This document shows positions 1-64,000 of a stretch of 64,000 nucleotides of DNA, in pieces (position 1 is the stretch's first letter; every line of letters begins with the position of its first letter). This stretch comes from Seiridium cupressi (lineage: Eukaryota; Ascomycota; Sordariomycetes; Amphisphaeriales; Sporocadaceae). A program made the translations under genes and the position numbers. Below the pieces are notes generated by a model. That model ran no database searches. It worked only from the letters and a program-made list of their open reading frames with translations, and had not been told where the DNA came from. The stretch lies in assembly GCA_036674765.1 (NCBI GenBank), contig JARVKI010000001.1:434001-498000 (forward strand), given 5' to 3'.

Positions 1-559
1 TTTCATGACATCTTCAATTGATAGACGTGCTTGACATTCGTGATACCATATAAAATACTGTAACTATGTTCCTGGGGATGTTGTGGCATCTCTCCTAATT
101 TACCCTGGCCCACATCAGTGAAGCACATGAAGCAAAAGAGCCCGTGGCCCATATGGCGAACGTTGGAAGCCAGATCACTAAGCGTGCAACTCAAGTCGAG
201 CTACCTGGTGGCCGAGATCAGTAAATAAAAGAATTTGCAAGCAGCAACGCGTCAAAGTATCTGCGTACCTGCTCCTTAGCGCGCCTGAGCTACCTGACTG
301 ATCTGCTGCAGGTCAGGAATCCTGAATCAGCCAATCAAAATGCCCGGTTGTGTGGCTGCCTGAATTTTTAGGGGTTCCCAGAGCGCAGCCGTAAGGCCGA
401 ATCGGGCTAGTGGCTATTTTTGAGCGCGGTGATTGGCCTGATTCCGTTTGCCTCAAGCCGTTGCCCTGCAGCAAGTATTTTGCATCTGCCTTTTTTTTGC
501 CTGATCCCAATTCAAGGCATTAACAACTCGTGCAATCAGTAACCACCAGAGAGACCCCT

Positions 560-1740
560 CCTACCTATTTAAGCAGGGTTTTATTCCATCCCAAGGCCAC
601 CTCTCATCTCCCACTCTGACACAACCCATAGCTCAAGGCCAGCTTCTCCCTGGCTCTTCACCAACAGTCATCAGCTTCCAAGCCTGGCGATCTTTCCCAT
701 CCATCCCTCGCATCCAAGCATCATCCACCTTCAGCCATCCTGACTTCCGGTCAACTTGGTTATCACCACATACCATGCATTTCATCTTCATCTTGGTATC
801 CGCATGGAGCACCACTACCAACTGCATTGGCCATTGACTATTACCTTCTGTCGCAACTCCTGCCTTCGTCCTTTGCTTTGTGGCGCTAACCTCACCAGCT
901 TGGCACGACCAAAACAACAAGCAACCAACGCATAGCGGCAGCAGCTTGCGAGCTCATCTTTGCTCACGCGGCAACCCCATCTCTATCTACCTTCAGCCCT
1001 CTCTACCCTCTCATGTTTGCCTTCCACCTCCCTTGCTCACACTTCGAAGATGCATCTTCAGCTTCCGCCAGTTGGCACGTCATCATCACCCCACTTTCTC
1101 ACACCTTTCACCACCTTGCCTAGTAAGGTTTTCACAAGCAAGCATGCACATTGGGACCCCAGCACCACTTCGGTGGTAGCCAATGGCTCTCCCAGCAGCG
1201 ACTCCTTGCCAGTACTGTAAGTCCAGCATGTCTCTGACATAGCATATTGGCAAGGAAGCTTGGTTTAATGCTCGTGGGACCTTGCGAAAGCATTGTGACT
1301 GATTGGCAGTTGAGCTGGGCGTGCTTGATAGACTGTGACCCGAGAAGCTGATCTTGTTGAGTCGTGCTGACCTGGTAGCTCTGGTTTGCTTCATTTGAGC
1401 CTCACAGGGACGCGATCGATTTCTCCGCGATGCGAACGCATCAGCCAGGTTGTTTCTTCCCCTCCCATCCAATTCACAATGCTGACTTTCAGGCCCTCCC
1501 ATCGCTATCACGTCGTACCATGGAGCAAGCTCTGCTATCTTCTGCAAGCAACTGATCCAGAAGAGTGCCATTAGCATCGAGCCCAAACAAGTAAGCATCA
1601 TCTCAACTTTTCAACTGACCACTGCTAATTTCTTTAACCTGCAGTAATCTTCAACCCCGCGCTCCGAGTTTCGATCGAGACCTCAAGGCAACATCCCCAC
1701 GCCATACATACAAGTTTCACACGTCAGCTTCACAAACAAC
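560..1740 (+). other. Possible long untranslated leader; no supported gene in 1-2475
   Basis: No ORF in 1-2475 looks like a conserved protein. A TATA-like tatttaa lies near 566. It is followed by more than 1 kb of C/T-rich, CA-rich sequence typical of fungal 5' leaders. An intron-like segment near 1590-1644 starts gtaagc and ends ctgcag. This could be the leader of a regulatory gene or a non-coding transcript. No clear ORF follows on the same strand before the broken gene at 2476, so this is only a suggestion. Confidence 0.2.
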
Positions 1741-2475
1741 ATTTGCTTTGGGCTGGGCACTGGGCGGAAGGAAAGCGGAGGGAAAAGGAAAGGAAAATGG
1801 ATTGGATTGGAGGATGCAGGAAAATTTGGGGGAAACGGTTACTGGTCTCCTGTAAATACAGATACCACAGTCTACTAACGGTCACGGAGGGGGAGTTGAC
1901 CTCTGGTCACTCCTGGGCTTGGGTGGGCCTCCGACTTCTAGCAATCTCTGCGATGCAAATACAACTACACGTTGCTCCAGCTTCTTCCAACCCAAGTTCA
2001 TCAACTCATTCACACTGTGACATGATCCAATCTTGCCAGATAAGGTCAACTTGTGCCACAAATGTGATCTGTTTGAGTGGTGGTTGATCACAAATTGGGT
2101 TTCGTCCACTCGCCCCCATCGCGGGCCGAGCCGCAGTCTGCATTAGTGCGTATTCCGTTGTGTGTATACCCCAGCTCTCATGACGAACTAGATCTAGCGT
2201 CCGCTCGATCACCAAATTCATAACGCCGAATTCATGCAAGATGCTTATGAGAACGGTAAGATATGCCATCAATTTTCCACAACATCAACCAAGGAACCCG
2301 CTTGGGTTCTTTTCTAATGCAAGATGGTATATGTGTGACTGTGCCATCTTCATGTACCACAAACACCAAGTCTAATCCCATGTTCTTACGGTTGAGTTTA
2401 CTTCGACCCACCTGCGGTCTACGTGTAACAATGATAGCCACTTCAAAAACCCCGTCCCTTGTCAACAGAAAAACC

Positions 2476-3176
2476 ATGGCTTCAAGTGCTCCTTCCGAAA
2501 CAGCAAAAAGTCAGGAACAGCCTAATGCCTCGTCAGCCACTTTCGCGTCGCTCAACACTAAGAACACCAATATCAATACGGCTTCTGGCGTGAACTTGTC
2601 GGACCCGCAGAAAGTCCTTGTTGGCAGTGTAGTGTCCTCGATGTGGGTATTCTCTATTCTAGTGCCCGTTTCCCCCTGCGTGTTCTAGCTGCGTGTCAAC
2701 CCAAAAATCTCCACTACTAACGAACACCACCAGCTTTTAGAAGGCAATCCCACACTAAAGCATCTTCCTTGTGGTCCAAGGATGCGACCTTTGCGGACAA
2801 CCTAAGCCATGCCGTAGGATATGACATGTTTGCGGCCCCATGGTATGGGTTACCTTCTGTCTTGAGCCCGATTAATATCCAGCGCCATACAGTCACATCG
2901 TCGGGCAATCCGACCGAAATCGACCTTGTTAACCAGTACGTAGTCAAGAGAATCAAGAAAGAATAGGTCATCAACTATAAGGTGAAGATCTACGTCGGCA
3001 GCGATGGCAAGATCGAGAAGGTAGAGCACCGGTGGAAGAACAATCTACCTGGAGGTGGTGACATCTCGCAAGCTTTCCGCAAGTTGAACGCTGTCACGGT
3101 CCCTGCGATGGTGAAGGTTCTAAAGAATAAAGAGGACGACAAAAGGATGCAGCAAGAGAGGGAGAACTCATTATAG
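2476..3176 (+). pseudogene. Broken SnoaL/NTF2-like small protein gene
   Basis: The first exon opens MASSAPSETAKSQEQ and runs to about 2646, with an intron to about 2733 (branch-like ctaac, acceptor cag). The next segment reads LLEGNPTLKHL in one frame and SLWSKDATFADN in another, with the switch near 2764-2770. That looks like a one-base loss. The second frame then meets TAG at 2964-2966 after KRIKKE and continues in the same frame as VINYKVKIYVGSDGKIEKVE to a stop at 3174-3176. The pieces together resemble a family of about 150-200-residue fungal proteins with a SnoaL-like fold and no firm function. The frameshift and the in-frame TAG (probably CAG to TAG) indicate a dead gene or sequence errors. 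The family assignment is from memory of its motifs. Confidence 0.6.
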
Positions 3177-4227
3177 ATGCCAAGAAAATTGACGCAACAG
3201 CCAGCACCGAGATTGCAATAGCACATCTAAGTATAAGTAAAATAAAGTTTTGTGTAACTCCACATTTTAATAGCTTAAACCTCATAGTATTGAAGTAGAA
3301 TAAAAAGAAAACAATTTGTCAGGTGCAAATCCGTATGGATGCTAGCTAGCCATGGGGGAAATCTGGTTACCCGAAGTTTCACGCACCCAATAGCCGATGA
3401 AACTTGGAACGTAGTCAGAACCTCGCCCAACATGAGCCCCTGTGATTTTGTATGTTAAACACGGGATAGAGGAAAACACCCTCGCTTCATGCTGCTAGTG
3501 GGAATCGAGCATAATTGTCCTAACACGAGAGCAGGTTGGAAAATGTTCTTAGTCACTAAGCCACCTAACCAACCGCTGGCGTTTGAAAGTCTCACGGCCC
3601 ACCAGACATATAGGCGGAGAGCTTTCGCCAGCTGTGGTAAAAAGAAAAATTGATCGTTCCATTCCAGTTTCCATATCGTCAACAACCTCGATTGCCACCA
3701 ATACAGGGAGTGAGCTTCGCAGTGTAGAATAAAATAAGATCATGCAATGCCTACAAGAATCTATAAGCACAGAGATGACCGTTTCTTGACACGCAATGTT
3801 GAGCCTCAGTATATGTGTGGCTTCCTGGGTGCGGTATCCCGATATTTTGAACTGGGACACTGAGATCTCTAAGCGGGAGGATGAGATAGGTGGAATCAAG
3901 ACTCAAGTGATGTTGGTGGAGGAATTACGCATAACCATCAAAGAGTTGTGTAGAACTATGATCACCACACAGCAATATAGTTGATTATATTGCAAAACCA
4001 AGAAAGTAAAACCAAACGGTTCCACGGACATTATGTACAAAAAGAGCTACTAGTTCAAAGATTCGTAGAACACTGAAACATATATGTACAAAGAATATCA
4101 CCACCGTGCGAAGGAGCGAGTGTTCCTCTTCCAACTTAAGGTCATTGTGCAGCGCTCCCTCAACGAATACTGAGCCACACCATGCTACATCTGTGTAAGG
4201 ACAGATAACAAACACTGGAGGGAACTT
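3177..4227. other. Intergenic, nothing recognised
   Basis: Only short overlapping ORFs without recognisable domains. The segment holds the 3' flanks of the broken gene and of the polygalacturonase. Confidence 0.5.
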
Positions 4228-5549
4228 CTAGGTAGAGCAACTGGCAACGCTTGGGACGTTAGAGCAACTACCGTAGTCGTCACCACCGGTGACAACGACA
4301 TCGGACCAGGTCCAGTCAGAGCAAGCGTCGCTACCACAGACAATGACGATGTTGTACCCATCGGAGTCGACAGCACCGGAACCGGCAATATCCTCGATAA
4401 CGAGGTCAGTGATCGGGATGCCACTAGTGGCAGTACCATCAAGATCGCCGCCGTCATAGTTTTGCTCAATGAGGATACCGTACTTAGAGATGGTCTGCAG
4501 AGTGATACCGGAGTAGGTGACGCCAGTGATGGTGCCGGTATCACCAGAGGTGGCCTTGATGCGGATACCTGTAATACGAGAGTCAGTATTGAGCAATGAT
4601 TCTAGAGGGCATGTTCGAGAGAGGTCCCTACCGTTGACAGAGTTCTTGACTTCGGAGTTGGAGAAGGTAACAGTGTCGACGGTGTTGTCGCTGCGACCAC
4701 CGACGGAGCCGATGGATAGACCGTGGCCACCAGAGCAGACACCGCCGCTGAATGTGATGTCCTATGACTGAGGTCAGCCGAGCGTTTTCAATACCGCTTG
4801 GGAGGATGCCGCTACATACCGTGCCAGAATTGACGGCAACACAATCGTCCTGGTTGTAGACATTAGCACCAGTAATTGTGACAGAGGAACTGCTGCCAAT
4901 GTCGAAACCATCCGTGTTGTGGCCGCCGGCGTCGTCACCGGCCGAATTATCAATGGTCATATCTGTGATCGTCAAGCCATCGCAGCCGTTGATGGACACA
5001 GCCTGGACGGGTGTGTTCTGGATGTGGAGGTCCGTGATGGTCGAGTCAGTCAGGTCGTGGGCATAGAAGAACTTGGGCTTGGTGACACCGCCATTGCTGC
5101 CCTCGCCATCCCACCAGCGAGCACCATCAGGGTTCAAGTAGGCGCCGCTGGCACCCTCAATGGTGATGTCGGTGCCTTTGATCTGGAGGAGAGGACCGTC
5201 CCATTCCTCGTAACCCCAGGTTGTCTCGCCCTCGAAGATGACCTTTGCCCTTGTAAGTTGACGTTACTTAGGTGCTATAGCTCTTGCGACTTACGGTAGT
5301 GCCATCGTTGAGATCAGAGAGATCTAGAGTAGTGCCCGAAGGCACAGCCACGCTGGAGAGGACGATGGTAGCGCAAGAAGCCTGAGACTTGCTTGCGGAT
5401 GCGGCACCGGCTGACCCGGAGAAGGTACAGCTCGTCGCTCTCTTCACAACATCCGGCTCGGGCGCAGATGTGATCTCGGGGCTAGCCACAGGAGAGGCGA
5501 CGGCATAAGCCACAAGGCCAAGGGTGGTCAATGAGGTGAAGGAAACCAT
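4228..5549 (-). CDS. Secreted endopolygalacturonase, GH28
   Basis: This enzyme hydrolyses alpha-1,4-galacturonan in plant pectin and is secreted. Exons on the minus strand are 5295-5549, 4820-5242, 4632-4761 and 4228-4568. Together they give 382 residues, a normal GH28 length. The protein starts [19 protein letters not shown], a signal peptide, and a short propeptide ends at a KR site (DVVKRATS). All four GH28 signatures are visible: NTDGFD, NQDDC(V)AVNSG with the catalytic aspartates, [12 protein letters not shown] with the catalytic histidine, and RIKATSG for substrate binding. The rest is a repetitive beta-helix. All three introns have GT-AG ends and keep the frame. The start was chosen at the ATG before the signal peptide, although an in-frame upstream extension exists. 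The gene appears intact. The endo rather than exo assignment follows from the compact length and motif set. Confidence 0.95.
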
Positions 5550-5637
5550 TGTGCTGGTGTGGAGCTTGTGTTGCTGGCTTGTCTGAGGTTCTGGTCTTAA
5601 CACCAGCCCTCTCCTCTAGAGCGCCAAGATCGTGGTC

Positions 5638-5643
5638 TTTATA
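5638..5643 (-). promoter_or_regulatory. TATA-like box of the polygalacturonase gene
   Basis: TATAAA on the minus strand, about 90 bases upstream of the start codon. Identified by motif and position only. Confidence 0.45.
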
Positions 5644-7619
5644 GACATGACACTCATCGCTGTCGCGCCGTGTCGGCCCACGATGCCTGCCGCGAAGACG
5701 ACGCTACTTCGGGATTCAATATCCTCCAATAATGAGGTGTCCATACCTTGACTGGGTCCAGAGCCCTGGAGCTCAACGATAGGGATAAATGTTTCGTTCC
5801 GTCTGAACAAGGGGGCCAATTGTGCTCAAGTTTGGATCCACGGCTCTTTCTGCATGCCGAAACATATGTCCTCCAATGGCCGTCCAGGAACGCCAAGACG
5901 TATACCGGAAGAGCTGCACCCCCCACGAACCCACCATACAGCGCTAGGCCGATCCAGGGCGCCGGTTACGCGGCAGTGACCACAAGACCCTGAGCGCAAG
6001 CTCATCTGGTCAGGAAAGCTGGAGACGGCGCACCCTGGAGGGGCATGGTGGTTGAAAGTGCGAACACAACACTCTGGCTCCAAGCATCATCGACTTTGCA
6101 CCCAAATGCCGCCTGACGCGAACCAAATTTCCTTCGCCATCTGATTCCAGACATGAAACACAAAGTTTGTCGAATGCCACCTACATCGGCCAAGGATGAG
6201 GCTCTTCATGCTTGGCAGGGACAACCAAAGGCTAAGCTTTACCAATGCAGCCACCCCTATAAGCGAAGAAGAGTTAATACTGTCCCGACTGTTCAGTGCC
6301 ATGACTCCGAGATGCCGGATTGGGATGTGGGAAAGGCCTGATTGGTGGTAAAAAGAATGTTTTAGTTCCTGCAGACCTGGAGATTGGTTTTGGTGGGGTA
6401 GATCGCTCAGAGTGGCCTTTTATGGCGGCGTCTCCTATGGCGGGGGTACCAACACGTTTCCCCACCCCCCCTCTAAATGTAAATTACTGAGAATCTGCAG
6501 CTTCGGGTCGCGGTACCTGTCGACAGACCGGAGACCGAGGCCGCTTCGGAAACTCTAACGTCTTCTAGAAAATAGTGGTTCGGTCGGTTATGGATCTGCT
6601 TTTCGGAGCCATGGGTGATATGGACCATCAACCGCACATGGAAGATAACTAGACATGCTTTTCCCGGCAAGCATGATGATGGGAGCTTTCCACTTGCTGC
6701 ACAAGACACTCGACCATGGAATACTGTCTAATTTGCTGTAATGCAACTGCATGACACCATGTCCGCGTCGATCGTTTTGTTCCGTCCGTCTTGAGTGACT
6801 AGAGCGTTATGTGTAGGTATTCTCGGAATCCTTGTCATATGCAGCAAATGTGGTTCCTTTCTTATCAATCTCACTGTTATTGCCACTTCTATACAATGGA
6901 GAAATCAGGGGTACCTATTGCATAAGTTATCATCGAATAGTAATACCTCAAGCCGCTACAAGTGGAACCGCCCATCGAGTCCTGAGGCGTTGCAAGGACT
7001 TACTCCCGCGGGATCCAGTAATGCCCAATTTGCTACACGTCTGAGGCATAGGAGCGGGAAGACTGCATCCACCGTTGTTGTTGAAAACATCCGCAGCAGC
7101 TCGCAACAAGTCCCTTAAGCGCTCACTGCCTAGAAGCTTGCGTGCAAGACCTATGATCGACCGAGCCGACGATTTTGACAAGAAATCTTGAGAGATACAG
7201 CATTCTATACTCCTTGATCGCCAGGTATTCTTTGGCAAGCTCATTTATTGCTACAAAATCTACATAGTGAACAGTAGAATCGTACACGGTAGTTCAAGAC
7301 CCCCGCCCGCAAATTTCAAAGACGACTTGCCAAGCCGCTCTTGGGTTCTACGAGTCACACAGCACTTGTATGCCTCGTGTTGCCACCATGATAGATTTGC
7401 AAATGGCATGTAGACCGATGTTCGCCACGTTCAGTGCGACTTGGAAGGATATGTGCTTTTAGACCCATGCGATATCGTGGCATACGACTGCATGTGCATT
7501 CTCAACAGCAGGAAATGACATACGCGAAACACGCCGCGGTTTCCAACAAGAGCAGATATCCGAAGTCATGTGTAATATCTAATGGCAGGCCTTGCCTCAA
7601 CGACATGACAAGTTCATCA
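5644..7619. other. Intergenic, promoter side of the polygalacturonase
   Basis: About 2 kb with only short ORFs on both strands and no recognisable domain. It probably carries regulatory sequence of the pectinase gene and the 3' flank of the SWIM/RING gene. Confidence 0.4.
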
Positions 7620-8744
7620 CTATTCGTCGTCGTCAGGTTCTTGGTAGCGATAAGACCCTCTCGGACGTCTCGGGCGGACAAAGTTGCCATAAACGGCTCC
7701 ATATCCACGGTATGACTGACCTCGGCGTGGCACAGTGTGGTAAGTACTTTCGTCTACAATAGATTAGCTAATGCCAATAGTTCATTTGGAGCTCGACTGA
7801 CCTCTGATTGTGCTGATACCAAGCTGATTAGCAACATTGACATAGCCCTCTGAACCCATTTCACCTGTGTTGCGAATTTTCTTTACCATGTCCTCGTCAC
7901 CCTGCCACGGAGTTCGACACATTGGACAGGTGACTGAGTCCCGAGCATTTCTCTCTTGCCGCTTGGTGGCTGCCCACATTTCGAAACACTGCTTGTGAAT
8001 GTTTTGACCGCACTGTGCGCGGCAATACACGGTGGCGTCTGCGCCCTCGAAGGGCATGAAACAGATAGGGCAATCGCCTTCGAGTTCCTTCCTGTTTTTG
8101 TCCTTGCTCGCGGTTTGTGCGTCGTCCCCAACCTCGATGGATGGCGCATTGTTGAAAATCTCAACAAGCTCCGAGGACAGGAGCGCAAGCTGATAGACAA
8201 GATCATACTTGGCTCGGAGAACACGGGACAACACGTAGATCACGTGCTTGCATTGGTTTCCGGCGTTTGCGTGAGGACAGGTGCAGGTTGACTGGTGAGC
8301 AATGTGAACGCTGTAGATATTCCCGGTAGAGCCAGTGAGCTCGACGGTCTCTTCGGGGCATTGTGCTGTTCCAGACCTAATTCTACCCAGGATGTAGAAA
8401 CGCTGGGAGATGGCACGCTGGTAGACGTCGTTGAATGCGAGAGGAGCCTTTGGACGAAACCTACGACTACGTTTCTCTTTGTTGTCGCCCTTCTGCTTGC
8501 GGGGTTTCTTGGGCTTCTCCTCAGACGCCTGCTCGTAACTGCTGTTCTCCTGTGGCCCCTGGCCTAACCGTGGCAATGAGCTGCTCCCAGAACAAGTTGG
8601 AACACCGCTGCTTGTGTAACTTGACGGTAGCTTACGCTTGTTGGAAGCGCTTGATAAGGCTGATGTGCCTGGTGCTGCAGGTAATGCGGTCTCAGCTTGT
8701 GCACCCATGGTGTCTGTGGATATACTTTGCCGAAATCGTGACAA
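7620..8744 (-). CDS. SWIM zinc finger plus RING finger protein (candidate E3 ubiquitin ligase)
   Basis: Two exons (7802-8744 and 7620-7753) give 358 residues. The second exon restores an arginine-, tyrosine- and glycine-rich tail ending QEPDDDE; without splicing the frame ends after a few unrelated residues. The N-terminal third is low complexity and lysine/arginine rich. Around residues 150-170 is a SWIM motif (CTCPHANAGNQCKH, pattern CxC...CxH). Around residues 225-290 is a RING-type finger starting CPICFMPF and ending TCPMCRTPW. SWIM plus RING is the layout of MEX/ZSWIM2-type ubiquitin ligases, so substrate ubiquitination is the likely role; the target is unknown. A second in-frame ATG at 8708 is an alternative start. 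Confidence 0.85.
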
Positions 8745-9826
8745 GACCTGTGATAGCTCTCAACAAGACCAGTCAAGGTATCCGGCCGTCCTCAAAGCTG
8801 GAGTCGATGACTGTAACGACTGATCTGCACGAAGATTTTATGACAGAACAGTAATCACACCTAGCCCTGGCACCATAGATAAGGATTAATGATGGCAGCT
8901 TTGGTGGGCAGTGACGGCAATGTTTGAGCTCTGGGATGTGGAATTCGGGAATGGATTTACGTTTGGAATGGCAACCAAAACGAACGCCAATTGCAAGCCA
9001 CGAGCGGGGCACAGCGTCTTAGTGCAGGGCTAGTTAACGACCCCACTGATTTCCCACTACTTTCAAGCCATCGTGGGGTTGATGGACCATCGGGAGATAC
9101 CAGTGACCCGTCGTAGCCTGTGTATTGGGGTACGGGTGCCTGTTACCCATGGGTCGCACCCGGCACGCATGCAACGCGCTGAGTAGGCACAAAGCTTACC
9201 TAGAAGTCGTTGGAGTTTCTAAATTGTTGACCTTCACGCTGCAGTAGTCCAACACCATGGTCGAAACTCTATTTGAGAATCCACTGGTGGAATTGCTGGC
9301 CTTTTAAGCCTTGAACGTGGTTGGCGTGCCTCGAATCTTTTGCAGGCGGACGACGGGAACCTGCAACGGATGGCTGACGTCTTTTCAATTTCATTTTCCT
9401 TTTTCTTTTCATTCCAGCTAATCTGTCGCTGGGGCTCGTGAGGGGAATCGTCAAATAAACTTGGCTGGAACTATACAACAATGGTTATTCGAGGAAACGC
9501 ACTCTTCTATTATATCTGCACTTACTCTGACCGTATGCTAGAAGGCGGGGAACTGCAACGTTGTAGTACCTATTGCATCATAACAACATGATCTGCGGAA
9601 CTTATATTGACCAGGAACCGCTGCAGCGTCGTTGCAACGCAGATTAAACTAGGATTGATGTCTGTAATAGGCAGGTGCGTGTTCATGCTTGCCGGTCATT
9701 AGGACATTGAGCAAGATGCGTAGACATATATAACTTTTACATCTACCGGGCAGGTATCGCAGAGCTTCATCCACATAGTTTCAACTCCATCCCTCCCGCG
9801 ACCTGCAGGACGTGGAAAGACAAACG
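8745..9826. promoter_or_regulatory. Divergent intergenic region between SWIM/RING and GH92 genes
   Basis: About 1.1 kb separating two divergently transcribed genes. A TATA-like tatataa lies at 9727-9733, about 95 bases upstream of the GH92 ATG. No ORF in the region looks real. Confidence 0.5.
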
Positions 9827-12409
9827 ATGGCGCTGCCGGCCGCCACAACCTGGGGTTCTCCACTCACTGCTATCGCCTGGCTCGCCATATTCTGGTCCAA
9901 TGCCGTTGGCGCCGCGGATCCAGATTTTGATGTCTTGCAATTTATCAACCCTCTAATCGGCAGCACGGATGGTGGAAATGTTTTCGCAGGTGCTACACGG
10001 CCCTACGGCCTCGCAAAACCGGTAGCCAATGTTGATGGCGCGAACACCGGTGGCTTCGCAACTGATGAGTCCAACGTAACTGGCTTCAGCTCGGTGCATG
10101 ACTCCGGGACTGGCGGAAACCCGAGCCTGGGCAATTTCCCCTTGTTTCCACAGATATGCGCCGGAGACGAAGTAGATGGTTGTCAGTTTAGGATCGGGGA
10201 TCGGGCTACGCCTTACGTGCTCGACAGCGTCGTTGCGAAACCAGGATACTTCGCGGTGGAGCTGGCCAGCGGCATAAAGGCGGAGATGACATCAAGCGAC
10301 CATGCGGCGCTGTATCGATTTCAGTTTCCGAGCACCGAGAATGCAGACCACCCGCTGGTGCTTCTGGATTTGTCGGACTTGTGGCAAAGCCGGCAGAATG
10401 CATCTGTCAGCGTCGACGCTACGACCGGCCAGCTGAGAGGAAACGGTACTTTCCTTCCCAGTTTTGGTGCAGGATCGTACGTGATGCACTTTTGCGTCGA
10501 CTTCCTTGGTGGCGACATAGTGGACAACGGGGTTTGGGTCAACAATCGTGCTGGCACCGACAAGCAACTTTACGTAAGTCCATATGCAAGATTGGAGTTG
10601 CATTTCCCACTACTTTGCTACTGGGCATAGTCTTTGCAAGATTGGTCGAGCGGGCACCTTTCAACCACTAAAAGCCGGCTTGTTTTCTAATAGAACTGTG
10701 AGGAGCTAACAATAAGGAATTGATCAGGTCACTCGTGGGTTCAACTTGTTCTACATTGAGGCAGGAGGTTGGGTACGATTTGAGAACCTCGCCAACGACA
10801 CCCTCACAGCACGAATGGGTATCAGCTTCATCAGCGCGGAACAAGCATGCAACCGTGCCGAGGAAGAGGCACCGAATCCAGTGAATGATTTTGACCGGTT
10901 GGTGTCAGAGACAGGTGATGCGTGGCGCGATCTGCTAAGCCCGATTACCATCAGTCCTGGCGGTGCTAGCGACAATCTGCAGACAAGCTTCTGGAGTGGG
11001 ATTTATCGGTCAATGATTAATCCCCAGAACTACACGGGAGAAAATCCAAAATGGGACAGCAGTATCCCTTATTTTGACTCATATTACTGCCTTTGGGATG
11101 CTTTTAGGGTGCAGCACCCGCTACTCACGATAATTGACCCGACAGCACAAGTGCAAATGGTCAATAATCTGATAGATATCTATCAGCACGAGGGCTGGCT
11201 TCCGGATTGCCATATGAGCCTGTGTAACGGGTGGACACAAGGTGGTTCAAATGCTGATGTTGTCCTTGTGGATGCCTATGTCAAGAACCTGACGGGCATC
11301 GACTGGGAATCTGCTCTCGAGGCGATCATCCAGGATGCCGAAGTCGAGCCTCTTGAGTGGTCATACCACGGACGAGGAGGGCTGCAGAGCTGGAAGACTC
11401 TTGACTACATCCCATATCTCGACTATGATCCTGTTGGATTCGGCACGAATTCGAGAAGTATATCTAGGACGCTGGAATACTCTTACAACGACTACTGCTT
11501 AGCTACGCTTGCTCAAGGGCTAGGTGAAGTTGATCTGTATGAAAAATACATCCAAAGAAGTACGAACTGGCATAACTTGTGGAAGGAAGACCAGACATCA
11601 GTCGTCAGGGGTAACGACTCAGGGTTTACAGGTTTCTTCCAGCCAAAGTACTTCAATGGCACCTGGGGCTACCAGGACCCCATTGCTTGCTCAGCTCTTG
11701 CAGACTTTTGCTCACTGACTACAAATCCATCCGAGACTTTCGAGGCAAGCGTTTGGCAATATCAGTTGTAAGTGTGACTGTCAGCTACCTGGACCTGCCA
11801 GAAACTGACTCTGGAACCAGTATCGTCCCTCAACAGATAGCTTCACTCATAAGCCTCATGGGTGGCGACGAGGCATTTATCTCCCGCCTAGATTACTTCC
11901 ACATCTCTGGTCTGGCTGACATATCCAACGAGCCTGTCTTTAGCACAGTTTATCTGTATCACTATGCCGGTCGTCCCGCCCTTTCGACCAAGCGCTTACA
12001 TACCTATATACCCTCTTTCTTCAACAACACTAACGGTGGCCTTCCTGGTAACGATGACAGCGGCTCAATGGGTGCCTTCGTTGTGTTCGGAATGCTGGGA
12101 CTTTTCCCTATTGCAGGTCAGAACGTGTACCTCATCTCAGCGCCGTTTTTCGAGGAGATTAGCATCAAGAACGGTTTGACCGGTAATACAGCTACAATCA
12201 AGACTGTAGGGTTTGATTCGAATTACACAAACATCTATATTCAGAATGCGACCGTGAATGGGGAGCCTTGGACTAAAAACTGGATTGGGCACGAACTATT
12301 TACCCTTGGCTGGACATTGGAAATCACCTTGGGTAGCCAAGAATCGGAATGGGGCACAAAAGAGGAGGACCGGCCACCAAGTCTAAGCGAGACTTCTCTA
12401 CGGCTATGA
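9827..12409 (+). CDS. Secreted GH92 alpha-1,2-mannosidase
   Basis: Exons 9827-10573, 10728-11767 and 11821-12409 give 791 residues, typical for fungal GH92. GH92 enzymes are calcium-dependent exo-alpha-mannosidases acting on fungal or host mannans and N-glycans. The N-terminus is a signal peptide (AIAWLAIFWSNAVGAADPD). Family landmarks are visible: FINPLIGSTDGGNVFAGATRP near the mature N-terminus, SYYCLWDAFR, GSNADVVLVDAYVKN, and the catalytic-region signature GNDDSGSMGAFVVFGMLG. The second intron must be spliced: its junction restores QYQFIVPQ followed by the conserved LISLMGGDEAF. Many NxS/T sites fit a secreted glycoprotein. The ATG was chosen because it begins the signal peptide. The gene appears intact. 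Confidence 0.93.
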
Positions 12410-12833
12410 CGGACGAGACGGTCAGTAAGCTTCCACGACTTTCACTTGAATCCGCGGCTTTATTTTTCCAGAGAGTATAATTGTAATATCCTTCACAATT
12501 GAGATCTGTTGGTGTGTTTGGTGTTTACCCTCTTCCCAGAATTGCAACCTGGTGAATGACTGATTGACAAGTTGAGGCGGCGAACTAGACGCTGAGCGCG
12601 ACATCAAAGTTTTGCGATTTTCTTTTATTTTTTTTTCTTCTTGTGACTACAATGACTACGTCGTTGCAGCAAACAATTTTGCTAATTTTGCTGCAAGAAT
12701 ATCACTGGATGCATGCCAACAGCCTGTTGTCACAGCGTAGAATGGTTATTTCTCAATGATTGGCGAATGTTTCATCGTGTTTTCTTATCTACTCAACTAG
12801 ACCATAGCATTAAGCAATAATCAATCCTCAAAC

Positions 12834-13626
12834 TCAGCTCGTTTCACGCCCTTCGCTCAGCTCGTTCATAAGGGTGCCAATCCACAGTTGATGTTCCTTT
12901 GCCAAATCGACGGGGTCGTTCAGCTCAAAGTCATAGTCAAAGGGCATATCGTCAGTCAGTTGGCCGAACTTGTGGTCCCCGGCGCCATGCGAGCTTTTCA
13001 CCCCTACATGCTGAATCAGCACCGGCGTTACAGCCCATCTGAGCTGATCCCGCGCATTTGCCCAGTCCTCGAGGAACGGTGTCGACCGCAGCATGGCTGT
13101 CGTTACTGTTCCGATACATGGGCAGCAGATGTTTGTTGACCTGTTCTTGGGGAAACATAAGACCCTGACCGCAACAGCCATACCTGTGCATCAAGCTGAC
13201 ACCAGGCCTTTTCGGCATCATGCAGCTCCTACCGGCAGCGAAGAAAAGTCCAATAACTATTAGCGTGCAGACCCCGTAGATCAGCAGTACCAGAGTTATG
13301 GGGGCGGTCTTCTTGAGCGTTGGGAAGCGCCACCACAACAAACAAATCACCATGAGCTGGGCAGTGATCATGGATATGATGATACAGACGTAGTACGGAG
13401 ACTCTTCGAAGTTCCAGCCGAGCCGGCGCCCATTGTAAAAGATACGCAGGTAGAGAAAGCTCTGCCGGCCCATCTTTTCCGTTTTCCGTGTGGCCATCGG
13501 TAGCGCAGCAAGGGTCCTGTGGAACCAGCCGTCCATGGCGATAACATCGTCCTCCAGGGTTACAGTGTATCTCGGGCTGGTTTTAGCGCACTCGTCTAAA
13601 AGGACAAAATAGTCGATAGTCTGCTT
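12834..13626 (-). pseudogene. Truncated, frameshifted PGAP4-like membrane glycosyltransferase
   Basis: Minus-strand reading from the AT-rich boundary gives DYFVLLDEC then TVTLEDDV, an acidic DxD-like metal site. Two adjacent hydrophobic helices follow (roughly ISMITAQLMVICLLWW and TLVLLIYGVCTLIVIGLFF), then CCGQGLMFPQEQV and LLPMYRN. A GT-A-like fold interrupted by a transmembrane hairpin is the layout of PGAP4, which adds a sugar to GPI anchors in the Golgi. Near 13100 the coding potential moves to another frame, which carries STPFLEDWANARDQLRWAVT and VLIQHVGVKSS to a stop at 12834. The N-terminal half is absent: upstream lies an AT-rich island. One frameshift plus loss of the 5' half mark a relic. 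The family name is inference from layout. Confidence 0.6.
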
Positions 13627-13790
13627 TCTTATATTATTATTGTTTAAAATATATAAATTATTAATTTAATATTAAAAATAAATAGAATAGATTAATTAAA
13701 AAAATTTAATTTATAAAATAATTATAAAATAATTATAAAATGATTATAAGATAATTATAAAGTAAAGAAATTATGGAATATACTTTTATC
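13620..13790. repeat. AT-rich island with 11-bp tandem repeat
   Basis: The stretch is almost entirely A and T. Within it, about 13713-13767, the unit ataaaataatt is repeated about five times with single-base variants. It abuts the broken end of the PGAP4-like relic. AT-rich islands of this kind in ascomycetes are often decayed, RIP-mutated repeats, but nothing here identifies a transposon. Confidence 0.7.
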
Positions 13791-15706
13791 ACTAGAAACG
13801 CTCAACCAGGCTTAGCATGAAAGCCGGGGAAGCTTCCGGAAATGCCATTCCTTGCATCCTGGACTGATTGCGGGTACTGCTGTAAAGCTTATTCTTTGGG
13901 TCAGAACAAAACAAGAAGCCCGGCAGGTATCTATCTTCCTTCAATGGTCAAAGATCCTATGCCCCCCTGTCAAAACAATGAGGCTCGTGGCTGCGTTGGC
14001 GCACGAAGCATTCAAGTGTTAAGTGTTGGTCTACACCGGTCGATAACAAATGTAAGTCGAAGTCACTTAGAGGTTCAAAACCAGATCCTGCGTAGCGAAG
14101 CTTGATCTAAGTGAGGATCGCTCTCGAAACTACGACCAAAGAGCTGATAGTACTAGTACTAGTAGTTGTAGTTTACCGTCGTGTAAAGCTCGTAGAACAA
14201 GGCTCGCGGACCGCCCTCGGCGTACTTGACGTTCTAGCCTAGCGTCTATGGTGTGGTATTTATGAATCTTTGTCTACAATCGACTTCCCCAATCCCCGTT
14301 TTCGCCAACCTCGTCCATCTCACAACTTCTCCGCCTTATGTGTCGGCTGTTCTGTACGGCCGTGACCTGAATATGGTGTCCTGGATCTTGGTAACTAGGT
14401 CGTATTATTAATCAACCCATACCACGATAGCGTTCACGGTCATGGTCACGGCCAGGTAAACATGGGTTTCAGCACTAGTTTGCCTGGTCGCCAGTTGTGG
14501 AGCTGCATCCTGCTAAATTGGCTTCGCTTACAGCCACGAGCTGCTGGTCGGTAGTTGTTAAATTGTGAGATCAGGACAGATGCAGTAATAGGGGGTCTGT
14601 TGTGTAACAACTAAAGCTTACCGAGCCATACTCGGTACGGGGCACTACTATATAGGAACTACCGAGCTACCGCGCGTCCCTACTATAATTATGGGACCTG
14701 CTGTCGGAATTGCGTAGAATTCCGTTGGTTCCGGTGGTTCCGGTGAATCCGGGTCTGATCGTGACATGAATGCTGGCGAATCAATCAAAGGGAAGGAGTC
14801 GGACGTAAAGATATTTTGGAGAGCGAAAGCAGCCTGTACGATTCGAGATAAGACTCGTGCCTAATGACTAGGTCGTGGAAGGCCGTCCAGTGGTTTTACT
14901 TTCCGACGCCTGGATGCTTTGGCCATCGGTAGGTAGAAGTGCCAAGGTCACAAGAAAATTGACTCCAATTGCCACCATTGACAATGCCTACAGTCCGGAT
15001 CCTGTTTGCGCCTCGGTCTCTTGGCGAATCCCGACCACGACGGAACTCGCTTTACTAATGTGCTTAAAGGGTCTGAATGCATGCGAGAGGTTAGCTTGCA
15101 ACTCCGGCAGGCCCCCGTCAATAGAAACAGCTTCCTTGCCGCTGAGCCGAGCTAGAGTCGAAAGAGACTTTTCAGCGTACCACAGGTTCCTGTGCTGTAC
15201 ATCTGAAGATCGTGTTCCCTCCCCCCCCCCCCTTTTACAGTACTGTGTGTCATTGCAATTTTGATTATACACCTTAAGCGCAGGTCTATGGTGATCGGAT
15301 GGAAGTTTTAACCCCCTACCAGGTATCTTAAAGGGCTTTTTCTAAACGTGGAGTTATATCAACTAACGGTCAAGATTATATGACTCGCACCCGCACGAAG
15401 CGAGAGTGTCACAAGCTAATTTTCACCCACAAGAGCACCAAAAACTGCAAGGGTTGATGCACGGACTGGTTGCAAACTGGTGGGGTATCTCCGTTCGATA
15501 TAATTTTGGTTCCTCTCTCGTCCGTGCCATAGTTGCTTCAAATCGTTGAATATCATCGACTGTGTCATATACTATGTACTCGAATCTGGAATTGAGCTAA
15601 TTAGAGGTAGGCTCTATTTGGAACCATGTCCTATCCTAGCTATTCTAAACTTATACCATAGAATATGCCATTGAAGTTAAGCCCGGGACGAAGTATCAAA
15701 TTAGCT
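13791..15706. other. Intergenic, no gene recognised
   Basis: About 1.9 kb with short ORFs only. It contains a run of C at about 15222-15232 and one copy of a dispersed repeat at about 15305-15353. Confidence 0.45.
15305..15353 (+). repeat. Dispersed repeat, copy 1
   Basis: The core gttttaaccccctaccagg continues into gtatctta and, after a short gap, aacgtggagt. It matches 18861-18910 in the same orientation with a few substitutions. The similarity weakens outward, as expected of an old mobile-element or duplication remnant. Confidence 0.55.
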
Positions 15707-16863
15707 TTAAGAGTTAAATAATTTATTTTGAATATCGATGCCGGCCTTTAGTGACAAGGAGAGGTTGAGTATAGCTCCGCCATCGGTAAAGCTGATCGAG
15801 ACACACTCAGTCTTCTGCTTGTGTACTTCTAGCTCTCTCTTCCGAATGGAACTCTCGTGAATAGCCTGGTATAGCTCAGGCCCGAATACTTCCAGAAGGG
15901 TCTCGTTCCTTGCACCAGTCATAGTAACGTCAGGGTTCAGAATTGTCAGTCTGGCTCCTGCACTTGAGATGACACATCGGCTCGGGTCCGGCCAACATGT
16001 CTCTGTGTTGAAGAGTGTTTTGGTCAGACGATTAATCGCCCATCCCTCCACGTCTATACTTAATAGACATTCCACGGCACCGCTGTTGGGGAAGTTTACT
16101 ACTATAGCGGCACTGTAGACGATTATATTGTTGTCCTTGACTGGGACTTTGCGGATTATGCCGCTAATTTCGTCATTAAATACGCGCCCAACAACTTCAA
16201 GCGGGACGTACTCGCGCGGTTTTGATTTCGGGTTTGATGCACGACATTCGAAGACTGTATCATTGCATCCCATATCGCCGTAGACGCCAGAACCGGTTCC
16301 TATTGATTCATAGCTCTGTGTTGAGTATCGCGGAGATTCACAATCTGAACTAGAGGTACCATAGAAAGCTGTTGGACTTTGTGGCTCCATCGGTTCTGCA
16401 TCTGTAAACGGTTTGTCATCAACATTCAAGAAGAGACATAGGTTAACCTACATTTGAGCTTTTGCGGAATCCCATGCTCCTCTGCAAGTGAACGTGTTAC
16501 CGAGCAATTGATGGTGGAATCGTCCTTGCATCTTGAGAGTTTATCGACGAGATCAAATCGGCTTCCCTTCCTCATAGTCGTAGTTCTGTGTTGTCCTAAT
16601 GTGACAGCACAGAGAAGCACGCCGTGTATGCCACATTTGCTATGGACGTCATGAAGGAACATTCTGTACTGCTGTCGCTTTTGGGACATCTGAGGCATTT
16701 CGAGAATAGTGACAGCCTCAAGGACGCGGCGCTTTTGAGCGGGCAATAAAGCGGCTCGGATGCAGAGCTCCCGTGCTGTTCTCACAATTTCCATGTAAGC
16801 CTCATTGCTTTGAATGGTTCTTCGGACGGGGCGATGCCCGTTATTGTTGTTATTATTGTCCAT
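15707..16863 (-). CDS. Hypothetical protein, function unknown
   Basis: Two exons (16452-16863 and 15707-16401) joined by a 48-base GT-AG intron give 368 residues. It begins MDNNNNNNGHRPVRR. The first 130 residues are predicted helical with basic patches (LLPAQKRRVLEAVTILEM). The middle is serine-rich and disordered. The C-terminal 200 residues alternate hydrophobic and polar residues like a beta-rich fold. I recognise no domain. An overlapping upstream ORF (17129 to 16782, another frame) could be a 5' exon, but no convincing splice joins them. It is the nearest gene downstream of the HAD phosphatase, on the same strand. It is probably a lineage-restricted protein. Confidence 0.6.
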
Positions 16864-17385
16864 GGATCCTTTCCTTGTGTTATAGTGAGATACTTCTGGA
16901 GTTCGTAGTTGATAGTAGGCACCGGCCTCAGTTTTGGGACTGGCAAAGTAAAGGGCGAGGGAAAAGAAATGATTTTGGGTAACATGGATGGACCCATAAA
17001 TAACTTAGTCCAATCTTCGAACGCCGAGAACTTGCAGTACATTTCATACTCATTAATTGCATCATTACTGCCTACGACTCTCCCCTCTATTACTTGCAAT
17101 TCGTGAACGTAACCAGTAGAACAAACCATACCAAACAGTGATGAGAACTTTGAGCCCCCACCTTCTCACTTTATACACTATCATAAACGTCACGGTAGTA
17201 TTTAATGTATAGTCCATGTGGTACTACGGAAAGAGACGCCTGACGGATAAAAAAAGAAATTGGTGAATGCCGGAAGATCAACGAGTTGTACGCGCATGGG
17301 TACTCATGACTAAGTTTCCTCTAACTAGCATACCATTTTGTCCACAGAATCCGAGCTTCTATGGTAAATTGGAAACCTGAATTGC
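16864..17385. other. Short intergenic region
   Basis: Contains part of the alternative upstream ORF mentioned for the hypothetical gene and the 3' flank of the HAD gene. Nothing else seen. Confidence 0.4.
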
Positions 17386-18237
17386 TCAGCAGCTAATACC
17401 ACCTGCCCTAGTTGGGTAAATGTCTGAGAACTGTAATGAGACCATGCCAGTCGTGTAATCAATGAGCTTCACCGATTGTAAATCGCGGACGACCCAGTCT
17501 GGACCGGCTGCGACGATCTCATCCAAGGTATGACTAGTAACCAAACCCACCACCTTGCAATTCGCAGCCTTCCCAGCCCTTATTCCAGCTGGGCTGTCTT
17601 CAAAAACGACAGTCTTTGCGGGACTCATATTGAGTATCTCGGCGCCCATTCTATAGCAAGACGGATCTGGTTTGCCGTGCTCGACCGATTCTGCGGTGAC
17701 CAAATGTTCTGGATGAGGAAGCTGCAGCGTTTCAAGCCAGCCCCTAGCAAGTCCATTTGATCCTGAGGTGACGATAGCCCAGGGCACGCGAACTGCAATT
17801 ATGGCTTGAAGCAATTCCCTCGCCCCATTGATGGTGACGGCATCCTGGCCATAAAGCTTAGGGATAAGCGCTTCCATCTCGCCAACGTCTGTCATAACGA
17901 TCAGAAGTGAGTTACAACACGCCTCGGTGGGAGAAGGGTAGACCTCACATTTCCAGTTGGCCTTTCCTGGGCAGAACGCCTTCAACGTATCTATGGTTCT
18001 ACGACCATGAGCGGTCTGTAGGATCAATGCTGGATCAACTCCAATTTCAGCTCCAACACTAATCTTGGTCAGTCAAACTACAGATGATGGTGGCGTTTGA
18101 TTGAGGTATCCTTACGTATCCCAGTGTTTGATAACGGCCTTGGTAGAGTCGATAAGGGTACCGTCAAGATCGAAAAGCAATCCACTGCACTGCACACGTT
18201 CTGATGCAATCCGGGTATCCATCGCCTGTGTAGCCAT
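17386..18237 (-). CDS. HAD-superfamily sugar/glycerol phosphatase (Gpp1/DOG-like)
   Basis: Three exons (18116-18237, 17949-18058, 17386-17888) give 244 residues, the usual size for this family. The 60-base second intron is a multiple of three and has no stop, so an unspliced reading would wrongly add 20 residues. HAD motifs are in order: FDLDGTLIDS (nucleophile and acid aspartates), VTSGS, the lysine in GKPDP, and VFEDSPAG. The relatives are yeast Gpp1/Gpp2 glycerol-3-phosphatases and DOG1/2 2-deoxyglucose-6-phosphatases, which remove phosphate from small sugar or polyol phosphates in the cytosol. It lies divergent to the MFS gene and 3.7 kb from the cyclitol-type multi-enzyme. A cyclitol-phosphate phosphatase role is therefore attractive but is inference. 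Confidence 0.9.
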
Positions 18238-19297
18238 AATGACCGCGGTATGTCATTCAGAGCAAAACACTTATGTGCAAGATACGAATTTTATTGCAAA
18301 AACAGGATATGATTGGAATTTATATTGTGAGTGTGTAGCAGGAGTCAGCGACTACTATGGAAAGTAGATCTGTACCATGTATGCGCGGCTGATGGTGCCA
18401 GAATGTCCACCACTGTCTGTATGATCACACTTGATCTTGGTTGGACATATGTTAGCACATGCAACATGGGTCGGTCCACAGCAAGCTGACACGAAGTTCC
18501 TCCTTGGCGCGGGGGTCGAACATGAATTAGTTGAGCCGATCGAGAGGCCCGCATGCCGTATACCCGCCAGGGCGGCGTAGGCCAGTAACGGTCTCTACTG
18601 TGCACCGGCTACCTGTGCGGTGGATCTAGGGTATCTAGGTATGCACACTAGACTTGCGGGACGTGACGACACGCGGTGTTAGGCCGAAGAAAACGCAGCG
18701 GGTCGGGTACTTGTCTACGGAGGTACAAGGCTGCGCGCAGATCAGCCAACCGGAAAACCCCCTTGCCTTGAATTTGGTATCTATCCCACTGTCTTTTTTA
18801 CCCGTCATAGCATAGTAGGCAACGGTACATGTACCTGACCTTCACTGTGATGGGATGCCATGGTTTTAGCCCCCTGTCAGGTATCTTACAAGGCTCCAAG
18901 AACGTGGAGTCTTCGAACTCGTAGCCAAAATTGTACAAGTTGCATACGCACGAGCTAAGGATACCGGCACGCAGACTAAACCTTACCCGCGATGTGACAG
19001 TGTCCGCACACAATATTTTGGGGCCGGGCGTGGAGCTGTTCCCAGGATTGGGTGAACCCGCTCCGGTAGCACGGTCCACAATAGTCAGCAAGCGATCCAT
19101 ACAGTCCATACTCGATGTCCTCTGCTACATACCACCTCCCAAGCCTCCCTACCGATTCTGTGATTCTCTCTCACATTTCTCTTCTGCGATCCCTCATGTA
19201 CCTTGATCTCTCCTGTCAATTTCTCTTGTTTTCCTTCTCCTAAGCTGTGGTCGACTTGTCTGTCAACCTTAAAACCCGTCACTTTGCCACCGCCACC
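18238..19297. promoter_or_regulatory. Divergent intergenic region between HAD phosphatase and MFS transporter
   Basis: About 1.06 kb shared upstream of two divergent genes, with no convincing ORF. It includes dispersed repeat copy 2 at about 18861-18910 and a CT-rich stretch just before the MFS start, which is typical of a fungal leader. It could hold shared regulatory sites for the proposed cluster, but I did not identify a specific operator. Confidence 0.5.
18861..18910 (+). repeat. Dispersed repeat, copy 2
   Basis: Partner of 15305-15353: gttttagccccctgtcagg, then gtatctta, then gaacgtggagt, same orientation, a few mismatches. The two copies bracket the hypothetical gene and the HAD phosphatase. 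Confidence 0.55.
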
Positions 19298-21065
19298 ATG
19301 CAACAACCTCCTGCTGTTCCCACAGAATCCTCCAATGAAGCCCCACGAATCTTTGAGGCTGTGCCAGGCATCCCTTCGACCTCCAGGTTGCTGATCACGT
19401 CTCTTCTAGTTGGCGCCAATACCATACAGGCAAGTTCGCAGCCGGCCGATGTCTACTAACAGGTGCTGATGCTGTGCCAGTTTGTCTCTAATTTCATCAC
19501 TTTCTCTGGGGGGCTTGTGATCAGTGAAGAGCTTGGAAGACCAGCAGGCCCAGGTCAGGCGAACTGGATGCCCGCGTCATATCCGTGAGTGACAAGCATG
19601 AGAAGAGATCAGTTGTACGGCCTACTAACTGCATTATTCACATAGGCTCACGCAAAGTGCTTTTGTGCTCATCACAGGCCGCCTTGGAGCTGTATACGGA
19701 CACAAACGCCTTGTGCTGCTTGGCTGCTTCCTTTTCGGCGTCTTTTCTCTGTCGAATGCTTTCTGCCGCACATACGAGTCGTTCGTCGCAATTCGCGCAT
19801 TAACTGGAATCGGCGGCGGTTTATTTATGCCGAATGCTGTCTCAATGATTACCATTATGATACCGCCAGGGCGGACGCGTAACCTCTTTTTAGGATTTTT
19901 TGCTGCTTCTCCGCCCCTGGGCGGGATGGTGGGCGCGCTGCTAACAGGCGTGTTTGTTGAATCTATTGGCTGGAAGTGGCTCTTTATCATACTGTGAGTT
20001 CAGAGTAGCCAGAGATACATGAGAAAATCCTCTTATGGTCGACTGATATTCAAAGTTCATTATGCACAATGGCTATACTAGCATGTTTGGCATATGTTGC
20101 ACCCCCAGAGGTTCCCGTTGATGAGGGTGGCCAAATCGATTATTTTGGCGCGGTTTCTGGGCCATGCAGCTTGTTGCTGTTCAATGTCGTATGCAAGTCA
20201 GTCATTCCCTAGATGCTATGAGCCATTTCTAATGGATAGCGACTGAACATAATCCAGCCAAGCGCCGTCCTCGGGTTGGGCGAGCCCTTATATAATCGCA
20301 TGCTTAACCGCGACGGCCATACTATTCTTGTCTTTCATAATCTGGGAGACCAAATACGCTATAGAGCCCATAATGCCGCTTGGTATCTTTAAGACGAACT
20401 CATTTTCAGCACTTATCTGGGTGGTCTTATTTAGTTATATGAGTTTCGGTATCGCCCTTTGGTACTCAGTTTGTTGGCAACAAATACTACGACGTACGTC
20501 TGTCCTTGATACAGGATATCAATTCGTACCCTTCGGACTCGGATCATTACTGGCCGTATTTATTGCAGCAAAGCTAGTATCCTGTATAGCTGCTCAATGG
20601 ATCATGGCTATCGGTGTTGCTGTCGTTTTGTGTGCTAGCCTTCTGCTCGCCACAATGCCAGTTCAGCAAACCTATTGGGCTCAGGTATTTCCGGCGATGA
20701 TTTTCTGTGGATTCTGCCCCGACTTTGTCTATGTGGCTGCTCAAGTAATTGCGAGCAATTGCGTCAGTCGTCGTCATCAAGGAGTTGCCAGCAGTCTAAT
20801 CGGTACCTTAAATCTCTATGGTACCAGTCTGGGTCTAGGGCTTGCAGCCATTATCGAAACGGAGGTTATTAAGAGCCGTACGGACGATGTCATAGGATAC
20901 CGAGCTGCCTTGTACTTTGCAGCCGGCGTAGCTCTTGTTGGTCTTATCCTTGATCTCATTTTTGTAAGGATGCCCAAAGATGACCGTGAAGGCTGGCAAG
21001 AGCCTGCAAGAGCTGGCGTCATCGAGTTGGACTCTGTTCGACAACCTCTCGAAGATATTCGATAG
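19298..21065 (+). CDS. MFS transporter, DHA1/drug:proton antiporter type
   Basis: Five exons (19298-19429, 19481-19584, 19646-19993, 20056-20196, 20258-21065) give 510 residues with about 12 to 14 hydrophobic helices, as usual for fungal MFS exporters in the plasma membrane. Landmarks include GQANWMPASYPLTQSAFVL, the loop-2/3 motif GRLGAVYGHKR (motif A, GxLaDrxGrkr-like), RALTGIGGGLFMPN and PPGRTRN. The first intron begins GC rather than GT (caggcaagt) and is 51 bases with a ctaac branch point; splicing it restores NTIQFVSNFITFSGG. The gene is followed in tandem by the giant multi-enzyme and is divergent from the HAD phosphatase. Export of, or self-protection from, the multi-enzyme's product is the likely job. 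The substrate is not deducible. Confidence 0.93.
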
Positions 21066-21409
21066 TGGATGAGGTTCTATTGTTCATCTCTGCACGAGTT
21101 GGAATTGAAAGGGACTTTTACGCATCTTCACTGCATTCTAACTAGTCTGTCAAAAAGACAGTGTGAAGCACAAGCCATGAATATCAAGTCAATCTCGATT
21201 GGGAAGGCATCCCAAATGTGTCTCATATTTTTAATGTTTCGCCAGGCACAGCGATATAGACCAAACGCAAGAATGATGTAGATACAGATAACAACACAAC
21301 CACTGAGGTGTACATTATGTATAAAGGAAGGTCCAATGCAAATACAATCAATTCACAGATGACTCCAGCATCTCAAAAGGTGGAACGGGTTCATTGCCTA
21401 TTTAGCCCA

Positions 21410-21650
21410 AAGTTGGAAGNNNNNNNNNNNNNNNNNNNNNNNNNNNNNNNNNNNNNNNNNNNNNNNNNNNNNNNNNNNNNNNNNNNNNNNNNNNNNNNNN
21501 NNNNNNNNNNNNNNNNNNNTAAAGTTGGAAGTAAAGTTGGAAGTAAAGTTGGAAGTAAAGTTGGAAGTAAAGTTGGAAGTAAAGTTGGAAGTAAAGTTGG
21601 AAGTAAAGCTGGAAGTAAAGGTGGAAGTAAAGTTGGAAGTAAAGCTAAAT
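21410..21650 (+). repeat. 12-bp tandem repeat (aaagttggaagt) around an assembly gap
   Basis: The unit aaagttggaagt appears just before the Ns and about nine to ten times after them, with variants (gctgg, ggtgg) toward the right edge. Ns fill 21420-21519, exactly 100, the usual placeholder for a gap of unknown size. The array probably collapsed in assembly. The ORF reading through it (KVGS repeats) is an artefact. Confidence 0.95.
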
Positions 21651-21796
21651 TAGAAGTAGATTATGGATGTATCTCTGCGACGTCCATGTGGGTCATGGCC
21701 TGACACAATGATAGCAGATCACAGTCAATCTTTACTAGGTCTACTGAATCTCGAAGACAGCCTTCTTTAAACGAAAGGGACCTAAGGTATTTTCAT

Positions 21797-21802
21797 TATA
21801 TA
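21797..21802 (+). promoter_or_regulatory. TATA-like box of the multi-enzyme gene
   Basis: tatata about 90 bases upstream of the ATG at 21893, followed by a T-rich run just before the start codon. Motif and spacing only. Confidence 0.4.
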
Positions 21803-21892
21803 GAGCCTAAAGTCGTTTCTGTCAAGTTGGTTGTACATCTGGCTAATCTGATTTAGTTCACATATGCAACTTTGTAACCTTATTTTTTTTTC

Positions 21893-24800
21893 ATGATTCC
21901 CACAACTATCATGCTGGACCATCAGACTGAACCTGGCGTTCATAATTGGGAAGATGAGAACGGAAATATTGGTTATCAACTGACCAGTGAACTGTCGGCA
22001 CAGGTTGTCATGGCCCGAGTCCGTGGGGTCTTCGACTTCCATAGCCCTGGCGATGGCGTTAGAGGAGCACTGTCGACATACCTTCGCCGGGATGATAGCG
22101 ACGGCACGCGAAAAATATGCGTCATCATCGACAATAACCTGGCTGAAGCTGTACAGATCCAGGTCCGGGACTACTTGGCATGGTGTAAATCCGAAAGTCT
22201 GTTGGAGGGGTACACTATCACACCTCTAGCAGTAGACTCACCAGGAGAAAAGACCTTGGATCGAGTCTACAGAGTTGTTCAGGCAGCAGAGAATGCCGCT
22301 TTGAGGCGAAGGGACATGTTCGTTGCTGTCGGTGGCAGCTCAGTGACGGACATTGTGGGTTTTGCCGCTGCAATTTACCGCAGGTCCACGCCGTGGATTT
22401 GGATACCCACAGACGCCGCCGGGGCCATGCGATGTTCTCGTCATGACTACTACTTTTCTCTTAATTACAAGAGAGATGATCTAGGATCCATATCTGAAGG
22501 ACTCTTGTCTTTGTATCACCCTCCTATTGCAGCAATCTGGGAGCTGGATATCCTTTCCGATACGTTTGGTGAAAATGGCATTGGATCAGAACGTCAAGTT
22601 CCATTAACGGCTGGCACAGATGATGAGTACTTGGAGCAACATTTCATTTCGGAGATCGTGCAGTACCACGTGGCCTCCGTTTCTGACATCTTCCAACTGA
22701 GCAACAAGACACTCATGCAGAGCTATTGCACTGCGACAGGGTCTGACGCAGTCCGCAGAAAGGTTCTTATTGTCGTTGATAGTGAGCTGGGAACCAGCCT
22801 GCTTGCCGCTATAGATGCTTATTTTTGGAGCCATCATTCTTCGATTGACGAGTTCCGGCTCATGGCGACACATGTCTCCAGCCAAGGCAAAGACATGACC
22901 AGCGTTGAGAGGGTCATAGACGCTGCGATCCAGTTAAAGATGTTATCCAGTGACCTCTTCATCGCTGTTGGAGGTGGGACTCTCATGGATGTGGTTGGAT
23001 TCGCCGCTGCCATGTTCCGAGGTGGCACTCCATACTTAAGAATTCCCACGACCCTGGTTGGTGTTATCGACGCTGGCGTTGGCGTCAAGGTTGGTGTTAA
23101 TTTTGAGTCTCACAAAAACTTCATTGGCAGATATTATGCCCCGATAGCATGTCTCAATGACGCTGGCTCTTTCTTGCCAACACTTCCGCGCCGGGAGTAT
23201 GCTTGTGGCTTGGCTGAGGCAGTCAAGATGGCCATCCTCAAGAGCTCGTGTCTCTTTGATGTCATCGAAGGAAATCAACTCGAGCTTGGGTACAATTCTT
23301 TTACGCATGAAGTGATTGAACTGTCCGTTCGCACCATGCTCGAGGAATTACAACCGAACCTTTACGAAAAAAGCCTCATCCGACTAGTTGATTTTGGGCA
23401 CGAGTTCGGACACATCATCGAGTCGCTTGCTAGCTTTAAAATCCCCCACGGTGAATGTGTTAGCATCGGCATGTCAATCTCTTCATTTCTCGCCTATCTT
23501 AAAGGGTTGCTCGACCCCTTAGAATTAGAGAGAATCCTGGACTGTCTGCTGAGCCTGGGACTTCCTATATACGCTGACGAGGCAAACTGCTGCGATGCGA
23601 ATACTCTGTGGAACAAGATACGAACGGAAGGAATCGAACACAAGGATGGAATGCTGCATCTGGCTGTGCCCAAAACCATTGGCCAAGGCACTTTCATTGA
23701 CCAGATCTCTGCTATTGATGCTGACATGCTTCTCAAGACCATGCTTGCCTTGAGGAAGTATTCGGAAGCGTATTTCGGAGGCAAGCGTGCAGCAAAGCGA
23801 CATCATCCTTTGATCGGAAGCGTCAGCGACGAAGTCTCCAGTGTTGTCGCTACGAACCGGGTGATCGACAAGGCGAGAATAATTGCAGACAAGGAGTCAC
23901 CCTGTACTGATCCAGAATCAATCTCGTCGTCATCATCACCATCACCATCTTTACCCCCGTCATCTGGGAGCATACTCCAGAGTTCACCACTGAGTGGGGC
24001 CAGCAGTCAGACCTCTCTATCAATGGTTGGACATGTTCAAAGTCTAACAGCTACTGTCATTGGCGCATCCGGAGATATCGGTTCCAGCTTCACAGGTTTC
24101 CTTACAGACGAGGTCTCTCGAGTCTATTGTACCGTTCGACAGCACTCGTTGGACAAATTCAAGGACCGTATACGCACTGGGCATCATTCCAAGCTATGTG
24201 TACTTACAGGACACCCGCTGGATTTGGCCAACTTGGAGATCATCACCAGGGAGTCAGACGTGCTTTACAATATGGCAGCCGTGGTGTCGTTGAGCTCCGT
24301 TCCCAACGATCAAGCAAAAGTCATTGCTCTAAACGGGTTCGGCCAAGGAATCATCACTCACTTTATTAAAAGTACTGGTAGAGAACAAAAAATAAAAGTG
24401 GTGTATCCCTCATCACAGCGAGTGCACCTGACACTTGACGATAACGCTGTGGACCTATGGGTTCAAGATGCCGCGCGGGCTTTCCGCGAACAAAGGGATA
24501 ATCTTGTGGCTGAACAAGATGTGTGTGCATCTCTGGACATATTCTCCCAACAATTCGTCAAAGATCACCCCATACCCGCCGGTCACAATGTCTACGAGGT
24601 ATCCAAACGGCTGGGAGAGCATTTCGTGTCACTATTACCGCGTCATGTCTTGATCAGGATATCAGGCGTCTACGGACCCTCGTTCACCAGAGGTTTTATC
24701 TCTCGAGCTGTCCGACCGCACAATAAAAGAAGCCATGAATCGGTAGAGATCAGAGATTTCATATATGCTGAAGATCTGAATAAAATCCTTCTCAAAGCAG

Positions 24801-27800
24801 CGACTGCCCAGCCTCCTGACAGTAACGCCTTCGATGGTGCTTCTGGCGAAAGCACCAATCTCAAGGATGTTTGGCGCATGGCCAGAGAACTAATTGGCGA
24901 CAATGCTGCAGTGGTGTTCAAAGACAGCGCTAGTCCTCCTGAAGCAATAAAACTCGACACTTCTTTTGCCAAAGAACTGCTACAGGGGGACTTTGTGCCA
25001 TTTCGGGCTGGATTGCGCAGAGTCATTGACGAGTCGATTCGTTCCCCCGGACTAGGGAGCATGAGTAGCTTCCAGCACCCTGAGCGTTTTGTACCACATG
25101 CGTTGGCTGGGTACATGGTGTCCGAAGAGACTCTAGTGAACTTTGTGCGCGGTGCAGATGGTTTCCACATTGATGACACATGCAAGTCTCCGCTTACGAC
25201 CGCACTGGCCAAATCCTTGACTTGGTGGTTCAATCAGCTCCAGCCGTCTTCACAACAACTTGTGGTGGATTATATGACCAGAACTGGAGGGATAGCGGTC
25301 CGCCTACGCCTTCTACCCCAAATTGGTCAGTTCAGTGTAGAGAGCAGCGGCCGTGCCGGGTACCGGGCGTACCTAGATGTCAATGCCGGTCTAATTGAGT
25401 ACGTCGCTGATCCAAAGGGCGCCGCCAAGATTGATGACATTGTCGGTCGATGCGGCCACCATCTGCTTGCGTTCATCTCGAGACGGTGCAATCCACTGCA
25501 GTCAGTATGGAAAAGGAACCAAGAGGAAGTCATGGCCAACAAGTGGAGAGATTTCCTCCGCCCCTGGCGCAAACCATACGTCATAGTACTAGACATAGGA
25601 TCGACCTACCTACGAGCAGCTGTACTAGGCCCCCATGGCGATCTCCTCGATGAACCCACACGGGTAGTCAGCCCAAGCAAGCATTCACACCCGCAAGACT
25701 CCTTGGGAGAGCTCCAAGAGAAACTCCTGGATAGAATTACCCATGCAGTCAGATCCTTCAGAGCAACATATAACGACGTATTACTCGAGGAAGTGGCGGT
25801 AGCCTTTGGAGGAGTAATTGACAGTAGCGGGGTTATTCAGGATGCCAGCATATTCTGGGGAGAGCCTGCGCGAGGGTTTGATCTCAAAGCTACTCTGCTT
25901 CAGCGCCTGCACGGCGTACGGGTGACAATTCTGAACGACGTCTCAGCGGCCGCTTGGCGATACAAGGACGAAGGGCGTTTCTGTCTAATCACCGTAAGCT
26001 CTGGGCTTGCAAACAAGGTCTTTGACAGCGATGCGGAGAGCTTGAATAAGCTTATCCTAGACCCTGATGGCCTCGGTGGCGAGATGGGCCATGTGGTCGT
26101 TGAGCCCCGTGCCGTTGATAAGCTTGTTCAATATGCCAAGTCAGAATCCATTGCCAATCCCAAAGATTTCGCGTGCTCGAGACTCAACTCGTATGTTTGT
26201 GGGGATACAAGCAAAATCAGCGCGCGGTTCTTGGGCCTGGCCGCTAAGGAAGGCGACGAGTTCTCGCTACGATTGTTGGAGGAACAGCGTCTCCCACTCT
26301 GCCCTTGCGGCAACATTGCTGACCTATGCTCCTACAGCTCTGGGCGAGCAGCATTACAATACGCCAAAAGGCTGGCAGCTCAGAGCGGCTATGATGTCCA
26401 ACCGATTGATATAACGGACACGTGGTTACAAAAAGCAATCATAGAAAAGCACCCTCTCGCGTATAAAGTGGTAGTCGACTCAACCTACTATGTGGCCCTA
26501 CGCATCCTGCAATTAGCGGCCGACCTGGGCCTGGAGAAATTCATAATCGTGGGCGGCTTTGCCTTGAAAACCGCCCAAGGCGAGTATCTTCGAGCGGTGC
26601 AAGACCATCTGGCACGCCTTTGCAGTTACTCAGCCTTCTTTAGCGGATGGACAGAGGCTAGGATCCGTAGAATAGTAAAGCTCGGCATAGACGATGACGA
26701 CGATGTCCTTCGTGGGTCGGGCTTCTTCGTCCAGCACTCGCGAGCAAACTACCTGGCTGTAGAGAAAATAATAGGGGAGAAGTCACTGAAACTTGTACAT
26801 AGGAAGATCCCACGTTGTGGTAACGGGGAGATATTGGCCAAGGTGCTCTTTTCTGGAGTATGCTCTACCGACCTACAGATTCTGCGCGGCGAGCGCGATT
26901 TGGAGCCGACGGTGCTTGGCCATGAGGGCGTCTGTCAGGTAGTAGAAGTGGGTCGCAAAGTGACGGGCCTGATCGAGGGAGATGTCCTGGTATTACTACC
27001 AAACAACCCCAGGGATGATTCAGAGAAACTAGGTCACAACAGGGAAGGCCTATTCCAGGGATACATCAAGTTCGGTCAGGAGTTTATTGATCGAGGGCAA
27101 GTCTTACCCTTGAGTTCCTTAGCGGTTTCGCCAGCAGCCACCCTTATTGAGCCCTTGAGTTGCGTTGTGGCGGCGCAAGAGCTTCTCGGCAGCCGTGTTA
27201 CTGGAAAGAATGTTCTCGTCATTGGTACTGGAACTTTGGGGCTAATGTTCGCTTCCCTTAACAGGAAAAGGGGAGCCCGTAATGTCTTCCTGGCCAGCCG
27301 TTCAGAAGAAAGCGTCAGACTGGCGGTGGCACGGGGTTTTGACCCGCATCATAAGGCGTTTACCATTGATTGTGACGCCAAATCGCGGGTGGCTGAGGCA
27401 ACAAAGTTGGAGGGTGTTGACGTTGTCATAGTGTGCGTTTCATCAGGTCAAGGAATCCATGTGGCCCAAGATGCTATCAACTATGTCAACGCCGGGGGCT
27501 GTGTGTATCTCTTTGGGGGGTTTTCTGCTGGTGATGTTCTCAAGTTAGATCAGGGGAACGACAAAGAGATATGGTCTATCCGGACGCACTGGAAGACGGA
27601 GCGAGTCCAGCACTCCGGGAGGGAGTTGTACTTGGCAGGTCATCGTGGCAGTCGCCGAGAACATGTTGCCGTCGCTGCCAAGTTGATCCAGGATGATCCG
27701 TCTCTGTCCAATTTAATCTCCCATGTGATATCACTTCACATGGTTCCAGACGTCGTGAAAGGTCTTGCTTGTGATGGAAAAGTCAATGGCGCACCAACAA

Positions 27801-29380
27801 AGCGGGTGGTCATAGACATGAACTCCTGGGGCACCTTCACCCGACCGGCTGAAGATCTTGCGCTGCGTCATCTCAAGGAAGCTACGATGAAGCACAAGGA
27901 CCTGATATCTTTGGGCAACTTGTACCGCAAAAGCGGTTTCGATGGCAGCCATTCACGCCTAGGTTGGGTATTCCCACCTTCATGGTCCGAGATCGAGGCC
28001 GTTATCAAGAACGTAACTCAGTTGCGTGCCTTCCGTGCCAAACGTCACTTCATCTGGGTCGGCACAGGAGCGTGGACTTTCTGCGTGGAGATGCTGAAAG
28101 TACTCTCCCCAACCAACAACACTGGTATTTCCCACACGATTCAGAGTCTCGACCCCCGAGCCCTTGGGGACGTGTTTTCGCAGATAGTAGATCTGAGAGA
28201 AGTTGTTTGTCTTGGTATGAGCCAGTCAGGGAAGACGCTAGAAACGCGTGCCATCATGAGCGCATTGCGCGAGCGATTTGACTCGTTGGGGCTCGACTAC
28301 CGGGAGCATTTCATCTGGCTGACCGACCGACGAAAGTCTGTCCATGACGTTGATTGTGGGGAAGAGGCCATCCGATCCGATAAGCTACAAGACTGGTCTG
28401 ACGTTGATGTGGCTCCCCTGACGATTCAGGACAAATCTGAGACCAACGCTCTGTTCTGCACTCCGTTCTCGGTTCCGGTCTTCGTTTCTCTGGCTTTGCA
28501 GCTGGGCCGAGATGATGAGCGCTTGCGCCAACTATACCAGCAGTACATTTCTCTGAAGGATGGAGTTCTGTCTGAGATAACATCGAAGGCATCTATGATA
28601 TCATTCACAAATCCTAGTGAGATCAGAATTATATTACCCCAGACTATTGCTGAAGCAATGGAGAGGCTGATTGTGCAGCTCTTAATGCAAGGCTGGGGCT
28701 CGAAGCAAGCCGGTTTCAACCCACGAGTCCATGTCGCCTCCACAAGCCCAGATCCTTCGGATTCTGGGACGCTGAAGCTTGATGTGCCTCTGCACTGTTC
28801 GCCAGCAGTTGCAGCCATGGTGGTCATGAATGCGCTCAATTTCTTGTGTGCCATGGTAGGTTATCATCGAGGCCTCAACTTCGTCACGCATCCCGGGGTA
28901 AATCTGTATAAGCGTCGAGCGCTTGAGTTGATGAAAACAAAGCAAGTGCAGCAAAGATTGGAAGCACTCCCTTGCTTCGACACCATTGGTGCCCAGGTTC
29001 TTGCGGCCTTGGATGCCAACCCCAAAGTACAATTTGTGGACATTTTGTATTATGGACACGTTTCTGCATCCTGCCTCCGAAGGCTCAGGAATGACCTTAC
29101 CTCGCTTCTACGCTGGCACCCTCGGCATTTGTCGATCGGCGCCATTCCGGGTGAACAATGGAATCACTCCGAGTATCAGGCCGCCGTAGGAGCCACGAGC
29201 ACCCTATATATCATCATTATACCGGACCCACCGCATCTTCCTGAAGGGTTCTCGAAGGAGACATTGGATCACAATATTCAATGCCTACGGGCGATTGCTC
29301 TGGCGACATACGATACTCTTCCTGGCAAGGCAATATGTTTACGGGTGACAGCAGGCTTCTGGGACCTTGTAAGCACCTAA
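21893..29380 (+). CDS. Giant multi-enzyme: sugar-phosphate cyclase (x1.5) / SDR epimerase / ROK kinase / MDR dehydrogenase / SIS isomerase
   Basis: One uninterrupted ORF of 2,495 residues. Approximate modules: 25-225, the N-terminal half of a sugar-phosphate cyclase without zinc ligands; 289-632, a complete cyclase with E442 (GLAEAVKMA), H503 and H507 (DFGHEFGH) and H519 (HGEC). H503, H507 and H519 have the 4- and 16-residue spacing of dehydroquinate-synthase ligands, and the text is closer to EEVS/DDGS (DAGVGVKVGVNF, SHKN). 677-710, Ser/Pro linker; 719-1050, extended SDR (GASGDIG, YEVSK at 901-905); 1055-1225, unrecognised; 1229-1616, ROK kinase (DIGST, ND at 1349, GEMGH, CPCG); 1623-1980, medium-chain dehydrogenase (C1657, GHE 1676-1678, GTGTLG); 1990-2495, phosphoglucose-isomerase-like SIS module (MSQSGKTLET near 2110). 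Sedoheptulose 7-phosphate would be the expected substrate of an EEVS-type cyclase. A C7-cyclitol product is inference. Confidence 0.9.
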   Translation: MIPTTIMLDHQTEPGVHNWEDENGNIGYQLTSELSAQVVMARVRGVFDFHSPGDGVRGALSTYLRRDDSDGTRKICVIIDNNLAEAVQIQVRDYLAWCKSESLLEGYTITPLAVDSPGEKTLDRVYRVVQAAENAALRRRDMFVAVGGSSVTDIVGFAAAIYRRSTPWIWIPTDAAGAMRCSRHDYYFSLNYKRDDLGSISEGLLSLYHPPIAAIWELDILSDTFGENGIGSERQVPLTAGTDDEYLEQHFISEIVQYHVASVSDIFQLSNKTLMQSYCTATGSDAVRRKVLIVVDSELGTSLLAAIDAYFWSHHSSIDEFRLMATHVSSQGKDMTSVERVIDAAIQLKMLSSDLFIAVGGGTLMDVVGFAAAMFRGGTPYLRIPTTLVGVIDAGVGVKVGVNFESHKNFIGRYYAPIACLNDAGSFLPTLPRREYACGLAEAVKMAILKSSCLFDVIEGNQLELGYNSFTHEVIELSVRTMLEELQPNLYEKSLIRLVDFGHEFGHIIESLASFKIPHGECVSIGMSISSFLAYLKGLLDPLELERILDCLLSLGLPIYADEANCCDANTLWNKIRTEGIEHKDGMLHLAVPKTIGQGTFIDQISAIDADMLLKTMLALRKYSEAYFGGKRAAKRHHPLIGSVSDEVSSVVATNRVIDKARIIADKESPCTDPESISSSSSPSPSLPPSSGSILQSSPLSGASSQTSLSMVGHVQSLTATVIGASGDIGSSFTGFLTDEVSRVYCTVRQHSLDKFKDRIRTGHHSKLCVLTGHPLDLANLEIITRESDVLYNMAAVVSLSSVPNDQAKVIALNGFGQGIITHFIKSTGREQKIKVVYPSSQRVHLTLDDNAVDLWVQDAARAFREQRDNLVAEQDVCASLDIFSQQFVKDHPIPAGHNVYEVSKRLGEHFVSLLPRHVLIRISGVYGPSFTRGFISRAVRPHNKRSHESVEIRDFIYAEDLNKILLKAATAQPPDSNAFDGASGESTNLKDVWRMARELIGDNAAVVFKDSASPPEAIKLDTSFAKELLQGDFVPFRAGLRRVIDESIRSPGLGSMSSFQHPERFVPHALAGYMVSEETLVNFVRGADGFHIDDTCKSPLTTALAKSLTWWFNQLQPSSQQLVVDYMTRTGGIAVRLRLLPQIGQFSVESSGRAGYRAYLDVNAGLIEYVADPKGAAKIDDIVGRCGHHLLAFISRRCNPLQSVWKRNQEEVMANKWRDFLRPWRKPYVIVLDIGSTYLRAAVLGPHGDLLDEPTRVVSPSKHSHPQDSLGELQEKLLDRITHAVRSFRATYNDVLLEEVAVAFGGVIDSSGVIQDASIFWGEPARGFDLKATLLQRLHGVRVTILNDVSAAAWRYKDEGRFCLITVSSGLANKVFDSDAESLNKLILDPDGLGGEMGHVVVEPRAVDKLVQYAKSESIANPKDFACSRLNSYVCGDTSKISARFLGLAAKEGDEFSLRLLEEQRLPLCPCGNIADLCSYSSGRAALQYAKRLAAQSGYDVQPIDITDTWLQKAIIEKHPLAYKVVVDSTYYVALRILQLAADLGLEKFIIVGGFALKTAQGEYLRAVQDHLARLCSYSAFFSGWTEARIRRIVKLGIDDDDDVLRGSGFFVQHSRANYLAVEKIIGEKSLKLVHRKIPRCGNGEILAKVLFSGVCSTDLQILRGERDLEPTVLGHEGVCQVVEVGRKVTGLIEGDVLVLLPNNPRDDSEKLGHNREGLFQGYIKFGQEFIDRGQVLPLSSLAVSPAATLIEPLSCVVAAQELLGSRVTGKNVLVIGTGTLGLMFASLNRKRGARNVFLASRSEESVRLAVARGFDPHHKAFTIDCDAKSRVAEATKLEGVDVVIVCVSSGQGIHVAQDAINYVNAGGCVYLFGGFSAGDVLKLDQGNDKEIWSIRTHWKTERVQHSGRELYLAGHRGSRREHVAVAAKLIQDDPSLSNLISHVISLHMVPDVVKGLACDGKVNGAPTKRVVIDMNSWGTFTRPAEDLALRHLKEATMKHKDLISLGNLYRKSGFDGSHSRLGWVFPPSWSEIEAVIKNVTQLRAFRAKRHFIWVGTGAWTFCVEMLKVLSPTNNTGISHTIQSLDPRALGDVFSQIVDLREVVCLGMSQSGKTLETRAIMSALRERFDSLGLDYREHFIWLTDRRKSVHDVDCGEEAIRSDKLQDWSDVDVAPLTIQDKSETNALFCTPFSVPVFVSLALQLGRDDERLRQLYQQYISLKDGVLSEITSKASMISFTNPSEIRIILPQTIAEAMERLIVQLLMQGWGSKQAGFNPRVHVASTSPDPSDSGTLKLDVPLHCSPAVAAMVVMNALNFLCAMVGYHRGLNFVTHPGVNLYKRRALELMKTKQVQQRLEALPCFDTIGAQVLAALDANPKVQFVDILYYGHVSASCLRRLRNDLTSLLRWHPRHLSIGAIPGEQWNHSEYQAAVGATSTLYIIIIPDPPHLPEGFSKETLDHNIQCLRAIALATYDTLPGKAICLRVTAGFWDLVST

Positions 29381-30289
29381 CTCATGGATCGGTATTGCAT
29401 CATAGATTAGGATTTCTAGTATTTGCATCCTGGATCAATTTTCAGAACGCGAAAGTAATAGAATTTCATATATGTAAAAGCGTCACTTATTTTTCTCGGC
29501 TCATTGCATGTTGGTAGAACGACGGTTTATCTTGGCGAAGCACGCATCACAACACTGATGTAGATAAAAGTCAGCGCAACTCCGCCCGCCCTGGGTGTGT
29601 TGGGTAGCTCTGAAGCACTAGTGTTATTTCTTTTGGTAGCTCTATAGGGTCATGTCGGACTCTTCTTTAAGCTCTTTATCTTTCTACAACGCCTTAATTG
29701 AGATAACAGTATCAAAGAAGCACTCACAAGTACCTTATGGCCAAGTAAATATATGATGACAAGTCGTAAGCAGCGATCCTACCATGATGACTGACGCAAT
29801 ACCATAATAGATTGGCTGTTTTTCTGTTATGTTGACGAGATTGTGATCTTTGTTTCATTGAAAGGCCGCGTAAGCTTATGCGATTTAAGAAGGAGGTTCC
29901 ACTCATGTGCGCATTCGTGCAGATTTTCTCTCAGACTACTGCAGATGTTTCTGCATAAATTGCTTCAATGATTACTGCAAAAAATGTGCGATCGCTTAGA
30001 GAGCGTCGTTTCATGCATATGAGCAGGTTCTTATCCAACATCTGCTCTTTGGTTGACAAACCAAGACTATGTCTAGCAGCCTTATAGAGCATACCCTTGG
30101 CTCAACTTTTCAACTTGTGGAATATCAGGGTCTGGCACTGCTTTCCATAACCATCTCGCGTTTGCAGCTACTTATACATGCGATCTATCTACCATTCAAA
30201 ATATACAAGTACAATTTTGAACGGATTCAGACAAACCTACTTTCTGACCTGGACAAAGCCTACAATTGCCCACAACAATAACCTCAGAA
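29381..30289. other. Intergenic, nothing recognised
   Basis: AT-rich flank between the multi-enzyme and the F-box gene. Only short unsupported ORFs. Confidence 0.45.
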
Positions 30290-31615
30290 ATGATCGAAGA
30301 TCTCCCCGTAGAACTCCTGCTAGACATCTTTCACAGTCTCTGCCAACAGGCGCCATCGGAGCAATGGCTCTATGAGCAGCCCCATTCAGACACTTCTGCA
30401 GGCCTCGCCATGAGTGACCGAAAGCGCATGGACGAAACCGGTTCCGGGCGGCTCACACATCTCAAAGCCATTTCGTGCATCAGTCGACGGCTCCGAGCTA
30501 TTGTATTGCCACAGCTTTTTTACAATGTCATTTGGAAGCCGCGCCTTTTCCCTTCGAATGTGGCTCATGCCGAGATTACTGCTCTGCTCGAGTTTTTAGT
30601 AACTCGAAAGCTTAGTCATTGCGTCAAGACGCTCACAGTCGTGGTTGATAAAATTCTAGCCGATCAGGAAGAACCACAGATTTATCAAAATTCCAAGGAC
30701 GCCCATCTAAACGTGCTTTGGGACCAAATCTTCTCCGTCATTGACCCGTTACGATTCACTATCATTGCACCACCTGCCGCTTTGGCTACCCTTTTGTGTC
30801 GAGACCTAAACATGACCGACGCCTGGTCCTTCGACACACCTTTCCACATTCTTTCTTTTGCACGCAGTGCACACGGGGGCAAAGGAATAGGATCAGGCCA
30901 ATCAAGAAGTAGCAAATCTGGAACTACAGCCCTGGGACGGTCTTTTCACTGCCACGAACAGACAATTCGACGATCGGCAGATGAGGTTGTCCCTTTCCAA
31001 GTTGAAAAGGAGCGGGGAGGGAAAGTTCTGGCATCACAAAGGTCAAACGCTCTTGAGCCGCTAGTTCGTCCGCGTTTCGTTGATCGGCCGTGGACGTCTA
31101 TTCTACTCAATGAGGGGTCGTCCCTTGGCGTATACCGAACGTATGAGTTCTTCCACCGACAGCCTCCTTCTGTGCTTATGGCTTTACTGGGAATTGGGAA
31201 GTATCCAAACAACCATAGGCTCATCCGCCCCACTATCGTCAGCTTGGAATATGTGGCGATATTCCCACTTGCCTCTCATTTCCAGACTCTTCTTTCGAAT
31301 TTACCGAGACTTGAGAAATTCTTCATTCAGATCACTCCACACGCCTTGAATCCAATCCTTAAAAATGGAAAGCTTACGAAGAATATTGAACTAGCTGATT
31401 TATGGCTGGAGCGTGATGCGATATACCGCGATATATTCGCGCGACTGACGGAAGCCAATCGCGACAGTGATTGGTGTGCGCCACATGTTTTGGAAGTGGA
31501 GGATACCGCAGACGAAGAGGTTTGGGACCAGGCCATCAAAAGTATTAATAAAGCTAGAGACAATGGTTGGCGGGCCGAACGAAAAGTTTCTCTTGTCCGG
31601 ATTCAGCGAAAGTAA
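30290..31615 (+). CDS. F-box domain protein
   Basis: Single exon, 441 residues. The N-terminus MIEDLPVELLLDIFHSL is a classic F-box start, which binds Skp1 in SCF ubiquitin ligases. In the following F-box region LKAISCISRRLRAIVLPQLF fits the C-terminal half, after a serine/glycine-rich insertion that splits the domain. The rest (LSHCVKTLTV, PRLEKFFI) resembles the irregular leucine-rich region of fungal F-box proteins, a very expanded and variable family. The ATG at 30290 was chosen because it starts the F-box; the reading frame upstream has no earlier ATG. Substrates are unknown, and nothing ties it to the neighbouring cluster except proximity. Confidence 0.8.
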   Translation: MIEDLPVELLLDIFHSLCQQAPSEQWLYEQPHSDTSAGLAMSDRKRMDETGSGRLTHLKAISCISRRLRAIVLPQLFYNVIWKPRLFPSNVAHAEITALLEFLVTRKLSHCVKTLTVVVDKILADQEEPQIYQNSKDAHLNVLWDQIFSVIDPLRFTIIAPPAALATLLCRDLNMTDAWSFDTPFHILSFARSAHGGKGIGSGQSRSSKSGTTALGRSFHCHEQTIRRSADEVVPFQVEKERGGKVLASQRSNALEPLVRPRFVDRPWTSILLNEGSSLGVYRTYEFFHRQPPSVLMALLGIGKYPNNHRLIRPTIVSLEYVAIFPLASHFQTLLSNLPRLEKFFIQITPHALNPILKNGKLTKNIELADLWLERDAIYRDIFARLTEANRDSDWCAPHVLEVEDTADEEVWDQAIKSINKARDNGWRAERKVSLVRIQRK

Positions 31616-32207
31616 ATAGCATTATAATAATTTACTTAATATCGAAATAATTTCGGAATATACGTATATATTAATAATGCCATATACCAGGATTATTATA
31701 AACCGGTCTAACAGTATCTCATTTCCGTCGCCGCCGGGCGATGGAGGTCCGACCCAATTCTTGTGTTATCAAAAGCATTCCCGATGCCGTGACTTCCTCG
31801 TGCTCGGCGGGCTCAGCGTTGCCAAGCTGCAAGGACCCAGGCAAACAATGAAGCTCCAGTTGGCGTCGTAATAGATCGGATTACGGCATCGCCCGTCAAA
31901 AACAAGGCGGACTCATCAATCATACATGCGTTTGTTATGCCTTATCCTCTATCTCGATACTACTACGTTAGGTTTGTGAGTCAGCACAGTGCCCATACCA
32001 GGTCATCTTGGCCGAAAGTATGAGAACACATAGGCACATGTGGAGTTGATTTTGGTGATGCAATATCGAGGGTAATGTTTGAGACGAACTCAGCGTGGCC
32101 ATGGCAGTTTAAATATAAATTTCGGGGGCAATGGGGATATTTTCGTGGAGTTCCTACGTCAATCGTTTATTTGAACCCAAAAGTTTCCCGTCTCCTTTCC
32201 TCATTCC
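31616..32207. other. Intergenic between convergent genes
   Basis: About 590 bases between the 3' ends of the F-box and VIT/vWA genes. No gene recognised. Confidence 0.5.
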
Positions 32208-35084
32208 TTACATAACTCGTCTAACAGCATCAAGAAGCTCATGCATGCGAATCTCCCCTATTTCGCCTTCAAGCCAAGCCACAGCCTTCTCAACGAGCAA
32301 TTCCCAAGTATCCCCATCTTGCGCCTTCTCTTTATCGAGCCAAACGACCACACATGCTGTGGCCATGAGATTCTGACCGTCCTGCGCTTTGAGCATTTCT
32401 GGATTGACGGCAGCCGTGATCTTCGCCTCGTCGAATTTGATTAGGTTGATCAGCTGCTGGCTCCTTGTCCAGAATCCCTCGAATTTCTGCAGAACGACCA
32501 GAGCTTTAATTGGGTCTTCGGAAAGAGTATCTTTGTTTAATGTAATCTCTACTCCATCACTCCTAGGCGTAACGCGTCTCTTGGGTTTCATATTCGAATT
32601 CAATAGTGCTGTCGATCTTATATATGGATGGGTAGCCTTAGTTGTTGATGCTGACGGTGGTCCAACCTGTTCTGCACTGAGAGTATCTACCCCATCATGT
32701 AGGAAAGAGTCAAAATCAAAATCCTGAAGAATGTCCTGGGTGCATATAGGGTTAGCAAAGTCCAAGTTGCCAACCTGGGACGCATCATTTCCGGATAAAG
32801 ACTCGCTAAAGAATGCTGAGATGTGTGAGGACGGCGCCGGTATCTGAGCCACTGATGGAGAAGCATAGCCCGTAATGGACCCTGGTGCGCCGCCATACGT
32901 TTGGAACGCCGCAGCGTGGCGAACCCGCGGATGAGGTGAGTCGATCTGTACCGATAACGAAGTTCCACGCGGCGGTTGTTGGTATGGACTAGACTGCATC
33001 CGTAATTGTTCTACTGGCAGTTGCTGAAGTGTTGTTGGTGTTGGCTCAGCCTTCTCCCCGTGCTGATCATTTGCCTCCACCGCCACGAAAGAACACCACT
33101 TCCCGCCGACTTGGTACTGAACGCCTAAGCGGACTGCCTCGCGTTCAACCATGTCTTGAAAATGACCGTCGTACTTCTGTTTCAGCAATTGGCCAGGTGT
33201 TTCAGAGGATCTAGCGTGATGGATCCAACCTCTTCCCTGCTCTAATTCACCGACTGCCTTCTTGGCTGCAAGCTGGTGAATAGTTTTGCCCTTCTTCTCA
33301 AGAATTGTGATGGGGATCTCCAGTTCTAATGGACCATGCGTGGAATTGCCCCTCAATATGACCGACGTTGGAGTCTGCCGGTTTGTGTTTGTTGAAATGA
33401 GAAGGTAGAAGCTTGTACGATTGAAAGGGAATAAGGGTGGGATCTCGAAAGGCGCCTGTAGGATCCTGGGGACCTCAACCTTGGGTAGATGAGAGTAACG
33501 GTCCTCATCACTTGCGTTCTTCTTCTCAACCTCTGTATCAACTGATGGGTCGAATAGTGAGATGACAGGCTTGGCATTTTCCTCGGCTATGGTCGCAGTA
33601 GAGGACGTGGGTGAAAAGGGAAATAAGCGTTCTGATACTTTCTCGATCATCTCAAAGTCTTCATGGGAATCAGCTGAATCCGTGGTGTATTTGACTTCCA
33701 GTGAGTAGTCCTTGACGTGAGGGAATAGGGCACCTTTGAGCATTCGGATGATCTTGCTGCCAATTTCTTCATTGTCACTGACAGACTGAGAGAAGCCATT
33801 GCCGGCTCGGGCGACACTCTCAATAAGCGCATGGCTGGCGGCGCGACCGATCCCAAGGCTGAACAGACGAATTGTACCATTGCTGGACGAAACATGGCCA
33901 TTAATCATATTGACTAATTGGTCCTGATTCCAGATCTCCCCGTCTGTCAGTAGGAAGACTTCCAAATTCATGTCTGTATACCTGCGCTCGAAGACGTCCT
34001 CAACCGGTCTATACATCTCAGTCCCACCGTAATTCGCTGAAAAAGTATCAATATGATTCATGGCCTCTTCAACGCTAGAGTGATCGTAGGTCCGGGATCG
34101 ATCCCATAAAAAGCTGTGTCTAGAGCCGAAGCTGCATATGTTGAATTTCATGCCGACGCTCAGTGACTTGACGAAAAGGCGGAGAGCAGCCTTGAGTTTG
34201 TTTATTTTACTATCCATACTACCGCTTCGATCGCAGACAAAGACGATTTCGGGCTTCTCGGCGGGTAGTTGAAACTTGGGCACCAGTGTTGCCATCAATG
34301 CACGTTGATTGCGGATCGTCGGGTGGGTTTCAAGAATGGCTACAGGATTGCCGGTATTTGTTGCCTGCATTTGAAGAATAAAGTCCTTCTCGAGTTCAGC
34401 CGTTCCTAGTGATAGCGTTGCTGATGCCTTTTGGAGCGAAGGCTCAGCATCTGGGGCAATCGATGTCCTGCCAAGTGTTACAGCAAGCGGGTGGGATGGC
34501 GACTGAAGAGACACAATATGAGAGCCGGCTGGAACTTCGGCATCGACTGTGATCTTTATGCCACCATTCGATTGGGTGTGAGAAGTGATTAACTTTCCAG
34601 GATATGAACCATATCGGGGAGCGATGATCGTAGGTATGGTCAAGCGGACGCCATCGATCTGTGTATCGTGCTTGAGTTCGCCTAGGTAAGTGACTTCGAC
34701 TTTGATCTCCGCACCGGCTGGAACGTTTCCGATGGTAGTGGTGAAAACATCGGATGCGGTGGGTAATTGCTCTACTAGTCCAGCAGTCTGACCATGAGCA
34801 GTGGCTTTGTTGTAGACCTGGCGGGCCTGGTGCTTCTCCTTTACTACCCCGTTGATCACTCGTTCACCAATGTTGCAGGTGAAGCCGACCACACTGACTC
34901 CATCGTAGAGAGGAAATGAGTATCTGATTTCGGGAAGATGTGCCGAAGAATTGATGAACGTTTGTGTAAGGGAGGTTCTCGAGATGGACGAAAGAATAGA
35001 TGCATGTGCCTCTAACCGTACTTGAGGAAGATACTTGGGGAACCGCGACGACGTATCAACCCAGTAAAACCCAGCGATGTTCAT
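32208..35084 (-). CDS. VIT plus von Willebrand factor A domain protein
   Basis: Single exon, 958 residues. Residues about 15-150 form a VIT domain (PLYDGVSVVGFTCNIGERVI, VKEKHQARQVYNKA, FTTTIGNVPAGAEIKVEVTY). Residues about 275-450 form a vWA domain with a complete MIDAS: VFVCDRSGSMDS (DxSxS), GGTEMYRP and LLTDGEIW. The C-terminal half is serine/proline rich and ends in a helical segment (LVEKAVAWLEGEIGEIRMHELLDAVRR) common in fungal members. VIT-vWA proteins occur in inter-alpha-trypsin inhibitor heavy chains and in cytosolic PARP4-like proteins. The fungal members have no signal peptide and no established function. The start is the first ATG of the frame, directly at the conserved MNIAGFYW. 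Confidence 0.88.
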   Translation of the reverse strand: MNIAGFYWVDTSSRFPKYLPQVRLEAHASILSSISRTSLTQTFINSSAHLPEIRYSFPLYDGVSVVGFTCNIGERVINGVVKEKHQARQVYNKATAHGQTAGLVEQLPTASDVFTTTIGNVPAGAEIKVEVTYLGELKHDTQIDGVRLTIPTIIAPRYGSYPGKLITSHTQSNGGIKITVDAEVPAGSHIVSLQSPSHPLAVTLGRTSIAPDAEPSLQKASATLSLGTAELEKDFILQMQATNTGNPVAILETHPTIRNQRALMATLVPKFQLPAEKPEIVFVCDRSGSMDSKINKLKAALRLFVKSLSVGMKFNICSFGSRHSFLWDRSRTYDHSSVEEAMNHIDTFSANYGGTEMYRPVEDVFERRYTDMNLEVFLLTDGEIWNQDQLVNMINGHVSSSNGTIRLFSLGIGRAASHALIESVARAGNGFSQSVSDNEEIGSKIIRMLKGALFPHVKDYSLEVKYTTDSADSHEDFEMIEKVSERLFPFSPTSSTATIAEENAKPVISLFDPSVDTEVEKKNASDEDRYSHLPKVEVPRILQAPFEIPPLFPFNRTSFYLLISTNTNRQTPTSVILRGNSTHGPLELEIPITILEKKGKTIHQLAAKKAVGELEQGRGWIHHARSSETPGQLLKQKYDGHFQDMVEREAVRLGVQYQVGGKWCSFVAVEANDQHGEKAEPTPTTLQQLPVEQLRMQSSPYQQPPRGTSLSVQIDSPHPRVRHAAAFQTYGGAPGSITGYASPSVAQIPAPSSHISAFFSESLSGNDASQVGNLDFANPICTQDILQDFDFDSFLHDGVDTLSAEQVGPPSASTTKATHPYIRSTALLNSNMKPKRRVTPRSDGVEITLNKDTLSEDPIKALVVLQKFEGFWTRSQQLINLIKFDEAKITAAVNPEMLKAQDGQNLMATACVVVWLDKEKAQDGDTWELLVEKAVAWLEGEIGEIRMHELLDAVRRVM

Positions 35085-36157
35085 TTTGGAAAATTGAAGG
35101 ATTGAAAGCAAAAGTAGATGTCCGGGTAGTCAATACGTAGTTATTGATCATCTAGTGCTTGTGTTGTCGTGGGCACATTAAATACCAGTACAGTATTGAT
35201 AGATGGTCTGCATGTGAGGATATCAATATGAGGGTGGCGAGCCACGGGACTTAAGTATAGCTACAGCCAGGGCAGAAATATCTTCTTGCCATATGGATGC
35301 CGTGCGGCCATTCACTCAGTCCATGGGCGCCTTGTAAAAGCGCGACTTGCTCGTTGTTGAGAAGTTGTTAGAGGTAAAGAGTGTGCCTCACTCATGGTTG
35401 TGATACATTCGAACCGTAGATCATCCAGACCCACAAGGGCAGCTATACCTAACAGGCATCGGCTTAAGGGGCAATAATTGCCTTGTTTTCAAGACATCTG
35501 ATTGGAGGTTTAGGCAGCTGAATGCTGCTCGGCGTGGTGACTGCTTGGCTCCGGTAGCCACAAAGCATCCATAGCCCCGAATGTGCTGGCCCCAGGCCCC
35601 CTGCCATAATCATCGTTCTTTACGTGGACTCAGTTGATACTTAGGTATTGTTTTTATTGGAGACTGGATTTTGCCAGAAGAATTCTAATGTGAAGTCTAG
35701 TTGTCTTGTAATTCGTCAGATCTGCCCTCGTGACTTTAAACGGGTGCCTATTGATGGTTCGCCACGAGCCGGTAACCCCAATTAAGGCCGACAAGCCACG
35801 GCGTCAGGCACGATAAACCGGTATTAGAAGACTGTTATAATAGTTCACCTTCTTATATATATATATATATATATATATACAGACGCAGCCACTTGTCAAT
35901 ACTTCAAACTAGTCAACTTCTACTCGAGGCTTACGCCACCACTACAGTCGCATGTCCAGCGCGAATTAATCAGAGCTGTCCGTATTGAAATAACCAAGGC
36001 CATGAGTGTGGATCACAATACAGTTGTAGCCCAGTTGCAAATACCGAGGAAAGCCGGGTCACTGATTACTAATCTACATTTAGCGTGGTAGCGAGAGGTT
36101 CGGCATGCTAATAGTATATTAAGGTTGCTGCCTACTCGGCCTAGTCTCTAAATTATT
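35085..36157. other. Intergenic with (TA)n microsatellite
   Basis: About 1.07 kb between the VIT/vWA promoter and the 3' end of the oxidoreductase gene. A (TA)13-like run occupies about 35854-35879. No gene recognised. Confidence 0.6.
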
Positions 36158-37619
36158 CTAAGCTGATGCGTACGGCGTGCCGTAAGCCTTCAACTCGGTG
36201 CCGAGAATATCGACATAGCCGTACTTGGAGTTGTCCTTGTTCTCTCCCATCTCCTTGCCCCATTGCTCCATCGATCTCTGGAACACTTGGAGGTACTTGT
36301 CCTGCGTGAGGTCGAGCGGCTGCCTATCCTTACCCACAAGACGGATTCTGCCCAGGTCAGCAAACAAAGATTTTATTGGAAATCACAAGGTCGGAAGACT
36401 TACTGTGTACCGGCAGCAACGTTTGTAGCGCCAAAGTCTTGCTCGTCAAGCTTGTAGTTTAAGGCCCCTTGCACTTTTCCAGCCAGGATCTTGACCGGCA
36501 GATCAAACTCGTGCGTGACGGGTCGGGCCAGCCCAACACCGTGAACGCTGTTCAAGGCCTGGACCATCGCTTCGACACTCCTCAGACCACCAGTGACGTA
36601 CGCTTTTGTCTTTTTGAGCTGGGGCACGATGGAGTCGGCGAAGTCCAGGAAGAAGGCCTCGCGCTTCTTGGTGCTTTCGCGTTTATGACCGAATGCGAGA
36701 GACTGGTAGGTTCCACCCGAGAGCTCGACGAAATCAAAGTTATGCTTTTCGAGCTCGACACAGAGATCTTTGCAGTCGTCGGTCGAGAATCCACCCTCTT
36801 GGAACTCGACGCTATTCAACTTGATGCTGATGATGAAAGACTTGTCGGGAACACGCTCGCGGATAGCATCACTGATTTCGAAGATTAGGCGTGACCGGTT
36901 GAGTAGCGAGCCTCCGTATTGGTCCGTACGCTTGTTGGTACTGGGAGACAGAAATTGGGCAAGTAAGTAGCCGCTAAGAACTTCTGTCAGTAAACACTTT
37001 CGGGTGAAGCCTCGAACTCGACTTACTGTGCACCATGCAGCTCAACGCCGTCATAACCAGCCTTGTACAAAAACTCGGCAGCGTGGGCGAACCCGCCAAT
37101 CACCTCTTCAAAGTCCTTCTTCTCCATGGCACGCGGCTTCCCGAATGTCATGCCCATCACATTGCCCTCAAGCTGAACATCGCTAGCACTGAGTGGGTGT
37201 GGGTTGATGTTTGCGTCGACCTGCCGACCCGGGTGCGATACCTGAGCAACGATAAGACTGCCATGCTTCTTACTCTCCGTCGCAAGTGCCTTGAAAGCGT
37301 CAAAGCGCTCGCCTGAGAACTCGGCATCGCGAGGGACGATTGGGTTTCCTGCTGCCTCGAGCTGATCATAGTCGACCATGACGTTTCCAGTCAAGATGAC
37401 ACCAAACTGTCCCTCGCCCCACCGACGGTAGACATTGATGAGCTCCTTGCTAGGAATACCACGCTTTGGGAGGTCCTGGGGGTCCCACGATGATAACCTT
37501 TCTGTCATAGCAGCCTTCAAGAAGCGATTACTGGCTGTTTTACCGCTAAACTCGAACTTTAGCGGCTTTCCGAGAGGTGCCGCATCTGTCCTCTCTCCTT
37601 CAAACCTGTTAGGAGCCAT
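36158..37619 (-). CDS. NADH:flavin oxidoreductase, old yellow enzyme family
   Basis: Three exons (37027-37619, 36404-36973, 36158-36348 by motif; the last acceptor places the exon start at 36347, which keeps the frame) give about 450 residues. The enzyme is an FMN-dependent TIM barrel that reduces activated C=C bonds with NAD(P)H in the cytosol. Visible landmarks: [13 protein letters not shown] (FMN-binding N-terminus), [42 protein letters not shown] (spanning intron 1), [14 protein letters not shown], and a late AYVTGGLRS phosphate-binding segment. The gene appears intact. The start at 37619 gives MAPNRFEGE; the frame extends upstream without an obvious better start. The substrate cannot be told; fungal members are often linked to xenobiotic or secondary metabolism. 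Confidence 0.92.
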
Positions 37620-39675
37620 TATAAAAGTGTGTGTGTTAATGTAAGATCTTAGATTTGTGTATTCGGGAACCTTTTCTCTATAGGACGAAATGTTGAGGAC
37701 GACTATAAAGGATATTACCAGGTGCCCAAGGTTTATATACGCACTCAATGTATGACATATACCAATTGAAAAACTTCTGCCGGAAATAAGTGTTTTGTAA
37801 TGATATCGTAGTTTGCCCGCGGGTGGATCGCTGGCTTCTATGACGTCTTTCTCCAGCCAGATACCCGCGGAATTGGTTCCATTCTTGACCATACGTGATC
37901 TAGACATCAGAACAACGCAACCATTGCCGTGTACAAGAGGTTGCTACATACTCAATTATCACGGAAGGATTCCTTTGCTGCTTACAAGGCGTGAAAAAAC
38001 ATGGGGAATCTCACTAATCCATAGTCAAAGGTAATCGACAACGACTGCATGTATTCATGGAAGATTTTGGAGTCTTGCCTCCAGGCCTCAGCTGTTCCCA
38101 TCTGTCAATCTCTTGCCTATGGCGGCATAACAGATTTGTCCTCCGACATGGACGATGCCCCACCATTTTTCCCCCCGCCCATCCCACCTCATCCGACTAT
38201 TGCCTCAGTTGCTCCCTGCCTCATTATAACCCGTGTATATCAATGGTACTATATGCAAGATTATAAGACGGAGCATGCGATCTTTGAACACCGCGGGGTA
38301 TAGACTGATCGTAGCTGTTCTACAATGAAACATTGATAGATGTCATGAGAATTTCCCTGGCGCGCTCAGCTAATGCATCGATTCTCATCGTTGCAATCCC
38401 CTTGTAGAATAACAGACAAGTCTCTCACTCCACCGTTGCTTATCATGTCTTAAAACCTGGAGGTTGCTGGTTTTGAACATAGAGCTGGAATATGGATAGT
38501 CAAGTTAGGGCTATCGAGCCAGACATGATCTACCGCGCGCCGATCTTTATGGATGATAGAGGACTGATATTCTTGAAGCTTTATACTCCATAATTTAAAA
38601 ATAATGGCCGAGGAATCAAATTATATTTAGGTGTTCATTCAGGCACGGCTGTAGCTGAATTCATGCCCAAACGTAGAATACTGGAAGACAAGGCCCGCAG
38701 GCAAGCTTTACAAATTACTGGGGATAGGCTTTGTTAGCCCCAATTTGAGTTCTGTTGCGGGCCACAGTGGATGCTGGATACTAGCACCAGGTTTCAGTGG
38801 TGGTTGATCGACGGATTGCTCGGGCCAAATGTCTGATATAATGAGTAGTATAATGAACCCGAGCACTATATTCATTTATAAGTTTGGTAGTCCATATAAT
38901 CTGATTGATCTTGCTACATTCTTTGATTCACACTTTGCAGAGTGTTGTGAACACTCGTAAGCGATCATGTCACTAGGTCAGCAAGGTTACCTACATTAGA
39001 AGTGGCGACCTTGGTGAGGGCGCTGTGCATTAGGCAAGCTTTCACGCAGCAGACGCTCGTCTAGCCAATGATACCTCAACTAGGTATGCCTCTTGGCCAG
39101 CTTCTTGCAGGACCTCTGCAGAGATAGAGCCGGCCAAGCTGCATTGGAATTGCGTGGGAAAATGTCAAATTCCGAATCGGCTGGCCATCAACGCTGCGCC
39201 AGCACCTTAAGCAACAAGGGGATGGCGGGAGCTGCAGTTGTCGCCGGAGATCCCCACCCAGCCTGTCGAATTACTGCACAAACCCTGGTTGGCGCAACCT
39301 TAATGCATCGGTGCATCGTATTCGCGCATACGCAGCCTCTGGATTAATCAGATTGCCGGACGCTCCTGGAACGAAAGACATTACGAGGATTCAGGGAATA
39401 AATGTGGTCGCACCTCGCTGCGTCGTGCGACGGGTGGCCGCAGCAGCTTGGCCCACCATAGCGCTGGGAAACCGGAGGCTGGGTAGCGGGCCTTTAAGAG
39501 AAACCAACCACCTGGAATCGCATGTTAAAACTCCTGACGCCCATTTGGCAAATCACCCATGGTACTTTTCCCCATTCGTATTCCCGTCCCTGTATCTGTT
39601 CTGGGCCTCTCTCTCATCGCTGTGAGATTCTTGCGCTTCTTGACATTCCTGTGCACATTCTTCTCAGTGGGCACC
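37620..39675. other. Intergenic, nothing recognised
   Basis: About 2 kb upstream of two divergent genes. Short ORFs only; a C/T-rich segment near 38160-38230 and a CT-rich leader-like segment at 39540-39675. An in-frame ATG at 39559 could extend the next gene by 39 hydrophobic residues, but this segment reads more like leader sequence. Confidence 0.45.
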
Positions 39676-40692
39676 ATGAACGTCACGGCTCAGTATCCCG
39701 CCGCCATGCAATCGCCCACACGGGCTCGTGGGCCCCGCGAGTTCGACGACGTGCCCTTCCGTGGCAAACAGGCTCGCTTCGACAACCATGATGATTTCTA
39801 TGCCTTTCTAGAGAGCAACAGAGGTCCCGGCGGAGTCAACACTGGGCTGCCACCGCAGGCTCAGAATTCCCCTCAGTCGCAGCAGCAACGCAATGTGCAA
39901 ACTGGCCCTCACAGCTCCCCTGGTGACCAGAGCAGACCACCGGTCTCAAACACATTTCAGCCACCCCAGAGGTCCGGAAGCAACAGATCGCGCCCCCCGT
40001 CCTACTCGGGGAGCCGGTCTGAGGAGCTGCTGGTCGATAGACACAGTGATAGCTCAAACAAAAACGGTGAAAACAACCACAAAGTCCAGCGTCAAAATGG
40101 TCGTCGTGGCGGCGGCCGCCCCCCTACAGCCGGTGGCCCGTCAGGCGGCTCTCCAGCCCGCACGGCAGGAAGCTCTCCACAGCGACAACAGGACCCGGCG
40201 CGGCCAACGTCCTCGGGGTCTTCCAACCTTGATTCGGCGGGTGCTGCCATTCAACGACTCAAAAGCCCCAGCGTCATGACCTGCGTGCTGCAGCCACTAG
40301 ACCAGAAGGTCAAGGAGTACAACGGCCTTATGCACAAGGAGCAGGATGAGATGGCGCGCCTCGACGAAGAGATTCGCCTGCTGCAAGAGCGGCGCTCTCA
40401 GGCTGAGATGCGCTTTCTCGACGCCAAGTCCAAGCATGACGATTACCGACGTCAGTACGAGGACGTTGAGCGGGCCATGCGTGGCGAAATTTCCGCCCAG
40501 AGAGAGCCTCCACAGCGGCCCATGGTGCAGCGACCCATGAGCATTCGGGATGAGGACGAAGACTTTGATGATGAGGAATATGAGCCGCAACCCGTCCATC
40601 GACGAGTGCAGTCTCAGCAGTCCTTTGGGCGCACATCCCAGAAAGGGGGCTTCGGGGCTCGATTTAGGAGCAGCATCTTCGGGGGCCGCTGA
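39676..40692 (+). CDS. Conserved low-complexity protein with central coiled coil
   Basis: Single exon, 338 residues from the ATG at 39676 (MNVTAQYPAAMQ). A short ordered-looking N-terminus (REFDDVPFRGKQARFDNHDD) precedes about 130 residues rich in Q, S, P, G and R. A helical, charged coiled-coil-like region of about 70 residues follows (QPLDQKVKEYNGLMHKEQDE, EEIRLLQERRSQAEMRFLDA). Then comes an acidic patch (DEDEDFDDEEYE) and a glycine/arginine tail ending FRSSIFGGR. I do not recognise a named family. The organisation suggests an assembly or scaffold protein. The expression context is unremarkable. Confidence 0.72.
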   Translation: MNVTAQYPAAMQSPTRARGPREFDDVPFRGKQARFDNHDDFYAFLESNRGPGGVNTGLPPQAQNSPQSQQQRNVQTGPHSSPGDQSRPPVSNTFQPPQRSGSNRSRPPSYSGSRSEELLVDRHSDSSNKNGENNHKVQRQNGRRGGGRPPTAGGPSGGSPARTAGSSPQRQQDPARPTSSGSSNLDSAGAAIQRLKSPSVMTCVLQPLDQKVKEYNGLMHKEQDEMARLDEEIRLLQERRSQAEMRFLDAKSKHDDYRRQYEDVERAMRGEISAQREPPQRPMVQRPMSIRDEDEDFDDEEYEPQPVHRRVQSQQSFGRTSQKGGFGARFRSSIFGGR

Positions 40693-41995
40693 TTCAAGGG
40701 ACAAATTAGGAACGTGTGATGTGAATTTTGGGACATAATGAGAAACATGTATTTGGTACTATTTTGACGACGTAACGCATAGGCTACATAGACTAATCAC
40801 TGGAACGGGGGGCCCTGGCAGCATTGAGAAACAGGTTTGAAGTGCGCTGTACATAGTTTTACGATTGAAATTTAAAAGCTGTTTAACCTATTAGCGTCTC
40901 GATAGGAAAGAAATTGGCCCTCGATCTCTGTTCATTCCACATCGACTTGCTGCTTGTAATCTGCTGATTCAGTCTCAGTCGATGGCCTAGTTGTTCTCAG
41001 CAATTTACAATGGTTTTGAGGAATGGATCATGCCAACAGCCTATAAAAGACGTTCTGACATTGCTAACAAAGAAATATCTGGAGGTTGTCTTGTCTATGG
41101 CTTGATATCAAAGCAAGTTTTCATGTCATTTCATTCGGGTCCCCACGTGGTTGGCCGCCATAGAGGAGTTACTACCGGAGGGGGGCTGTGAGCATTCCCG
41201 AAAGCCTATGGCATCTATCAAAAAGAAAACCTTTATCGAGGAAGGATGGTTTCATCAAGGTAACCAGAGCACAGTTAGAAAATCGCTGTCAGAAGATTGA
41301 TATTTCGGGGAACACGTAACGTAGAATGAAATGGAGAGCGAGAACATCTTACTTAGCGCAAAGAACATATCACTCAAACAGATACGTCAAAGGACTCAAG
41401 TATAGTAGCTCATGAGCTGCATTGAGGTAAGAGCTTCGATCGGGCCGTCTGCTTACATGTAGCTAATGATGGAATCTGAGAGCTCCCGCACCTAAAGAAT
41501 TGGTCCGTTGTCATCTTGTATATCGCCTTTGTTCTCCTGATAAGATGATCATAATATTTCTTAGCTCCGCCAATGTTTTTTTACATCTGGCATTCTCGCC
41601 AGGGGCACGCCGAAGATATTGGTGCGAGTGGTGAAAATGACCATTTCCGGGTTGCATCATAAACGAAAAAAAAACAGTTTAAAACATTCTTGTTTGCTGC
41701 TAAATAGAGCATGCATACGGGGCTCGTGTATTGACAATTGTGGTGTAAACTACGAACCTAAAGCCATTCATAAAAAATCCACCGCACTCTTAACGACATG
41801 AAAGGGTTCGTCTCCGTATATGAAAGCTGCGCAAAATTTGTCCACCGACCAGTCCGTCCATCATCCCTTCGGATTTATCATCACACACAGTATAGACCAA
41901 CCCCATTGGGCCAAATATTCCATAGCCATATCGGTAGACATAGCCTTCCAAAATGGGGGCTTTTGTATGTAGCATCGACAATGCCCTCAGAAAAT
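40693..41995. other. Intergenic between convergent genes
   Basis: About 1.3 kb, AT-rich, with short ORFs only. No feature recognised. Confidence 0.5.
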
Positions 41996-43345
41996 TTAGT
42001 TGCTGGCAGGAGATCCTTTGATCTCGGGAGAGGCGCCAGTATCCTCTGGGTCGGTCATGCTGGCATAATCTAGTTCATCATCCTTGTATTTGAGTGCAAC
42101 GGGATTGTCATTGCTAATACCATTGATATCGCTGACAGCATTGACGTTGGCGATCGCGGCATGAAGATCTGGTATGATGTTGCTAACAACGCCATTGGTG
42201 CCGAGGTTGTCGGGGCGACCATTAGCGAAGGAAGAATAGACCTCAGCGGCAACATCAGTGATTCGCTGGACCCCGAAAACAACCTGTCGCAGTTTAGAAG
42301 TCTGGCGGGCGAATTCGACCTCGGCACCGTCCAGGCCAGAAGAAGTATTATGGCAGATATGCATGCGTTCCTCCAGCTGATTCATTCGGACCTCTTGAGA
42401 TCGTATGGTACTCTTGGCAAGGACCAGATCGTCGAACACACCTAGAATGGCTTTCTCAAGCTTTTCGATCCTGTCCTGCTGGTTCTTGATCTTGGCCTCG
42501 AGTTGAGCCTTGCTTGAAGCATTGAAAGTTGGGTCGATCTCATTCTGCTGACTGCCGGAGCCATAAGGGTACAGACCGAGGGGGGAGTTAATCGACGATC
42601 GAGGTGTGCCCACTTGAATTTGCGGCTGCTGTGAGAATGATGCTTCAGTGAGTGCTCGGTGACCTTCGACACTGAACATGAATTGGCCATGGTAGAGACT
42701 GGGGGTGGCGAAATCAGTGCCTACCTGACCGGGAAATGGAGTTGCATGCATCGAAGCCATGGGCTGCATGAAGCCCTGAGGACCAGGGGTCATGCTGCCG
42801 TCGTAACCGTTCATGGCGGGAGCAGCAGGATCGATGATTGAGGAGGCACCGAGAAGACTGGGGTTGCTGGCGTGTAGGAATCGAGCGATCTTGCTTTCAG
42901 CGTCGTAGCCTTTCTTTCTCCTGCAGACGAAAATGAGTATATGCCTTTTCTCACGACTCCGGACGTGGAATTGACAGCACGATCAGTTAGGCAGAGTATG
43001 AAGCTCAAAACAATCCAAGAGTACGAGATAAGCGAAGGAGGGTTTTGGTCTCATATTGGGACATCCCAGGCAGGATGCTTACCGGCGTGCCATGACATCT
43101 TCCTCGACTTGCTCGAGCATGATCTTGCGCGCGCTGGGCGTGGCATTCTGGTAAGCCTCGGACTGTAGGCGAAGATTCCAAGCCCTGGTGACGGCCTTGG
43201 AGTCTGAAGCATTGGCCTGCTCAACCTCACGAGTGTACGGATCGAGACGGGCCTTGCGGGCTCGAGCACGAACCGTGTTGGGATTTTTGGAGTACTCGTC
43301 GGGCTTCTTCATAACACGACCGGTCTGGCTGGACCACGGCATCAT
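41996..43345 (-). CDS. Conserved fungal protein of unknown function, basic N-terminus and coiled coil
   Basis: Two exons (43083-43345 and 41996-42920) with a 162-base intron give 395 residues. The N-terminal 100 residues are strongly basic and helical (NPNTVRARARKARLDPYTRE, SARKIMLEQVEEDVMARRRK). A glycine/proline/methionine-rich middle follows (MTPGPQGFMQPMASMHATP). Then comes a coiled-coil stretch around residues 225-275 (SKAQLEAKIKNQQDRIEKLE) and an acidic tail. The intron junction rebuilds MARRRKKGYDAES. A basic region followed by a distant coiled coil might suggest a DNA-associated protein, but it does not match a bZIP, and I do not assign a function. Confidence 0.75.
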
Positions 43346-46046
43346 GACGGGAGGTAGCCCGAGGAATAAGCAAGGTGCGGAAGTGTGGGGGATGATGCAA
43401 GATTATTCGGGTGTGATCCGAAGACCGGACTACCGTTGGAAGCCGGAGTGAAGTTATTCGAACGTTGGGAATGAAAGATGAGATGGCTGGTGATGGGGTT
43501 TGCTCGAATAACTTGGGATGGCAGTGATGGGGCTTTAATAAATCGGGAAGTTGCTCTCCAAAAATTGGCAAGTGCTAATTGTGTGCGGGTGCTGAATGAT
43601 CTCCAACATGCCGGCAGGAAGATTCAAGTAGTCGAGTGGATGGGAAAGAGCCAGTCGACTGATGGCTCCCGTGGCTTCGGACCCAAGAGTAGGACACATC
43701 TTGGACTAAACCAGGAGACGATATAGCGAGCATTGCACATAAACGATCGAGATAAATTCACTTACCAAATCGGAAGGGTCAGTCGGACTAGTTGGCTGGG
43801 GAATGTTTGTTGTTGGTCTTGGTGATATTGAGATCATCTGGCCAGAGCAGCTGAAGATAATGAAATTGTTATCGTGTATCGTTTAGCCTTCAGAAAGAAC
43901 GACGCTCGTGGTATCTCAGTTGGTCTTGGGGGAAGCTCTCATCAGCAGCGACACCTCTCACTCTGCATCGTTCTCGTTTGCAATTGAACTTGAGACCGTG
44001 GCTGCCGGCCAATATGTACTTGCTCATTTCAATTCCATAAGTACCTAGGTAGTCTGGGAAGCCCTGACAAGCAAACCTAATGGAGACGCGCTTAACGGAG
44101 ACTGAGCATTTCACTATTTCACTTGCGCCGACAATTTTGTCCATTAGTAGTCTCCTCGAAAAGACATTTTAATACATAATAGCGAAAGCTTTGACCGTCT
44201 TACACGGTGAGGTTCTTGCACACCTGTGTGCTTAATGAGTTGGTATTACCTTTGTTTCCGTAGATCAATGATTGATCACTGGAATCACCAACATTTATAT
44301 AGAATATAAGGCGATGTCTAGATAGAGGGAAGGGGGAAACCATAATTTCTTACTATTTAACAAGGGCAATAGAGAACTCTAGGGTTCAATTGGATTAAAT
44401 AAAGTTGTAACGACTTTAAATTTATTAACCTAATTGCTGTCTTACACCAATAGATGCTATGTTTGTAGCATCTTAGAAACCTTGATACGAACCTAGCTGG
44501 CGACAAGACTATAGAGGAACTAATGATAAGTAGTATATAAATATGCTACATTTTATAGAGTACGAATATTTGCCGTAGCTGAGTACGCACAAACGCCTGG
44601 GCCAACTAAAGTCATCGGCCGCTCATCGTGTATAAACCAGGCAATACCGATACTGGCTCTATTGCGATGCTCAATACAGAATACTGCATGAATGGCTTTT
44701 TTCACGGCATCTCAACAAGAAATCCCATGTATTGGGTGTGCATATTCAGTTAAGATGGGATACCTGGATTAAGATGATCGAAAATTGTATCGCACACCAT
44801 TCTTCCATGACGGGTTTGTCGCTCAATCAACTTCAGTGAATTGATTTTATTATAACCCGGCATAAAAGTAAGGACAAAATCAAGCGAATATATTCAGAGT
44901 ATTTATATGCTACGGGACGCCTGGAAACCACATACTAAGCTTCAATCCTGTAGAAATCTTCAGTTCACTGTTACAAAATAATACTTGTGCTCCATTCCTT
45001 GCTATATAAGAGGTATAAATCTACTTCTTCCACATGCTAACCATATTGAAGCCACTAACGACGTCGCATCTTAGAAATACCTAGCAAATCTGCCCAGGAA
45101 TGACAGGACTCCGTTCGTTTGCCACTCGGTAAGATCAACACGAGGCCTAACTACACTAGTTAGAAAATATAAAGCTCTATTAAGGAGTTGCGTTAAATAG
45201 TAGCTGAGATACGCGATAGTAAAAACAGACTAGAGACTGGGCTGTATCTTATGGGAAACGAGGAAAATCCCCCAAACCTCAAATACGTTTCCACAAAATG
45301 GCCAGTGAGAGACAACATAACGGGGAGGGGGGGAAAGAATCCTGCCTATCGTAACTGCTCTTGTGAGACAAGATTTCTTACATGGAAGATATATTCAATT
45401 ACGCCGCCATCCATCAACTAGCATCCACTCACATATATCACGGCGCTCTTTCAGAGCGGTGATAATCTCTCTCTTTAATATGGCCACTTGAATATCAATA
45501 ATGACGGCTGAAACCTGTGCTCTACAGTGAATTTGAGGAGTATATGTTCCCGATTCGGGCTGGTTGAATACTTTCGAGGTAACAAAATAGTTGCTGACGT
45601 GAGATGGCAGACCAGAACATGGAAGTGATGGAGCGGTGGCACTTGAAAATATTGCCTTAACTAGAGGATACTTAACGGCGGTGCCAACGGTCGGTAATTC
45701 TTATCAGCAATAGTATTGCTGCCAACTTATGTACTTTAGTTCCATAATTTGATCGGTGCCTTTCAGTCTCAGTGTTCGCGGCATCACTGATCTGGGCAAT
45801 GATTGAATTGATCGCTTGATAGGTGCTTCAATTGATTTGCATCTAATTCTGGTTGCTATCTGCTCCTAGGTGCATTCGCTCAATAGTTGATACTATAGGT
45901 GTCTGTACTCGTATAACAGCAGAATGGCTAAAATGTGGCTGATATCAGTCCAGTGTCAAATAGTAAATGAGGATTGATGGACGGTTTTGCTGAATAGACG
46001 GGCCTGTGGGTTTTGGTCCTTGCGAGACTCTTCAATGGCCAGATAT
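43346..46046. other. Long AT-rich intergenic region
   Basis: About 2.7 kb without a supported gene. The part from about 44170 to 45200 is conspicuously AT-rich with no ORF above the reporting size, as expected of a decayed repeat, but no transposon signature was recognised. Confidence 0.5.
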
Positions 46047-46049
46047 TTA

Positions 46050-46286
46050 GCCGAGGCTAGCGACCTTCCTCGCAACGCCGGCCCAGGTCAGAGGCTTCGG
46101 CTTGATATCGCCTGATGGGTGGCAGAGCTCATTTTCAGGCATCTTCTTGTGCATAATAACCCAGTCGCCTTTGGTGGCTTCGGCGTATATCATGTCTAGG
46201 GAGCCCGATTTCTCAAGGCTTTGGCCCAGGATACTGTTGGAGACGGGGTCTCCAGATGAACTTTGATGAAGAGACGCACCACCATC
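46050..46286 (-). other. In-frame 79-codon extension after the STRAP-like stop codon
   Basis: Directly after TAG (46287-46289) the same frame continues for 79 sense codons to TAA at 46047-46049. The text looks protein-like (MIYAEATKGDWVIMHKKMP, KPKPLTWAGVARKVASLG). It could be reached by stop readthrough. Alternatively, a 60-base intron starting GTGATG in the last exon and ending CTGGAG would remove the stop and keep the frame, though it lacks a clear branch point. It could also be a C-terminal tail recently cut off by a stop mutation. Confidence 0.5.
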
Positions 46287-47514
46287 CTAGGCAGCGGGCT
46301 GTGCATCACCTAGTCGCCACAGTCCGTAAGGCCCATCGCAATTCTTCCACAGCTTTATGGTACCATCTTCTGAAGCGGTAGCATATAGCTTGTTGTCGGG
46401 TGCGTAAGCTAGAGACCAAACGGGGCCGTGATGACCTTTGTGGACATCTAAATAGTAGTCAGCAAAATATGATGTTGCACAATCCAAACACGTTGACCAG
46501 AGTGTCCGCGGAAGACAAGGGGAGGCATGATCGTAAACCTACCATACTCGCTGTCATCCTCCCACCGATGGACTCGCGCCCAGGTAGATGGAGTATCCTC
46601 GCCGACAATGAACCTCCTGCCCTTGGTGTCCACGGCGACGCTGGCGACCTTGTAACCCAGTTGCGTGCGCTTGAGCTCATCCATTGCTTGTACTCCACCC
46701 CAGAAGTAAACGGTCTTGCCTGCAGCAACAGCGAGGACGGGCAGGCCGCCACCAATGTCAGAGTTCTCGATAAGCTCCGGGGCGGGGGCGTTGAATTCGC
46801 ACGAGCCGATCTCGCCATCGAGAACCTCCTCCTTGATCACACTGCGAGACGGTAGATCGAACCAGCGCAGAGTATTGCCGGCGGCCGTCACCAGGATGTT
46901 CGAATCCCTGGTCCAAACAATAAATTTGATCGAAGCCTGGTGTTTGCCTGCCCCAATTTCAAACCCAGAATCAGCCTTGATTGCAACACCGTCTTGAGCC
47001 TTGCCATCGCCATTTTCAACGGCTACGGGTGGCGCAGATGCCGAAGCCTCGGACAAATCGAAGATGCGCAACTTCTTCTCGTAGCCGCCGGTGGCAAGAA
47101 GATCTGAGCTGTCGGGCGGGTAGGCAACGGCTCGGACAATGTGGTTATGCGAGATGGTGTATTGGCATTCGCCCGTGTGAGGATCCCAGACTTTGGCGGT
47201 GAAATCGGCCGAAGCAGTAGCAGCGGATGAGGCATCGTGACTCAGTCTTGCTTGCCAGACTGCGCCCTTATGTCCTATGAAGGTACCGATCCAGTCTCCA
47301 GTCTGGCCGTCGCGGAGCATCGGGTTGTTGTCTGGCGAAGCAGGCGGTGAGCCGAGGCAACAGGACAGATTTGGGATATAAACTCACCCTTGCAAGCGGA
47401 AATCAGATAATAGCCCCCATCCTTCTGCAGGCCTGAGAAGCCGATGTGAGGAACAGGGCGCGAATGGCCGTGGCAAGTCAAGGGCACACATTGTCTAGGG
47501 GCATCGGCAGCCAT
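46287..47514 (-). CDS. WD40 protein related to STRAP/UNRIP
   Basis: Three exons (47388-47514, 46543-47331, 46287-46447) give 358 residues. The N-terminus CVPLTCHGHSRPVPHIGFS and the segment WIGTFIGHKGAVWQARLSHD are typical of the STRAP family. WD-type repeats follow through the length (ASADFTAKVWDPHTGE, YEKKLRIFDLSE, TWARVHRWEDDSEY, ATASEDGTIKLWKNCDG), about seven in all, forming one propeller. STRAP-family proteins are adaptors; animal STRAP/UNRIP acts in TGF-beta signalling and with the SMN complex, while the fungal role is poorly known. Both introns are GT-AG and in phase. It is divergent from the Doa1 gene across 870 bases. The C-terminus is uncertain because coding-like sequence continues in frame after the stop. 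Confidence 0.88.
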
Positions 47515-48383
47515 GTTGGAGTGAACTGTGGGTCGGAGGATGGAAAAGATGACGGAAAGGAGCGTTCAATCGTAAGAGTCGTCAGATGTCCGGAGCTGTG
47601 GTGGGCGAGCAGCTGGGTAAAAACCGTGGTTCGCGCGCAATGTGAATCTTCGCTGGAAAGAAAGTTATGCTCGGATCGAATATCCTGGCTGCCAATGATG
47701 AAACACTGCGGGTCGTCCTTGCTGGGAACGAATACCAAACCTAGACCAGCCCACTGACACTGACAGCGATGGAGGGGCAATTACACACCGAGCTCACCGA
47801 GCGAACGAGCGAACGAGGTACGTACATGTCTTCAGTGATCTTGTAACGAACAGTTAATGTAGCGACTACCGTATTTTGAGGGTATTCCTTGCAACGTAAA
47901 TTGATTTCCCTAATGCTGCGACAAACTCTAGGACCAAGAGAACCCTCAATACCTCTGACAACACAAGTAGGCACACACCTCAGTGTCGGGATACGTTTGA
48001 TTTACTTGGGTACATGATAGCTGAGGCTGAGACAAAGATCCGCGCCGCCACCTGGCCATGATGTCCAGTGGGCAGGAACCCCACCACAGCAAGCCCGCCC
48101 GGGGTCAATGAACGGTGACGACTATTCGGTGGTTGTTCGATCAGCTTCCGTTGCTTAGGCCAGCAGCACTCTTTGCGGTCAACTCGCGGACCAACCTCAT
48201 TGACTTTCAAAATTCACCAGTCACTTCGTCCGACTGCCTTCCAGTCACGCGTGCTCTCTTTTTTTCTCACTTGTTCCTTCTTTCCTATCCCTGGTGGTTG
48301 GAATTGCGACGTCCGTCTCCGAGCTACCCCACCAAAGTGTATCACGGCACCACGCATTGCAAGCTGCTCGGATCGGCTTCATC
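47515..48383. promoter_or_regulatory. Bidirectional promoter region, STRAP-like and Doa1 genes
   Basis: About 870 bases between two divergent start codons. CT-rich leader sequence precedes the Doa1 ATG at 48230-48300. No specific site was identified. Confidence 0.45.
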
Positions 48384-50840
48384 ATGGGCGACTTTAAGCT
48401 ATCGGCTCAGTTGGTTGGCCATGACAGCGATGTAAGATTATACACCATTATCAGCAAGCCTCTGGCCAGCGCTCAGATATGTCGGAGCATCTTCTAATGA
48501 CATGCCATCCAGATTCGCGACCTCGCCTTCCCAGCCCCCGAGGCTGTTGTATCCGTGTCAAGAGACCATACAGTCAGACTGTGGAAGCGAACATCGACTA
48601 CACCTCCCTCATACGAAGGCACTATACTGAATCAGATCGATGCCTACATCAATTCCGTAGCATACCTGCCGCCGAGCCAAGAGTTTCCTGACGGTCTAGT
48701 CGTGTCTGGTGGCAAGGACCCGTGCCTCGATGTCAGAAAACCTACTTCCACGTCTTCCGACAACGCCGACCGCATCCTCCCTGGCCATGCCAACAATGTG
48801 AGCGCTCTGGCCGCTGCTCCCAGTGGCAAATATTTCGTCTCGGGCAGTTGGGACCAGACGGCCAGAGTATGGAGCACTGAGAGTTGGGAAAGCGAGGTGA
48901 CGTTGGCCGGCCACGAGGCCGCCGTCTGGGATGTTTTGCCTCTGAGCGACAATGCAGTCGCTACGGCATGCGCCGACAAGAAAATTCGCATATTCGATCT
49001 ACGCAAGGCTGCTGACGGTTCTGTAGAAGCCCGGTCTACTATTCAGACACCTGACATTGTTCGAGGTCTGTGCCGACTACCTGCAGGCCACCCAACTGGT
49101 GCCGAGCTAGCCAGCGGCCACAATGATGGCATCATTCGTCTATGGAAGTTAAGTGGGCAGCCGGTAGGGGAGCTCCATGGCCACGAAAGCTTCGTGTATC
49201 GCCTAAAGGCGTTGCCGTCTGGCGAGATTGTCAGTGCTGGTGAGGATAGAACAGTTCGAGTATGGAAGGGGACCGATTGCATTCAGACCATTACACATCC
49301 TGCCATCTCCGTGTGGACCGTAGCGGTGAATCCGCAGACTGGCGACATTGTGTCTGGTACGAGTGATGGTGTTGTACGGATCTTCACGAGAGCCGCGGAT
49401 CGCGTCGCTAGTGCAGAGACAATCCAGTTGTTCGAGGAGGCAATCAAGTCTTCATCGATACCCCAGCAGCAAATGGGTGATATCAACAAGGAAAAGCTAC
49501 CTGGCCCTGAATTCTTGACTCAAAAGTCGGGAACAAAGGAGGGCCAGGTGCAAATGATCAGAGAGGCGAATGGGTCAATCACGGCGCACACATGGTCCAT
49601 GGGCGCGCAAACATGGGTCAATGTAGGGACCGTTGTTGACTCTGCAGCCAGCAGTGGGCGCAAGCAGGGACACGAGGGCAAGGAATACGACTATGTGTTC
49701 GACGTTGCGATAGAGGAAGGTGCACCATCGCTCAAATTACCTTTCAATCTTTCCGACAATCCATATGACGCCGCCACAAAATTTATCAATGACAATGAGT
49801 TGTCTCCGAACTATCTTGATCAAGTTGCACAATTTATCATCCAGAACACTCAAGGGGCGACGTTAGGGGAGTCGAGCGCGGGCGGTCCAGATCCTTGGGG
49901 CACAGAATCTCGTTATCGACCCGGTGAAGCGCAAAGTTCAGCGAGACCCAAGATTCTTCCGTTGACCGAGTACCTTACCATCACTGCCGCCAAGTATGAG
50001 CGTACGTTCCATTCCTCTTGATCATTAATTGACCACTTATACTGACTGCGTACAGCTATATTCAAGAAGATCCTTAGTGTCAACTCGGCCCTTGTAGCCG
50101 CTGGTAGAAAAGACATTTCTCTCAACCCATCTGCTCAAGCTCTGTTGAACTCAATACGTCAATCCTTGGAATCAAACAAGCCCGTCAACGATGAAGATGC
50201 GCTTGACATCCTAGTTAAGATCTGCACAGCTTGGGATTACTCGGATAGACTGGCTCCTCTGGATATCCTCCGATGCGCAGCAGCATCTCCTCTCCTAGCC
50301 AGCAGTCCACGCGTGGGGAACCCCATTCACATTGTGATAACAGCCTCAACAAAAGGCGTTCCGGCCGGGGGAAACCCCAACGAGAACACAGTGATGATGG
50401 CTTTTCGTACCATAGCAAACCTCTTTTTGACCGCCGAGGGCAGGAAACTTCTGTCTAAACCGGAGGAAGCGGCCCGTTCCATCGACTTCGTCAGACAAAC
50501 TCTTGGTCTTGCCGGCGGCGAGACAATTGGTAAATACAATCGCAATCTTCTGATCGCCCTGAGCACTGTGGCCATCAATTACGCTGTTTTGGCCTCAAAG
50601 GGAACTGGATTGCCAAAAGATGTTCTGGGTCGACTACTTGAGGCGACTGAGCATCTGTTGTCTACACAGAAGGATAGCGAGGTTTTGTTCCGTTCCATTG
50701 CGGCCACTGGCACACTCGCTGCGGTATTAGGCAAAGATGCCGCTCAGTCGGCGATTCAGCCTGTCACGAGAGCCAAGGATGCTGCGATTGAGCCAAGAGT
50801 CAAGGAAGCTGCTGATGAGTGTTTGGTATTGCTGCGATAG
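48384..50840 (+). CDS. doa1: Doa1/Lub1/PLAA-type ubiquitin-binding Cdc48 cofactor
   Basis: Three exons (48384-48431, 48513-50001, 50056-50840) give 773 residues. The order of domains is the Doa1 signature: an N-terminal seven-bladed WD40 propeller (residues about 5-300, e.g. SVSRDHTVRLWKR, VSGSWDQTARVWS, SAGEDRTVRVWKG), a PFU domain around 360-460 (YDYVFDVAIEEGAPSLKLPFN), and a C-terminal PUL armadillo-like domain (about 500-773). PLAA/Doa1/Lub1 binds ubiquitin and Cdc48/p97, and acts in ubiquitin homeostasis, ribophagy and endosomal sorting. The 48-base first exon encodes MGDFKLSAQLVGHDSD; joining it gives the first WD blade (LVGHDSDIRDLAFP). The gene is intact and of normal length. Confidence 0.95.
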
Positions 50841-52165
50841 TCATCTGCCAATGTGGAGCACAAGGGGTGCAATACAGGACTGCATAACAGCATTAGCAAT
50901 GACAGCATGAACTTATTGTTATGAAGCTCTGGGATCAGGAGCGGTTCCTCTGGTCCGACCCATAAAAGTTTGGCTGGAGACTTAACGATAGATAGAGTAT
51001 TGACCTGACCAAGATGACCAAGTTTATAATGGAATGAACGACATAGAGATGAAGAAAATAAGCATAATGGAAGAGGTGATGATCTCACTTACGACGGCTT
51101 AAAGAAAGCTTCCTGTAACATGTTAGCTATTAAATTCCTGAGTGGTGAACAACACCAAAACTAGTAGATAAATGTGTGAAGTATGCGGCTACTTTTCACC
51201 AGAGGCTCTTCGTTGAATATGTTCAAAACTCACTATCATCTGGACAAGCTAACCAAGTAGGCCACTTTGGCCATTGTTCTTATTTGCGTATCTGAATCTC
51301 GCAGAAAAGGAGACACCCGTCTCCGTGGTCCTTCGTGTCGCGGTTGGATCTATCAATTCCTGGTGGTTATCATCGCCGGGTGGAGGGTGGACTCCTGGTG
51401 CTATTCTCCATGTGATGGCCCATAATGGCGGCCCAGGTTGTCAAACCCACCATGCGACCCCATTTCGCGACCTGATCCGGATACGTCTGGCGTGTTTCGA
51501 AGTGCCGACGTGCCGAGACGAAAGGGGAGGCAACCCGGGTCACAATACGCGGCGCCTACTCTGACGGCGCCGGTTTGTAGCATGCTCGAGAGTGTTAGGG
51601 TAAGCTACGATCCGGAGGGGGGATGTATCACTTTTGTAAGGAAATCACGTTGAACCTAGTATCCAGTGCGCTGACTTGAGGATTTCGGTAAAGACGCAAG
51701 GTGCGCGTGACAACGACGGATATGGGTCTTTTCATTACGCTACACTCAGTAAATGTGAGTTGCGTCTAGCCTGGTCGCGAGACCGTTGAACGTGCTGAGG
51801 TCGGATTGGTGAAGATAGATATTGGTGCTCATAGTTGAGTCACGGCCGTTGAAGAAGTGAATAAAGGTTCAAGTTTTTACTTCTTTCATCTAATTCAGCA
51901 GTAAAGCTGAATACTGTACTGCAGGCGTCCTATGTCCTGATGAGATTTGGTATATAGTAGACACGGCCAAGAAAATTCTCTCTCTCTCTCGAGATAGCCA
52001 ACAACTTCAATCGTTGCTCATAGCTCGTCTTAATTCGACACACGAAAAACAACCAAGGGCCCCAAGCCCACCAAAGAACGCCGTTCGGATGCCAATATAC
52101 AGGTGAATAATGGGTTGTCATGTGGAATTTCTCTTTTCCCGCTTTTCTGTGGATGGGACACACTT
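50841..52165. other. Intergenic between convergent genes, nothing recognised
   Basis: About 1.3 kb. Short ORFs on both strands around 51270-51650 lack recognisable features. Confidence 0.5.
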
Positions 52166-53039
52166 CTAGGCGAGGAGCCACAGCGAGGCCAGGAGCAGCG
52201 GCGCATAGCCCAGCCACGACGAACTGGAGCGCACAAAGGATGCCAGGGCGTCGCTCGTGGTCGCGTTGGCGGTGCTGCCAACCTCTTTCGTGGTGATGGT
52301 GTAGATGTCAGCGAAGCCGACGTCGGTACTGTTGAAGCAGTTGGTCTCATTGACGTTGCCCAGTCGGTCGTCGTTAGGCTCGACGAATGTGATATCGACA
52401 CACTTGACGTAAGACGTTAGTTCAAAATGTCCTCTTTCTGCTTTCCGGAAATGACAAGGCTAGACCTACCGAGAATAGCGCAGCGCCATGAGCGGCGATT
52501 TCAACCACCTGGATGGTCGCGTTGTCTCCAGCGTTGACAGTCAAGTTCGCGGGAAGCGGCACCTGTGGTAGACAGACTGTTCCGGGGTATGGGTTCTTGG
52601 ACGGGCCAAGGATCTGGAAAGGCGAAATCATGGGAAGCGACATGTTCGCGGGACCGCCGTCCGGACCATCGCTGCCAATGCCAAGATTGATGTAGAGGAA
52701 AGCCGTTTGGTGACCTTGGAACCAACCGGGCTGGAAGGCGACGGCGCCACCGGTCGTCGGCCAGAATGTCCTGTTGGACGTCAAAGTCATGCCACCGCCT
52801 AGATTACAGTGTTAGTCCATCTTGATGCGGCCGCGGACATCAGACTAGGAGAGCAGACATGAAAGGAAACACGTTTATTATGAGAGATGATTCAGCTTAC
52901 ATGGATATATCCACTGCATTCCGTATGGCCATGTATCGTTTGTGATCAGGTTGTCTCCTCTCCAGCCAGGGTATGTAATGACCGTGTGCGCCGCTGCCAG
53001 TGTCGACACGGCTATGGTCAGGAATATTGAGGAAAGCAT
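52166..53039 (-). CDS. GPI-anchored BIM1-like (X325/LPMO-related) copper protein
   Basis: Three exons (52901-53039, 52470-52798, 52166-52402) give 234 residues. The N-terminus MLSSIFLTIAVSTLAAA is a signal peptide whose predicted cut leaves histidine 18 as the first residue (HTVITYPGWRGDNL). That placement is the hallmark of LPMO-like copper sites and of the BIM1/X325 family. Family text continues with WPYGMQWIYPCGG, WPTTGGAVAFQPGWFQGH and paired cysteines. The C-terminus is Ser/Thr rich and then hydrophobic (APLLLASLWLLA), a GPI-anchor signal. BIM1 of Cryptococcus helps copper acquisition at the cell surface, and the family lacks proven polysaccharide oxidation. A cell-wall copper-binding role is therefore likely. 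Intron junctions are GT-AG and in phase. Confidence 0.9.
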
Positions 53040-54611
53040 TTTTGTTTGTTGTGGTGTGGCCGCCGAATACGAAATGTCCTTGAAATGCCGAGTGAAGCAA
53101 CTCGAGTGAAAGCAAGTCGAAAACTCCAGTCACTTGATACGATCTGCTCAAGCGCTTCTCATAAACTGCGAGCTCTTTGCGGCAGTTATATTCTTATGTC
53201 GGTATCGGTTTGGTGAGCCTCCGCCTCTTTCTAATACTCTCAAACCTGTGAAGATTGTGGATTATGTGAGAGCCGGATCTTGGTAGTTGGTGTCAGGGCT
53301 GAAGCTGAGCTTGAGACTGTTCTCGTAGACTGCTAGCGAGAAAGTATACTTGGGTATGGAACAAAAGCTACCCAAAGCTATGATAAGATTATCGTGAAAT
53401 GGGAAAGGGACAGAAAATCGGCCGCAAGTTGAGGCGAGCGGTGCATTGGGTATTATTTGAGCGATACATACCCCCCAACCTGAGCGGCCAACCGCCGACA
53501 TGCATGCAATGGCATGGCTGTCGCGCTCCTAATGGCCATCCCATAATGGCACCTGCATGCTCAACATCGAGGGCCCATCCCCGCTTCGACCGATGGGGCC
53601 AGGGTTCGCCAGCGCGGACGGCATCTCTGGCCTGGGTCGGACCAGTCAGAGTGGGCGGACGGTGTGCAAAGACCTGCAGCAGAAGGACCCGTCGTGCCCG
53701 TGCCTTAACCTGTCCCCTGTCGCTGATCTAGCGGGGCCAATCAGCGGGCGCTTACAGGGCTGGGCGGCTCGCCGGCGAGGTCCTGTATGGCGAGTGATTT
53801 GCTGCGCTGCAGCCAATGAGCCGGGCTGAAGGCTGGGAGGACCCGGAGCTACACCAAGGCAGGGAACAGGGGTCGCTTGGCCCGCGGCCTCTGAATGGGC
53901 GAGGGCATGGCACACCGCAGACACATAAGCGCCGGCGACCAACGCTGGGCCTCGTCTCTGCCAATCTGGTCTGGCCGCGGCCCCGTCCAACATGTGGTGG
54001 CACCAGCAGTTTGCATTTGCATTTGGACCTGCGATCCGCGTCGCCTGCACTTGATCAACCTGTTGGGGTCCGTTGTGGGGACCTATGTTTGGTCACCACC
54101 CAATGCACGTCGCCCTCTTCGTGCTCCCCAAAGCGCATCAATGGTCACTTCAATCAGGCTTGGGCTGAGAATATACGTCGAATGATGATGGCGAGATTTT
54201 GGCCTGTCACTTGTAGCTTTACGGCTCAACAGTCAACGGTGTGCAGGACTCCTCCCAAACTCACCGGGACTGCCGTGTGCAATCGTCCGTTCTGGGTCAC
54301 TGGCGGTTATAGAAATTATGATGGAGAGAATGTATGGAACCAAGACGGAACGCCAGACCAGTAGCGCGCTCGGAGGACCGCCTTTGGCATCAAGCCACTT
54401 TTGCGACAGCCAACTAGAACACCGTCGCGCTAGCCCAGCAACATGCGACATTTCATTCCGGCCATCAAACGCATGTCATGTCCGTAGTCAGCTCTGTTAG
54501 ACAAGGACTTTTATTTTAATCTTAGGCACGACCGAATGGCCTCACGCCCGCTATGGCAATTCAAGAGTGGTACTATGACACGCATCCATCTACTCAATGT
54601 CGTCGAGGGTC
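53040..54611. other. Intergenic with GC-rich block
   Basis: About 1.57 kb upstream of the BIM1-like gene. From about 53480 to 54080 the sequence is markedly GC-rich and gives long overlapping ORFs on both strands, none with a recognisable domain, so they probably reflect composition. The remainder is the 3' flank of argininosuccinate synthase. Confidence 0.45.
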
Positions 54612-57518
54612 TCACAGATCAGCCAGGTTCTTGCCGTCCTTGATGGCCTGCTCGCCATACTTCTTGAGGCGGATAGCTATGCATGGATGTCAGTGACTGT
54701 TTCCTTAAGGAGCCTCGCTCAACTCTCAACAAAAGGAAAGGCGCCAAATCGGCTCCATGGGAACATGGGGACATGGGAACTGACCGTTGATGGCAATAAA
54801 ACCAGATGTGTCCTGCGGCGAGAAACCCTCGAGCGAGTCCATTGATGCATCCCTAGAAAAGGAGTCAGCACGTTGACCAGTGGGAAATGTAGAATGCTTT
54901 TCTCAGTCACGTACTCTGCGGAGTAAAGGTTGCTGGCATTGCTAGAGCGGCCAAGCACATATGCCTGAAGACGTGACGTTAGTTATCTCCCCATAATGTG
55001 GTATGGCGGTAACCTTACATTGCCCTTGTATGCCATCATCTTGACAACACCGGTAGTGTTGCGGGATGAGTAGACAATAGAGTTGTCGAGGAACTCTCGC
55101 TCCGGGCTGAAGTAGAGACCGTTGTAGAGAAGTCGACTCCATGAGCTCGTGACGAACAGGTCACGCAGCTCACGGACTCGGGCATCAAGGACCAATCCCT
55201 CGAGATCAATGTGTGCAAGTCGAGCGATGGTCCTGTGACACTTTTGTTAGGACATGCGTAATAAGGGGAGGCACAAGCTAGAAGGTTGGTGAACTCACAG
55301 TCCTGGTGTGTCATAACAGCCTCGGCTCTTAAGGCCGACTATTGTCGTATTAGTCAATACAGTCGCCAGCATGCTTTCTTAGTATTGTACTGACTGAAGC
55401 GGTTCTCAACAATGTCAATGCGACCCACACCGTTGTCGTGGCCGATCTTGTTCAAAAGCTTGAAGATCTCCAAGCTGCCGGTGACCTCCTTACCGGAGAT
55501 ATCGACCTTGACGGGAATACCCGCCTCGAAGTGGATGGTGAACTCGGTGGGCTTGTCGGGGGCATCGAGTGGATCCACAGTTCGGGTCCATAGCTCCTTG
55601 CTACAGACACGGAAGTCAGTATCATGTCTAAGATACTAGAATTCAAGTGTGGTTTTGAAATATCAGAGGAAATTCGTGCTGTATGTTTGGGTATAACGAT
55701 AGCCCTCAACATGGCCGCAATTGGTTGCGAGCCCAGACCTCGAAGACCAAACACCATGAAATAATACTTACGGAGGAGTAAGTTCAGGGTCCTCGAGGAC
55801 ACCGGCCTCATAGGAGCAATGTACTAGGTTGTCTGGAAGTCATCACGTCAGCCTCTGAATACTACAAATTGGCGTGAGGGCGACACTGCTTGAAACAGCG
55901 CTAATTCACCGCCGGAGAGAAGTATTCCTCCCCGCAACATAGTTCGTGAAGAAAATAATTGGGTTATTACCATCCATTGACCATGGCGCTTTCGGTGTCG
56001 AGCTCTACGGTTAGTTAGTATTGGCTAATCCCAATAGTCTACACACAAATAGATACGTACGACGGGAATGTTGTTCTCAGCTGCGTATTTGAGGAGATCC
56101 GCGCGACCCCTAATAAGGAGTTAGTATTTGATGATATAAGTCTCTAAGATGGCTGGTTTGTTCGAGTCGCATTGCCAGAGTCGGTGATCTGAGCTCCCCG
56201 ATTTCTGACAAATTAGGTGATTCGTATTGGGCAATGTTTGAATACTGACTCTGCACAGACGATGGTTAGCAGTTGCTCTTTTTCAGTGGGTATTCCGTAG
56301 TGTAAAAAGCAGATAGAAAGCCTCGTGGATGGGCAATAGCAGACTGAATATGCTCTGAAGCATACGATGTATGCAGTCATGAACAGAGGAGTGACGTACG
56401 GAACTTGTTGAAGAACTCGGGCAACCGCCAGGGGGCGATGACCTTCAACTTGGGGTTGAGTGCCGCGAAAGCAAGTTCGAAGCGGACCTGGTCATTTCTG
56501 GTATAATTAGTCAAGTGAGAACCTCTCGCGAATATGGTCGGGGACATACCCCTTGCCCTACGCACAGAAGAGTCAGTGACCGGATACAAGGATAGTAGCA
56601 ATATAGGAATTTGGATTGGGTACTTACTGTGCATCCGTGCGAGACAAACTATTCCCCCAAGAAAAGTCAGCAACTTCCTTCTAAAACCCAGCACCCCACT
56701 CTGTATGTCAGGGAAGGACAATGAAAAGACTTGACATACGTCGCACTTGGTCTCAAGGGCGGCCTTTACTTGGGCCTTGGCAATGATAGGGCGAGCCAGG
56801 GATGTGCCCAAAAGATCTAGCATTGAGTCAGCATTTATGTCAGGTGTGGTCGGGGAAGAGATGCGGACATCGATCCTCGTAGATTGCGTTGCACTGGATT
56901 GCTCTGTGGATGATCTTGTCCACGAACTCAGCTTGAAGATCCTGGTCCACCGGCGTCAGTTATGAACATATTCAAAATGAAGCGTCATGAATCCAGCGTA
57001 CAAGCTGCCATTCAGAAGAATAATAGGTGCAAGGAAAGTGGAAACGGGGGTGGTGTTTACATCGATGATCATACGCTCGGCGCCCAGGGCAAGAGCCTTC
57101 TTCTCAACGGCAGCCCAGTCTTCCTCCTGGCCGACATTGGCCAAGAAGCACTGACATGTGTTAGAATGGACTTGCTAGACATATAACCATGGCAGAGGTA
57201 TGCCTACGACGACGGTATATCCCTGCTGAATGAGCCATCTGAGAATGGTGGAGGTGTCGAGACCTTGACATATCTAACGTCAGCAAACATTCACTATGCT
57301 AGCTAGTCCCCGGCAAGACTGCTGGCACTAGTATGCCCGGCACAGCATTCAGAACTGCCATAGTTGACAGTGCCATATCTCAGACATGATGCCGATAACG
57401 GGGAGACTGACCTCCAGAATAGGCGCTACGCAGCAGGTCAGTTGAGATTCGAATGGGTACGATGGGCTACCCCATGGCGGTGAAAGGCTACTTACAGACA
57501 GACACGACCCTTAGACAT
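54612..57518 (-). CDS. arg1: Argininosuccinate synthase
   Basis: The enzyme joins citrulline and aspartate with ATP to argininosuccinate, the penultimate step of arginine synthesis. My model has 19 exons (minus strand): 57496-57518, 57412-57425, 57208-57263, 57061-57150, 56869-56941, 56740-56816, 56628-56648, 56550-56557, 56400-56497, 56250, 56061-56109, 55971-56004, 55772-55832, 55395-55600, 55299-55338, 55019-55232, 54915-54964, 54785-54852, 54612-54676. The sum is 1,248 bases, 415 residues, matching the family length. Landmarks: [15 protein letters not shown] (ATP pyrophosphatase loop, split by two introns), [87 protein letters not shown]. Exons of 14, 21, 8 and apparently 1 base are needed to keep the conserved text in frame. 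Confidence 0.93.
56250..56250 (-). other. Candidate single-nucleotide exon of argininosuccinate synthase
   Basis: Exon 56400-56497 ends TTC C and exon 56061-56109 begins G GGT CGC, so direct joining is one base out of frame. Between them, on the minus strand, ctgtgcag A gtcagt supplies a consensus acceptor, one A, and the same gtcagt donor used by other introns of this gene. A gctaac branch point sits about 18 bases before the acceptor. Inclusion gives F-Q-G-R, which suits the family at this place. The introns would be 149 and 140 bases. Confidence 0.6.
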
Positions 57519-58777
57519 GGTGGATGATTCTGCGGAACGCTAAGGTTTTGGATGGATGCAATTGGCGGTTTAAAGCAGGAAATACCCCAGAGACAACGAT
57601 GGGATATGCCTTTTTTTAATGTTGATGGAAGTTGTGGGCGAGTCACAGTTCAATCTGCAAGGCGATGAGTCGGCCAGTCCAAACTTTGTTCCCGGTACCG
57701 CACCCATTGGCTTGTCGTCCCGATAACAGCTTTATCGCCGTGATAAGATAGCTTTAGCTCAGCGAAAAATTCACTATGTGATCCGTGCAAAGCTCCAGTC
57801 GCCAATTGTTTTGGATTTTCGCCCGTAAAATGGCTCTGATCAACGGTTCCGTCTATCGGACCAAATTATTTGGGAGGTGCCAGTGGGCAAGGTTTCTTCT
57901 GTAACCTAGGTACGTGTAGAATTCGCTCAAGCCTGCTTCACTTGTACGCGTTAGCCTGGCCAATTTTCAGCTCGATGCATTTAACAAATGCACAATCGCA
58001 TTGGGTCGTTGCTCTAATAACAGAAATGCGATGACGCATGCATCGCACCAATCTGAGACTGAAATTTTGGTGTTACGGCACCAGGTACCATGTACCCATG
58101 CATCATTTTCAGCGCACACTAGAGAAGACCATACACTATCTCCGAAATCACGTAGTCTCTCGATCATATCAAACTTTTTTCTTTCTCCTTTTTCCCCTTT
58201 TCTTCTTCTAACTAATAGACAATCCCGTGTGTCCCTTTGAAGCGTCTTGCTCAAGCACAGGGCTACTTGATGTTACATGTATGCTCGTTAGTGTAAATTT
58301 GCTTATCGTAATATTTGGAGCATACACTTTAATATTGACGCTTTATTACACAGACAGCATGACACGAGTTGTAGCTAAGCTTTTGATTATTGGTATACTC
58401 ATTCGTGTTTTATAGGGCAATTTGACGCCAGAGCACGTGAAGGAAGACGGCGCAGAGGATAGATAGTCCTCATCCTGTCTAAATGACAGGCTCTTGCTCG
58501 CGGGCAGCTGGCTGTCAGCTGTCTAGCAAATCACACCCAACTCTTCAATGGTTACATGTGCCTTAACTAGGTAGGTAGGTACTTTCTTCCTCGTCCATGA
58601 CCATCACCAACTGTTGAAAATTGGAAACCACTCATCCCAATCACTATTGAATCGATGTCAATTTAAAGCAGCTCGCAATTGAAAAGGAGCCTGTCATCAA
58701 TCTCACAAATCTGACTTGAAGTAAAAACCAGGACAACTTTTCCTACCTGGAGACTTATTATTGCTTAAGAGTCAACC
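57519..58777. promoter_or_regulatory. Divergent intergenic region, argininosuccinate synthase and SRR1-like gene
   Basis: About 1.26 kb between two divergent genes. CT-rich segment at about 58160-58210. Nothing specific recognised. Confidence 0.4.
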
Positions 58778-59657
58778 ATGGGATCTCAGGATGGCGAGGA
58801 GGCTTGGACGTTCGTCACTAATAAGCGCAATCGCCAATCAGGAAAGAGAGCCCCAACACTAGCCCCTACCACGGTCCCTGCTTCCCCCCAGACGAGGACA
58901 ACACCAAACCTTTCACTCGAAGAAATCCGGTCCGACCACAGGAAATTCGTTCAGCAGTGGGCTGATTCCAACTGCCGCAACGAGCTCAAGGATATCGCCC
59001 AGGCCAAATCTTGCCATCCCTCTCCTACCAAGGCCGTCTGCCTCGGTCTGGGTTCGTTTGACCCAGAAGACGGGTCATGGCAAATAAAGAGGAGAAGTCA
59101 TGTCCAACTGGCAGCTTTCATGACGTTCGTCGAATGTGTCGAGCAGCTTTGCGGGCGAAAAGTCCGCCGCATATTCCAAGAACCATGCTTTACTGTTGGT
59201 GATAAGGAGTTCCTGACATCCTTAGGACATGAGATCGTGGATTCCCCCAAAGGGTTTGAAGAAATTTCAGAAGACTCGATCGTTTTCGGTATCCATCTAT
59301 ACAGGAACATTTACTCCGCCGCGATCGAAAAAGCTCTACCTGCCATTTTCATAGGCACGGGATATGATGTGTGGGAAAGGTATGGCTCGAGAGCTTCCTG
59401 TCACTGAGTTCAGAACCAGGGCAACTCCGGAATTGCTGTGACTGACTTCCCACAGGTACGCAGACTCGGAAGATCCTAGTTGGGCGAGAATGCGGCAATT
59501 ACATGATTCTTGCGATACACTTCCATTTCCAAATGACAAAGACTTTTATCCAACTTTCACAAGCACCACAATACACTGGCTCAGACCCAATCAAGATCCG
59601 TCACATGATATTTCAAATATTATAGGAAGCTTATCCCTCGAGGGTTCCGAGAGTTGA
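58778..59657 (+). CDS. SRR1-like domain protein
   Basis: Two exons (58778-59379 and 59456-59657) give 267 residues. After a disordered N-terminus (EEAWTFVTNKRNRQSGKR) the protein has the SRR1 pattern: AVCLGLGSFD, SHVQLAAFMTFVECVE, FQEPCFTVGDKEFLTSLGHE, DSIVFGIHLYRNIYSAAIEK and ALPAIFIGTGYDVWER. SRR1 was named for an Arabidopsis circadian and phytochrome-B signalling factor; yeast Ber1 is a relative linked to microtubules and proteasome function. The fungal function is not established. The intron junction restores VWERYADSED, and the last exon ends shortly after a WLRPNQ segment. Confidence 0.85.
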
Positions 59658-60090
59658 GGTTGGATGGGTTCTAAACATATCCCGACGAGCTTTTGCCCAA
59701 GACTGCCCATTTGGTACACGGCTTTGAGTGTGTATGCAGACACGCTTACCCTCATACCCCCTATGCGAGAGGTATAACATCAGCGATTCGGGAGACGAGG
59801 TAGCCTCTCGAATCTACGGTTGGCGCCGAGTAACGCTTAGGCTGCGACAGGCTAGCTTACACGATCAGATATTACTGGTTGCCAAAGCAAGAACTCGCAG
59901 GAGAATTACCATCAAGCCGCATAACTACACTCTAGTCATAGCAGTCCGTGCGAGCAATCACAAAAGTCTGGCCTAGGTTTAAGAATGAATGTGTTGCCAA
60001 AGGGTTGAAATACCAACTTGCTATCCTGCAGTATAACCATATACAGATTTCGTATGTATCTTGGTACAAAACCCTTTAATCAGGCTACTC
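59658..60090. other. Intergenic between convergent genes
   Basis: About 430 bases. The short ORF at 59728-59976 has no support. Confidence 0.5.
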
Positions 60091-61107
60091 TCAAGCACTT
60101 GTAGCAATATATGGAATACCAGTCAGTTTGAGACCTCTCTCATTTAGCTTGGTCTGCTGTCGTGGTTTGTCATCGTTATATGGGCATGGGCCCTGCTTTC
60201 GCATTAAAATCTGGCTGACGTCGTGAACGTGTGCTGCGTTGGGCCAATGGGTGGTCCCAAGTTGCTTCTCAAAGGCCTCCTTCTTCCGCAGCAAATCCTC
60301 CTGGCTCGCCTCTGCAGCGGGCATGTAACAGGTGTAGGTAGCAAACCTTGCCCTATCTCCGGTAGGGTTCATGTTATAATGGGGGAGACGCGAGTCCCAG
60401 AGGAGTAGATCACCAGGTTCGGCTTCGACCTTGGTCCATTCGCATCCCTTTTCCGCCAGCCACTTCATTCCCGCATCTGAGAAGCCGTACCACTCCTTCG
60501 TCCAGCGATGCACGGGGTCAACCTCATTCTTGAAATCTTCGTGGAACTCGTCTGATAATTTATGGGCGCCCTTGCAAACAATCAACCCTCCATCTTTCGG
60601 ACCGTTTGGCAGGAGATTAACAACGCCTTGGAGACATCGAAAACCAGGCTTCTCGGGATCTTGATCTTGATGTGGCCAGGGCTTGTTTTCTGCCGTGTCT
60701 TTTCGATTTGGCAGGGCGAAGCTCACAGCGTCGAACGAAACAATCAAATCGTCTGTATCAAAGACTTTGGCAAACGCATCGACGACTCCTGGCTCGCAGC
60801 GAATATCCCACGTAAAACTCTCGTGGTTGACACCGTAGCCTGAGCACATACCCCTCTCGCTAATCACGGGAAGAAACTCCTCCCTGTAGGTCGAGGGATC
60901 GAAACGCTTGAATCCAAGGCCGCCTTTGAATGTCTCAAGATAGTTATACATCTCCTCGGCGTACTCCTCAGCCCGCTTCCGTGGGACGGCGCCCTTCACT
61001 ATCACATAACCATCATGGACGATATTATCCCTGAAATCACCAAAAACTCGATTGGTGCTGTTGAATAGCCTGTCGGGGCCGGAGGGCTTTGGCACGATTC
61101 CTGCCAT
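60091..61107 (-). CDS. Phytanoyl-CoA dioxygenase (PhyH)-like Fe(II)/2-oxoglutarate oxygenase
   Basis: Single exon, 338 residues from MAGIVPKPSGPDRLF. PhyH-like proteins are non-haem iron, 2-oxoglutarate-dependent oxygenases. The iron ligands are visible: H and D in PWPHQDQDP (HxD) and the distal H in WDSRLPHYNMNPTG, followed by R in GDRARFATYTC for 2-oxoglutarate. The N-terminal HDGYVIVKGAVP is the usual start of the jelly-roll core, and GGLIVCKGAHKLSDEFHEDF is a conserved loop. Fungal members of this size modify small molecules or amino-acid derivatives, and the substrate cannot be told. An upstream TTG would add three residues; the ATG is preferred. The lack of introns contrasts with its neighbours. 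Confidence 0.88.
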   Translation of the reverse strand: MAGIVPKPSGPDRLFNSTNRVFGDFRDNIVHDGYVIVKGAVPRKRAEEYAEEMYNYLETFKGGLGFKRFDPSTYREEFLPVISERGMCSGYGVNHESFTWDIRCEPGVVDAFAKVFDTDDLIVSFDAVSFALPNRKDTAENKPWPHQDQDPEKPGFRCLQGVVNLLPNGPKDGGLIVCKGAHKLSDEFHEDFKNEVDPVHRWTKEWYGFSDAGMKWLAEKGCEWTKVEAEPGDLLLWDSRLPHYNMNPTGDRARFATYTCYMPAAEASQEDLLRKKEAFEKQLGTTHWPNAAHVHDVSQILMRKQGPCPYNDDKPRQQTKLNERGLKLTGIPYIATSA

Positions 61108-62652
61108 TGTGAACAACGGCGAAGTTTGTGCAACAATATTAGATGGTGATGAAACCCTAATGGTTGGGCTTGGTATTCGTTATGAAGGGATCGGAATCAC
61201 AATTGACCCTCAAGTAGAGATCCTGTATCGATCCAAATTTCAAACAGGACGTGAAGCCAAACGGCGGTTAAGAAATTGCCACCATCCCCCTCTCCGAAAG
61301 CTACGGATTGGTGCTGGAGGCCCGGTTGGACACGGCTATCGGGCACTCAGCGTAGGACTGATCATCAGATCCGGCCTTCTAGAACTCGCGACGCTTTGGC
61401 TTGGTCCTCGGAATAGGATCCACCGCAGATTTTGCTGGTGTTTTCAATTGGATAAGTTACCATTGCGACAGAGGTAGGTGAGCGGGTCGAGTTCAGTTCC
61501 GTCGGATGTTTTCCGAAGTACCGTGAATCTGGCGCTTCGAAAACTCCACCACCGCCTACGCAATATGACGGGCGCCTCTCATGTCGACTCTTCCGGAGCT
61601 GTTTTCCAGTCAGTTACCCACAATTAGCCTATCAAATCAAGAATCTTTAAGGCAAAAGTACTTCATTTTGTTGATAGGGTTCAGGCTCTGATTATCAAGA
61701 TCATGGCTGTACAACAATGTCTGGAAGTGGCAAATGTGGTACAAGACTATTGTCGATATTGATTTTGGCTATTATAATAGGACAGGGAACAAGATTATGC
61801 GTGTTGGGAGCATGTATACTCACTTCCAGACCCGTCGAGGCTTTCGATGCCTTCAAACAGCGCAACTTGTTGATCGGTCAGCAATTTCTGGTGGTGAAAA
61901 GTGCGTGGATTCAACCCCATCGATCGGCCTTTACTCCGTGGTTTGTGACAAAACCATCCAGATGACAATTGCAGCACTGGAAAGTATGTTTACTGTCAGC
62001 CTCATTTTCACATCAGTAGAATGAGTCGAAACTAAAGTACCATATCTGTTTTCTCAATTTGTTCCATGTGACATTGCATGCAACCAGTAACCTCGGCGCC
62101 GTCATGTTGCAATGAGCTTGGGTCATGCCAATCAAACCTAGTTTGGCTGGCGACTAGTACCATGATACTCGGCCGTGCTAGGTGGAGAGTGACATCGTGT
62201 GGCGGCCCCGAGAGTTCTTTGAGCAATTCACTACGCCGCCGCCGTTCCGGAGTTGGGTGCCAAGGTTCCGGCACAATTTCCTCCGCATCGTCGGTTTGAG
62301 ATTTTCAAGATCGAGGCTACACTCAACTAGTAACAAGGAGTTGCAAACCAGGTATGGTGCTGACCGATATGTAACATCGTGTCATCCGGGGGTCACCCAC
62401 GGCCAATCTTAGCCTGCAAAGGTGATCTAGCACCCAACTGTGTAGCATCAGGAATGCCCGTCACCTTTCGGTTGCGAGGTCTGGACTGACTTCAACAACA
62501 GAATAGCTTCCTTTCAGGGCAGCTTACATTCCAGACGCCCGACAAGTGCGGGATTTTCAATAGTAGTAGCATCAGCTTGATAGAGTCTATCGTTGTGTCT
62601 TTGGATTCGAGCGCTTGTCGTTCCCAGGATTGGTGTCCACGAGACATTCTAA
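61108..62652. other. Intergenic, no intact gene
   Basis: About 1.5 kb upstream of the PhyH-like gene. It may contain mutated 5' portions of the GH10 relic that follows, but I could not match them to the family with confidence. Confidence 0.4.
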
Positions 62653-63087
62653 TTCAAGTATAAGAACGCCGGCCAGACCCAGGGTCATATGACTGTCGGC
62701 AGTGTTTCCCAGACAGATCTGGTTACCAACCTCAACGCATTCGCGGCCCTAGACGTTGAGGTAGCCTATACTGTGCTCGACATTAACACCGCGTCCCCCC
62801 AGACATCAGGCACTCTCGTACAGCAGGCCAAGGATTACGCTAGTGCCGTCAACGCCTACAAGTCCGTATCTAAGTGTGTAGGTACTACGCAGTGGGGAGT
62901 CGCAGATAAATACACATGTATCTTTGTAGGTGCTCCTCTCCCATAGGACAGCTCACTGAATAAGAAGCCAGCTTATATATCAGCTCTGAATGCTTGGAGA
63001 ATTGCCACTGCGGCACCAACTACGACGCTGACCACGACAACAACCTCCGGAGGGGGAAGTGGCTTTATAGTCGCCAAATGGGAATAA
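62653..63087 (+). pseudogene. Decayed GH10 endo-xylanase, C-terminal part with linker
   Basis: In one frame the text reads LVTNLNAFAALDVEVAYTVL and then DINTASPQ, KDYASAVNAYKSVSKCVGTT and QWGVADKYTCI. This matches the end of a GH10 xylanase barrel, where the conserved nucleophile segment TELDI is changed to TVLDI: the catalytic glutamate is lost. The frame then meets TAG at 62944-62946 where family members have a tryptophan, and continues as DSSLNKKPAYISALNAW. A Thr-rich linker and GSGFIVAKWE end at TAA, about where a CBM1 cellulose-binding module would begin. The N-terminal two thirds are not recognisable. A stop inside the barrel and a lost nucleophile make this a dead gene. Confidence 0.75.
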
Positions 63088-64000
63088 TTCTTTTGAGCAA
63101 TTTGATCCGGTATCTCGGAAATAACCGAGACTGGTTGATTGAATCGGTGCTGTTGTCACTAAACTGAGTTATGATGCCACAAAGATGTACTCCAAATCAC
63201 TTCCGGCATACCTAGTTCTAGCCTTTGATTTAGTATTGTGAAGTACCTCGCAGCTACGCCAATGTCTTCTGAAAAGGTGTTGTTGTTGATCTGTCTAACG
63301 TCTGGGCAAACACGCCAGCGGGCCTGCCGCAACCTCCCGAAGGGTATGGGAAGTGACAAGCTCATATACAAGATGCCAAGCCATGCTGCAAGAGCTAACT
63401 ACTTCTTTGGCCTGAAATCGCGACACTTCGATACGTAGTCGCCGCCAGTCCACCAAATCGTCGTTCCTTTGCTTTGTCAGCGCAATACCGTATCCTTCCC
63501 TTTCTATCCTTGATAGTTCGCCACCGTACTTTCTTCCTCCCGGTCCCCGCCTCTTGGACTTGGTCGCTGGACGCCAGGCACGTCCCCTATCGCCGAAATA
63601 AAAACCTCGTAAGGAAAAACTCTCGTCGTTTGAACGGGTAATACGACGACCTCCGGCCGCGCCACGACGGAGCGTTCGAGCAACTCGACTTGTCGAGCGG
63701 TTCGAACGCGAATATCCAACCCTGGATATCGACGACTAGAAGTTCGACGATAACTTCCCGCAGAGGGTCACGTGCCGGCGCGCTCTTCTGAAAAGCTGTG
63801 ATTTTTGATGAGTCTTTTCGATAATTTCTAGGAACAAGAGCTTCTTTCTAATAGAATAGACCAAGGATGAATCATGCTCTTTTGTTTTCTCGACGCTGCC
63901 ACTGCTGTCTGGATGATCTAAATGTTGGGTTTATCCGAACCATGGAGTGAAGTCGATGGGCCTGGCTGAAAACACGCTCTTCGCCACCAGAAATCGCTCA
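63088..64000. other. Window end, hairpin- and CpG-rich segment
   Basis: No supported gene. The part from about 63420 to 63780 is CpG-rich and contains inverted repeats (63672-63730), unlike the AT-rich DNA around it. The short ORFs on both strands have no recognisable domain. Confidence 0.4.
63672..63730. repeat. Adjacent imperfect inverted repeats
   Basis: gcgttcgagc...gttcgaacgc forms a 38-base imperfect hairpin. It is followed directly by atatcca-accc-tggatat, a second short hairpin. These could be element-end structures or a transcription-factor palindrome. Confidence 0.5.

Follow-up and report, generated by a model that had tools for sequence, protein, structure and literature searches.

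The bacterial C7-cyclitol pathways that lead to acarbose and validamycin draw on a sedoheptulose 7-phosphate (S7P)-type cyclase, a ROK kinase (AcbM or ValC), dehydrogenases and a HAD sugar phosphatase (PMC9200736), the same enzyme types as those reported here. ROK kinases act on C7-cyclitol precursors in both pathways, with AcbM phosphorylating 2-epi-5-epi-valiolone (PMC9200736). Published work on nearby topics covers fungal DDGS and mycosporines (PMC10057719), algal EEVS neighbourhoods (PMC7826186), leaf-nodule streptol (PMC8599487) and acarbose (PMC9200736). No description of the fusion discussed below was found in the open-access literature searched.

In this paper, we analyse a large ORF from the ascomycete Seiridium cupressi (genome size 45 Mb), located in a 64-kb stretch of DNA that is referred to in its entirety as the window. 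We consider it likely that the gene encodes a multifunctional polypeptide for the biosynthesis of a C7-cyclitol (pseudo-sugar), with sedoheptulose 7-phosphate as the starting compound. This reading draws on the set of modules present and on ValA being the nearest relative of the cyclase in both sequence and structure. That the module set fits C7-cyclitol chemistry had been proposed in an earlier note made from the DNA sequence, and our analysis bears this out.

Architecture of the polypeptide

The ORF (21893-29380, + strand) is uninterrupted and encodes 2,495 residues, all modules lying on the same strand. Module calls were made using Pfam, NCBIfam, matches to solved structures and two structure models compared with VIA-align 2. 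At the N-terminus (residues 1-245, 21893..22627) lies half a cyclase, the remnant of a module designated SPC-A, which was recognised by a phmmer/BLAST self-match of 30%. This is followed by the sugar-phosphate cyclase module SPC-B (residues 246-632, 22628..23788), which belongs to the clade marked by the motif DFGHEFGHxxE, and by a Ser/Pro low-complexity linker defined from the sequence (residues 633-716, 23789..24040) that BLAST detects only in P0001 (the window's own protein) and P0002. An extended SDR module (residues 717-1075, 24041..25117; Pfam PF01370) with GASGDIG, Ser840, Tyr901 and Lys905 precedes a stretch of unknown function, X1 (residues 1076-1228, 25118..25576), that has no Pfam match at E<=1 and that BLAST fails to find in many relatives. 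The rest of the chain comprises a ROK sugar-kinase module (residues 1229-1618, 25577..26746; Pfam PF00480) with catalytic Asp1349 and the zinc motif CxCGN..C, a Zn-dependent MDR module (residues 1619-1960, 26747..27772; Pfam PF08240/PF00107) and a module with the phosphoglucose isomerase (PGI) fold (residues 1961-2495, 27773..29377) that carries SQSGKTLET, Gln2266 at the motif Glu, Lys2340 and WNHS. The five modules listed in the earlier note (SPC, extended SDR, ROK, Zn-MDR and PGI fold) are all confirmed within this one ORF by Pfam, NCBIfam and solved structures; the half-cyclase at residues 1-245 had been overlooked.

A database entry for Seiridium cupressi, P0002 (2,489 residues), is separated from the window protein by 12 substitutions. 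The gene is split in a few records: Podospora didyma and Xylaria acuta each have the cyclase in one piece and ROK-MDR-PGI in another, on contigs of equal length, as might be expected if several genes had been taken for one through an annotation or assembly error, but the 7.5-kb frame described here contains no stop and tens of records, including those from named genomes, possess the same fusion. We regard such an error as extremely improbable: an assembly artefact is ruled out by the recurrence of the fusion among relatives, and the misassembly that the earlier note had reckoned with can be set aside. On the sequence evidence, the fusion is due neither to chance nor to misassembly.

Distribution among fungi

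The fusion is not confined to S. cupressi: many filamentous ascomycetes carry it. A search with the whole protein, its matches drawn evenly along the length of the query, yielded 52 proteins, and architecture classes were assigned to 52 sequences, from P0001 (the window's own) to P0052, with P0053 excluded. All modules are present in 28 of these and a further 13 lack only a near-complete SDR. The largest class (22/52) has full SPC-A, SPC-B, SDR, ROK, MDR and PGI; in 12/52, full SPC-A occurs without a near-complete SDR (P0018, one of these, has part of an SDR by BLAST). The window's type, in which half of SPC-A is combined with all other modules, accounts for 6/52, and half SPC-A without SDR for 1/52. 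The other 11 lack one or more parts, several of them being short records. By BLAST, the SDR is absent from 13 of the 52. The sequences are mostly 35-65% identical per module.

Complete or near-complete fusions are found in the Sordariomycetes (Seiridium), Leotiomycetes (Cadophora) and Geoglossomycetes (Geoglossum), with partial records from the Lecanoromycetes (Gomphillus) and Orbiliomycetes (Arthrobotrys). Pestalotiopsis, Fusarium, Microdochium, Diaporthe, Cladorrhinum, Apiospora, Monosporascus, Chlorociboria and Stictis are also represented among the matches.

Two variants deserve mention. In the lichen fungus Gomphillus americanus, a 653 aa protein (P0061) has a cyclase joined directly to the start of an SDR, without SPC-A, and may be a shorter form of the fusion or an incomplete gene model. 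The host genome itself contains another cyclase of the SPC-B clade (locus L002, genome G000, contig C37, ~297412-297735) that looks fragmentary: 250 cyclase residues that are 88% identical to Seiridium cardinale P0023 (residues 479-728) are followed by the last 52 residues of that protein (2431-2482), with everything between residues 728 and 2431 missing. The 231-aa S. cupressi record P0072 may represent the same place.

The SPC-B cyclase

To place SPC-B, a tree of 76 cyclase sequences was used in which the references were DHQS (including that of the genome's own AROM), ValA-type EEVS and DDGS. Nineteen fungal SPC-B sequences and 12 of bacterial type form a single clade (99/94), the non-fungal members of which are two Actinomycetota records and metagenomic sequences. 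Its sister is a clade of 28 sequences that holds ValA and the Ava DDGS (97/86), whilst five DHQS sequences, own-genome AROM included, stand apart (100/99). A position outside the shikimate DHQS/AROM clade, on which the earlier note had staked its reading, is what the tree gives, and an AROM paralogue is ruled out by tree position together with the active-site residues. The kinship with EEVS and DDGS that had been proposed stands as far as ValA being the best match is concerned; membership of the ValA/Ava DDGS clade does not, SPC-B forming a separate sister clade.

The three Zn ligands, NAD motif and fold of a Zn/NAD sugar-phosphate cyclase are all found in SPC-B. The ligands E442, H503 and H519, as read in the earlier note, are intact, the Zn ligands are complete in 19/19 fungal sequences, and K445 and K408 are retained. 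M482 and D500 are EEVS-like and present in all 19 fungal sequences, DHQS having K and N at these places (4/4). Two further positions do not follow the EEVS pattern: His507, present in 19/19 fungal sequences, is DHQS-like, whereas Pro, as in the EEVS motif GHxFSPxxE, is found there in 22 of 25 EEVS-side sequences, and E504, which adjoins Zn ligand H503, is peculiar to the SPC-B clade where EEVS has Thr/Ser. The SPC-B active site is a mixed one. The DDGS signature of Ala500 plus Pro507, as seen in one reference sequence, is absent, SPC-B having Asp and His. Sequence and structure model together show SPC-B to be a Zn/NAD sugar-phosphate cyclase whose ligands are intact and whose clade differs from those of the DHQS, ValA-type EEVS and DDGS sequences included here. 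We know of no characterised enzyme in this clade. Two metagenomic cyclases, P0075 and P0078, are intermediate between the clades: the tree places them on the EEVS side, yet they have His at the H507 position.

The best solved match of the cyclase, both in sequence and in the fold of the structure model, is the EEVS ValA. With ValA so close, and D500 and M482 as in EEVS, SPC-B could differ from a true EEVS (or EVS) in its sequence only, so that the metabolite would be of a known class (valienol, streptol, gabosine or cyclophellitol-like) and only the packaging would be new. That cyclophellitol was originally discovered in a fungus counts in the same direction. The separate clade, together with H507 in place of Pro and E504 in place of Thr/Ser, speaks against this, and we see it as a real possibility towards which we do not lean. 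It is rather unlikely that SPC-B uses another substrate, such as a different heptulose or a hexose phosphate, to give something other than a valiolone-type C7 cyclitol (an inositol-like ring, for example). The mixed active site, with E504 beside Zn ligand H503 and the DHQS-like H507, would suit such a change, as would the resemblance of the MDR module to, among others, scyllo-inosose 3-dehydrogenase, but in the solved-structure search the S7P cyclases ValA and Ava DDGS come closest, with DOIS far weaker (E 6e-22 versus 2e-62). We continue to favour a cyclase of S7P that forms a clade of its own.

Database annotation gives a different impression. The best NCBIfam cyclase models are the DHQS models PRK06203 and aroB, and the window protein falls below the cut-offs for both, scoring 237 bits with aroB against a cut-off of 305. 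P0013, whose two cyclase copies add up, scores 317 and so would be labelled DHQS by an automatic pipeline. Several matched records bear the name 3-dehydroquinate synthase.

The SPC-A half-cyclase

In the window protein, SPC-A consists of only the first half of a sugar-phosphate cyclase, without the zinc site; residues 1-245 are modelled mostly with high pLDDT. In most relatives SPC-A is of full length and precedes SPC-B, again without zinc histidines. Across 12 aligned SPC-A sequences, the first of these (the H503 position) is Asp in seven and His in none, and the second (the H519 position) is Asp in 11 and His in one, with the Zn Glu retained in 11. Owing to this loss of zinc histidines, SPC-A is most likely inactive. 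The half-cyclase is perhaps a scaffold or dimer partner, which is a guess.

Some bacterial-type cyclases of the SPC-B clade also seem to have an N-terminal half, on weak matches (P0063, 22 bits; P0071, P0077 and L039, 13-14 bits). In a tree of cyclase halves, one side of a split (99/93) holds both the bacterial and the fungal A-halves, albeit in a tree with long branches, two sequences flagged as unsure, nine of odd composition and the single DHQS sequence among those of EEVS. This suggests, as no more than an indication, that the arrangement of half-cyclase plus cyclase is older than the fungi.

The SDR, ROK, MDR and PGI modules

Both the Gly-rich motif and the YxxxK of an extended SDR are found in the SDR module, and among fungal-type sequences S840 and K905 are each present in 37/37 and Y901 in 36/37. 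The ROK module has the catalytic Asp, EMGH and Cys zinc motif of a ROK kinase; D1349, E1397, H1400, C1470, C1472 and C1479 are found in all 55 fungal-type and all three bacterial-type sequences. The catalytic Zn ligands of the MDR module (C1657, H1677, E1678 and E1753) are present in 51/51. The four-Cys structural zinc lobe typical of the MDR family is not evident in this module, whose top NCBIfam match is L-threonine dehydrogenase (6e-22), followed by scyllo-inosose 3-dehydrogenase IolM, a cyclitol enzyme (1e-17). By alignment, the SDR, ROK-kinase and Zn-MDR modules have their active-site residues in place.

The structure model of the PGI module has the PGI fold, the VIA comparison reaching model residue ~412 and barely covering the last 120 residues. 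In the SxSGxT of this module, Ser is present in 44/46 and Thr in 46/46 fungal-type sequences, as is Lys2340 (46/46). Position 2266, equated with the PGI catalytic Glu by motif likeness only (MESNGK in the genome's own PGI, LESLGSK in P0053), is Gln in 46/46 fungal-type sequences, whereas the two bacterial-type sequences with a PGI module both keep Glu. This replacement makes classical isomerase activity doubtful for the fungal-type module.

Taken together with the loss of SPC-A zinc histidines (the first in 12/12 sequences, the second in 11/12), the missing SDR in some lineages and the apparently fragmentary second copy in the same genome, the invariant Gln2266 might be read as a sign that the fusion is decaying or partly regulatory, with only some modules functional. 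The catalytic residues of SPC-B, ROK and MDR are, however, conserved almost totally among sequences mostly 35-65% identical per module, and invariance of Gln2266 in 46/46 itself implies constraint rather than decay. We think decay improbable, and prefer a working cyclitol polypeptide.

Bacterial-type relatives

The enzymes of bacterial C7-cyclitol pathways had been described in the earlier note as the products of separate genes. This is true of the acarbose and validamycin systems but is an incomplete picture, for bacterial-type proteins already fuse SDR-ROK-MDR (P0057) or ROK-MDR-PGI (P0054 and P0053, the latter from 'Candidatus Omnitrophota bacterium') in the order seen in fungi. These proteins are colinear with the window protein, with ROK and MDR 36-46%, SDR 40% and PGI 28-30% identical; unlike the fungal fusion, they have no cyclase in the chain. 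From their sequences, we infer that P0054, P0057 and P0062 are bacterial.

P0062 is an SPC-B-clade cyclase placed beside all of the fungal sequences (98/80). It and P0057 each lie on a 5,870-base contig from the same source, and the shared length suggests that they are two genes of one contig, which would fit a single operon. The C-terminal domain of P0062 (370-565, behind the cyclase) matches the N-terminal domain of P0053 (1-198, before ROK-MDR-PGI) at 29% identity (E 3e-14); this common domain has no Pfam match. By eye, P0053 also has a hydrophobic, membrane-like insert at ~255-315, near the start of ROK, and a C-terminal HEAGH stretch (~1585-1691) resembling a membrane peptidase.

Among 34 bacterial loci with relatives of the query (genome_contigs), the cyclase gene adjoins a ROK kinase gene, or lies ~3 kb from it in L007, in seven (six without a near-duplicate record). 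Cyclase-kinase pairing in bacteria, as read from these sequences, is recurrent. Of the paired loci, L005 alone falls in the HEFGH clade, the rest being on the EEVS side; on weak matches, it also has an N-terminal half-cyclase. Family-4 glycosidase-like genes occur at two EEVS-side loci, after the ROK gene (L010:10948-12213) and after the cyclase gene (L007:15157-16425).

Other searches found little. A first genome_contigs scan with P0053 returned four stretches that fit a pattern and no relatives, and a viral_contigs scan with A1 no relative. P0057 had no match at E<=1e-50 in 297 genomes from the phylum of G006, a search run without a positive control. P0071 matched one of 396 genomes in the phylum of G001 (G001 itself) at E<=1e-60, and P0097 two of 394 in the class of G001 (G001 and G539) at E<=1e-55.

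Since the bacterial-type proteins share both the modules and their order, and some of the modules are already fused in them, the likeliest origin of the fungal polypeptide is a bacterial operon of that gene order whose genes became fused.

Neighbouring genes

Two genes upstream of the ORF suit a pathway via a phosphorylated cyclitol to an exported product. The first (17386..18237, - strand; start and one intron placed by eye) is HAD phosphatase-like (Pfam HAD_2), its closest PDB entry being yeast glycerol-3-phosphatase 2qlt (E 3e-31), with the NCBIfam sugar phosphatase model PRK11587 below cut-off. The second (19298..21065, + strand; start and introns by eye) encodes a DHA2/EmrB-like MFS transporter (Pfam MFS_1 on two exons; NCBIfam TIGR00711, below cut-off). 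They are candidates for the pathway phosphatase and exporter, respectively, but both gene families are common and the proximity, seen in one genome, could be chance. Between the MFS gene and the large ORF, at 21420-21640, the 12-bp unit TAAAGTTGGAAG is repeated in tandem (11 overlapping 60-nt copies), together with a run of ~100 N. Further neighbours (GH92, RING finger, VIT/VWA, FMN oxidoreductase, WD40/PFU and PhyH) have no evident link to the ORF. Others, including the next downstream gene, at 30266, have no Pfam match, and Rfam has no match within the 64-kb window at gathering scores.

A possible pathway

In the pathway we envisage, SPC-B would close sedoheptulose 7-phosphate to a valiolone-type cyclitol through the oxidise/eliminate/reduce/aldol cycle of DHQS-type enzymes, and the ROK module, by analogy with AcbM, would re-phosphorylate the product. 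MDR and SDR could then act on the phosphorylated ring, changing its oxidation state or stereochemistry or dehydrating it. The PGI-like module may bind the phosphorylated cyclitol, with an enediol-type keto shift or epimerisation possible now or in the past. Finally, the neighbouring HAD phosphatase would remove the phosphate and the MFS protein export the product. The modules may act in a different sequence from that in which they stand in the chain.

A bolder version can be put forward tentatively, as something we would not yet back: that ascomycetes have fused a bacterial operon for a full pathway from S7P to a novel pseudo-sugar phosphate, comprising a new cyclase class (Asp/Glu/His), a structural pseudo-cyclase and a PGI fold repurposed for carbocyclic substrates through the Glu-to-Gln change.

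If the cyclitol reading is correct, a hidden family of fungal pseudo-sugars extends across many ascomycetes, possibly including glycosidase or trehalase inhibitors or streptol-like plant-active cyclitols. The SPC-B clade adds an uncharacterised branch to the sugar-phosphate cyclases for which the database name 3-dehydroquinate synthase would mislead, and the fusion offers a case in which the probable conversion of a bacterial operon into a fungal polypeptide can be traced.

Comparison with known systems

Set against the bacterial C7-cyclitol pathways, with their separate genes, the fungal fusion is one polypeptide with its cyclase in a sister clade. To our knowledge, neither the PGI-fold module nor the pseudo-cyclase has a counterpart in the acarbose or validamycin pathways. 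At the active site, EEVS ValA (4p53) and DDGS Ava_3858 (5tpr) have Pro where SPC-B has H507, Ser/Thr where it has E504, and 'NG[LM]AE' in place of 'CGLAE'. The PGI module is only 10-18% identical to the phosphoglucose isomerases of Thermus (1zzg) and Thermotoga (2q8n), with the motif Glu changed to Gln in fungal-type sequences.

Among fungal proteins, the obvious parallel is the pentafunctional AROM, likewise a multi-enzyme polypeptide, the first module of which is a cyclase from the same superfamily. The AROM cyclase of the same genome belongs to a different clade from SPC-B, and the remaining AROM modules differ from those of this fusion. If the reading proposed here is right, AROM is not the only kind of multi-enzyme polypeptide in fungi with a sugar-phosphate cyclase at its start; the fusion would be a second, directed to another metabolite.
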